Origin: a virus
IMG/VR virus record: IMGVR_UViG_3300021442_000439
Location: 1-38,039 of that record
Length of the DNA: 38,039 bases
Strand: one strand, 5' to 3'
Shown: one piece after another, positions 1 to 38,039 of the stretch
How the letters are laid out: each line of letters starts with the position of its first letter
How positions within the stretch are numbered: the stretch's first letter is position 1
Notes under the pieces: generated by a model
Database searches by the model: none
Seen by the model: the letters and a program-made list of their open reading frames with translations, nothing else
What the model was told of the DNA's origin: nothing
Made by a program: the position numbers and the translations under genes

Positions 1-3000
1 AGTCGCGTCTTCTATTGCACGTTGAGTACTTACAAACCCTTCCCTCCACTCCCCTATAGGATCGTCGGCGTTCTTTATTTCTTCATTGATAGATTTTATT
101 TCTCTATCGAGACTCAGAATCCGAACTTCAGTCTTCAGGATCTCCAGAGTAGATTTGGCGAAAGCTAGACCCCAAGCCGTGATGTCTCCGGCCTTCATTT
201 TGTCTACCATGTTCGCAACGTCGGCTATGTTTTTCTCTACCTGCTTAAGATAGTTCGGGTCCAAGAACCCATCCCTTGTCGCTTGGGAGATAGCGTCTAT
301 TTCGGCCTGTATAGTCCGCGCAGTAGCCGTCCACCCTTTCTGTATTTTGTCGGTCGCCCTGTTTATACGATCCGCTTCTGTATCCGTAACCATCCCAAAG
401 TTTTTCAGAAGCTGGGTACGGATTTCGAACTGCTGGCGCTCATTGAGTCTGGACTCGCCGGTCTCGGTAGTGACGTATGGGAGTATCTTGGTTATTTCAC
501 GTAACCGAGATTCCGCGAGACCTTTATCGGTCTTATAGAGTTCCGCCAAGGAGTCAGCGGAAAGGGGGCCCTGTGCATTTAACAAACCTCCGGCTGCGGC
601 CTGTCGTATTACCTGAGCAAAGCCGACGGCGTACGTTGACATAGAGGCCATAAGCCTCTCACGCTGCTGCTCCAAGTTTTTCTTTAGACGGTTACCCGCA
701 GTGTTGAAAGCATTTTGTTCCATCACCGTTAAGCCTTCACGGTTCTTCTTATGCGCTTCGAAAAGCTTCTGGAAGTGCGTTTCGTATTCTTTTCGAGTCT
801 TCGCTAATTCGATACGTGCAGCGTTGGCTTGTTCGAGAAGGAATTGCGAACCTTCCGATTTTCCAGCCCTAGAGATTTGTTCTATGATGGCAGCCAGAAG
901 CCTCTCTATCGCTTCAAGCCTGTGGAACTGGGCACGTGCTCCGTCTTCTACTTCTGATAGAGCTAGCCCGGCACCTTCGCCGCCTTCTTTGATCGCGTTT
1001 ATATTATCAATAATAGTCTGGAACACTGCGGGCCTAGTGAGGTCTGCTCCGCCCCTTGCCCCTGTGGGGGTACCCCTTCGGAAGGTTCCCGGCGCTAGGA
1101 GGTTAAGAAGCTCTTCTATGGACAAGTCCCCATCCAGAAGCTTCTTCGCCATCACTATCGCTTGTCCCTGCCCCTGCCCCATAAGAGCCGCGTTTTTCTT
1201 CATGTCTTCAGTAAGCTTCGAAGGCATTACGGCTCCTCGCAGCCCCTGAATTATTTTCGGGTCATCCTCCATGGTCTTGACCATGGCCCTGATCGCTTCG
1301 ATGAACTTCCGTCCCGTTTCCTCACTCTTAAAGAGGGAGTCCATCAGATTAGCGCCAGTTTTTTCAAGGAAGGGTTTGATACTCGCCGCGTTATGCTCGA
1401 TCTCCGCTCTAAGCTGCGGATCAGTGAAGAGGTCAGGCATAGCCCTCGAAGCTTCACGAACGCTGTCCATGTTGAGACCGAACTCGTCAGCCAAACCCAC
1501 CAAACCCTCACCGAAACCTACCCTCGACATTGCTTCGTTAAGGTTCACCCCAAACGCTATCGCTATCGTCTTCGCGGCGGTGTGGACTTCCTTGGAACCG
1601 GCTACTTCTTGGCCTATGCCAAGTATGCTTTCGTTTAGAGCCTTTGCAGCCGCGTTCCCCCCAAACTGACTTGACCTAGCTGATACCGAAGCACTTAGTT
1701 GTCCCGGGAGCGACTTCAGGATTCCAGTGATGCTCCTATCATCCATAGCTGATTTATGCTTTGCCGTGGCCAAGTGCCGCCGCACCATCCGCTCAGTAAG
1801 TTTACCCTGTCCCGGGAGGCCCAACTTCTTTTCCGCCAGCATCGCCCCGCCGAGATCTGTAGCGCCTAACATGAACCTGTAGTAAGCTGCTTTCTCCTCG
1901 TCGGAAAATTCGCCCCAAGGGATGGTCTCCCCACGCTTCGATCGCTCTCCTTCCGGCCCGTACGTAGCATGTCTTACTCTTCCGCCGACGCTTATGTTCC
2001 CCTGACCGAAAGCGGGACCACGTACCTTCACCGGAGTATGAGCTTCGGGATGCTCGAATTTAACCCCGACGCCGGAAAACATCTGCGAGACTAAACCTAT
2101 GGTCTTAACAGCGCCCGGTCCCCACCCGCCCGTAAGCAGGTCCTCAACCGCCGCCTTCTCGGTCTTCCAGTCGTCACTCACACCACCAGCGGAGAGGCCG
2201 AGTTTCCCCATAAAGCCTGACGCTTTGACAACGTCCCCCATAGCCCCGGGAAACGCTATACCAATAATCAGATTCATCAAGTCTTGGTCCAGATGCTTTC
2301 GAACGAACTCCCAACCTTCAGACATCCCTTTCTTGACTGCGACAAAGGCTAAGTGGATCAGGGTCGGAAGCATGTCTATGACTACACCGAACACCACGTG
2401 CAGAGTATGCCCGATACCCTCTGCCAAGGTTTTCGCTATCGTATCCCAGTCAACCTTTGTCCAATCGTCAAATATACGATGCAGGTTGACCGCCTCTGCA
2501 CCTTCTCTCATCCGCTGCCACATTTTTATACCCCCTCGGGTTACGCCCTCAAAGAAGGCGACAACGTAGGGAGTTGCGCGGTCAATCATTTCGGTGGTAC
2601 TTTCCACCCAAGGCCGCAGGGCCTTGTTGACTGCGGTCAGGATCTGAACACTCATATTGCGGAGGCCAGCATTTAAGCGGTCCCATTTATCCGCCATTAA
2701 GTCAACGTCCGGCCCGAGTGTTTTCATCTTTTTATGAACAGCCTCCATGGTGGCTTCATAAAAAGCAGTACGGCGTTCGAGGTCGGTGAGGGCACCTACG
2801 GACTTGCCAATCTTCGCGGCGTAAACATCGTTGGCCTTACCTACCTGAACAATAAGACCAAGGTTATCGAGGATGAGACGGGACTGTCGACCTATACCGA
2901 TAGTAAGGTCGTTAAAGGCGTGTACGGCATTTCGTCCAACCGCCCTACCAAGCCGCCTAGCGGCAACGCCTAGTTCTTCAAACTGCTCTTTCTGTTTAAT

Positions 3001-4110
3001 GACCTGAAGGAAGACAGCGTTGTTAGCTGTACGCATAAGGGTCAAGTCATCGACGGTCCCCCTCAAGGCTTCTCTAAGTATACCTAGAGACTCCATACTC
3101 GTGGTTCCGAGGTTGGCCATGATGTTCCGGAACCCTATACCAACCGCCTCAAACTGGTTGGCCATCCCGAACATATACTGCCCGATTTGAAGACCTATAA
3201 AAGCTCCAAGGAGAGCCTTGAAAGCGCCGAACGCTATGTTCACCGCGAGAAGGGGAGCCAGAACGACCTTGAAAGCTGTACCCAGCCCAAAGCTTACAAT
3301 CCTACCAGCTACGCTTCCGACCTTTACGACCCCCGCTAGGGCTACACCAAAGATGCCGAGAGCCTTAGACACATACCCTATAGCTGTGCCCAACATCCCT
3401 AAAGCTTCCGGAGAAAGACCCATCTTCCCCCAAATAGATTTACCCATAACGCCTTTTTCGGCGGCGTCTGCCATCTGTTGGGCCTCATCGGCAGATTTAC
3501 CCTGCGCTAAGGCAGCGGAAAGGGCGGCTTCTCTAGCGTCGATGGCCCTTTTCTTTATAGCTACGTAGCCATCGCTGATCTTCTCTAAGCTCCTAGCGTA
3601 GGACCTAGCTAATATGCTAGTAGCTCTCCAGCCGCCCATAAGTATACCAAAGAACTTGATGGGCCCGCTCTGCTTGAATATTTCTTCTTGGAACCCCTCC
3701 CAAGCATCACGGAACGGCTGGAGCCAACCGGAAGCTCTTTTAAGGAGACCTTCTATTCTCGAAATACGCCCAGAAAGAAAATCTACGGCGTGGCTACTCT
3801 CGTCCAGAGTGTCCGCGAAAATAGCGAAGTTCTTAATGAGGTCATCTTTTTGGGACCCAGCCGCTTCCATGTTCTTGGTCAGTTGACCTAAGAACCCGGA
3901 TAGACCCTTAACGGCTTCACCGCCAGATAGAGAAGCGAGGGACTTGTTCCACCCAGAAAGCCCCCCACTTCCTACCTTGGCTAACTCACTCTCTACCTGA
4001 CCCGCAAATCTTCCAACCTTAGAGGCGGCAGCATTAAGCTTCTTGTCGATATCACCGATATCGATTTCTAGCTTGGCATATATAGAGCCAGCTTCAAAGC
4101 CACCTGCCAT
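1..4110 (-). CDS. Tail tape measure protein, C-terminus beyond window
   Basis: The minus-strand frame opens at ATG 4110 (MAGGFEAGSIYAK) and stays open to base 1, giving 1370 residues with no stop, so the gene is cut by the left edge. It sets tail length and is threaded inside the tail tube in long-tailed phages. Support: great length, Ala/Gly/Lys-rich helical sequence, a hydrophobic stretch at about residues 225-340, and the stretch ERRTAFYEATMEAVHKK followed by DKWDRLNAGLRNMS at about 470-510, a pattern common in siphovirus tape measures. At roughly 0.15 nm per residue the part seen implies a tail of at least about 200 nm. It follows the Lys-rich gene by 28 bases. Unusually, the tail chaperones lie about 12 kb upstream instead of next to it. 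No peptidase or lysozyme domain is evident in the part present. Confidence 0.85.
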   Translation of the reverse strand, partial: MAGGFEAGSIYAKLEIDIGDIDKKLNAAASKVGRFAGQVESELAKVGSGGLSGWNKSLASLSGGEAVKGLSGFLGQLTKNMEAAGSQKDDLIKNFAIFADTLDESSHAVDFLSGRISRIEGLLKRASGWLQPFRDAWEGFQEEIFKQSGPIKFFGILMGGWRATSILARSYARSLEKISDGYVAIKKRAIDAREAALSAALAQGKSADEAQQMADAAEKGVMGKSIWGKMGLSPEALGMLGTAIGYVSKALGIFGVALAGVVKVGSVAGRIVSFGLGTAFKVVLAPLLAVNIAFGAFKALLGAFIGLQIGQYMFGMANQFEAVGIGFRNIMANLGTTSMESLGILREALRGTVDDLTLMRTANNAVFLQVIKQKEQFEELGVAARRLGRAVGRNAVHAFNDLTIGIGRQSRLILDNLGLIVQVGKANDVYAAKIGKSVGALTDLERRTAFYEATMEAVHKKMKTLGPDVDLMADKWDRLNAGLRNMSVQILTAVNKALRPWVESTTEMIDRATPYVVAFFEGVTRGGIKMWQRMREGAEAVNLHRIFDDWTKVDWDTIAKTLAEGIGHTLHVVFGVVIDMLPTLIHLAFVAVKKGMSEGWEFVRKHLDQDLMNLIIGIAFPGAMGDVVKASGFMGKLGLSAGGVSDDWKTEKAAVEDLLTGGWGPGAVKTIGLVSQMFSGVGVKFEHPEAHTPVKVRGPAFGQGNISVGGRVRHATYGPEGERSKRGETIPWGEFSDEEKAAYYRFMLGATDLGGAMLAEKKLGLPGQGKLTERMVRRHLATAKHKSAMDDRSITGILKSLPGQLSASVSARSSQFGGNAAAKALNESILGIGQEVAGSKEVHTAAKTIAIAFGVNLNEAMSRVGFGEGLVGLADEFGLNMDSVREASRAMPDLFTDPQLRAEIEHNAASIKPFLEKTGANLMDSLFKSEETGRKFIEAIRAMVKTMEDDPKIIQGLRGAVMPSKLTEDMKKNAALMGQGQGQAIVMAKKLLDGDLSIEELLNLLAPGTFRRGTPTGARGGADLTRPAVFQTIIDNINAIKEGGEGAGLALSEVEDGARAQFHRLEAIERLLAAIIEQISRAGKSEGSQFLLEQANAARIELAKTRKEYETHFQKLFEAHKKNREGLTVMEQNAFNTAGNRLKKNLEQQRERLMASMSTYAVGFAQVIRQAAAGGLLNAQGPLSADSLAELYKTDKGLAESRLREITKILPYVTTETGESRLNERQQFEIRTQLLKNFGMVTDTEADRINRATDKIQKGWTATARTIQAEIDAISQATRDGFLDPNYLKQVEKNIADVANMVDKMKAGDITAWGLAFAKSTLEILKTEVRILSLDREIKSINEEIKNADDPIGEWREGFVSTQRAIEDAT

Positions 4111-4138
4111 CCTTCACCTACCCCTCTACGGACAGACC

Positions 4139-4444
4139 TTAACGCTTTTTCTTACGGCGTTTAGAGGTCTTCTTTTTTGTAACCTTCTTACGGCCTTTCG
4201 GTTTAGCAGAGGCGATGCCCCCACGCCCGGCCTTTTTGGCTTTTCCATAGGCGATGCCGTGGGCTACCTCATTCTTCCGGCTTTTCGACATCCCGGTGAG
4301 GGAGCCTCCGATTTGACCGAGGATAGGCTTAGCGTCCGCATGGACCTTGGACCTAAACTTTTTAGTGGTCCACCAAGTTTTCTTCTTTTTCTTCTTCTTG
4401 GCGGATGAAGCTTTGGCTTTGGAAGTTTTCTTCTTTGCGGCCAT
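4139..4444 (-). CDS. Lysine-rich basic protein, histone-like composition
   Basis: The 101-residue product is about one third lysine, with a run of seven lysines near residue 20 and a C-terminal tail KKVTKKKTSKRRKKKR. The middle (about 35-75) is less extreme and may fold: VHADAKPILGQIGGSLTGMS and a following Gly/Ala/Lys stretch. No known domain is recognised. Composition resembles histone H1 or HU C-terminal tails, so nucleic acid binding or charge neutralisation in the virion is plausible but unproven. It sits 5 bases after an equally extreme acidic protein and just before the tape measure, in the late structural region, so a virion or assembly role is more likely than a replication one. Confidence 0.65.
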   Translation of the reverse strand: MAAKKKTSKAKASSAKKKKKKKTWWTTKKFRSKVHADAKPILGQIGGSLTGMSKSRKNEVAHGIAYGKAKKAGRGGIASAKPKGRKKVTKKKTSKRRKKKR

Positions 4445-4449
4445 AGGGT

Positions 4450-4644
4450 TTACTCTTCCTCCTCAACGACCTCTTCTTCCTCTTCGGCCTCTACTAGGTT
4501 CTTACATCTTTTGGCGAGTTGAGGGGGTCCGAGATCCGGGTTCTTCTTGTGCTCCGCCTTCATACATTCAGGCATGTTTCCGTAAGTGGTAGCGCTTTCG
4601 CCTTCGCCTTCGCCTTCGTTGTTTTCCGCTGGTTCGGTTGCCAT
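4450..4644 (-). CDS. Small acidic protein with Glu-rich ends
   Basis: The 64-residue product begins MATEPAENNEGEGEGES and ends in EEEEEVVEEEE. A short central segment (about 23-50: NMPECMKAEHKKNPDLGP then QLAKRCKNLVE) has two cysteines and looks helical. ATG at 4644 is preceded by GAGG at good spacing (GAGGCAAAG-ATG), a ribosome-site sequence that recurs in this phage. No family is recognised. Its opposite charge to the next gene, a Lys-rich protein 5 bases downstream, suggests the two may bind each other, but this is inference from composition. Confidence 0.6.
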   Translation of the reverse strand: MATEPAENNEGEGEGESATTYGNMPECMKAEHKKNPDLGPPQLAKRCKNLVEAEEEEEVVEEEE

Positions 4645-4684
4645 CTTTGCCTCTTCTTATTGCTAAGGGTTAAACGTGAACGTA

Positions 4685-4727
4685 TTTTACTCCATACAGT
4701 ATAAAGTAAAACTATGTCCTAATCCAA
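4685..4727 (-). promoter_or_regulatory. Candidate promoter overlapped by a 27-bp dyad
   Basis: The 158-base gap between portal and the acidic gene holds no further gene that I can see. On the minus strand TTGGAT (4727-4722) and TATACT (4703-4698) are 18 bases apart, a fair sigma70-like pair. The -10 lies inside an inverted repeat, 4685-4711, with arms TTTTACT and AGTAAAA and an inner ATA/TAT. In minus-strand RNA the two unmatched positions become U-G pairs, giving a 12-bp stem with a 3-base loop. No U-tract follows, so it is not a standard terminator. An operator over a promoter, or an mRNA hairpin, are both possible. Confidence 0.35.
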
Positions 4728-4802
4728 GATCGAGACTGGCTTCCTCTTTTCTTGGTGGTGTCGCGTTTCTTTCTTCTCACTGGTCTATTCTTTAACTTTA
4801 GT

Positions 4803-6461
4803 CTATACGTCCTCTTCTTCCGTATAGCCCTCAGTTTCTTCTTCTTCGACTGGCTCACCTTCTTCTTCAACGGCCTCCTCCTCCTCTTCTTGTGGTCCTT
4901 GGGCTTCAGCCATAGCGGCTTGCATAAACATTGCTTCTTCTTCTTTTTCGTCCATCTCTTGGGGGGACTTAGGCTTATTCAAGATGTCGTTTTCTTCGAT
5001 CTCTTTAAGCATCTGAGCAACAACTTCGGGAGGCACATCTCCGGCCTTACCAGTAGCTATACGCTTATGTATAGTCTTGGTTAAGGTGTCAGAGTTTATA
5101 ACCTGTACCACCTGAGCAGCCGTAGCCATCATCTCTTCGGAAGACGCAAGATCGAACTCTTGCGGATATTGTATATCCCCATAGAAGAGCTTTTCGGAAG
5201 GGGGCGGTAAATAGTCTCCAGAAGTAAAGCGAAGTATAAGTTCAAATATCCTTCTCTCTACGGTCTCCATTGTTCTAGCTGCCCCAGACAATATCTTTGC
5301 CTCAGAATGGGTGTAGCTCCAAGCGCGGGCCACTCCAGAAGATTGGTATATGGAGGTTCCGGATTGGAATATACCGAGCGGGTCTATTCCCGCTTGTCGG
5401 AAAATAGACTCCCTAGCATCTGCTATGACAAACTTCAGAACCTCAAAGCAAGAACTCGGAGGGTCTACATAGCTGACGTCTTCGTTTAGATCAGGGTCAA
5501 GCTTAAGGAACGTATTTGTGCCGATACCAACCTGAGACAACTCTCCCTTGATCCTAGCCTTAAGGGTCGGGTGGGCATGGATGTACGTGTCGTACGACAA
5601 ATCAGACTCGGCTTGGAACTTACGCACGTCGGCTCTACTTGAGTACCTTATGTAGCTGGAGCCGATCATAGGCTTCACTTTTCGATAGTACCCTACAACC
5701 ATAGGGACTACCCCAAGGCCGTGCTCTTGCTCGTCGGCGCTAACCATTTTTATATCAGTACGTGTTTGTAAAAACTCAAACGTCTTCACAGTTTCTTCAT
5801 CGTACTGGACGAACTTGACCTGCTTACCGTGGTTCTCGCCCCCGGCTCCGTGCCCTAGCCCAAGGTGGACAGTTCTCTCTTCTTTTATCCTGACCATGTC
5901 CATGTGACCGTATTGATCGGTCGACCAATCTATAACTGACATGGGGTTATAAAGAACGAGGAAAGGCTGGGACTCCTGCTCTATCTCATCGGCCCTAGTC
6001 ATAACTTGGCCTTCAGCCACTTCAGGCGACTTCACATTGATAAGGAGCCTTATCGTCCCGTAGCCAAGAAGTTGATACGCCACCTGCTCCATAAACGCGT
6101 TAAAGGTAGTCCCTTCCAAGTCAGCGTTTTCTAAGAAAGAGTCAAGTTCTGGATTTGGGATATCTCTCTTTGGTTTGTCTTTATAAAGAGAAGATATGAT
6201 TTTATTTACTGCGAGGTTTGACTCTGGGATGAACTGGGAGAGCTTCACCCTGAAGTCGTACAGGCTTTGGTTCTCCTGTCGCCCTCTAGGTAAGTACTTT
6301 TCTTTCTCAACGTCGACGTCGCCCAGAATATCTCGATACAAGTCCCACTCAGGTGCCCACTGTAAGTAGTCCGGGTGTTTTGTATCTAATTCGTGATATA
6401 TCTCTAGGTGTTGTTCTTTCGTCCCGTGAGTAAGGCCTGTAACGCCTGTTTCTGAAGCCAT
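4803..6461 (-). CDS. Portal protein, DUF4055-like
   Basis: The 552-residue product forms the dodecameric ring at the capsid vertex through which DNA is packaged and the tail is joined. The N-terminus (HPDYLQWAPEWDLYRDILGD, about 29-48, then a segment with KYLPRG) and the following helical and beta region match the pattern of DUF4055 phage portal-like proteins. The size is also usual for a portal. The last 60 residues are low-complexity and strongly acidic (EEEEEAVEEEGEPVEEEE and EEEDV), outside the conserved core. ATG 6461 follows the stop of the CMP-sugar synthetase by 2 bases, so it is probably translationally coupled. Family assignment is from recalled pattern, not a search. Confidence 0.75.
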   Translation of the reverse strand: MASETGVTGLTHGTKEQHLEIYHELDTKHPDYLQWAPEWDLYRDILGDVDVEKEKYLPRGRQENQSLYDFRVKLSQFIPESNLAVNKIISSLYKDKPKRDIPNPELDSFLENADLEGTTFNAFMEQVAYQLLGYGTIRLLINVKSPEVAEGQVMTRADEIEQESQPFLVLYNPMSVIDWSTDQYGHMDMVRIKEERTVHLGLGHGAGGENHGKQVKFVQYDEETVKTFEFLQTRTDIKMVSADEQEHGLGVVPMVVGYYRKVKPMIGSSYIRYSSRADVRKFQAESDLSYDTYIHAHPTLKARIKGELSQVGIGTNTFLKLDPDLNEDVSYVDPPSSCFEVLKFVIADARESIFRQAGIDPLGIFQSGTSIYQSSGVARAWSYTHSEAKILSGAARTMETVERRIFELILRFTSGDYLPPPSEKLFYGDIQYPQEFDLASSEEMMATAAQVVQVINSDTLTKTIHKRIATGKAGDVPPEVVAQMLKEIEENDILNKPKSPQEMDEKEEEAMFMQAAMAEAQGPQEEEEEAVEEEGEPVEEEETEGYTEEEDV

Positions 6462-6463
6462 CT

Positions 6464-7153
6464 TTAGTTTTCATCCGTCAAAAAGAGGGGGGCTAATTTA
6501 CGGGCGGCTTCCAAGTCTTCAGGCTCGTCGATTTCAATGGACTCCCACCAATTCATATTAATAACGCCTACGTTGGGCCCTAATCGACGGCCACTTTCCC
6601 ACAACTTTCGTTTGGTTAAGTATACTCCGCCATTTTCTATAAATATAGAGGAATTCATGTGTTGGCGCAACGCCCTGTACGGGTAAAGCGGTATGAACTC
6701 CTTTTCTTTTGACCCACTGCGGTACCCCAGATACCGAGGCATTTCCGTTACTGTTATAACGCTGTCAAAGCTTTCTGATCGAAACTTCCGTACCACTTTA
6801 TTTATGTGCCCGGCTTTTAAAAACGGAGTCGTGCACTGCACCATGGCAATCGCGGCGAATTCTCCCGCCGGATCGTTTTCTTGGAGGAAATGTATTATGG
6901 AATCCTCGCTCGATATCTTATCCCCAGAAACTCTTTCTGGGCGTTCAACAGCGGAGCCTCCGGCCTCGGCGGCCTCTGAAAGAATTTCCTCAGAGTCGCT
7001 GTATACAAAAGTACTGTCTACGCAACTACTTACGCACTCTTTGGTGATCCTGAAGATTAAGCTCTCCCCCTCAACCCGTTGAAGATTCTTATTCGGAATC
7101 CCCTTGCTGCCGCCCCTCGCCAGTATCACCGCCGCTATTTTTCCCGTCTTCAT
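6464..7153 (-). CDS. CMP-sugar synthetase (acylneuraminate cytidylyltransferase-like)
   Basis: This 229-residue enzyme most likely couples CTP to a nonulosonic acid (sialic, legionaminic, pseudaminic) or a related acidic sugar, making the CMP-activated donor. The N-terminal nucleotide-binding signature ILARGGSKGIPNKNL (about 11-25) is diagnostic. Further family blocks are VQCTTPFL (about 104), ENGGVYL (about 175) and SIEIDEPEDLEAA (about 205). Length fits the NeuA/PseF/KdsB group, and the sugar cannot be told from sequence. It is the last gene of the second sugar block, directly before portal. The reading frame overlaps the preceding small gene by 65 bases, but the conserved N-terminus fixes the start at 7153. 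Confidence 0.85.
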   Translation of the reverse strand: MKTGKIAAVILARGGSKGIPNKNLQRVEGESLIFRITKECVSSCVDSTFVYSDSEEILSEAAEAGGSAVERPERVSGDKISSEDSIIHFLQENDPAGEFAAIAMVQCTTPFLKAGHINKVVRKFRSESFDSVITVTEMPRYLGYRSGSKEKEFIPLYPYRALRQHMNSSIFIENGGVYLTKRKLWESGRRLGPNVGVINMNWWESIEIDEPEDLEAARKLAPLFLTDEN

Positions 7154-7466
7154 ATTGCTTAATTATTCCTCCTATGTGCTTATGCATCTTCCGTAGCTGC
7201 GTTATTAAAGTGGATTCGTCTGGGGATTCCTTGGTAGGGTCGTACAAAGACATCATGTCCGCCGGAGAAAACCCTACCCCTTCTTTATTAAAGTCGGAGG
7301 GCTTGAACCCTTTAAACGGCATCTCTGCCTTACCCTCGGCACTTCCCGGCATAGAACTCAAGATACCGCTCAAGAAGTCTTGTGGGTTCATAATATTGGA
7401 GCATCCACTCTCTCCCGACCCGTCCTCGTTCTTCTCGTTCTCTGGGGTTGTCTCTGAAGTACTCAA
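7089..7466 (-). CDS. Uncharacterised Ser/Glu-rich protein overlapping both neighbours
   Basis: No family is recognised. The frame codes 125 residues from TTG 7466, which has GAGG seven bases upstream, or 100 residues from ATG 7391, which has a weak site. The TTG start would overlap the glycosyltransferase end by 137 bases, the ATG start by 62. The 3' end overlaps the CMP-sugar synthetase by 65 bases. The middle (FKGFKPSDFNKEGVGFSP, then a helical segment ending QLRKMHKHIGGIIKQYEDG) looks like real protein, and the 176-base space between the flanking genes has no other candidate. Both ends are Ser/Gly/Glu-rich and probably disordered. Confidence 0.5.
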   Translation of the reverse strand: MSTSETTPENEKNEDGSGESGCSNIMNPQDFLSGILSSMPGSAEGKAEMPFKGFKPSDFNKEGVGFSPADMMSLYDPTKESPDESTLITQLRKMHKHIGGIIKQYEDGKNSGGDTGEGRQQGDSE

Positions 7467-8331
7467 TTGTAGACCTCACTGTGTCAGGGGTTACTTTTAC
7501 AAAAGGATAACTTTCTATCGGAGCGCCGACTGAATCACAAAGCTCTCTCACCGTAATGTCATCGTAGTTAACTAAAACACATGCCCCAACAGCCGCCCCT
7601 TCTAAAGAGCTTAGGTGGGTGTAAGGGGAGAAGATTTCGTCCAATACAATGTGGGCTTGGATCTTCTCTGCCATGCTCTGCTCGAATGAAACCTTAGTTA
7701 AGAATCTGAAGTCCACCCCTTCTATCCCCTTGATCCTGTCCATGGTTGACTTGGGGCACTTGGCGTTTATCTTAGCGTTCGGTTCAAACTTATTTGAGTA
7801 AGTGAACACTACTCTACATTTGTTCGGCCTTACTTCGTACTGGGGGGTGTACAAGGGATGGTGTAGATCAATAATGTCAGGGAGCCTTCCCCAACGCTTG
7901 TCGCAATGCCTACCGTACCCATTGGTTATCATGGCGTGTCCTACGCGGGGTAGAAAAGGGAATCGTCCTGTGTCGAAAAATCTTTCCTTAACATTTCCTA
8001 TATGCGCGTGGTAGCAGAGGGCTTTTTTCGAGTGGACCAAAGAGTCCACGAAGTTCGGGTAAGCGTCGTCGTGGCAGTGTATTACATCAGCTTTCTTAAC
8101 CAGCCTGTTTAACTTCCCCATGTCCCTGCTCCCAAAGGTCACTCCGTATGGGTTCAAGAAGGCGCAATCTCCGCACTCATAGGGGTCGCGGTTAAAGGAG
8201 GATTTAGGGGGCGAAGCACGGCGTACATTTAAGTAGGCACCTGTGTGCTCAGTGTACCTCCCCCAGAACGTAGCAATACGTCCCGGCGTACCGCGTGTGT
8301 GGCTGTGGCCGTTAACGTGGAGTATAAACAT
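7330..8331 (-). CDS. Glycosyltransferase, GT-B fold (GT4-like)
   Basis: The product is 333 residues, starting at ATG 8331 (MFILHVNGHSHTRGTPGR), whose first A is the last base of the upstream methyltransferase stop (TAATG). Features are an N-terminal Rossmann-like strand, VIHCHDDAYPNF and CYHAHIGNV in the first half, and in the second half HIVLDEIFSPYTHLSSLEGAAVGACVLVNYDD, the place where GT4 enzymes bind the sugar-nucleotide phosphates (EX7E-like region). The C-terminal REREERGRVGREWMLQYYEP helix is also typical. It should transfer an activated sugar to an unknown acceptor. A longer in-frame start at 8427 is unlikely because it would run well into the methyltransferase. Confidence 0.75.
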   Translation of the reverse strand: MFILHVNGHSHTRGTPGRIATFWGRYTEHTGAYLNVRRASPPKSSFNRDPYECGDCAFLNPYGVTFGSRDMGKLNRLVKKADVIHCHDDAYPNFVDSLVHSKKALCYHAHIGNVKERFFDTGRFPFLPRVGHAMITNGYGRHCDKRWGRLPDIIDLHHPLYTPQYEVRPNKCRVVFTYSNKFEPNAKINAKCPKSTMDRIKGIEGVDFRFLTKVSFEQSMAEKIQAHIVLDEIFSPYTHLSSLEGAAVGACVLVNYDDITVRELCDSVGAPIESYPFVKVTPDTVRSTIEYFRDNPREREERGRVGREWMLQYYEPTRLLERYLEFYAGKCRG

Positions 8332-8906
8332 TACCAGTCGTTGAAAGCTAAGACGCGTAGGAAACCAGATTCGTGGTCGTAAAAGTCTACCTCTTTGAAG
8401 TCGGTAAACATCGACTTCCACTGCCATTTCGGTATGTCTACGGTCTGAAAATTTTCTTCACCGTCACACACAACAACTATACCGTACTTAGCTATCCGCC
8501 GTCCTTCCTCTATACCAGTAACTATGTCCTCTGGGTTCCATACGTGGTCGAGGACATTTATAAAGAAAACGAAATCATACAGGTTGTCGCTAATAAGTTT
8601 AAGGTCGCTTATGGAGTACGGGTACACCTCTTCAAACGACAGAAGCTCACCCGCCAACAGGAAGTTAACTATCTCTGTACCAGCCACGGTCCACCCGGAG
8701 AATTTGTAAAATTCCATAAGGTCACCGTGACCACACCCGACATCGAGCATGGTAATCTCCGAATAGTCAGACATTTGTTTCTCTAACAAAGGTCTTAGAT
8801 TACATGCGTGGCCTGTCGCTGGCGTCGGATGGATGCCGTAATCAGTATTCTGGTACAAGTCTTCAAGACAAGCCATGAACTCTTCGTAATTGATTATGTC
8901 TTCCAT
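8331..8906 (-). CDS. SAM-dependent methyltransferase, class I
   Basis: This 191-residue product has the SAM-binding motif I MLDVGCGHGDL (about 53-63), the acidic residue ending the second strand (VAGTEI), and a motif IV-like YDFVFFINVLDHVWNPEDI (about 112-130). These are the marks of the Methyltransf_11/23 group. It lies inside a sugar-gene block and is coupled to a glycosyltransferase, so O- or N-methylation of a sugar is the best guess, but the substrate cannot be read. Nothing suggests a DNA methyltransferase: there is no DPPY-type motif or target recognition domain. Confidence 0.8.
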   Translation of the reverse strand: MEDIINYEEFMACLEDLYQNTDYGIHPTPATGHACNLRPLLEKQMSDYSEITMLDVGCGHGDLMEFYKFSGWTVAGTEIVNFLLAGELLSFEEVYPYSISDLKLISDNLYDFVFFINVLDHVWNPEDIVTGIEEGRRIAKYGIVVVCDGEENFQTVDIPKWQWKSMFTDFKEVDFYDHESGFLRVLAFNDW

Positions 8907-8909
8907 AAA

Positions 8910-9173
8910 TCAATAACGAGCGCGTGTCCTTGGGTCGTTGATGTCGTAGAAGGACCAGTGCGGTGAATTGGAACACCCGCGCCCGCACTCAAGCTTTACC
9001 TGCGGAATACCGTTCAACGCTACATAAGTCTTCAGCATGTTAGCGTTTATGACCGGGGTGTGTTCGATAACGAAATCCAAACATTTAGCACAGCAAAACC
9101 TTTTCGACTTTAGCGGACGAAACTTAACGGGTTCATTGACTGTGGTTCTTGATTGTAAGGGCCTGTCACCCAT
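8910..9173 (-). CDS. Small Cys-rich protein, possible zinc site
   Basis: The 87-residue product has no recognised family. Five cysteines fall in two groups, CCAKC (about 37-41) and CGRGC (about 73-77). The spacing suits a structural zinc site, perhaps a ribbon. The rest is mixed alpha/beta with an Arg-rich tail. It overlaps the preceding gene by 8 bases and lies 3 bases before the methyltransferase, so it is expressed with the sugar block. A role in that pathway is inferred only from position. Confidence 0.6.
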   Translation of the reverse strand: MGDRPLQSRTTVNEPVKFRPLKSKRFCCAKCLDFVIEHTPVINANMLKTYVALNGIPQVKLECGRGCSNSPHWSFYDINDPRTRARY

Positions 9174-9981
9174 TGCTTTCCTCCAACTCCTTTAAATCAC
9201 TAAGACCGCGTTCTACTAACGTTGGGTGTTCTTTCTTCGGTGTTATTATCTCCTTTAGCCCCTCTAAAGTCATGTGGGGAATAGACTTCTGTTTGGACTT
9301 AGGGGAGTTGACGCAATGGATTTTTATGCCTTCCCATAGGCCGCTCTTTTCAACCTCTTCCAAAACCTCAATCATCTTCCCTAAACGATGCGTTACTAAC
9401 CGACCCTCTTCATCATATTCCCAACCTTTACGGGACCCGGCGAGGATTGGGTTCTTCTCTGAAGTGTGTTCCGGAGTCCTGCCGTCATAGTAGTACTCAT
9501 TTTTAGTTCTGTAACAGTCCAGACCAAAAACGTAAAACTCCTCTATCCCCATGTACCGCGCCATCTCAACTGCCCCAATCATAACGGTACCCCTCGAAAA
9601 GAATTCATAACCGTTATTGTATTCCTTCGCAGGTAGCGGCATCGAGTTCATGGTGTATATGTCAGGAACTTTGCAGCGGTCGTAAATGTAGTTACCGGAT
9701 TGGTGCATGGCTAATACGGACGTATGGTCCTTACACTTATCCGCGTACTCATAAACAATAGCTCTGTCACTTAGGACCCAAAAGTCAGCCGTGTCGGTCA
9801 GCTTTCGGATACCCTCGTTGACTGCTATCCGCACCCAATCCTCGGGTATGGTGGAATCGTCGTAATCCCGCAACGACGTTCCTGAGCAGCAGATAACTGC
9901 TTTCTTCCCTTTTAACTTACCTTTGAACTCTGTGATCCCTGTGAAAAAGTTTCTGCCTGACCTGTATTTTCCTTTTACCAT
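9166..9981 (-). CDS. MptE/DUF115-like Rossmann protein, copy 1
   Basis: The 271-residue product resembles the DUF115 (MAF_flag10) and 6-hydroxymethylpterin pyrophosphokinase MptE-like fold, which is also seen in flagellin-modifying Maf proteins and some sialyltransferase-like enzymes. Visible signature: a Gly/Ser loop after strand 1 (CCSGTSLRDYD, about 30-40), WVRIAVNEGIRKL, then WVLSDR, FSRGTVMIGAVEMARYMGIE, FYVFGLDCY, and VNSPKSKQ near the C-terminus. The same blocks recur in the next gene upstream, so the two are paralogues. It is probably a transferase or nucleotide-binding enzyme for the local sugar pathway. Starts at ATG 9981, overlapping the upstream paralogue by 7 bases. Confidence 0.65.
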   Translation of the reverse strand: MVKGKYRSGRNFFTGITEFKGKLKGKKAVICCSGTSLRDYDDSTIPEDWVRIAVNEGIRKLTDTADFWVLSDRAIVYEYADKCKDHTSVLAMHQSGNYIYDRCKVPDIYTMNSMPLPAKEYNNGYEFFSRGTVMIGAVEMARYMGIEEFYVFGLDCYRTKNEYYYDGRTPEHTSEKNPILAGSRKGWEYDEEGRLVTHRLGKMIEVLEEVEKSGLWEGIKIHCVNSPKSKQKSIPHMTLEGLKEIITPKKEHPTLVERGLSDLKELEESNG

Positions 9982-10724
9982 GAGAATCCTAATACCTCTT
10001 CTGGGTCTACTTTTTCAAAATTTAAAATGGTAGAGAGCGGGCTTAAGTTGTACACCCCACTCTCTGGCCAAGGTCCTTGATATAAGTCTTCTTCTTTAAG
10101 AGCGGCTTCCAACTGGCCCATATCGTGCCGCCAAGATTCATGCCGGTCTTGAACGAAAAGATCCGAACCGGAGCCCTTGGCTTTCTCTACCTTAGTCTTT
10201 CTCCTCTCAGGAGGCTTAACTGAACCGTCGTGATAATATTGTTTCTTCAAACAGTACCCATCGACACCGAGTAAAAAGATCCTTTTCGCACCCAACTTGT
10301 AAGCAAAGTTGATCCCGCCTGTAGCGACCGTTCTGCGTACATGAAGCCTCTGATCCGCTTTATCAAATTCGGGTTTACAACTAATATCGAATTGCCATAC
10401 ATACGGTTTGTATTGGCAGCTTCGACTATCTATAAACATTCTCCTCGCGTGTCTCTGACATACCATTTTACAAGGAGGCTTCCACACCATGTGGCTGTAC
10501 CTCTTCCAAATGTTCACGTCGGAGAACATGTGATAAGTAGGGATAAAGCCGTCTACTTTTACGGCGTCATTCAACCCAATCGTTACCTTGTCGTTCATCT
10601 TCTTCCAAGGGAAACCCGTTAAGCTAGTACCGGTCCCTATAACGAAGATGTCTTCTCCTACATGAGAATCTGCTATCTTTTGGATGCAGTTCCCCTCGTA
10701 GCTTTCATTTAGCGGCTTTCCCAT
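9975..10724 (-). CDS. MptE/DUF115-like Rossmann protein, copy 2
   Basis: This is a 249-residue paralogue of the gene that follows it. The order of blocks is the same: VIGTGTSLTGFPW (about 27-39), TIGLNDAVKVDGFIP, HMFSDVN, RRTVATGGINFAYKLGAKR (about 130-148), FLLGVDGYC, and VYNLSPLSTI near the end. The GTGTSL loop and the GVDGY strand end are the likely nucleotide and catalytic sites by analogy with MptE/Maf proteins. Several extra basic residues lie in the middle (PPERRKTKVEKAKGSGSD). It overlaps the HAD gene by 20 bases. Substrate unknown; it may act on an acceptor different from that of its neighbour. Confidence 0.65.
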   Translation of the reverse strand: MGKPLNESYEGNCIQKIADSHVGEDIFVIGTGTSLTGFPWKKMNDKVTIGLNDAVKVDGFIPTYHMFSDVNIWKRYSHMVWKPPCKMVCQRHARRMFIDSRSCQYKPYVWQFDISCKPEFDKADQRLHVRRTVATGGINFAYKLGAKRIFLLGVDGYCLKKQYYHDGSVKPPERRKTKVEKAKGSGSDLFVQDRHESWRHDMGQLEAALKEEDLYQGPWPESGVYNLSPLSTILNFEKVDPEEVLGFSW

Positions 10725-11040
10725 CGTTGACTATGTTATCTATCTCTTCTAAGGATCGACACCTGTCATCCACAAAGTATGTAAAATACGGCTTGTCCAT
10801 AAACAAAAAGTGGTACTCGATACCGTTTGCAAACAGCCAATTCTCAGTCAGCTTTCTGACCCCTTCCTTTCTGCCTGTATACAAAGTTACGGTCCAACCA
10901 GAATCAACAGCTTGATTTATCACCCGCTTAGCTTCCGGATTAACGTTCCTAGTCGCGTAGGTCCCGGCAAGGTCTTGGTGGTCCGTGTCGGCCTCTAACG
11001 TAAGGACGCCATCAATATCAAAGCATATAACCTTCGCCAT
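10705..11040 (-). CDS. HAD-superfamily phosphatase, minimal
   Basis: The product is 111 residues, with all four HAD motifs in short order: motif I CFDIDGVLT (about 6-14) with the nucleophile and acid/base aspartates, motif II in VTLYTGRKEG (about 51-60), a conserved Lys in FMDKPYFT (about 82-85), and motif IV FVDDR (about 89-93). It has no cap domain, like small phosphatases of capsule and LPS pathways. Likely reaction: removal of phosphate from a sugar phosphate. The start has a strong AGGAG site and overlaps the nucleotidyltransferase end by 23 bases. The pairing of a HAD phosphatase with a sugar nucleotidyltransferase is known in heptose and polysaccharide pathways. Confidence 0.8.
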   Translation of the reverse strand: MAKVICFDIDGVLTLEADTDHQDLAGTYATRNVNPEAKRVINQAVDSGWTVTLYTGRKEGVRKLTENWLFANGIEYHFLFMDKPYFTYFVDDRCRSLEEIDNIVNDGKAAK

Positions 11041-11806
11041 GCTCTTCTCCTAAGCTACGCTTAATCCTTCCGGACGCCACGCGGTAGTCACTTAAAGAAC
11101 CAACGTCGATGCACTCGCCGCTACGCATGATGCACCCTTTAAAAATAAATTTCGCAGTGGCCCACTCTAAGAAGGAACCTATGTTGTCGGGTAAGTCCCC
11201 AGCCGAGGACAGGCTGCTGCAGTAAGTAGTTAAAATTTTTGTAATCGTAGGAGGTAAATAACAGGGTCCTTTATATACTAGTTCCTCCGTTGAGACTTTG
11301 GGTTTTTCTTCGAAAGACGTAATCTTTCCAGATTCTCCAATACCCACTACGCCGCACTTGCGTCTTTTAGATTCACTGGTTTCCGTCCGCAAAGAAAGCC
11401 AACCGTTCTCAGGGTTTCTTTTTATTTCATAAAAGAATTTTTTAACGTCGAAAGTAAACACCGTGTCACCGGGAAACAAAACGACCGGAGAATAAATAGA
11501 TTTTAAACGCAGAACTCTTTCTACGTCGCCAATCGCGCCTATCCTATCCTCGTTCCGAGAGACGCCGTTATTGATTAGGGATATCTTCCTTTTGTCTTCC
11601 AGCCCCTCAAGCCAATGTTCGAAGTTATATTTAAAAAGTTGGTTGTGAAGTACGATTACCTCTTCAACGAAGTCTAAATTAATAAGAGGTCCGACGATCC
11701 AGTTTATTAACGGCTGTCCCGCTATATTAAAAAGGGCCTTTGAATTTTTCTTACCAAGCTCCCCTAAGCGAGAGCCGAAACCGGCACACAGTATTATAGC
11801 CTTCAT
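11018..11806 (-). CDS. Sugar-phosphate nucleotidyltransferase
   Basis: This 262-residue enzyme should make an NDP-sugar from NTP and a sugar 1-phosphate. The family signature is complete at the N-terminus: ILCAGFGSRLGELGKKNSKALFNIAGQPL (nucleotide loop with G-x-G-x-R, then the catalytic Lys). VVLFPGDTVF (about 109) carries the metal-binding Asp. KITSFEEKP (about 162-170) is a usual block of the RfbA/GlmU/HddC group. There is no left-handed beta-helix acyltransferase domain. Its ATG overlaps the stop of the preceding gene (TGATG), linking the sugar block to the head genes. The exact sugar and base are unknown. Confidence 0.85.
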   Translation of the reverse strand: MKAIILCAGFGSRLGELGKKNSKALFNIAGQPLINWIVGPLINLDFVEEVIVLHNQLFKYNFEHWLEGLEDKRKISLINNGVSRNEDRIGAIGDVERVLRLKSIYSPVVLFPGDTVFTFDVKKFFYEIKRNPENGWLSLRTETSESKRRKCGVVGIGESGKITSFEEKPKVSTEELVYKGPCYLPPTITKILTTYCSSLSSAGDLPDNIGSFLEWATAKFIFKGCIMRSGECIDVGSLSDYRVASGRIKRSLGEEHGEGYML

Positions 11807-12147
11807 CAGATCTTAGTTTTTAATTGAAGGCTGTATGACCGGTAAACGATTTTTCCTTGGATGTCCAAATGCTCTGAGACATCAAATATTGTGTATTGAT
11901 CTTGCGCTGAGTTGTCTACGGTAATGATGTCTTTAGGTTTAAGTTCTACGCTTGGGTCCAGATACAAGGTCCCTGATATATCAATGGTATCTCCGTTCAC
12001 CCCCCTTTTGAAACCCGTCGACTTCTCCAGTCGTACAGGTACTTGGGAGAAAACCGTTTCCATAGCACTTACGCCGTAACGGTCTATCGAACCGCCACGT
12101 GTGACCATTGATATATGTGCGTTTTTACCGTTTAAGAAGTCTAGCAT
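11806..12147 (-). CDS. Probable head closure / head-tail joining protein
   Basis: ATG 12147 is chosen because GAGG lies seven bases upstream; a GTG at 12174 would add nine Lys/Arg-rich residues and has no such site. The product is 113 residues, all beta by appearance. It contains ITVDNSAQDQYTIFDVSEHLD and a closing YRSYSLQLK, the shape of small head-tail joining proteins (SPP1 gp16 type). It overlaps the minor head gene by 23 bases, and position after that gene supports a connector role. The family match is by pattern and position only. Confidence 0.5.
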   Translation of the reverse strand: MLDFLNGKNAHISMVTRGGSIDRYGVSAMETVFSQVPVRLEKSTGFKRGVNGDTIDISGTLYLDPSVELKPKDIITVDNSAQDQYTIFDVSEHLDIQGKIVYRSYSLQLKTKI

Positions 12148-13195
12148 TACTTTGCCTCTTTTTGATTTTAGCACGGCTTGACTTATTTTTCACAGTGTAC
12201 GCGGATCGAATATCTCTAACGGATTGACCTAAAGCCCAGTCGGGCACAGGGAACATATTCTTCTTGTTTACCTTTTTACTCACCCTGTCTGGGAAGTAAG
12301 GCGCTTCCGTGTGGGAGCAGTTCGGGTGGAATGGGGCCCCCCTGTTGGGGAGCATGGACACATGCGGTACACCCCATCTTTTAGAAGCCTCTTCAGTCAG
12401 AGCGAATACTTTACGATTATACATATCGCAAAAACTCCCCTTCTTCGGCTTAAAAGATTTTACCTGTACCAAATCGTGGCCGTGCCCAAGGAGCGTGTTT
12501 CTAGTAGCTGAGGTTATGGCTTGGGCCGCCTTTATACGTCCCAAGCTCTCGACGTGCTTATCTAAACGGACGTGCCGCTTCCCGCCCCTACCGTTTGAAA
12601 AAGTAACGTCCCCTATGTGGGATATGTTGTAAATCAAACTCAAGGGGTCTTCATACGTAAATGCTTTTTCAGAAACGCTGCTCACGCTGTTAAGGTCCTC
12701 AACCACAGAACTCTTTAGCAGGTCTATGTTTTCAGGGGTGAACAAACCAAGCTTGGATATAGAGGAGCTTATTGTGTCCTTCTGACCAGATATAGAACCA
12801 ACCTGATTTTTGATTAGCTCGACCCTGTTTTTGAGTTCGTTGGTAGATCTTAAAACCCCAGACATAAACCCTACGTCGGCATCGTTTATCAAAACCTCGA
12901 CGGCCTCGTCGTGACCTTTAAACCCGTCTCCATTTTTACTGAGCTTACCAAGACCATTTAAACGTTTTTCCACGCTCCGAACAGCGGCTTGGTATGTCTT
13001 TTTAATATTACGTTCAGCCCAAACCTTATTCCGGTTTTCTAAAATACTCAGCGCTTTTTCTGGCGCAGAGAATATCCGGCTGCCCGGATCATTAAAATTG
13101 ATCCGCTTAATGAAGTCGTTTTTCAAGCTGTGTACCACCCTTCGGTTGCGGCGTGACAGCTTTTTTATTTCTTTATCTGATACCCGGACAGGCAC
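12125..13195 (-). CDS. Phage minor head protein, min_cap2/MuF-like
   Basis: The product is 356 residues. The N-terminal two thirds are helical and Lys-rich. The C-terminal third has the family blocks HGHDLVQVKSFKPKKGSFCD (about 240-258), then VSMLPNRGAPFHPNCSHTEAPYF (about 282-304), whose HPNCSHT matches the His/Cys motif of MuF and Phage_min_cap2 proteins. These bind portal and sit inside or at the neck of the capsid. Normally the gene is beside portal; here portal lies about 6 kb further on, with the sugar block between. The C-terminus is strongly basic. Confidence 0.7.
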   Translation of the reverse strand: MPVRVSDKEIKKLSRRNRRVVHSLKNDFIKRINFNDPGSRIFSAPEKALSILENRNKVWAERNIKKTYQAAVRSVEKRLNGLGKLSKNGDGFKGHDEAVEVLINDADVGFMSGVLRSTNELKNRVELIKNQVGSISGQKDTISSSISKLGLFTPENIDLLKSSVVEDLNSVSSVSEKAFTYEDPLSLIYNISHIGDVTFSNGRGGKRHVRLDKHVESLGRIKAAQAITSATRNTLLGHGHDLVQVKSFKPKKGSFCDMYNRKVFALTEEASKRWGVPHVSMLPNRGAPFHPNCSHTEAPYFPDRVSKKVNKKNMFPVPDWALGQSVRDIRSAYTVKNKSSRAKIKKRQSNARLLKR

Positions 13196-13202
13196 GTTAA
13201 AT

Positions 13203-13649
13203 TCAGGAGAAGCCCTTATTGAGGTTACCGGTATAAGGAGTAGATATGGTTCTTACAGGGCCGCCGTCCCTTGTAACGACGCGTGGCTGGCCCCATTTTC
13301 TAAGGAGTATTTCGCACTCCCTCGGTATCCATCGAGAATACGTAGCTGAAGCTGACCCGATAGACTGATTCTGGTACCCGTGTGGGTTAAGAGCCAAGCG
13401 GTTAACTAAGTAAGCCGTGGCTAATTTATAGTCTTTTAAAAACTCAGTCTTCTTATCCGCCCTGCTTTTGAAATGCCCATCCCAATGATAAGGAAAACCC
13501 TCGGTGTTCAGGTTCAAGGCGAAGGCTTCCTCAAGCATCTTCTCCGCCGGGTAAATGAACAAGTCTTCTAGTACTTCGCTGTCCATGGTCTTAATCAAGT
13601 CAACCATGGCCATAGATTTCATATATTCAGCTTCTAAGTAACGACCCAT
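13203..13649 (-). CDS. Probable head-tail adaptor
   Basis: The product is 148 residues and mostly helical. The middle block LKDYKLATAYLVNRLALNP (about 72-90) followed by NQSIGSASATYSRW (about 94-107) and IPRECEILLRKWGQP is the pattern of gp6-like adaptors, where a short 'SxSIGxxS' segment precedes the last helices. Such proteins form the ring below the portal. ATG 13649 has a good AAGGGGG site, and the next gene (minor head) begins 7 bases after its stop, in keeping with a connector cluster. No search was made. Confidence 0.5.
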   Translation of the reverse strand: MGRYLEAEYMKSMAMVDLIKTMDSEVLEDLFIYPAEKMLEEAFALNLNTEGFPYHWDGHFKSRADKKTEFLKDYKLATAYLVNRLALNPHGYQNQSIGSASATYSRWIPRECEILLRKWGQPRVVTRDGGPVRTISTPYTGNLNKGFS

Positions 13650-13660
13650 TCTACCCCCTT

Positions 13661-14080
13661 TTAACTAACTACCGTGGTCCCCACCGAATCGTAGTCCACA
13701 ACGTCTACCTGCATTTTAAATTTATCTTCGTGATTAATCAACGACCCACCGACACTAGCTATCGAGGTAAACATAGCGACATCCAAAACAAGCCAGTAGC
13801 GGCCAGCGCTAATGTCTGTGTTTTTTAAATCCAAAAGAATTTGTACCGTTCTAATAGTGTTCCCGGCTGCGTCTGTGTCGGAGTTGTTCACTTCTACGAG
13901 CCCATCCGTCCCGTTGGCGTCATCTATAACAATGGTTCCGGTTGTCGCGTTAACTAACTTCCAACGTGTTTCGGGTTCAATCAGTTCCAAGGTCGAACCG
14001 TACGTGTCGTATATTTCAAATTTGGGCTTACTGACTGTACCGACGGCTACCCTTATGATGTCCTTAAGTTCTTCTGGCAT
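13661..14080 (-). CDS. Beta-sandwich structural protein, baseplate/fibre N-domain-like
   Basis: The 139-residue product shows a repeated beta pattern: KFEIYDTYGSTLELI, WKLVNATTGTIVI, TVQILLDLKNTDISAGRYWL, VLDVAMF, and FKMQVDVVDYD. This alternation, with a 'aGrYwl.ldv' strand, is like the N-terminal Ig-like domain of BppU-type upper baseplate proteins and many fibre-associated proteins. Its start shares a base with the stop of a 42-residue gene (TAATG). A virion surface role fits its place among repeat-bearing structural genes. The match is by pattern only. Confidence 0.5.
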   Translation of the reverse strand: MPEELKDIIRVAVGTVSKPKFEIYDTYGSTLELIEPETRWKLVNATTGTIVIDDANGTDGLVEVNNSDTDAAGNTIRTVQILLDLKNTDISAGRYWLVLDVAMFTSIASVGGSLINHEDKFKMQVDVVDYDSVGTTVVS

Positions 14081-14208
14081 TACTTCTCCGATACTTTCCT
14101 TATGGATAAGGCTTTACCCAGAACCCTTATTTTGAGGTTTGGCCCTTTTGGACGGATAGCTGTTTTCTTACCTACCCGCCTGATCCGTAAATTCGGACTA
14201 TCCGACAT
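14080..14208 (-). CDS. Tiny basic protein with a duplicated module
   Basis: A 42-residue frame from ATG 14208 fills the gap between two structural genes and ends TAATG, coupled to the next gene. The product is nearly two copies of one motif: PNLRIRRVGKKTAIRPKG (5-22) and PNLKIRVLGKALSIRKVS (23-40), matching at ten or more positions. It has 13 Lys/Arg and one Asp and one Glu. The coupling and the internal repeat argue that it is real despite its size. AGGGA lies about 12 bases upstream. Function unknown; a short basic clamp or virion peptide is possible. Confidence 0.55.
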   Translation of the reverse strand: MSDSPNLRIRRVGKKTAIRPKGPNLKIRVLGKALSIRKVSEK

Positions 14209-14222
14209 GACTTTTAACTTCC

Positions 14223-14918
14223 CTAGCTGTCGTGCCAAGCAATGTGGACGTATTGATATACTATGTTATTCGCGACATCTACGGTACCACCAAGTTTGCT
14301 CCTGAATATGAACGCTAACACCCAAGAAGAACTACCCTTGGTCTCCCACTCAACAATCTTCTGTAGCTCAATTTTCCTCTCCGTGTAAAGGATCTGCCAT
14401 GTCCCTAAAGTCATATCATCCGTTGTAGGCGTTTTCGGGGTAACGGTAACATCCCCATACGGAGGAGTGGCGCTTTCGGGAATCCCTAACTCTATGGCCT
14501 GAATCCACACCTCTACAGACTCGAACCCTTGGTAGCTCTCTATGGCTTCTCCTAAAGGGAATCCGGTTCTTTCGTGGGGGCTGAGCTTGTGGGAAGATTG
14601 GGTCGCGGATATAGGCTCCGTAGGCGTCCCCTGCTCCCGCACCCGGTCATCGGCATGGGATATCAAAGCTTCGTCGTTAAACTGCGGCCAAAACTTTGTG
14701 TGGAGAATGTGAGCCGCCTGAGCACCGTACTCCGCCGCCCAAGGGCTGGAGCCTCCGCTGTCAGGGTCTATTGTTGAAGAGGTTGTTGTGGTTGTGGTTG
14801 TGGTTGTGGTTGTGGTTGTTGTGGTGGTTGTTAAGGTGATGAACACCCTTTGAAAAGAACCCGGAGTAAATTCTATCGGGTCTAGTTCTGTTATTTCTAT
14901 GCCTGAGTGGAACGACAC
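14223..14918 (-). CDS. Putative structural protein with a 17-threonine tract
   Basis: The 231-residue product starts at GTG 14918, preceded by GAGG six bases away. Residues 30-46 are 17 consecutive threonines encoded by alternating ACA/ACC codons (14781-14831), followed by SSTIDPDSGGSS. The N-terminal 29 residues and the C-terminal 180 (PWAAEYGAQAAHILHTKFW onward, ending in a beta-rich segment) look folded, so the tract is a linker or stalk. No family is recognised. Neighbours are structural. Poly-Thr is a typical acceptor for O-linked sugars, and the phage carries two sugar-gene blocks, but no glycosylation is shown by the sequence. Confidence 0.6.
   Translation of the reverse strand: MSFHSGIEITELDPIEFTPGSFQRVFITLTTTTTTTTTTTTTTTTTSSTIDPDSGGSSPWAAEYGAQAAHILHTKFWPQFNDEALISHADDRVREQGTPTEPISATQSSHKLSPHERTGFPLGEAIESYQGFESVEVWIQAIELGIPESATPPYGDVTVTPKTPTTDDMTLGTWQILYTERKIELQKIVEWETKGSSSWVLAFIFRSKLGGTVDVANNIVYQYVHIAWHDS
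14781..14831 (-). repeat. Poly-threonine coding microsatellite
   Basis: Seventeen in-frame ACA/ACC codons, mostly as the six-base unit ACAACC, encode the threonine run. The purity of the repeat suggests growth by slippage, and its length may vary between close relatives. Confidence 0.9.
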
Positions 14919-14928
14919 GGTCTACCTC

Positions 14929-15876
14929 TCACACCAGTATGAAGTCATCGTTATTAGCGGGAGCGGCTGGCATAACCGAGGTCACGAACGTCTTTGTAGC
15001 CCCTGTGTAGTCAGATACCGAAGCTACGGAATTTTGGAGAGACCCTGACGTCCAGATGATGAGGCGTCCAACGTAAAAGTTATCTATCGAAGAAAGCGCC
15101 CCAGTGTCTGAGACAAACCCTGTAATGGTTCCTGTGCCGTTGACCTCGCCCTCTACCATACTTTGAGCAGCTAAGCTGTGGGCGGTGGCAGCCGTGGAGT
15201 TACCGCCTATCTGCGTTACGTTGACATTCTGCAACGTTGATCCGCCTATATACCCGGTGCCGTCGTACGCAAGTTCTAGATTATCTGCGGCTGCGGAGTC
15301 CCCAGAAACTTTGGATACATCGACCTGCTGCAGCGTGGTCCCTCCTACATACCCGGTACCGTTGTAAGCGAGTTCCATGTTGTCTGCTGCCGTTGAGCTA
15401 CCAGAAATCTTAACCGCGTCAACTGAAGCTTCGGTTGCTGCGCCCGACGGTTGAATACCGTATCCGGTACCGTCAAAATATTTTTCCATATTGTTGGCGG
15501 CTGTGGTGTCGTTGGATATCTGGGCGACATTCGCGTTTACCGTCCCGAAGGAGGCTGAAGAGCCAGCCAACAAGGTCCCGTCGGTGTACATAAAGACAGG
15601 TTCACTTGTATACTGCGTGTACGAACTGTCATACAGATTAGCGACCATGACGTAAGCAGAAGTTTCAGCGGTCGAGAGGTCCACCCTATATACTCCCGGC
15701 ATATACGAAGGGTCAACCTCGGTAGGGGTATATGTGGTGATGGCCGATGGGTTGTTATCTTTCGCGAGGTAGCAATACGGAGATCTTCCGGACGCCGGAG
15801 CGTTGTAGCTGGACATATTCCTTAAGTAGAAATATATAGTGGTCGCCGCTCCGTACTTTACCCTAGTAGTTGACAT
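14929..15876 (-). CDS. Repeat-containing virion protein, fibre or decoration type
   Basis: The product is 315 residues. The N-terminal domain (1-110) is beta-rich with GVYRVDLSTAET, as in BppU-like domains. Residues 113-240 hold about four copies of a 33-residue unit, consensus V.V..I.G.S.AADN.ELAY.GTGY.GG.TLQ. The C-terminal domain (245-315) has FYVGRLIIWTSGSLQ, VSDYTGATKTF and PAAPANNDDFILV, a small module that recurs at the ends of many phage virion proteins. ATG 15876 has the GAGGCAAAG site. The place downstream of tail tube and chaperones fits a tail or capsid surface protein. No signal or membrane segment. Confidence 0.65.
   Translation of the reverse strand: MSTTRVKYGAATTIYFYLRNMSSYNAPASGRSPYCYLAKDNNPSAITTYTPTEVDPSYMPGVYRVDLSTAETSAYVMVANLYDSSYTQYTSEPVFMYTDGTLLAGSSASFGTVNANVAQISNDTTAANNMEKYFDGTGYGIQPSGAATEASVDAVKISGSSTAADNMELAYNGTGYVGGTTLQQVDVSKVSGDSAAADNLELAYDGTGYIGGSTLQNVNVTQIGGNSTAATAHSLAAQSMVEGEVNGTGTITGFVSDTGALSSIDNFYVGRLIIWTSGSLQNSVASVSDYTGATKTFVTSVMPAAPANNDDFILV
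15157..15540 (-). repeat. Four tandem ~99-bp coding repeats
   Basis: Residues 113-240 of the virion protein are tandem units of 33 residues (the first is longer, the last partial). The two central copies, 152-184 and 185-217, agree at most positions, with shared AADN.ELAY and GTGY.GG blocks. Copy number is likely to differ between relatives. Confidence 0.8.
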
Positions 15877-15959
15877 CTTTGCCTCGCACTCTTAACTCCG
15901 TAGTATGAAACTCTTTAGGTATCTTAGCGTTACCGACATAAGAAATAAATGTAAAACGG

Positions 15960-16795
15960 CTACTCCGGCGCTTTCCAAGTACCCTGCATTACCTGCGTCA
16001 ACGGCATGAGCTTTTGCATGGATTCTTGGACCCGTCTTTCCCGTTGCTTCTCAGACAGGTCAACCTTGTTTTGCTTCCTTGTGGGGCCCGAGAACACTTC
16101 AGGAGAATCCATTTGGTCAAGGACCTTTTGAGTCTCATCCATGTACTGCTCTAAGACGTCTGATTTAAACAAGGAAGCTAAAGAGACGGTCATGTTCTCA
16201 ACGTCGTTTCGGTTCTGAATAACCTGCTGCCGGGTCGCTTTAATTACGAACTGGCTAAGCTCCTCTTTCGACATGCCATCGTCATAATCCAATATGTCGT
16301 GAAAAGCGTAGCCTTGACTAACTAGGAATGAAACGCCGTCAAAAAGCTGCGCTTCTACTTCTTGGACTTGCTGCTCTGCTTCGGACTCGGAGCCGTCGCC
16401 CCGAACTTGTTCGTGAATGTCGTCCGCAGAGTCTTCAGGTTTTTTACTAATGAGTCCGAGATGTTCATCTCAAATATTTTGCTTAGGACCCCAAGGAAGT
16501 CTTCCGGGTCCCATTCGAGTATCTGTTCTTCGGTGAGGTCGGCAGGGTCATCTACGCTTTCCCTTATGATCCTAGTTATCCGCACCTGCGCGGCATCGCC
16601 AAGGGTCATAACGAGACCGGCCATCTTCTGAACGTCGGACACGTCTTCCGCGCTCCAGCTTTGTCCGAATTCCTTGACTATCTCGGCTATCTCTTTTGTA
16701 AGGGTTACGTACTTTAAGACGCTCCACTTCTTCAGGCGCAGAGAAGTATCCGTACCCTGCATAACGTAATTTTGGTGTCGTATAAGAGAAGGCAT
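15960..16795 (-). CDS. Tail assembly chaperone, long form by -1 frameshift (GT-like)
   Basis: Ribosomes that slip back one base at the slippery heptamer 16445-16439 leave the short-form frame after 119 codons and read 159 more to the stop at 15960, giving 278 residues. The -1 frame is open throughout (PEDSADDIHEQV through VQEVEAQLFDGVSFLVSQGY to YDDGMSKEELSQF), with sound protein-like sequence well before any start codon. So this is a G/GT system as in lambda, and the downstream part is not an independent gene. The T-like part is acidic then helical. Such proteins bind the tape measure during tail assembly and are not in the virion. Confidence 0.8.
16355..16795 (-). CDS. Tail assembly chaperone, short form (G-like)
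   Basis: The 146-residue product starts at ATG 16795 (MPSLIRHQNYVMQGTD), with AAGGA about seven bases upstream; a TTG at 16858 would read through the terminator stem and is rejected. It is helical (LTKEIAEIVKEFGQSW, then VSKIFEMNISDSLVKNLKTL-like segments) and ends in a Ser/Lys tail SPKQSSKSKK. It follows the tail tube gene, the standard place for gpG-type chaperones. The in-frame stop at 16355 lies 84 bases beyond the slippery site. Confidence 0.75.
   Translation of the reverse strand: MPSLIRHQNYVMQGTDTSLRLKKWSVLKYVTLTKEIAEIVKEFGQSWSAEDVSDVQKMAGLVMTLGDAAQVRITRIIRESVDDPADLTEEQILEWDPEDFLGVLSKIFEMNISDSLVKNLKTLRTTFTNKFGATAPSPKQSSKSKK
16439..16445 (-). other. -1 ribosomal frameshift site A_AAA_AAC
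   Basis: On the minus strand the short-form codons GTA AAA AAC contain the heptamer A AAA AAC, one of the best-known -1 slippery sequences. About nine bases downstream CTGCGGAC (16430-16423) can pair with GTCC and GCAG, split by GAA, around 16385-16375, a candidate stimulating stem. The pairing is by eye and no energy was computed. Confidence 0.8.
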
Positions 16796-16807
16796 CGAAG
16801 TCCTTTC

Positions 16808-16848
16808 AAAAAATAAAAATAAAAAGGGGCGACCGTATAGGCCGCCCC
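16808..16848 (-). terminator. Rho-independent terminator after the tail tube gene
   Basis: In minus-strand RNA a 9-bp stem (GGGGCGGCC with GGUCGCCCC, one G-U pair) and 5-base loop UAUAC are followed directly by U-rich UUUUUAUUUUUAUUUUUU. It lies between the tail tube stop (16871) and the chaperone ribosome site. A partial terminator here would give high tail tube output and less chaperone, as in many phages. Confidence 0.85.
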
Positions 16849-16870
16849 ACTGTATCAAATTCCGTAGCTA

Positions 16871-17716
16871 TTAGGCAGTGTAAATCTTGCCCCATGTTCC
16901 GGATCTTTCCTGCAGAGTCAGGAGAATGGGTACCTGCTGGATTCCGTCGAGCGGGTAACCAAGGTCTCCGTTAGGCGACAACTGAGCAGAAGCGAACTCC
17001 CAAATCTGCACCGTACCACCCTTAACGTTACGAGCTTGAAGCTTAGCTTCTCCCTCGATAGTAGACTCATTCGCACCGTAGATCTCGGTCGACTTGAGTC
17101 CCGACTTTGTGTACTGATACTTCACGTAGAAAGTAGTACCGACAGCCAAGGCAACATCGGTTTCAGCAGAGCCCGCAATGTGGGCCTTACCGTCAGTGTT
17201 CACATCGACGTTCCTCGAAAGCAGGTTAGTCGACTCCGTAGCATCACTGGCAGCATATATGCCTGTGACTTGGTAATCGTCACCCTGTCCGTCAAGGTCA
17301 CGTTCACCAGCGTCGGTCCTCAGATCGAAGTACTGATCTTCGTCTTCCGTACCCTTCAACTCAAGGTGCCGACCTTCGTAAACAGTCACAGTGTCCGACT
17401 CGTTAATGGTACCGCCATAAAGAACCCTATGAAGGTTCGTAATGTTCGGCTCATTAAGAGTAGCAGATACTGCACAGTTCTGAACAACCAGCAGCCTTTT
17501 ACGGAGCGAGTTACGACCGTTCCTATAGGAACGGTGCTCTGCAAAGTCAGGGTTGATCGAGACGCCGTCAATGAATAGGTCGCCAAACTCTACCCACGCG
17601 TTGCTGCCCGGTGACCCAACAGTTTGAGTATCAACCGCCCAGTCCTTGTTAAACCATAACGAAATTGTGTTCGCAATATTGATATTATTGGAACTATTAA
17701 GTGCTTCTTGCGCCAT
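16871..17716 (-). CDS. Major tail (tube) protein
   Basis: This 281-residue, beta-rich product starts at ATG 17716 with a perfect AAGGAG site. Blocks such as TISLWFNKDWAVDTQT, LFIDGVSINPDFAEHRSYRN, KLQARNVKGGTVQIWEFASA and LSPNGDLGYPLDG suit a tube-forming fold. Its place after a probable neck or tail terminator gene and before the frameshifting chaperones, plus its own strong terminator, supports tail tube rather than capsid. A major capsid identity cannot be wholly excluded because no capsid gene was found in the window, but the length and lack of an HK97-like pattern disfavour it. Confidence 0.65.
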   Translation of the reverse strand: MAQEALNSSNNINIANTISLWFNKDWAVDTQTVGSPGSNAWVEFGDLFIDGVSINPDFAEHRSYRNGRNSLRKRLLVVQNCAVSATLNEPNITNLHRVLYGGTINESDTVTVYEGRHLELKGTEDEDQYFDLRTDAGERDLDGQGDDYQVTGIYAASDATESTNLLSRNVDVNTDGKAHIAGSAETDVALAVGTTFYVKYQYTKSGLKSTEIYGANESTIEGEAKLQARNVKGGTVQIWEFASAQLSPNGDLGYPLDGIQQVPILLTLQERSGTWGKIYTA

Positions 17717-17739
17717 TATGTATCTCCTTTATTCCAGCG

Positions 17740-18171
17740 CTATCCAGTTTTTGTTAAGAGCCGAAAGCTTACCACGGTATCCGCTAAGTAAGTGCCCGCT
17801 CTAGTGGCCCCTATCACACTGGGAAGTTTTGGAAATCCCTCCCACAATACACGGTAACTTGTTGTGTCAAAAACTCTTTGGTTTCCTACCCAATCAACGA
17901 ATTTCCAACCGCTGTTCACAGCCCCTTGTCCAAAGGTCCCTTTGAAAACAAACCTAATGTTACGGTGCATGTGCCATCTCCGACCGGAGGGTTCCATCTT
18001 GGCCCCCTCGTCATACATAGAAAGATCTATGGCTTTAGTTGCCGCCAACGTAGCCATATCCATTATATCACCGATTACAAAGTTGGTTCCGACTGAGTAA
18101 CCTAAGCCAGAATTGTCAGCTATGTAATCTTGTATCTCTTCTATAGCTCCATGACATTTTAGCTGGGACAT
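17740..18171 (-). CDS. Probable tail terminator or neck protein
   Basis: The product is 143 residues. An N-terminal helix (AIEEIQDYIADNSGLGYSVG) is followed by beta strands (NIRFVFKGTFGQGAVN, WKFVDWVGNQRVFDTTSY, LADTVVSFRLL). This alpha then beta layout, with a short 'iaDn.glgy.vGtn' loop, is that of tail terminators and minor capsid ring proteins. It directly precedes the tail tube gene, which is the usual place. No good ribosome site is seen before ATG 18171; the 39-base gap is very AT-rich. Assignment is by position and shape. Confidence 0.45.
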   Translation of the reverse strand: MSQLKCHGAIEEIQDYIADNSGLGYSVGTNFVIGDIMDMATLAATKAIDLSMYDEGAKMEPSGRRWHMHRNIRFVFKGTFGQGAVNSGWKFVDWVGNQRVFDTTSYRVLWEGFPKLPSVIGATRAGTYLADTVVSFRLLTKTG

Positions 18172-18210
18172 ACTTGAATTCTATATTAAAAATATAAAAC
18201 GAACAACCCT

Positions 18211-18381
18211 TTAGGAGTCGTCGGTCCCCTTCTTGTCCCTGAGCCGCTTGGGGAGGTTCTTCACAGCTTTGGGGAACATCCCTGCCCGTAAGCGACGGCG
18301 CTGCTTTGTAGGGTGCTTCCACTCTTCCTTCACATTAGGTTTCTTGGGACGCGCCGTTATGGAAGATTGCTTCTTAGCCAT
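18211..18381 (-). CDS. Small basic protein, uncharacterised
   Basis: A 56-residue frame from ATG 18381 (MAKKQSSITARPKKPNVKEE) to TAA 18211 begins 3 bases after the stop of the upstream gene and fills an otherwise empty gap. The middle is very basic (KHPTKQRRRLRAG, KNLPKRLRDKKG) and the end is GTDDS. No family is recognised. It is kept because it fits the tight spacing and its composition matches the basic protein upstream. Ribosome site is weak, so coupling is likely. Confidence 0.5.
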   Translation of the reverse strand: MAKKQSSITARPKKPNVKEEWKHPTKQRRRLRAGMFPKAVKNLPKRLRDKKGTDDS

Positions 18382-18384
18382 GTT

Positions 18385-18915
18385 TTACTTGTATATGTAA
18401 TTACGCGCCCGAGATCTGGCCTTCTTACTATCAAGCCTGAAGCTTCTGTTAAAGGAGGTCCCAGAGTAACCGTGCACGTTGTGCGCGAGTATCTGGTTTT
18501 GTACCCCTCCCCGCGTACCCCTTTTCCATCCGACCTTTCCCTTTCTGGGACCACTCTTTACCGTAGTAGTATTCGAAACCATGTAATCATTCACCAACTT
18601 GGTGACGATTGCTTGCCTACCCGCGTCGTTTTTCTTGTTCTTCAGCAGCCCACGGAAGTCACCGTGCATGTTTTTAGCTTCTTTGCCCTGCATCGACAGA
18701 AGCTTAACCACGCGGCGTTCAAGGTTACGTTTGACGTTCGCCCTTGAGCCGGTCCCGCTTTTCTGAAACATTCCTTGCGCGGCCATGTTGTCCAGATGGC
18801 CCTTGATGCCCGACTTGTAACTCTTTAACGCTCCCTTGCCTCCAGCAGTCGTTTCATTGAGTTCACCTTTTCTTCCCTTTTTGCCGCCACCTAATTTTCC
18901 GCCTCCTCCACCCAT
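18385..18915 (-). CDS. Basic Gly/Lys-rich protein of the neck region, uncharacterised
   Basis: The 176-residue product starts MGGGGGKLGGGKKGRKGEL, a flexible Gly/Lys arm, and then a helical basic body (RANVKRNLERRVVKLLSMQG, AIVTKLVNDYMVSNTTTVKS) ending in SKKARSRARNYIYK. The start has a perfect AAGGAG site. In position it corresponds to the HK97 gp10-like neck gene of other siphoviruses, but I see no clear signature of that family. DNA contact is possible from charge. Function unknown. Confidence 0.55.
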   Translation of the reverse strand: MGGGGGKLGGGKKGRKGELNETTAGGKGALKSYKSGIKGHLDNMAAQGMFQKSGTGSRANVKRNLERRVVKLLSMQGKEAKNMHGDFRGLLKNKKNDAGRQAIVTKLVNDYMVSNTTTVKSGPRKGKVGWKRGTRGGVQNQILAHNVHGYSGTSFNRSFRLDSKKARSRARNYIYK

Positions 18916-18929
18916 ATCTAAACTCCTTT

Positions 18930-20375
18930 TTATTCTTTAATATGGTCGAAATCTAGCCGGTCCCATCGACTCTCGACATACTTAATAGGAATACCCAACC
19001 GGTCTTGCAAAACGGGCACCTCTTCTTCTTTACCACCATAAAGGATAAGGGATTGAGGGTTGATTTCCCCCATCATTTTATCCAACCCTTTTTCCCTAAG
19101 CTCCAACTCTTCTTCGGAACCTCGTGTCTGGAACTGGATGGAAACACAAGGGACCTTGTGGGGTATGCCTAAAAAGCAGTACTCAAAGGATGCTTCGTTC
19201 GACCACTGGATGTCAGGGATAACCTGTATACCCGCCTCCTGCATCGCGCAACCCACCCACCTACTGCGGTACACATTGAATAGTTGAACCGCCATTGGGA
19301 AGTCACCGTACAAAGAGAAATTAGGGGTGACCGCGTATTTAAGCCCGAAGGTTTTCAACCGGGCCAATGAAGGTACCGGGTTGGTCCACATACCCTCGAA
19401 GCGCCAGTCGTCTACATAAAATGCAAGGATAGTCCGGTCGAGGGGTAGGAGCGTTTGTTTAGACTTAGATTCCCTGCCGTAGAGAAGGAACCACCACCTG
19501 TCCGGATCTGATAAGTAATCCGTGTCAGAGTTGTACCCCATGAAGGTGGCGATATGGTTTTCCGTCTCTGGGATGGTCGGACACTGGTCTATGTCCATCT
19601 CGGGTATGCCGTACGGGAGGTCTGTATAAAATATCTTCTCCCATATATGCTCCAGAGCCTCTTCTTCTTTTGCTATGTCTTCCTCTGACTGAATCCTGCC
19701 GTCGAGTTCTTCAGGAAGAAGGTCTACGCTCGGAGTCTCGTCTTCGTATATACCAAGACCAAGGCTAGCGACCTGCTCGTCAGTCAGCATATCGTCGTAC
19801 CAATCTGGGAACTCGTCGGAGTAGATGATGGCAGTGTCAAACCTTGTCTCGTTATCCAGAGAAGATATTAACTCTTGCAGTTTTGCGTCGTCAGTCGTTG
19901 CTAACTCCGTCACCCCATCGTGAGTGGCGAGGATTATGTCCGCCTCTTTCTCCGTTATGTCGAGGACCAGAACGGGCAACTCTTCGTCGGGAAGAAGGTC
20001 TTTACGTAAGTGGCCGTCGACTAATATTAAAGACCCGTCCTCTTGCTCTCTGGCAAGTAGGGCATCGACGAATCCAACCTTGTCCATAATCCTTCTAAGG
20101 GCGGTAGTTTGTACGTCGTCATGCATCCGCCAGTTCTTAGGGTTACTGAGAAGCTCTTTTGCGGGAACTTGCCGAAGCTCTTTGATCCGGTTACGGAATG
20201 AAACCGAACCGTTCCGGTCGAAGTCTTTCTTTTTCTCTATGATCTCTTCTAAGCCATCAACCGCTGGGACAGCCCTTGCCTTCCCTTCTGAGGTTTCTTC
20301 AACTTCTTTGACTTCGACAACTTCTTCTTCTTCAACTTCTTCTTCTTCAACTTCGACAACTTCTTCTTCACTCAT
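18930..20375 (-). CDS. ParB-like domain fused to DUF4417
   Basis: The product is 481 residues from ATG 20375, which has AGGAG eight bases upstream and overlaps the methyltransferase stop (ATGA); an earlier TTG is unlikely. Regions: an acidic arm of Glu/Val repeats (1-27); a ParB/Srx-type domain (about 60-155) with VPAKELLSNPKNWRMHDD, then LILVDGHLRKDLL where ParB proteins have their nucleotide motif; a linker with acidic segments; and a DUF4417 domain (about 290-480) with VTPNFSLYGDFPMAVQLFN, VGCAMQEAGIQVIPDIQW and FCFLGIPHKVPC-like sequence. ParB modules often accompany phage methyltransferases. DUF4417 has no settled function. The combination and the coupling suggest one complex with the neighbour. 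Confidence 0.75.
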   Translation of the reverse strand: MSEEEVVEVEEEEVEEEEVVEVKEVEETSEGKARAVPAVDGLEEIIEKKKDFDRNGSVSFRNRIKELRQVPAKELLSNPKNWRMHDDVQTTALRRIMDKVGFVDALLAREQEDGSLILVDGHLRKDLLPDEELPVLVLDITEKEADIILATHDGVTELATTDDAKLQELISSLDNETRFDTAIIYSDEFPDWYDDMLTDEQVASLGLGIYEDETPSVDLLPEELDGRIQSEEDIAKEEEALEHIWEKIFYTDLPYGIPEMDIDQCPTIPETENHIATFMGYNSDTDYLSDPDRWWFLLYGRESKSKQTLLPLDRTILAFYVDDWRFEGMWTNPVPSLARLKTFGLKYAVTPNFSLYGDFPMAVQLFNVYRSRWVGCAMQEAGIQVIPDIQWSNEASFEYCFLGIPHKVPCVSIQFQTRGSEEELELREKGLDKMMGEINPQSLILYGGKEEEVPVLQDRLGIPIKYVESRWDRLDFDHIKE

Positions 20376-21226
20376 ACGGCTTTCTCCTGATACGCCTTGT
20401 CGCTGGTAAATTGCTGCCAACGTCTAATTATAAAGTCACACTTCTTGGGGCTGTTCTCCATGGCGTAACAACTGCCACCAAGCTGCTCACAAGCCATAAG
20501 GGCTGAACCAAATCCCGCAAACGGGTTGTATAAAATATCGCCCGGTTCAATCACGTGGCTGAGGACTCTCCCTATCAATTCAACTGGGGTCATTTCGTTG
20601 AAAAGTTCGGAGGCGTTGGGCATGGAGTAGTTATAAACTGTAGCTGCGGAGCCTCCGGTTAACCACTTCCTGAGACCTCCGAACTTCCACCCGTACCATA
20701 TAGACTCATGGTTACGGCGGAAATATTTGTCCTCATCTACCGATCCGTCCGATACCCAAATTATTTCAGAACTCAGCCTTAAAGGCTGTACCCACATCTC
20801 AGCTAACTCATCTAAGGCTGTCGGCTTGTACCTGATAAAAACGCTGGCCCCTTTCTTCAGATACTCGGCTGCAATCCGCACACCGGTTGTCCCTATCTCC
20901 ACGCTTTCAAGGTCCCCTGCTGGCGGTACGGTCCATAAAATATCTGGGGCCACTTCGTCCAGAAGCTTTACCAAGTATTCAACTTCCGTACAGTCCCCAC
21001 AGACCAGTTTATGCCGCCCTAACCGCCACGTATCTCCGCGAGAAACAAGAAGGTCGTCCTCGTGTATATCTGGAAGCTGGTCCTGCTCCACCCCGATAGA
21101 AGATACCTCCGTAGAGATTTCAAAATCCTCTATATCAGACAAAAGCCCGCCAACGATGGAGCTAAGTTCTTCCTCGGTAAACCCTATATCGTCGGGATAC
21201 TCTATCTCGTCTTTTTCATCAGCCAT
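20372..21226 (-). CDS. Beta-class DNA methyltransferase fold with degenerate catalytic motif
   Basis: The product is 284 residues. After an acidic N-terminus comes the phage methyltransferase layout: GDTWRLGRHKLVCGDCTEVE, then the motif IV position DILWTVPPAGD (about 95-105), IIWVSDGS, a Trp/Gly-rich loop, and motif I DILYNPFAGFGSALMACEQLG (about 235-255) with GGSCYAMENSP after it. Active enzymes have D/N/S-P-P-Y/F at motif IV; here Val replaces the acid and Ala the aromatic. The DNA reads clearly as GTA CCG CCA GCA. Base methylation is therefore unlikely, while SAM or DNA binding may remain. Coupled to the ParB-DUF4417 gene downstream. Confidence 0.75.
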   Translation of the reverse strand: MADEKDEIEYPDDIGFTEEELSSIVGGLLSDIEDFEISTEVSSIGVEQDQLPDIHEDDLLVSRGDTWRLGRHKLVCGDCTEVEYLVKLLDEVAPDILWTVPPAGDLESVEIGTTGVRIAAEYLKKGASVFIRYKPTALDELAEMWVQPLRLSSEIIWVSDGSVDEDKYFRRNHESIWYGWKFGGLRKWLTGGSAATVYNYSMPNASELFNEMTPVELIGRVLSHVIEPGDILYNPFAGFGSALMACEQLGGSCYAMENSPKKCDFIIRRWQQFTSDKAYQEKAV

Positions 21227-21681
21227 TAAGAATCTATGTCGTCAAATGTGGTGTAGTAATCAAATTTAAATATATTGACGTTAAGAACTTTACTAAGAGG
21301 TACTAAGGAATCGGGTATTTTTTCAAAAACATCACAGTACTTACGCTTCACTCCCGTAGCTTTGTAAACTGCGATAACTTCGTCACCTGAGAAATAGTAA
21401 TACTTTTTACCCTTCTCTTCTACATTATAACATTTCGCGTCAAACTTAATCTCGTAGTCGACGCCTAAATCTGAGTCAGCCGTAGCGTTAGAATCAAAGT
21501 AATCGAGGTATTGCGGGGTAGGTAGCCCTATCTGGGAGTCCTTTACCAAGCTGGACTTCTTGGCGTATCTGGATAGCTTCAAGCCGTCATAGGGCCCGCC
21601 GATTAAAAGGGCGAACTCTGCGTCTTGTATCCTTAATTTGTCGTCACCCTTAGCCATAGCGGTAATTACCCCTATGGACAT
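21226..21681 (-). CDS. Uncharacterised protein with a GGPYDG motif
   Basis: The 151-residue product has LLIGGPYDGLKLSRYAKK near the N-terminus (about 26-43), a motif seen at the front of several small phage proteins of unknown role. The rest is mixed, ending in an acidic FDDIDS tail. ATG 21681 has a perfect AAGGAGG site; an ATG nine codons on (MAKGDDK) is less likely. The stop shares a base with the methyltransferase start (TAATG), so the two are co-translated. No function can be assigned. Confidence 0.6.
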   Translation of the reverse strand: MSIGVITAMAKGDDKLRIQDAEFALLIGGPYDGLKLSRYAKKSSLVKDSQIGLPTPQYLDYFDSNATADSDLGVDYEIKFDAKCYNVEEKGKKYYYFSGDEVIAVYKATGVKRKYCDVFEKIPDSLVPLSKVLNVNIFKFDYYTTFDDIDS

Positions 21682-21715
21682 TCTAACCTCCTTCTGTAAA
21701 AGGAGATGCGTATTT

Positions 21716-22039
21716 TTAAGTTAACTCTTCTTCCGTAAACTCATAAGGGACAACGCCGTCAGCGAACTGGATAAAGCAGGGCGTGTACTCCCCTACGTAG
21801 GCCCCTATGACGTTGAAATCGAAGTACTCTAAAGCTTCTTCGTGGGACATACCCTGCCTCATAAGTATAGAAATACATTTATCGGTATCGTAAGCGGCGA
21901 TTGAAGGCTGGTTACACCGATTAACTATCCCTATGAAAGCTTCTTCAAACCCGTCCGCGTACATAACGTTGTTCTCTTCTAACTCCGTTACGGAGTCCAC
22001 AAGAAGTAGTTGTCCCGCTGTCATCGTGTCACGATTCAT
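21716..22039 (-). CDS. Conserved phage protein of unknown function
   Basis: The product is 107 residues. The middle block AAYDTDKCISILMRQGMSHE then EALEYFDFNVIGAYVGEYTP (about 48-87) is one I recognise from many unrelated phages as a small conserved family without assigned role; it is alpha then beta. The C-terminal FADGVVPYEFTEEELT is acidic. It overlaps the end of the upstream glycosyltransferase-like gene by 11 bases. Confidence 0.65.
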   Translation of the reverse strand: MNRDTMTAGQLLLVDSVTELEENNVMYADGFEEAFIGIVNRCNQPSIAAYDTDKCISILMRQGMSHEEALEYFDFNVIGAYVGEYTPCFIQFADGVVPYEFTEEELT

Positions 22040-22892
22040 TTATCTTTCCCCAATCAGTTGGAATGAATATGGGCTTACCGCCCTTCTTACCAAGATACTT
22101 TTTATATAACTTCTCATCTTCTTTTACCCAGACGATAAAAGGACAAGAGTAATCTGCGCTAGCGTCGATAACCTGCATATCCCAGCGGTTAATGAAGTGG
22201 TTTAGAAATCTCATTTGTAGAACACCAGCGCCCCTGTACCGGCCTTTGACCACGTCGTCTCCTTTGCGTAGGGCCGGTTGTCCCCTGTACTTGATTCGAA
22301 GAGAGCCTACCTTTCTAAACAAGCGCATATTAAAAACGCCTGTAGACACAGCCGCATGGGGTTCGGTGTTCGCGATAAATTCATATTCGGTCTTCCCGTC
22401 CACCCAAAGAGAGGCGCAGAAGACAGCCTTCTTTCTATTCAGTTTTGAGGTGAAGTATCTCTCGATCACTTCCGTATCAAACCCCTTAAAGCCGGGAATG
22501 AAGTCGTCTTCGGTGACAAATGCGTAAGCTGTGTCTTCTGGGCATAGCTTTTGAAGGCCGTGCTCCCACGAACCATAGGACAGGGTTGCGTCGTTAACCC
22601 TCTTCACTATCTTCCACTCCCTGTCTGCGTCTTCTTCATTTTTACGCCGAACAAGTTCTTCAGCTTTTTTATGCACTTTCCTATCCCTGACGGACCTGCT
22701 CCTTAAGTTGCATACAAAAATAACCGTGCTGATAGACTCAGAGAATTCGCTAACCGTTTTGATCTGCTTTTTAAGGTCAATGAGAGAGTCGTTTAAATCC
22801 TCCGACTCCCACGGCTCGGGTAATTCATTGTCCCATAAAGGTCGGCGTCTCGGGCCGTAGTAGCAAGCGCATATATAAGCAACTTTAGGCAA
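22029..22892 (-). CDS. GT-A-like glycosyltransferase, probable
   Basis: The 287-residue product opens with a strand VAYICACYYGPRRR and has a GT-A-like acidic motif in YAFVTEDDFIPGF (about 123-135), where these enzymes hold the metal and sugar nucleotide. Other blocks are STVIFVCNLRSRS, AVFCASLWVDG and DYSCPFIVWVKED. It reads as GT2-like but divergent. The start is TTG 22892, supported by AAGGA eight bases upstream and one base after the aminotransferase stop. It sits at the end of the first sugar block, so a sugar transfer role fits. Confidence 0.55.
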   Translation of the reverse strand: MPKVAYICACYYGPRRRPLWDNELPEPWESEDLNDSLIDLKKQIKTVSEFSESISTVIFVCNLRSRSVRDRKVHKKAEELVRRKNEEDADREWKIVKRVNDATLSYGSWEHGLQKLCPEDTAYAFVTEDDFIPGFKGFDTEVIERYFTSKLNRKKAVFCASLWVDGKTEYEFIANTEPHAAVSTGVFNMRLFRKVGSLRIKYRGQPALRKGDDVVKGRYRGAGVLQMRFLNHFINRWDMQVIDASADYSCPFIVWVKEDEKLYKKYLGKKGGKPIFIPTDWGKINES

Positions 22893-22893
22893 C

Positions 22894-24045
22894 TCACCAT
22901 CCTTCTTTTATGCAGCCGACAATATATTCCCTGTCCTCTTCGGTTACCCACCAACCAACTGGAATACATATCATATCTTTAACCACACGCTCTAACGATG
23001 GGAGTTGGGTTTTAAATTCTCTTACGCAAAGGTGCTTATCATTTCTTTCGTGCACCCGGCTTACCGCTATGCCGTGTTCCGCCATCTTCCGCATAAAGTC
23101 GTCACGCCTGTCTACGAACATCGTGTATTGCCAATACGCAGCTTGGCGATCAAGCTCAGACTGCAACAACGTTACGCCGGAAGTACCTGCTAAAGCTTCG
23201 TTATAAAAAGCAGCGTTGTCGATATGCTTTTTCAAAACCGGCTCTATCTCTTTTAAGTTCTCAAGGCCCACAGCAGCGCATACGTCGTTCATGTGGAACT
23301 TGAATCCCCACTCTGGAATATCGTCTTCACACCTGAAATCTTTTGTGTTCGTATCCCGGTCTATGCCGTACCAACGTAACAGCTTCCCTCGCTTGAATAG
23401 CTCTTGGTGGGGAAGAACCAACGCCCCTCCGTCCACGGATGTTAAATGCTTTATGGCTTGGAAACTGTAACAGCAAATGTTCCCCATCTCCGGTAACTGG
23501 GACTTCTTGAACGTAGTTCCAAAAGCGTGGGCGCAGTCCTCAATTACAGAGGGCTTAAACCCATGCAGCTTCTCTGCTTCTAATTGGATCTCCCTCACCC
23601 TATCAAGGTCGCAAGGGTAACCGCCCCAGTGGACGAGAAGGATAACCTTGGTTGAGGGTGTTATCTTCCTCGCTAAGTCGTCTAAGTCCATCCCAAGAGT
23701 TTCCGGGTCGACGTCTACCCATTTGATTCTAAGACCGTTGGCAAGGACGGGCCAGTTGGTAGCCGTACAAGTCAAAGGGGTACAGAGAACTTCGTCGCCG
23801 TACCTTAAGCCCGGCCAGTTCGATCTGTCGTCGTTCTTAGCTTTTAATAAGTGGATACCCAAGTGCAAAGCAGAGGTGCAGCTATTAAGGCTCAACACGT
23901 AGTCGCTGTTTAGATAGCCTCTTAAGCCCGACTCAAACTTCTCAACTATTTCTCCCTGACCTATGTACCCACTCTTCAAAACTTCAGCGGCTGCTTCAGG
24001 GGCCTTGTCAGACATAAAAACTTTAAACAGCGGTATGTTCTTCAT
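22894..24045 (-). CDS. DegT/DnrJ/EryC1/StrS sugar aminotransferase
   Basis: This 383-residue PLP enzyme adds an amino group to a keto-sugar nucleotide, using glutamate as donor. The family layout is complete: GYIGQGEIVEKFE (26-38), SLNSCTSALHLGIH (52-65), VIEDCAHAFGT (167-177) with the Asp that holds the PLP nitrogen, and FQAIKHLTSVDGGAL (195-209) with the PLP-binding Lys199. Full length for the family (PseC, perosamine synthetase, WecE). The exact sugar cannot be read. The ATG shares a base with the upstream glycosyltransferase stop (TAATG). Confidence 0.9.
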   Translation of the reverse strand: MKNIPLFKVFMSDKAPEAAAEVLKSGYIGQGEIVEKFESGLRGYLNSDYVLSLNSCTSALHLGIHLLKAKNDDRSNWPGLRYGDEVLCTPLTCTATNWPVLANGLRIKWVDVDPETLGMDLDDLARKITPSTKVILLVHWGGYPCDLDRVREIQLEAEKLHGFKPSVIEDCAHAFGTTFKKSQLPEMGNICCYSFQAIKHLTSVDGGALVLPHQELFKRGKLLRWYGIDRDTNTKDFRCEDDIPEWGFKFHMNDVCAAVGLENLKEIEPVLKKHIDNAAFYNEALAGTSGVTLLQSELDRQAAYWQYTMFVDRRDDFMRKMAEHGIAVSRVHERNDKHLCVREFKTQLPSLERVVKDMICIPVGWWVTEEDREYIVGCIKEGW

Positions 24046-25280
24046 TAGAAGTCCTCGTAAAAAATTGGTTCTAACTGCTTCTTGAAAATGAAGTCTCTAT
24101 TGTGCGTCGTGTTTTGAGAGACCGTTGCGTTGTGGATAGTGAGGTCCCTCTTATACCCGTCTATGATTTCCCGCGCCACGAACTCGTAGTAGTGGGGGTG
24201 GTCTACTGGGTTGTACTTTGTAAATTCAAAATTCATAACCGTGTCTAAGCTGAAGTCGAGCATAGGGGGGAAGTCCCTGTTCAGAACTACGAACTTGCCC
24301 GTTATGTTTGCTTCGGCTTGGACCAAGGAGCAGGACTCCATGTGGCTTGGGAAGATAAACATGTTTGACATGATAGTCAGGTCCTTAAGAACCTTGTGCG
24401 GGACGGAGTAACGCCAATCCTCTGAATACTCAGAAGTGAACACAAAGTCCTTTTCGGGTTCGAGGCCGCAAGTGTCTACGGCAAAAGACTTTAGGTCTTC
24501 TATCATTTTACGGTCTTCGTCTTTTGTGCAGTGGCAATTAACCAATACAAGTTTCACGTTCAAACCGTAGCTCTTCCAAATACCAAATATCTTCAAAACC
24601 CTGTCTACGCCTTTACTCTCCCAGCGAGGCGTAGAAAAAGAAAAGGTCTGTAGAAGCGAGTGGTTAAGAAGGTCTTTCGCCTCTATGAATTCACAGGTTT
24701 CCGGGCTGAACTCGAAGAAGTCCCTGACGTCTTTTGCGTTGTTGACTATTCTCACATTAGAAACTTTTGTCGCGTACATCTTAGCGACTTCTTTCTTCTG
24801 GGCTTCATTCAGGAATACTATCTTGGACCGCTCTGGGCACTTGTACCGAAGAGTTGTCGGGAAACACATTTCGTCAGGCTTTGGACGCGCAGAGGGGCAC
24901 GAATGAATCCAGTGCAGCCACTTCTTTTCAGGGTACTCTCCAATACATTTCCATATCGCCCCGGTGCAACAAAGGTGGGTGTCCAGAAATATAAGGTCGT
25001 GCGTTATTACGACGTCATAAGGTTCAACCGCTTCCTTGTACCCCATTCCATTTGAGTCGCCACTGAACATAGCTTCTGACTGTACGTAGAAATCAGGAGA
25101 GGCCATGTCCTTCTTATCTAATCTACGATAATGCTGCCACGTTAAGACGTTACGCGTCTTAATGTTTTCCTTGGCCGCCCACTCTAAACGAGCCTCGTTA
25201 AAAGTTGAGTTGACCAATATGTCGTAGTCGTAACCATGCGCATCTAGCATCCTAGCTTGGTCTTTCACTACCCCAGCCAC
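24045..25280 (-). CDS. Glycosyltransferase, GT4-like; true start uncertain
   Basis: The frame codes 411 residues from GTG 25280, but the natural N-terminus of a GT-B enzyme lies upstream in the same frame: RIGILTSLNDYSSSF precedes VAGVVKDQARMLDAHGY. The frame is open back to 25400, yet contains no ATG, GTG or TTG there, only ATT 25376 and ATA 25355 (plus ATC codons). GTG 25280 has no ribosome site and would lose the first strand. The C-terminal half has FIFPSHMESCSLVQAEANITG (about 325-345), a clear GT4 donor-site block. An adjoining epimerase and aminotransferase support a sugar-transfer role. Confidence 0.75.
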   Translation of the reverse strand: MAGVVKDQARMLDAHGYDYDILVNSTFNEARLEWAAKENIKTRNVLTWQHYRRLDKKDMASPDFYVQSEAMFSGDSNGMGYKEAVEPYDVVITHDLIFLDTHLCCTGAIWKCIGEYPEKKWLHWIHSCPSARPKPDEMCFPTTLRYKCPERSKIVFLNEAQKKEVAKMYATKVSNVRIVNNAKDVRDFFEFSPETCEFIEAKDLLNHSLLQTFSFSTPRWESKGVDRVLKIFGIWKSYGLNVKLVLVNCHCTKDEDRKMIEDLKSFAVDTCGLEPEKDFVFTSEYSEDWRYSVPHKVLKDLTIMSNMFIFPSHMESCSLVQAEANITGKFVVLNRDFPPMLDFSLDTVMNFEFTKYNPVDHPHYYEFVAREIIDGYKRDLTIHNATVSQNTTHNRDFIFKKQLEPIFYEDF

Positions 25281-25335
25281 AGAAAAAGAAGAAGAGTAGT
25301 CGTTTAGAGAAGTGAGGATACCGATACGCGGTTTA

Positions 25336-26346
25336 TCAGGTTTGGACTTTAATATGTTTAGATGAGTCTGGGTAATGGTTGAAGTGCTGAAAAGCGTCGG
25401 CTACTTGGGTACTGAGACTTGATTGAGGTTCATACCCAAGAACATCATAAGCGTGTCTGCTGGAACTGACGAAGTTATGAACTCCCCCATCCGCCCTCGG
25501 ACACTCGCCTAACACTCTCGGCTCCCTGCTTCTGGATACGTCTTGAAAAATATAAGCTAAATCAATAACGGAGCATGAATACCCTCCGATATTGAAAATG
25601 TCGTTTTCTTTGCTGGTAGAGGTTATGGCTTTAACATTAGCAGACGTTACGTCGTCAATATGTACAAAGTCTCGCAACTGTAAGCCGTCACCATATACCT
25701 CTGGGCCTTTGCCTTCCTTGAACGACCTAACCCAGTTACGCATTACGCCGCTCTCAAAGGAGTCGTATGATTGACCTGCGCCAAGGATAACGGAGTAACG
25801 CATCGCATACACCGGTATGTCGTAAAGACGAGCTAAGTCAAACATCGCCTTTTCTTGAATTAGCTTTGAAGACCCATAGATAGATATGGGCGTCACAGGT
25901 GAAGCTTCGGTCAGGTTAACTCCCGGCGCGTACACCGCTTGAGAGGAGGCTAAAACAATGCGGTCGATCCTCCCCTCTGCTCCGTAGTGGCGTATCGCCT
26001 CAAATAAGTTGAACGTCGGATAGACGTTACTAAGTCCGAACTCGTCGACACCCCTCGCGTAACCCTGTACGGCGGGAAGCCAAACTATGGTGTGATTGTT
26101 CTCAGCAAGGTGACCGAACGCTTTGTTCCATCCCGCTTCACCTTTTGAGGACCTTACGTCCGCCTGTGCAAAGGTGTAGTCGCCCTTTGAAGGCCACGGC
26201 GTAACAGGTTCCACCTCTAAGTTATCTATAAGGGTGACCCTGTGGGGTCGAACTAAGTGCGGATGAGTAGACGTTTTTATCAGCGCTTTTGCAAGGGCGT
26301 GGCCGACGAATCCAGAGCCCCCATAAATCGAAACGTTGTAACTCAT
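25336..26346 (-). CDS. NAD-dependent epimerase/dehydratase
   Basis: This 336-residue extended SDR enzyme has the NAD loop YGGSGFVG (8-15), an acidic end to strand 2 (LIDNLE), LASSQAVYAP (132-141) with the catalytic Ser, and the Tyr/Lys pair YGSSK (157-161). Later RDFVHIDDVTSAN and FNIGG are typical of nucleotide-sugar epimerases and 4,6-dehydratases. It should alter a UDP-, GDP- or dTDP-sugar, feeding the aminotransferase and glycosyltransferases downstream. ATG 26346 overlaps the upstream stop (ATGA). Confidence 0.88.
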   Translation of the reverse strand: MSYNVSIYGGSGFVGHALAKALIKTSTHPHLVRPHRVTLIDNLEVEPVTPWPSKGDYTFAQADVRSSKGEAGWNKAFGHLAENNHTIVWLPAVQGYARGVDEFGLSNVYPTFNLFEAIRHYGAEGRIDRIVLASSQAVYAPGVNLTEASPVTPISIYGSSKLIQEKAMFDLARLYDIPVYAMRYSVILGAGQSYDSFESGVMRNWVRSFKEGKGPEVYGDGLQLRDFVHIDDVTSANVKAITSTSKENDIFNIGGYSCSVIDLAYIFQDVSRSREPRVLGECPRADGGVHNFVSSSRHAYDVLGYEPQSSLSTQVADAFQHFNHYPDSSKHIKVQT

Positions 26347-26582
26347 GTTAAGTATTTATCTTTTGATAGGTATTTATGGACAGACGTATGATGCTTACCT
26401 GCGTCTACCAGTATCTGCGCTGAAAGTCTAAGGCACATAATCCAAAGAAGGTTGTCTTTGGGTTTGTTCCTATCCACCTTCCCGGCTATATCCCTAGCTA
26501 TGAATTTAATCTCTTCGTACTCCTCAAATTCAAGGCTACCAGCAAGCTCATCGATCAGTGACAAAGTATCTTTATTCAGCAC
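26343..26582 (-). CDS. Small acidic helical protein, uncharacterised
   Basis: The 79-residue product, starting at GTG 26582 with GGAG seven bases upstream, is helical throughout (LSLIDELAGSLEFEEYEEIK, LLWIMCLRLSAQILVDAGKH). No family is recognised. It overlaps both neighbours (11 bases upstream, ATGA downstream), so it is translated with them and links the replication module to the first sugar block. Confidence 0.6.
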   Translation of the reverse strand: MLNKDTLSLIDELAGSLEFEEYEEIKFIARDIAGKVDRNKPKDNLLWIMCLRLSAQILVDAGKHHTSVHKYLSKDKYLT

Positions 26583-26877
26583 TTTTATTCTCCTCTTCTG
26601 TCGCTGCTGTTTTCCTCATTTCTCTTTCCTTCTTTTCTGCGGCTGCTATCGATCTCTTCAAACGAGCAGCAGCGTTTAATAAATCCTGTACGGAACGTTT
26701 CACAGGAAGATAATAACTTCCCATAGAAGCAGCAACCATTTTTCCCGGCTTACGCCTCTCACAGCAATCGTACGTTTCCTTTGATTGGCGTATTAAGTTA
26801 CGCATATCAATGGACAGGCCGTGCCACCAAATCTCTCTAAACTTCTGTATGTCTTTTCTAGGTTTGTTACCCGCCAT
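26572..26877 (-). CDS. Small basic protein after DNA polymerase, uncharacterised
   Basis: The 101-residue product is basic and helical. The first part has FREIWWHGLSIDMRNLIRQS and a CC pair in YDCCERRKPGK. The last third is a charged helix (AARLKRSIAAAEKKEREMRK) ending in acidic residues. ATG shares a base with the polymerase stop (TAATG). A replication accessory role is suggested by coupling only. Confidence 0.55.
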   Translation of the reverse strand: MAGNKPRKDIQKFREIWWHGLSIDMRNLIRQSKETYDCCERRKPGKMVAASMGSYYLPVKRSVQDLLNAAARLKRSIAAAEKKEREMRKTAATEEENKSAE

Positions 26878-28637
26878 TACTTGGCTGCCCAGCTTTTCTG
26901 ACTGACGATAGCATCACAAAGAATGGGAACCCTGAACTCGTCCCGCTCTTCCAAGACGTCCATTATTTGTTTCTGAAGGTCTTCTTCTTTGTAGTGAACA
27001 ATTACAATCTCGTCGTGAACGTTAAGGACAATGTGTGATTTATAATCCAGCAAGAACTTCCACAGCTTTATCATTTTAATCTTAAAGAAGTCAGCAGCAG
27101 TTGACTGGATAAGTGTGTTCAAAGCGGCGTGGTATTTCTGCTGCGGCATCAGCCTTCTTCTGCCGTAGTAGTTCTTTATGAACTTCTTCTTCCTGACATA
27201 GTCCGTGCAAGACTCTTGTAGTCTTTTCACTGCCGGATACTTCATGTAGTACCTGTGAAGCATGTCAGTGGCTTCATCGACACCTATACCCAGAGTGTCG
27301 GCCAGCTTGCCTTCACGCATACCGTAGATGATTCCAAAGTTAATCGTCTTGGCGAAAGTACGCTGCTCTTTTGAAACCTCTTCGTAAGCCGCATCAAAAA
27401 TAGTAGCCGCCGTGTCCTTGTGCAAGTCCTCGCCGCTGGTTATAGCTTTTATAACCCTCTCGTCTTGGGCGTAATGGGCAAAGAACCGCATTTCAATCTG
27501 TTTGTAATCAATGATAAGGAGTTCAGTTTCAGGTGGGTAAGGGTTGATGAATAAACTCCGTATAGACACTGAGCCAACCCCCGCCGTTGTATCTCCCCTC
27601 GGTACGTTTTGAAGATTCGGGTTCTGGCAACTGATCCTCCCAGTGGCTGTCCCATGCTGCTTGTAGTCACAGTGAATATGGCCTCTGTCGTCAAGCTTGT
27701 TAGCCAAAGGCTCGACATAAGTAGCTCTCATCTTGTGTACCTTCCTGTACTGCAAGACGTCCTGCGCGAAGTCAGATTTCATACCCTCCAAATCCACTTG
27801 CCGCAAAGTCTTTGTTACAGGGTCCCCTGCTTCGACGAGCCTTTGCTTCAACTGCTTTAGGCTATTTATATTGAAGGGCCTACCGTTATGTATCTTTTCC
27901 TCCAACCGGATCTCTTTGTCGAACAGTTCAGAAGACAAACGGTGCAGACCTTCTAAGTCTAACTTGCACCCCTCAAGCTCCATGTCTATCAAGACCTTGC
28001 TCAAGGCCAACTCAAGCCGGTAAATAAACTCCAGCTTGTTATCAGCGTTGTTCAGTGCCTTGTAGAGAACCTTGAACATCTTGTACGTGTAGTGGACATC
28101 CGCGCACGTATACGGATAAAGCTTTATCATCGGCGGAGTCATTTTCTTGAAGCTGACCTCTGACTTCCACTCATTTGGCTCGTTAAGGACCACTTTGCAT
28201 AAGGCGTCCAAGGAGTAGTTTTTCTGGGAAGAGTCGAGGACATAAGTAAGTAACATGGTGTCGTGGAACTTGTTCGGTATGTCCTCCCCTTTCTCTTTTA
28301 AGAACTTAAGGTCAAATTTCGCGTTGTGCATCACCAACCTGACCTCGTCAGAGAATATCCAATCGGCATGTTCACTGGCGGCAAACTTATCCCACTCGAC
28401 AAAGAAGGACCTCTTACCATCGCAAAAAGCGAAGGCGAGTATCTTGTCTTCGAAGGGATTGAGTCCTGTTGTTTCTATGTCAAAAGCCAAAATCAACTCC
28501 CCAAAATCAGGATCAGGGGGGAATGTCTTTAGTTCTTCAATAGTCTCGTCGAACTCGTCTGGAGTAGTTAACCAGTACCAGTTAGGTAGCGGCTCTTTTC
28601 CAGTTGGGACTATTTCAAGCTGAGTGAAGTTCTTCAT
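26877..28637 (-). CDS. polA: Family A DNA polymerase with 3'-5' exonuclease
   Basis: The product is 586 residues and replicates phage DNA. Proofreading domain: Exo I AFDIETTGL (about 49-57), Exo II MHNAKFDLKFL, Exo III YTCADVHYTY, all acidic residues present. Polymerase domain: motif A IIDYKQIEMRFFAHYAQDE, motif B RTFAKTINFGIIYG, motif C VLNVHDEIVI. There is no 5'-3' exonuclease domain, usual for phage enzymes. The residue matching E. coli Phe762 is Phe. Motif A has Lys where E. coli has Ser707. It lies 2 bases after the helicase gene. The F762 state has been linked in marine phages to virulent lifestyles. Confidence 0.95.
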   Translation of the reverse strand: MKNFTQLEIVPTGKEPLPNWYWLTTPDEFDETIEELKTFPPDPDFGELILAFDIETTGLNPFEDKILAFAFCDGKRSFFVEWDKFAASEHADWIFSDEVRLVMHNAKFDLKFLKEKGEDIPNKFHDTMLLTYVLDSSQKNYSLDALCKVVLNEPNEWKSEVSFKKMTPPMIKLYPYTCADVHYTYKMFKVLYKALNNADNKLEFIYRLELALSKVLIDMELEGCKLDLEGLHRLSSELFDKEIRLEEKIHNGRPFNINSLKQLKQRLVEAGDPVTKTLRQVDLEGMKSDFAQDVLQYRKVHKMRATYVEPLANKLDDRGHIHCDYKQHGTATGRISCQNPNLQNVPRGDTTAGVGSVSIRSLFINPYPPETELLIIDYKQIEMRFFAHYAQDERVIKAITSGEDLHKDTAATIFDAAYEEVSKEQRTFAKTINFGIIYGMREGKLADTLGIGVDEATDMLHRYYMKYPAVKRLQESCTDYVRKKKFIKNYYGRRRLMPQQKYHAALNTLIQSTAADFFKIKMIKLWKFLLDYKSHIVLNVHDEIVIVHYKEEDLQKQIMDVLEERDEFRVPILCDAIVSQKSWAAK

Positions 28638-28639
28638 AT

Positions 28640-30079
28640 TTAATCAACAAACAATTCGGGCTGCCAGCCCTGAGCTTCCATGTCTAAGTCCACCCCAGAA
28701 GAATTTCTTGTCGGCTCTTCTTCTTCTGACACCTCTTTTATGTCAGGGTCGACTACTAATCTTCTCAGCAGGTCCGAGAACTTTTTATCCTTAACGGGAG
28801 TAGACCCGTCGAGGTAAACGCAACGGTTCAAGAACAGCCACCTTTGAAGCGCTTCCCCTACGTCTTTATTACCCGCCATAATGTGGCACACACGTTGAGT
28901 AACAGCCCTCGTGTGGAGCAACAGGTTTATCGCCTGTCTGTCGTAGTCTTTGAACTTCTTCTTGACCAAATCGTAATCGAGATCGTCCCGCCTCATGGTC
29001 GTTGAGAACCGGTCGTAGCCACAAGACTCCTTGCTGTACGCCCAATCAAGGTAGTAAAAAACGGCGGCCACGTGTTCTTCTTTTACGACCACATACTTTA
29101 AATCTTCGACAGACATTACCCTAACCGCCATGGCAACAGACAGCCTTGCCAGCTTTATACGCTGCTCCGCTCGAATAACGATAGGGAGGCTTGAGTCGTA
29201 TTTTTTGCCTAACTTCTCAGAGAAGCGGAGGATGGCAGTCTCAGCTTCGTCAGTGAACCTGATATGATCCGCTTCACGTGTCCAAGCGAAGCGGAGGTGC
29301 ATGTTCGCTAAGTCGCTCGACCAACTGTGGTCTACCGGCTCTATATCCTTAAGGGATAGGTTGAGGACGGAATCAGGGACGTCGTTAAGAGCAGCGGTGA
29401 CGCATATATCAAATCGAGCGATGTCTTCTGGTTTACCAACAATATCTCGAACAGACTCAATTCCGTAAGCGAACTCCGCAAGGTATTTCGCGTTCCTTGG
29501 GTTGGCTATCCACACTGACCTAACCCTCGCCCTCGCCTTCAAGGATCGTATCTTGTATATCTCAGCAATCCCAGAAGACCGAACGGACGACAGCTTGACG
29601 ATCATAGACGGGTCCATCTCCTGACACTCATCTATAGCTACAAAGCCTCTGTCGTTTCTAGGGAACAACCCCCAACGAACAAACTTCCGGTCATTTGCAT
29701 CGTCTATACCGCCGACGATTCCAGCGAAAGAAACGTTCTCACCAGATATCAATTCACCCCATCCGTAGTGCTCTACCAGACGCTTTAGTATGGTAGACTT
29801 TCCGGTTCGGGTGTCGCCGGGAACAATGATCTCTACCCAGCCCCTGTCTAAAAGCTGACCTTGGAACCTGAACGAGACTACGGAGTGATAGGATAAATCA
29901 ACAGCCAAGAGAAGGTCGTGTCTGCCGAAGATCCTTGTCACGTTGTACGTCAAGTCGTCGTACAAGAAGTCTAACGCTTTATAGATACGGTAAACTTTTT
30001 CTTTTACTTCTTCGTCGTCAGGAATCGGTATATTCCTAAGCGACCCGAACCCGAGGTCACCTAACTTTAGCATCTTCAC
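28640..30079 (-). CDS. MCM-type AAA+ replicative helicase
   Basis: The product is 479 residues and its ATPase core follows MCM closely: RIFGRHDLLLAV (49-60, as in IxGhexxKxA), Walker A GDTRTGKST (88-96), FAGIVGGIDDAND (118-130, the MCM GLTA region), Walker B GFVAIDECQEM (145-155, MCM has IDEFDKM), sensor 1 WIANPRNAKY (190-199) and arginine finger ARFDICV (221-227). A helical C-terminal region follows (about 260-430). The N-terminal OB/zinc part of cellular MCMs is missing. With a primase and polymerase on either side it is the likely replicative helicase, in place of a DnaB type. Confidence 0.8.
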   Translation of the reverse strand: MKMLKLGDLGFGSLRNIPIPDDEEVKEKVYRIYKALDFLYDDLTYNVTRIFGRHDLLLAVDLSYHSVVSFRFQGQLLDRGWVEIIVPGDTRTGKSTILKRLVEHYGWGELISGENVSFAGIVGGIDDANDRKFVRWGLFPRNDRGFVAIDECQEMDPSMIVKLSSVRSSGIAEIYKIRSLKARARVRSVWIANPRNAKYLAEFAYGIESVRDIVGKPEDIARFDICVTAALNDVPDSVLNLSLKDIEPVDHSWSSDLANMHLRFAWTREADHIRFTDEAETAILRFSEKLGKKYDSSLPIVIRAEQRIKLARLSVAMAVRVMSVEDLKYVVVKEEHVAAVFYYLDWAYSKESCGYDRFSTTMRRDDLDYDLVKKKFKDYDRQAINLLLHTRAVTQRVCHIMAGNKDVGEALQRWLFLNRCVYLDGSTPVKDKKFSDLLRRLVVDPDIKEVSEEEEPTRNSSGVDLDMEAQGWQPELFVD

Positions 30080-30452
30080 CCATCTTCTTTTCTACGGATT
30101 TACATCTTTTATAAGAGGTAACCCTGTTCCTCTTCCTGTTGTCCTTACGCACAGCCTTCACAGCTTCCGAGTACTCCTCATCGGAAAAATTGTCCCAGCA
30201 GTGTTGGCACCCTAATCTCTTGCAGACGTTTCGGAAACAAAGAGAATCTATGTCCTTGTCCTGAACGATGTTTAAGCTGGAACCTCGCTCTGTGTCAGGG
30301 TCGGTTACAAATTTACGAACAGTAATCCTATTGGACTGAAAGCTTATAATCATGCTCGTCAAAAGCTTGTAATAGTTTATAAGCGGCTGAAGCCTAAGCC
30401 TGAATAACGGGCAGTGCTTCCTATCAAGTAGCCTGTTCGTCTCTCGTTCCAT
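30057..30452 (-). CDS. Small basic Cys-rich protein between primase and helicase
   Basis: The 131-residue product overlaps the primase end by 29 bases and the helicase start by 23. Cysteines cluster in LCFRNVCKRLGCQHCWDNF (about 71-89), fit for a zinc site. The ends are basic (DRKHCPLFRLRLQPL, then AVRKDNRKRNRVTSYKRCKS). It may be a helicase loader or zinc-binding partner, suggested only by position. A later ATG at 30353 is possible but has no ribosome site. Confidence 0.55.
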   Translation of the reverse strand: MERETNRLLDRKHCPLFRLRLQPLINYYKLLTSMIISFQSNRITVRKFVTDPDTERGSSLNIVQDKDIDSLCFRNVCKRLGCQHCWDNFSDEEYSEAVKAVRKDNRKRNRVTSYKRCKSVEKKMGEDAKVR

Positions 30453-32019
30453 CTTCCTCAGTCTCAGCCTTGCTCTCTACTCTACTGTCCCACCAGTCCT
30501 TGACGGGAGTGAAGTCCACAATCGATGACCCGTTACGACTGGCTAAGAAACCTTTGGCTTCTTTGTCTGTAAATAAATGCGTCACCCTTTGATTGGTTGG
30601 GTGGGCAATGTGGCGTCCTGTAAATTCGTAGGTGACGTTCTCATCAATGGAGTCACCTGCTACGTAAGCATTGTGCGTAATAGGCGGTTCGTCAAATTCT
30701 TGGTTGGCAGGATCTTGAGTTATTATGATTTCTTCAATGTTAATGTGCTCTTCTTCTTCCCAATGCCACCTCCCGCACCCAATCCCCATTACTTTTGAGA
30801 ACGCCTCTTTCTGTTTGTCGCCGTTACACCGGATCATCTCCAAAACCTCAGACCTCTCTAAGTCTGTAAGCTCTATACCAATCGGTTCATACGGAGGACC
30901 TTCTTTTTCATCTTTCCTTCTCTGTATCTCGAACAGGCAGGTTCCACACGGGTCAAAGCTTCTGTCGCTACAATTGGCGATGCCTTTGCACGGTATGCTG
31001 TAGGGGGATAAGTCTTTGCCTATGCACCGAACGATAACCTTAACCCTCTTGTGGAAGTTATCAGAGTCCCTAGCGGCACCTAATCCGCATTGGATAACCT
31101 CCGTCGAAAGGTTCTCTTCGCTTTGTGCCGGAGGCCATACTTGCGGAGCTTCACGACATAGTTTCTTGAAGTCGTCCCCAGAAGTGGCGTGGAGATAATC
31201 AGTTACATCCCCCTTGTCACCTACCACATCCTTGGGAAGCTGGACGACAGAGATAACGTCGACAATGCTCTTCAACGCAGCTATGACCTTCTTGGTCCCT
31301 GCCGCCCCAGAAGCATCACAGTCGTAGCATATCTTTATCGTCTTCCCCTGCAGTAGCTCAAGTAGCTCTTTCTTCGGCAGGTTTCCCGCGCCACCAGTGA
31401 ACGTTATAGCAGGGAACCCATGCGCTTGGGCAGCCAAGCAATCCTTCTCCCCTTCAACAAGAAGAAGACTGGGGCGGTCAGCAGAGATAGTGGCTTGGGG
31501 GTAGAGCCACGTAAAGTTTCTGCCAGCCACCCCAATAACTTTAGCTTCTTTAGAGTCGAACTTGTACTTCCGGATATTGATAAGCTTGTCGCCCCAATAA
31601 ACAGGAATCCAAACTCTTTCACCGTCCCACCCCAACTTAAACTTGGTTATAGCGGAACGCTCTAAAAACCATTCCCGCGATAAGCGGTCCATGATCTCGG
31701 GACTGTCCAGCAACCTGACTAGGCATTTACGTACAGCCGACTCGTACGTTGGTGCCAACGGAGCAATTAACTCCGCTGCGGAGTCAAGAGACTTCGTTAT
31801 GTCGTGAGAAGGGTTGATGCCGAGAAGGCTGCAGAACCGCTCAAAGCGGCCAGATTGACCGCACTGAGCAGCAAAGCATTTAAACCTACCCGACTTTAAG
31901 ATGACCTCAAAAGAGGCGTGGGTGTCGTCGTGAAAAGGACAAGTGGCGTATATTTTAGTGTCGGTGACACTAGAAACCTTGTCTCCGAGATATTTCTGGT
32001 ATACCTCTAGATAGTCCAT
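30424..32019 (-). CDS. DnaG-type primase (zinc finger plus Toprim) with Cys-rich extension
   Basis: The product is 531 residues. N-terminal CHC2-like zinc finger: CPFHDDTHASFEV (27-39) then FKCFAAQCGQSG. Toprim: LLLVEGEKDCLAAQAHGFP (about 188-206) with the catalytic Glu, and ICYDCDASG (about 232-240) with the DxD pair. The last 240 residues are not part of DnaG: a beta-rich block FHKRVKVIVRCIGKDLSPYS (about 303-322) runs into CKGIANCSD then FDPCGTC, a possible second zinc site on an OB-like fold, followed by a Glu/Thr-rich tail. That block resembles the OB/zinc module missing from the MCM-type helicase two genes on. Confidence 0.85.
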   Translation of the reverse strand: MDYLEVYQKYLGDKVSSVTDTKIYATCPFHDDTHASFEVILKSGRFKCFAAQCGQSGRFERFCSLLGINPSHDITKSLDSAAELIAPLAPTYESAVRKCLVRLLDSPEIMDRLSREWFLERSAITKFKLGWDGERVWIPVYWGDKLINIRKYKFDSKEAKVIGVAGRNFTWLYPQATISADRPSLLLVEGEKDCLAAQAHGFPAITFTGGAGNLPKKELLELLQGKTIKICYDCDASGAAGTKKVIAALKSIVDVISVVQLPKDVVGDKGDVTDYLHATSGDDFKKLCREAPQVWPPAQSEENLSTEVIQCGLGAARDSDNFHKRVKVIVRCIGKDLSPYSIPCKGIANCSDRSFDPCGTCLFEIQRRKDEKEGPPYEPIGIELTDLERSEVLEMIRCNGDKQKEAFSKVMGIGCGRWHWEEEEHINIEEIIITQDPANQEFDEPPITHNAYVAGDSIDENVTYEFTGRHIAHPTNQRVTHLFTDKEAKGFLASRNGSSIVDFTPVKDWWDSRVESKAETEEDGTRDEQAT

Positions 32020-32051
32020 TCTCTTACTCCTAAAAATACGGACTACAGAGA

Positions 32052-33089
32052 TTAAATATCTACGTAATCACTTTTCCCATCCGAACCACTGTCGAGTTCT
32101 TTTTCCAAAGCGTCAGAAGACGAATTGCTGTCATCTGAGGCGGGAGGGCCGAAATCAAAAGAAGCGTCTCCTTCCTCTAACCCACTCAAGTCACTGTCAG
32201 GGGTTAGAGAGGCTCCACCCTCTGATTCGGAACTGTCGTTACCACTACCGGGAGACAACTTGCCAGCTTGTTGAAGGGTCCTGAATTCTTCATTCTTCTT
32301 CTCAAGCTCTTTAAGGATGGCCCCATCAGTGATACGTACCTTGTTCTGGTTGTTTTCTTCAAACAACTCAAACGTGATGTTGTGGAACTTCTCTTTACGA
32401 GAAGACTCAACAAGGTCGAGGCCCATCTTGTAGACGTTGCTAAATATACGTCCACGGCCCTTGTAGATCATGTTGATCCACTGCTTACCGATCTTGTACT
32501 TGGTCTTAGCAAGAGGTAGGAGGCACCATGAATTGTGCTCAGGAAGCCACACAACGAACTGTATGGTCTCGTCGCAGTCACCTACGAGTTGACCGTCACG
32601 TGTAAACCTTTTCGGGTGCTTACACTCCGTGCAGTCTCCACCCGGGTTGCCGCTTCCCTTTTTACCGTCGTGCGAACGACATACTGGAAGTTGCGTACCA
32701 CGGTCACTAGCCCAACGGGCTCTCGTCCGGAACGTGTGGACAGGTACAATCAGAAGTGGAGCATCGATAGCCTTGTCTTGGAAAGAGTCCCAAAACTGAC
32801 CAGCCTTCCCAAAGCCCTCTTGGACTTCTGGGCTGAGCCCTTGAAGTACCTTTAGCTGAGGAACTAGGTTGAGGTCTTCCGTGCGTACTTCGTCAAGGTC
32901 TTGATCTACGCCTTGGTGGTAAGCTGCCACGGAAGAGTCTACGGTAGCCTCTGCCTTAACCATCTCACCGATAAGCGATGACCAGTCCTTGGTCCCCTCA
33001 ACTTCCACTAGGCTTTGTCCATCTGAGTCTTGCGTCTTCGAACTCGTCGATTCCGAGGGGGTAGGGTCCACCTTGCTCTCCTTGCTCAT
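32052..33089 (-). CDS. Probable ssDNA-binding replication protein with zinc site
   Basis: The product is 345 residues. A Ser/Asp-rich arm is followed by VPQLKVLQGLSPEVQEGFGK (about 76-95), LLIVPVHTFRTRARW, and a Cys/His group: CRSHDGKKGSGN, CTECKHPKRF, VGDCDETIQF. These blocks occur together in a widespread phage protein always near primase and helicase genes. The C-terminal 80 residues are acidic and disordered (ending SDGKSDYVDI), as in SSB tails. I infer ssDNA binding from the layout and acidic tail. ATG 33089 has GAGG nine bases upstream and overlaps the previous gene by 92 bases. Confidence 0.5.
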   Translation of the reverse strand: MSKESKVDPTPSESTSSKTQDSDGQSLVEVEGTKDWSSLIGEMVKAEATVDSSVAAYHQGVDQDLDEVRTEDLNLVPQLKVLQGLSPEVQEGFGKAGQFWDSFQDKAIDAPLLIVPVHTFRTRARWASDRGTQLPVCRSHDGKKGSGNPGGDCTECKHPKRFTRDGQLVGDCDETIQFVVWLPEHNSWCLLPLAKTKYKIGKQWINMIYKGRGRIFSNVYKMGLDLVESSRKEKFHNITFELFEENNQNKVRITDGAILKELEKKNEEFRTLQQAGKLSPGSGNDSSESEGGASLTPDSDLSGLEEGDASFDFGPPASDDSNSSSDALEKELDSGSDGKSDYVDI

Positions 33090-33429
33090 TGCAGTAACCT
33101 CTTAACTTTCCAGCATTAACGCTATAAAACACGTCGAAGGCGATACCTTGCGACTTTCTCCAGTTCTCAAACTGTTCTGAATCATTTATTCGAGGGAAGG
33201 AAGTAGTATAAACCGTAAATTTACCGAGTCCCTCTAAATTCACCGTCTTTACGCCATCTCTTTGAAAAGCCTCGGCTATCTTTTCTTGTAGACGCCCTTT
33301 CTCATCATCTAAAACTTTAGCGTCACGGTGCAACGCTTCCAGCCTATCTCTAACATCTTTGTACTGCCTCAAAACGTCAGTCAGTCCTGAGCCGAGTTGA
33401 GTCTCATCCGAAGTCGAAGGTTGAGCCAT
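32998..33429 (-). CDS. Conserved phage coiled-coil protein of the replication module
   Basis: The product is 143 residues. An N-terminal coiled coil (VLRQYKDVRDRLEALHRDAK, then DEKGRLQEKIAEAFQ) precedes a small beta unit with GVKTVNLEGLGKFTVYTTSF, FENWRKSQGIA and a C-terminal segment. This layout is common next to the ssDNA-binding-type gene in many phages, with no known function. The gene overlaps the helicase end by 26 bases and the next gene start by 92 bases, an unusually long overlap. Confidence 0.65.
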   Translation of the reverse strand: MAQPSTSDETQLGSGLTDVLRQYKDVRDRLEALHRDAKVLDDEKGRLQEKIAEAFQRDGVKTVNLEGLGKFTVYTTSFPRINDSEQFENWRKSQGIAFDVFYSVNAGKLRGYCNEQGEQGGPYPLGIDEFEDARLRWTKPSGS

Positions 33430-34945
33430 TAATAAAGTTCTCCCATGTTTTAGGATCTAATATTTTCTCGTAAGAAGCCTTCTCCTTAAGACCTTTCGAA
33501 ATAGAAACGTCTACAGAGTTCTGACAGAGAAGGTCAATGTAAATAACTTTGTCGCTTTCTTGTCCTATACGGTGAATCCTATCCTCCGTTTGAGCACGGT
33601 TATCAAAATTGTAGTCCTGTGAATAATATATAGCGTAATCAGCGGCGTGGAGCGTCACGCCCATGCCTACTGTCTGGATCTGACCAATAAACACCCTTAC
33701 CGGGTCTTCATTCTGGAACTTCCGTATGTGGTCGGAGCGTTCTTCGAACGGCGTGTCACCAGATACGCAGACATACGGCACACCGGGCTTCTGCCCGGCT
33801 TCCATCTTGATGTCTTCACACAGTTCCTTGACCCGTCTCAAGTCCTCCACGAACCTGCACCAGATAACAACTTTGTGCTTGGGGGTGAGGTCCCGAAGAA
33901 GTTCCTCTAACGCTCTCAGCTTGGGATTCTTTTTAAAGCGGTGAAGTTTCTCTGACTCCGCATCAATATAGAAACCTTGCGTTATCTGTTGCAACCTGAG
34001 TATCTTCGCCAAAGCCGTCGACACCGTTATTACGTTATCCTGTATAAACGCTATGTAGTCCTTGGCGAGACTCTTATAAGCCCTTAACTGTTCCCCCTCC
34101 ATGTCTATGTACTGCTGCTGGTACGTCTTCGGTGGGAGGTCAAGGCAATCCTTTTTCTTAAACCTTACAACGTAAGGGTTGACCTGCTCAAACAGGCGGT
34201 CCAAGTTTTTGTACCCTGTGATTTTCTCAAAGTGTGTGTACTTGGATGAGGACCCGTAAGGAAGGCGCTGCCTTGTTATGTGTACGTAGTCTTGTTTCCA
34301 AACATGCCAGTTGGCTGAAAATAGCTCAGGCATAAGAAATCGAAACTGTGAATACAGGTCCAACGGACTATGCGTGATGCTGGTACCGGAGAGTATGTAC
34401 CTAAGAGGTATATGCCCAAAGGCGTGGAGTGTCTTTGATTGGAGGCTTGTATGGTGCTTGAGTTTACTGCTCTCGTCGGCAACCACTACCCGCCAAGGGA
34501 AGTCCTTGGCGATGTCGTTTTCATACACCACCCTTCTGCGGTTCCCCTCGTTTTTAATCAGCTTCCGTCTCTGCTTCGTGAAGGTGCGGAGACCATCGTA
34601 GTTAATGACGAAAATGGGTACCTTGTCGAAGTTGTCCTGAAGAAGTTTGACCCGCCTCTTTTTAGACCCTACCACCGCCAAGGCATCTAACCCGACCCAC
34701 TTCTTTGCCTCTTGAACCCAGACGTCGATGACGGTCTTAGGGCACACGACCAGAATGGGGAACTTGCCAAGGTCCTTCAAGGCTTCCAAAACGCCCCTCG
34801 TTTTCCCGGTGCCCTGCTCACAGAAAACTGCCGACGGCCCTTTTAGGCACTTCTCTTTAATAACTTCCTGATGCGCGTACATGGGAGGAAGTTCTTTATT
34901 TCCCTCTTCTACGAATAGAGGTAAGTTCACTACTTTTCTTGGCAT
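33404..34945 (-). CDS. SNF2-family helicase/ATPase
   Basis: This 513-residue superfamily 2 ATPase has motif I FCEQGTGKTR (41-50), Ia VVCPKTVIDVW, motif II VVVADESSKLKH (153-164, DESS in place of DEAH), motif III ILSGTSI (184-190), and in the second lobe VIWCRF, GMGVTLHAADYAIYY and QTEDRIHRIGQ (motif VI with the arginine finger). It is compact, like phage SNF2 enzymes that act in replication or recombination. It is the first gene of the leftward unit, starting 210 bases from the rightward genes. No clear ribosome site precedes ATG 34945; a GGAGGAGAAGG lies about 45 bases upstream. Confidence 0.9.
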   Translation of the reverse strand: MPRKVVNLPLFVEEGNKELPPMYAHQEVIKEKCLKGPSAVFCEQGTGKTRGVLEALKDLGKFPILVVCPKTVIDVWVQEAKKWVGLDALAVVGSKKRRVKLLQDNFDKVPIFVINYDGLRTFTKQRRKLIKNEGNRRRVVYENDIAKDFPWRVVVADESSKLKHHTSLQSKTLHAFGHIPLRYILSGTSITHSPLDLYSQFRFLMPELFSANWHVWKQDYVHITRQRLPYGSSSKYTHFEKITGYKNLDRLFEQVNPYVVRFKKKDCLDLPPKTYQQQYIDMEGEQLRAYKSLAKDYIAFIQDNVITVSTALAKILRLQQITQGFYIDAESEKLHRFKKNPKLRALEELLRDLTPKHKVVIWCRFVEDLRRVKELCEDIKMEAGQKPGVPYVCVSGDTPFEERSDHIRKFQNEDPVRVFIGQIQTVGMGVTLHAADYAIYYSQDYNFDNRAQTEDRIHRIGQESDKVIYIDLLCQNSVDVSISKGLKEKASYEKILDPKTWENFINGSTFDFG

Positions 34946-35012
34946 ACGTAAATTAAGGGCCCGAAACCACTTATAGCGGAAAACCCTTCTCCTCCGAGCA
35001 CTGATATTTTCC

Positions 35013-35053
35013 CTTCACCAACGTGAAGCCCAAGGAGCTTAACTTCGAAGCTC
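35013..35053. repeat. Two short inverted repeats in the leftward leader
   Basis: CTTCAC-CAAC-GTGAAG (35013-35028) and GAGCTT, seven bases, AAGCTC (35035-35053) lie just downstream of the leftward -10. They may form hairpins in the first part of the helicase mRNA or act as protein sites. Neither is followed by a U-tract. Confidence 0.5.
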
Positions 35054-35082
35054 ATTATAGTCAAGTTAGAAAATCGTGGAAA
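35054..35082 (-). promoter_or_regulatory. Leftward sigma70-like promoter
   Basis: On the minus strand a perfect TATAAT (35059-35054) has TTTCCA (35082-35077, four of six) 17 bases upstream. It points at the SNF2 helicase, with a leader of about 100 bases. The divergent arrangement, the spacing and the lack of another start for the long leftward unit support it. Confidence 0.65.
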
Positions 35083-35087
35083 ACAAC

Positions 35088-35116
35088 TTGAAACGGTTGA
35101 TCGTTACGATTATGAT
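35088..35116 (+). promoter_or_regulatory. Rightward sigma70-like promoter with operator-like palindromes
   Basis: TTGAAA (35088-35093) and TATGAT (35111-35116) are exactly 17 bases apart, each five of six to consensus. The spacer contains the palindrome ATCGT-T-ACGAT (35100-35110), and ATGATT-CCCTA-AATCAT (35112-35128) covers the -10 and start point. These are the positions where phage repressors bind, and an XRE-type gene lies 600 bases downstream. Its -35 is 5 bases from that of the leftward promoter. Confidence 0.7.
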
Positions 35117-35155
35117 TCCCTAAATCATTAGATCCAAAGCCTTTAAAATTATGTT

Positions 35156-35509
35156 ATGGTTCCGGAGAAAACGCCAGAAGACCTTGAGAAATTAAGCGGC
35201 ATTGATAAAAGGATCGAACGCTTAGTTGAAAAGAAGGCTAACTATATCAAGCTCTGGCAAGAGCGACGAGACCGTCAGACCCCTAGACTTCAAAAAACTA
35301 TATCGAAGAACATGAGCTTTATTTCAACGAAGCTTAGCCAGATAAAGAAGATTGAAGAGAAGAAAGACACGCTGGAAGAGCGAATAAAAACCTTGGAACT
35401 ACAGATCCAAGATAAAAGAAAGATTATACAAACGGCCCAAGAGAAACTAAGGGCGTTTGAGGACTGTGTACCCGGTATGAACAACGTAATCCGTGAAAGG
35501 AACGATTAA
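35156..35509 (+). CDS. Coiled-coil protein, first gene of the rightward unit
   Basis: The 117-residue product is almost wholly helical and charged (IDKRIERLVEKKANYIKLW, LSQIKKIEEKKDTLEERIK, LQIQDKRKIIQTAQEKLRAF), with heptad-like spacing of Leu/Ile. No family or motif is recognised. ATG 35156 lies about 33 bases after the predicted transcription start, and no Shine-Dalgarno site is seen before it, which is unusual in this genome. An early regulatory or scaffold role is a guess. Confidence 0.6.
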   Translation: MVPEKTPEDLEKLSGIDKRIERLVEKKANYIKLWQERRDRQTPRLQKTISKNMSFISTKLSQIKKIEEKKDTLEERIKTLELQIQDKRKIIQTAQEKLRAFEDCVPGMNNVIRERND

Positions 35510-35512
35510 ACC

Positions 35513-35710
35513 ATGTCCCAAGAAGAACATATAAAGGACGTAAAGGACGCTCTAAAGAAAGCAGGTAGAGGGGGATGGCGAGTCGACCTAGAAGCGATAT
35601 GCGACATCGCAACTAAGTCTATCGAGAAGCACCAAAAAAAGTTCTCCGTTACCACGGAGGGGGGCGCAGTGGAAATTGTTCGCAACACAGGTGATTCAGA
35701 AGACGAGTAA
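35513..35710 (+). CDS. Small protein of the rightward unit, uncharacterised
   Basis: The 65-residue product has a helical N-terminus (EEHIKDVKDALKKAGRGGW), a second helix (LEAICDIATKSIEKHQKK), then FSVTTEGGAVEIVRNTGDSEDE with an acidic end. No family is recognised. The gene starts 3 bases after the previous stop and ends TAATG, coupled to the XRE-type gene. Confidence 0.55.
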   Translation: MSQEEHIKDVKDALKKAGRGGWRVDLEAICDIATKSIEKHQKKFSVTTEGGAVEIVRNTGDSEDE

Positions 35711-35979
35711 TGAGAGACCTTCTAAAAGAAGTCCTGCAGGAAGAGGACCTAAGAGAGTCCAAGAGCCTGTCTTTGTCCGAAGCCTTTTCTCATAAACTTA
35801 GAGAAGAGATGAAGCGGCAGGGCGTTACCCAAGAAGAACTCGCGGGCAGGTTAGGGACGACCCAAGGTTACATTCCCTACCTGTTAAGCAAAAAGTCTAA
35901 CCTATCATTAAAAACCGTCTCTAGGGTTCTTACGGCCTTAGATAAACAACTAACCTTTGATTTTATTGAGTTGGAGTAA
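35710..35979 (+). CDS. XRE-family helix-turn-helix regulator
   Basis: This 89-residue DNA-binding protein has the HTH at about 34-66: FSHKLREEMKRQGVTQEELA, then GRLGTTQGYIPYLLSK with the recognition helix, and LSLKTVSRVLTALDKQL. This is the HigA/Xre-like single-domain form. A free-standing 33-residue N-terminal arm precedes it. It is a candidate repressor or activator for the divergent promoters 600 bases upstream, where palindromes lie. No toxin gene is recognised beside it, so an antitoxin role is less likely. Confidence 0.85.
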   Translation: MRDLLKEVLQEEDLRESKSLSLSEAFSHKLREEMKRQGVTQEELAGRLGTTQGYIPYLLSKKSNLSLKTVSRVLTALDKQLTFDFIELE

Positions 35980-35984
35980 GGTAC

Positions 35985-36242
35985 ATGGCCAAATTTACTA
36001 TCAAGATGTCCGCCAAGGCTGACGTTTTCTCGACCGTTGTTGTAGAAGCCGAGGGAGAAGAAGAGGCCGTTGCAAAGGCCCTTAACCCTGCGCTGAATCC
36101 CGAATGGGCTCACTACCCCGGAAGCGCTATCCAAGGAACTGCTACAACGGAAGAAATATCCGTAGAGCCGGGCGACCCCCTTCCTCTGGAACCCCTTGAA
36201 GAAGTTTCTGAGGAAAAGGAGCAAGTCGATGGAGTCGAGTAA
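35985..36242 (+). CDS. Small acidic protein, uncharacterised
   Basis: The 85-residue product begins with beta strands FTIKMSAKADVFSTVVVEA, a helix EEEAVAKALNP, and ends with an acidic Pro-rich tail (EPGDPLPLEPLEEVSEEKE). The first half resembles small alpha/beta phage folds where a strand pair precedes an 'eeAv.kA' helix. It starts after AAGG close to the ATG and overlaps the next gene by 14 bases. No function assigned. Confidence 0.55.
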   Translation: MAKFTIKMSAKADVFSTVVVEAEGEEEAVAKALNPALNPEWAHYPGSAIQGTATTEEISVEPGDPLPLEPLEEVSEEKEQVDGVE

Positions 36243-36825
36243 AGAATTTGTCGACCTGTATATACCTGACACTTGGAAGGACAAAGGGTTAGAGGAGGCG
36301 CGGGAGTACGTTAACCAAAACAAGGAGAACGGCTCCCTCTGCCCCTGCTGTGGACAGCTATGTCGCGTCTACTATCGTAAATTCAACCGCAACATGGCGA
36401 AGTTCCTCATTTCATTATCGAAGAGGTCTACAGAGACTAAAAAGTGGGTCCATTACAGCGAATGTGAGTTCTTTTCCAGAGATTACGCCGCGATAACGTA
36501 TTGGGGCTTGGCGGCTGTCCGGAAGTCCGACGGCGAAACTAAAAAGTCTTCCGGTTACTGGCTCCCTACTCGAAAAGGGATTGAGTTTATTGAGGGTAAG
36601 ATCAAGATCCCTTCCCACGCGATCATATTTAACGGCAACATTGATTGGACCCGAGGAGGGTTCAGTAATAGAGAGCTAACAATTAAAGAAGCTCTGGGTG
36701 AATGGTACTCACATGAAGAACTCATGGGGGCACGAAAGGCTGTCCAAGGTTGGGACGTCCTTAGTGAGGAACCTCGAACCGTCAAGGTGTTGAAAAAGAG
36801 TAGAGAGACGAAAGCCAGAACCTAA
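36229..36825 (+). CDS. Conserved phage protein with CxCC zinc site and wHTH-like region
   Basis: The 198-residue product starts at ATG 36229, which has AAGGAG eight bases upstream; a TTG at 36196 is a weaker choice. The block SLCPCCGQLCRVYYRKFNRN then MAKFLISLSKRS (about 36-67) is one I know from many phages: a Cys group followed by a basic helix, a 'YxRKLN' signature. WVHYSECEFF and ITYWGLAAVRKSDGETKKS then a beta hairpin suggest a winged-helix fold. Probably binds nucleic acid. Role unknown. Confidence 0.65.
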   Translation: MESSKEFVDLYIPDTWKDKGLEEAREYVNQNKENGSLCPCCGQLCRVYYRKFNRNMAKFLISLSKRSTETKKWVHYSECEFFSRDYAAITYWGLAAVRKSDGETKKSSGYWLPTRKGIEFIEGKIKIPSHAIIFNGNIDWTRGGFSNRELTIKEALGEWYSHEELMGARKAVQGWDVLSEEPRTVKVLKKSRETKART

Positions 36826-37169
36826 TGGAAGACCTCAACTTCGAATGGGTGACAACCCCATGCGGGAGAGACAACCTGCAAGAAACACTCAATAAGATGC
36901 AGGGCAACGAGGTGGAGATCTGGAATATATTCGAGCATGTAGTAGAGGGGACTAACTACAGGGCCGAAACCATCCTTTTTACCGTTGTAGGGCTGCGTCG
37001 TGTACGGAAAAAACGGATGTTAGAAGGGGTCCTTGAGTGTCTTGAGTTTGCTGTACAACAAACAGAGGCCCAACTCAAAGATGACACCATTTTAAGTGCA
37101 GAAGGCCGGGAATGGCTGGACAAAAGCAACGACGTTATAAAGTCAGTCCGAGAAGACCTTCTAAAGTGA
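36825..37169 (+). CDS. Uncharacterised alpha/beta protein, end of the rightward unit
   Basis: The 114-residue product has beta strands around NYRAETILFTVVGLRRV, then long helices (MLEGVLECLEFAVQQTEAQL, DKSNDVIKSVREDLLK). No family is recognised. Its ATG shares a base with the previous stop (TAATG). The stop overlaps that of the leftward gene on the other strand by 9 bases, with no terminator visible between them. Confidence 0.6.
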   Translation: MEDLNFEWVTTPCGRDNLQETLNKMQGNEVEIWNIFEHVVEGTNYRAETILFTVVGLRRVRKKRMLEGVLECLEFAVQQTEAQLKDDTILSAEGREWLDKSNDVIKSVREDLLK

Positions 37170-37415
37170 CCGCCTTTTGAAACCGTGCCACGGCGCTGCA
37201 GTGCTAGGGGCTGAGCCTCCGCCTTCACACTTCTCTTCTTCCCACTCCCCTACACATTTCGGATGTTTCTTCTCAAGTATCTGTTCGAGCATGTTTGTCC
37301 TCTCAAGAAGAAGCTCCGTCCGACCTGCCAGAAACCTCAACTCATCAAGTTGCGGCTGCAGCCTCTCAACTACAGAGTCTACGAGTACATCGAAGTCTAT
37401 TTCGTCGTTTGTCAC
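37161..37415 (-). CDS. Small acidic coiled-coil protein, uncharacterised
   Basis: The 84-residue product starts at GTG 37415, which has GGAG seven bases upstream. Residues 5-50 are helical with regular Leu (FDVLVDSVVERLQPQLDELR, TELLLERTNMLEQILEKK). Then a Cys/Glu segment (KCVGEWEEEKCEGGG) and SAPSTAAPWHGFKRRSL. The AAPWHG segment near the C-terminus is also found at the C-terminus of the upstream membrane protein, through a 19-bp DNA repeat. Location beside a membrane protein could suggest a lysis role, but there is no membrane segment or signal here. Confidence 0.55.
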   Translation of the reverse strand: MTNDEIDFDVLVDSVVERLQPQLDELRFLAGRTELLLERTNMLEQILEKKHPKCVGEWEEEKCEGGGSAPSTAAPWHGFKRRSL

Positions 37416-37464
37416 GTGGTTACTCCGTTACGAGGTTAATTCGGTACCGTGCCACGGCGCTGCA
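37182..37464. repeat. 19-bp direct repeat pair with palindromic core
   Basis: ACCGTGCCACGGCGCTGCA occurs exactly at 37182-37200 and 37446-37464. Its first half is the odd palindrome CCGTG-C-CACGG. Both copies are in frame with the minus-strand genes and encode AAPWHG near the C-terminus. It may be a protein-binding site or a trace of a copied gene end. Confidence 0.8.
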
Positions 37465-37718
37465 TAGGCCGTGGAGAAAGCTAAGGAAGCGAGGTAGGTG
37501 ATTATCCATAAAGATATACCAACGGAGTAAAAGAAAAACGGCTTCCGGTCTACCGGCATGTATATATATGCAAATATTAAGTTCATGGGAGGGATAGCTA
37601 CACAGAACCATCCCCATTGTTTCGATTCTGCAAAAGAAGCGAACATGGATAGAGCGTATCCTATGCCCATGAAGGCTGCGCCTACCCAATAAAAGAGATC
37701 CGGTGTTTCCACTGCCAT
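37428..37718 (-). CDS. Small membrane protein, three probable membrane spans
   Basis: The 96-residue product starts at ATG 37718 (MAVETPDLFYWVGAAFMGIG), which has GAGG about ten bases upstream; a GTG at 37751 is a weaker choice. Hydrophobic spans: about 8-28 (FYWVGAAFMGIGYALSMFA), 34-54 (WGWFCVAIPPMNLIFAYIYM) and 62-84 (FFFYSVGISLWIITYLASLA). The size and three spans would suit a class I holin, but no holin family was recognised and no endolysin is in the window. It ends AAPWHGTELTS. Confidence 0.6.
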   Translation of the reverse strand: MAVETPDLFYWVGAAFMGIGYALSMFASFAESKQWGWFCVAIPPMNLIFAYIYMPVDRKPFFFYSVGISLWIITYLASLAFSTAYAAPWHGTELTS

Positions 37719-37723
37719 TACTT

Positions 37724-37990
37724 TTACGCCTCGACTGTAAGGTCTCCGCACTTCAAAGATTTCATAGTGGTCACATTAACCATACGCCACGCCTTCTTCT
37801 GCATGTCGTACACCGGCATGAGACCCTTAGACTCAGGATTGTAACTCATACCTGTACCGTTTACACCTTTGTGGACTCCCGTTCGGGCGACCATGGTTCT
37901 CTCTGAGCCATCTTTCTTGATAAACACTGCACGGAAGATACGCCCAGAAGTGGATTTTAGGGCACGAGTGAACAGCTTGGCTTTTTCCAT
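37724..37990 (-). CDS. WYL_2/Sm-like SH3-fold phage protein
   Basis: The 88-residue product has RIFRAVFIKKDGSERTMVAR (about 17-36), then GTGMSYNPESKGLMPVYDMQ and WRMVNVTTMKSLKCGD. This is the layout of the WYL_2, Sm-like SH3-fold family, common in phages, where the first hairpin carries 'kkdGs.R.m.a' and the last strands 'wR.v...ti..lk'. Such proteins probably bind nucleic acid or protein. A clear AAAGGA site lies before ATG 37990, next to the GGGTT repeat. Confidence 0.7.
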   Translation of the reverse strand: MEKAKLFTRALKSTSGRIFRAVFIKKDGSERTMVARTGVHKGVNGTGMSYNPESKGLMPVYDMQKKAWRMVNVTTMKSLKCGDLTVEA

Positions 37991-38002
37991 TACGAGTCCT
38001 TT

Positions 38003-38028
38003 GGTTGGGTTGGGTTGGGTTGGGTTGG
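38003..38028. repeat. GGGTT tandem repeat, G-quadruplex motif
   Basis: On the plus strand four GGG runs separated by TT (38007-38024), with GG at each end, form a five-base tandem repeat. This meets the usual four-run rule for a G-quadruplex. On the minus strand the leader of the 88-residue gene reads as CCCAA repeats just upstream of its ribosome site. Confidence 0.85.
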
Positions 38029-38039
38029 AAGTAGTGCCA

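Follow-up and report, generated by a model that had tools for sequence, protein, structure and literature searches.

A retained methyltransferase-like gene with a degenerate active site, a probable pseudo-methyltransferase partner of a viral ParB-DUF4417 protein

Introduction

Two types of fusion proteins containing a ParB domain are recognised in phages, i.e., ParB fused to an N6_N4 DNA methyltransferase (ParB-MTase) and ParB fused to DUF4417; binding of CTP, ATP or GTP is known for some ParB-like folds (PMC12704722). Both types are common in phages. The ParB-MTase proteins make up PHROG 498, a family of ParB plus DNA methyltransferase. Examples are the ParB-Tls locus methyltransferases of Paracoccus phages (PMC6536676) and Bacillus cereus Bce_0392, which is cited in PMC5512222. 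In Paracoccus phages the ParB-MTase genes are localized upstream of terminase genes, and it has been proposed that modification is directed to viral DNA during packaging (PMC6536676).

Methyltransferase folds without activity are known elsewhere: METTL14, in which the motif reads EPPL, has no activity of its own in the METTL3-METTL14 complex (PMC5023411). No description of a pseudo-methyltransferase in a phage was found in the literature searched. A natural version devoid of the chemistry, located beside a ParB-DUF4417 gene, would allow a non-catalytic role to be tested apart from methylation. The present analysis concerns such a candidate. It is encoded in a single virus record (IMG/VR IMGVR_UViG_3300021442_000439), whose 38,039 bases constitute the window.

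Gene layout

The features considered are the following.

18930..20375, minus strand: ParB-DUF4417 gene; ParB-like NTPase domain (DGHLR of the GHxR-type motif kept) fused to DUF4417
20372..21226, minus strand: MTase-like gene (284 aa) with the fold of a beta-class amino-MTase and a degenerate active site; lacks a ParB domain
20507..20527, minus strand: motif I, NPFAGFG in place of DPFGGSG (residues 234-240; F at the position of M1.HpyAVI S198)
20585..20602, minus strand: SAM carboxylate loop, FNEMTP in place of HPTMKP (residues 209-214; contains the position of M1.HpyAVI H168)
20918..20929, minus strand: motif IV, VPPA in place of DPPY (residues 100-103, from the alignments with relatives)
21226..21681, minus strand: 151-aa gene, no family assigned, directly upstream of the MTase-like gene

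No stop interrupts the 284 codons of the MTase-like reading frame. The frame overlaps both of its neighbours: its start is covered by the stop of the 151-aa gene (as TAATG), and its stop by the start of the ParB-DUF4417 gene at 20375 (as ATGA). The latter overlap bears out the tight coupling to ParB-DUF4417 that had been proposed from the sequence alone. For the 151-aa protein, searches of Pfam, PHROGs, NCBIfam and PADLOC were all negative. The next gene after ParB-DUF4417 (18385-18915, minus strand) encodes a protein beginning with MGGGGGKLGGG; two other ParB-DUF4417 loci (L178 and L181) are followed by genes whose products begin with MGGR, a possible conserved neighbour.

Family and predicted fold

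The MTase-like protein matches Pfam N6_N4_Mtase (PF01555) at 2.1e-9, i.e., above the curated cut-off, and PHROG 498 «DNA methyltransferase» at 4.5e-44. The latter match covers profile positions 150-429 of 633, which correspond to the MTase half. The AlphaFold2 model, computed from an alignment with 49 relatives, has a mean pLDDT of 86.3 and a pTM of 0.80. Its top Foldseek match is M1.HpyAVI (5hek/5hfj, E about 1e-13), followed by M.RsrI, CcrM and others. Since the relatives aligned for the model are active enzymes, to whose fold it leans, it shows the compatibility of the sequence with an MTase fold and nothing beyond.

By profile and predicted fold, the protein is thus a beta-class amino-methyltransferase, and its nearest kin is the MTase half of the phage ParB-MTase fusions. 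The homology with this half extends over its whole length, including the linker that comes after ParB. The predicted fold and the motif order are those of M1.HpyAVI and of other beta-class amino-MTases (5hek, 5hfj, 1nw6, 6pbd); the difference lies in the catalytic residues and in the contacts with the carboxylate and amino groups of SAM, which the window protein has lost. Compared with the fusions, it lacks ParB in the same chain as well as the DPPY, HPTxKP and GSG residues.

Motif IV and distribution of the losses

Besides the window protein, the alignment comprised 88 relatives, drawn from annotated phages and IMG/VR. Motif IV is of the DPPY type in all 88 (with a single NPPY, a single DSPY and a single DPPW), and the residues aligned with it in the window protein, 100-103, read VPPA, as first noted from the letters; VPPA occurs in this protein only. 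DPPY or SPPY is also kept in 11 further proteins, i.e., 9 sampled lower in the ranking, down to about 21% identity, and both AcaML1 methylases. As the motif is preserved even in such distant relatives, its loss goes beyond mere divergence in the family. No second (D/N/S)PP(Y/F/W) is present anywhere in the 284 residues.

The losses are not limited to motif IV. Near-invariant columns, with a conservation of 90% or more among the relatives, number 47; of these, 25 are kept and 22 changed in the window protein, and the worst of the 87 relatives compared loses 8 and keeps 39. The lost residues include D100, Y103, the N-D after motif IV, K159, H209, P210, T211, K213, D234, S239 and T242, and the loop that follows motif IV is shorter. 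The region up to the glycine-aspartate motif (residues 64-80) is nearly intact, with 8 of 9 near-invariant residues kept. The active-site set shows no significant enrichment of losses (Fisher p 0.56). The loss is general: the whole domain has drifted. The sequence-only reading had described the protein as probably catalytically dead, and the excess of losses over every relative supports this well. It had also regarded the rest of the layout as kept, which is not supported, in view of the shortened loop and the missing ParB domain (see below).

If the unusual motif IV were due to an error of sequencing or assembly affecting two codons, the basis of the claim would be removed. It must be noticed that only one IMG/VR virus record is concerned, with no second one for comparison. 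However, 22 independent losses are involved, they are spread across the gene, the frame is open and the GC content by codon position is normal; an error at two codons is thus ruled out and the claim stands.

According to a second explanation, the protein would still be catalytically active in spite of its altered motif IV, by itself or together with an MTase subunit of the host. The fold is kept according to the model and to Foldseek, and an active partner could supply what a site lacks, given that dimers are the working form of beta-class enzymes such as M1.HpyAVI (PMC5173035). Nevertheless, the acid, the aromatic residue, H, K and S are all gone, and no other amino-MTase of the DPPY type is encoded in the window. 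None of the three signatures of active enzymes is found in full, i.e., (i) a motif I FxGxG with the preceding acid and the GSG serine, (ii) a motif IV (D/N/S)PP(Y/F/W) and (iii) an HPTxKP loop, read here as FNEMTP. Residual activity is therefore considered highly improbable.

SAM pocket

In the NPFAGFG motif, F236, G238 and G240 are kept, while D234 has become N and S239 has become F. The sequence-only reading, according to which the SAM-binding motif is preserved, is thus correct for the glycines and F236 and incorrect for the acid, the serine and the other contacts on the methionine side.

The alignment with M1.HpyAVI gives a more precise picture. D29, H168 and S198 of this enzyme correspond to V100, F209 and F239 of the window protein, and all three are lost. 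On the contrary F195, G197 and E216 correspond to F236, G238 and E257, and all three are kept. D78 probably stands at the place of D8, since it precedes motif IV by 22 residues (D8 by 21 in M1.HpyAVI). In other words, the equivalents of D8, F195 and E216, on the adenosine side, are kept in three cases out of three, and among those of D29, H168, S198 and T200 only T200 is kept, as S241. The adenosine end of the pocket is thus kept and the methionine end lost.

In M1.HpyAVI, SAM affinity is no longer measurable in the D29A mutant and is reduced in H168A and S198A (PMC5173035). By analogy with these mutants of a distant homologue, the window protein is probably without useful affinity for SAM. 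This bears on the proposal that the domain senses SAM, i.e., binds it and reports its level to ParB-DUF4417. The residues kept at the adenosine end (F236, G238, G240, E257 and D78) would agree with such a role. However, the motif IV acid is gone and the D29, H168 and S198 equivalents are all lost, one of these changes alone, D29A, abolishing SAM binding in M1.HpyAVI; a SAM sensor, as had been suggested from the sequence, is thus very unlikely.

The same asymmetry would be expected if the pocket held another ligand of the adenosine type, e.g., ATP, ADP or SAH. The adenosine set kept in full, with a methionine set reduced to T200 (as S241), agrees with this. However, the comparison concerns just seven positions, and those that are kept also support the fold, so that such a ligand is considered improbable.

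Missing ParB domain and the ParB-DUF4417 neighbour

The N-terminus is extended in frame by 90 aa or more in 81 of 87 relatives, and this extension is a ParB domain in those that were aligned. The window protein carries no ParB. It starts at the linker by which this domain is followed in the fusions, and the open frame reaches only 5 codons 5' of its ATG. With no N-terminal ParB in the same chain, it is not itself a ParB-MTase fusion.

The downstream gene is a regular member of the ParB-DUF4417 phage proteins (PHROG 940; PMC12704722), with a ParB fold, its conserved arginine motif and DUF4417. It matches Pfam PF14386 at 2.4e-42, PHROG 940 «nuclease» and ParB families, and its predicted structure has Foldseek matches to Noc/ParB structures. 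In addition, residues about 240-475 give weak but repeated Foldseek matches to TIM-barrel enzymes (triosephosphate isomerase, IGP synthase, aldolases, tRNA-guanine transglycosylase and AP endonuclease), and the predicted structure thus points to a TIM-barrel-like DUF4417.

Among the ParB-DUF4417 members found, that of the window is the only one immediately preceded by an MTase-like gene. In the 80 DUF4417 loci scanned, no comparable gene adjoins DUF4417. Of 50 of the virus records to which these loci belong, four have an MTase match elsewhere, limited to the C-terminal half or to the motif I region. The pairing is thus so far unique to the window record.

Retention or decay

The MTase-like gene could be a decaying remnant, i.e., a ParB-MTase made redundant by ParB-DUF4417 and drifting without function, in which no stop has appeared yet. 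Several observations agree with this: the ParB half is missing, the losses at conserved positions are scattered with no clear pattern, and in Streptococcus phages ParB-DUF4417 occupies the pre-terminase place that ParB-MTase holds in other phages (no terminase gene was identified in the 38,039 bases of the window). Relatives in the same state were not encountered either. No close relative came out of IMG/VR or GTDB genomes, whether the query was the full protein, the C-terminal part or the NPFAGFG pattern, and the profile search gave relatives of the active type only, none with the same losses, among the matches listed. One sister virus (L253) was identified by its portal protein, at 43% identity; neither an MTase-like nor a ParB-DUF4417 gene was found in its record, which has 33.7 kb and may be a fragment.

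Neutral decay was simulated from eight active relatives by random substitution until an equal share of near-invariant residues was lost, considering substitutions only. For 22 losses, the frame remained free of stops in 12 of 4000 runs, and in 7 of 4000 in a second set (0.2-0.3%). If 8 of the 22 losses are attributed to older divergence, i.e., for decay to 14 losses, this was the case in 99 of 4000 runs (2.5%). Leaving indels aside, stop-free neutral decay is thus rare, and the start and stop overlaps are also intact at both ends of the gene. Decay without function is consequently regarded as unlikely, though to be taken seriously. The GC content by codon position is similar to that of the neighbouring genes. 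The intact frame and this GC profile favour a constrained protein, known from one record, and the simulations support the retention of the gene that had been claimed from the sequence.

Proposed function

The best explanation, to which we give about an even chance, is a retained pseudo-methyltransferase that would be a probable non-catalytic partner of ParB-DUF4417. According to this explanation, the ancestor of the gene would be a phage ParB-MTase fusion, which would have lost its ParB half, the acid and the aromatic residue of motif IV and most SAM contacts at the methionine end, the fold being kept. The product would no longer methylate DNA and would probably have no useful affinity for SAM. 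Co-translated with ParB-DUF4417, the non-catalytic protein would have been retained and would most likely serve the latter as a structural or targeting subunit, and the ParB NTPase/clamp domain would now be supplied in trans by ParB-DUF4417.

The logic can be likened to that of METTL14 (EPPL) supporting METTL3, and this precedent makes the role of non-catalytic partner possible. Both proteins have a degenerate motif IV in an MTase fold, both are inactive (by prediction for the window protein) and both are kept. They differ in that no active MTase partner is encoded in the window record, where one from the host would be conceivable, and in that the window protein is outside the MT-A70 family; membership in the METTL14 family is not claimed. 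What the computations establish is the homology, the losses, the open frame, the overlaps and the absence of a ParB domain. The partnership with ParB-DUF4417, like any binding to DNA, is suggested by gene order, and by that of one operon, since the pairing is absent beside the 80 DUF4417 loci and in the 50 records.

A more specific version, which we consider doubtful, is a two-gene phage module derived from a split ParB-MTase fusion, in which a pseudoenzyme keeping the adenosine end of its pocket would regulate or target the ParB-DUF4417 NTPase in trans.

Other features of the record

Sugar/glycan genes are dispersed in this 38-kb virus (6464-11806 and 22029-26346, minus strand). They comprise a cytidylyltransferase, a nucleotidyl transferase, a NAD-dependent epimerase, a DegT aminotransferase, glycosyltransferase-like genes and two MptE-like genes, and several of them are common to the window record and the sister virus (L253/L254). 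A second, unrelated SAM-dependent methyltransferase fold (Methyltransf_23) is localized within the sugar gene region, at 8331-8906 (minus strand). The product of the reading frame 14223-14918 (minus strand) contains about 18 consecutive threonines near its N-terminus, a possible site of repeat slippage.
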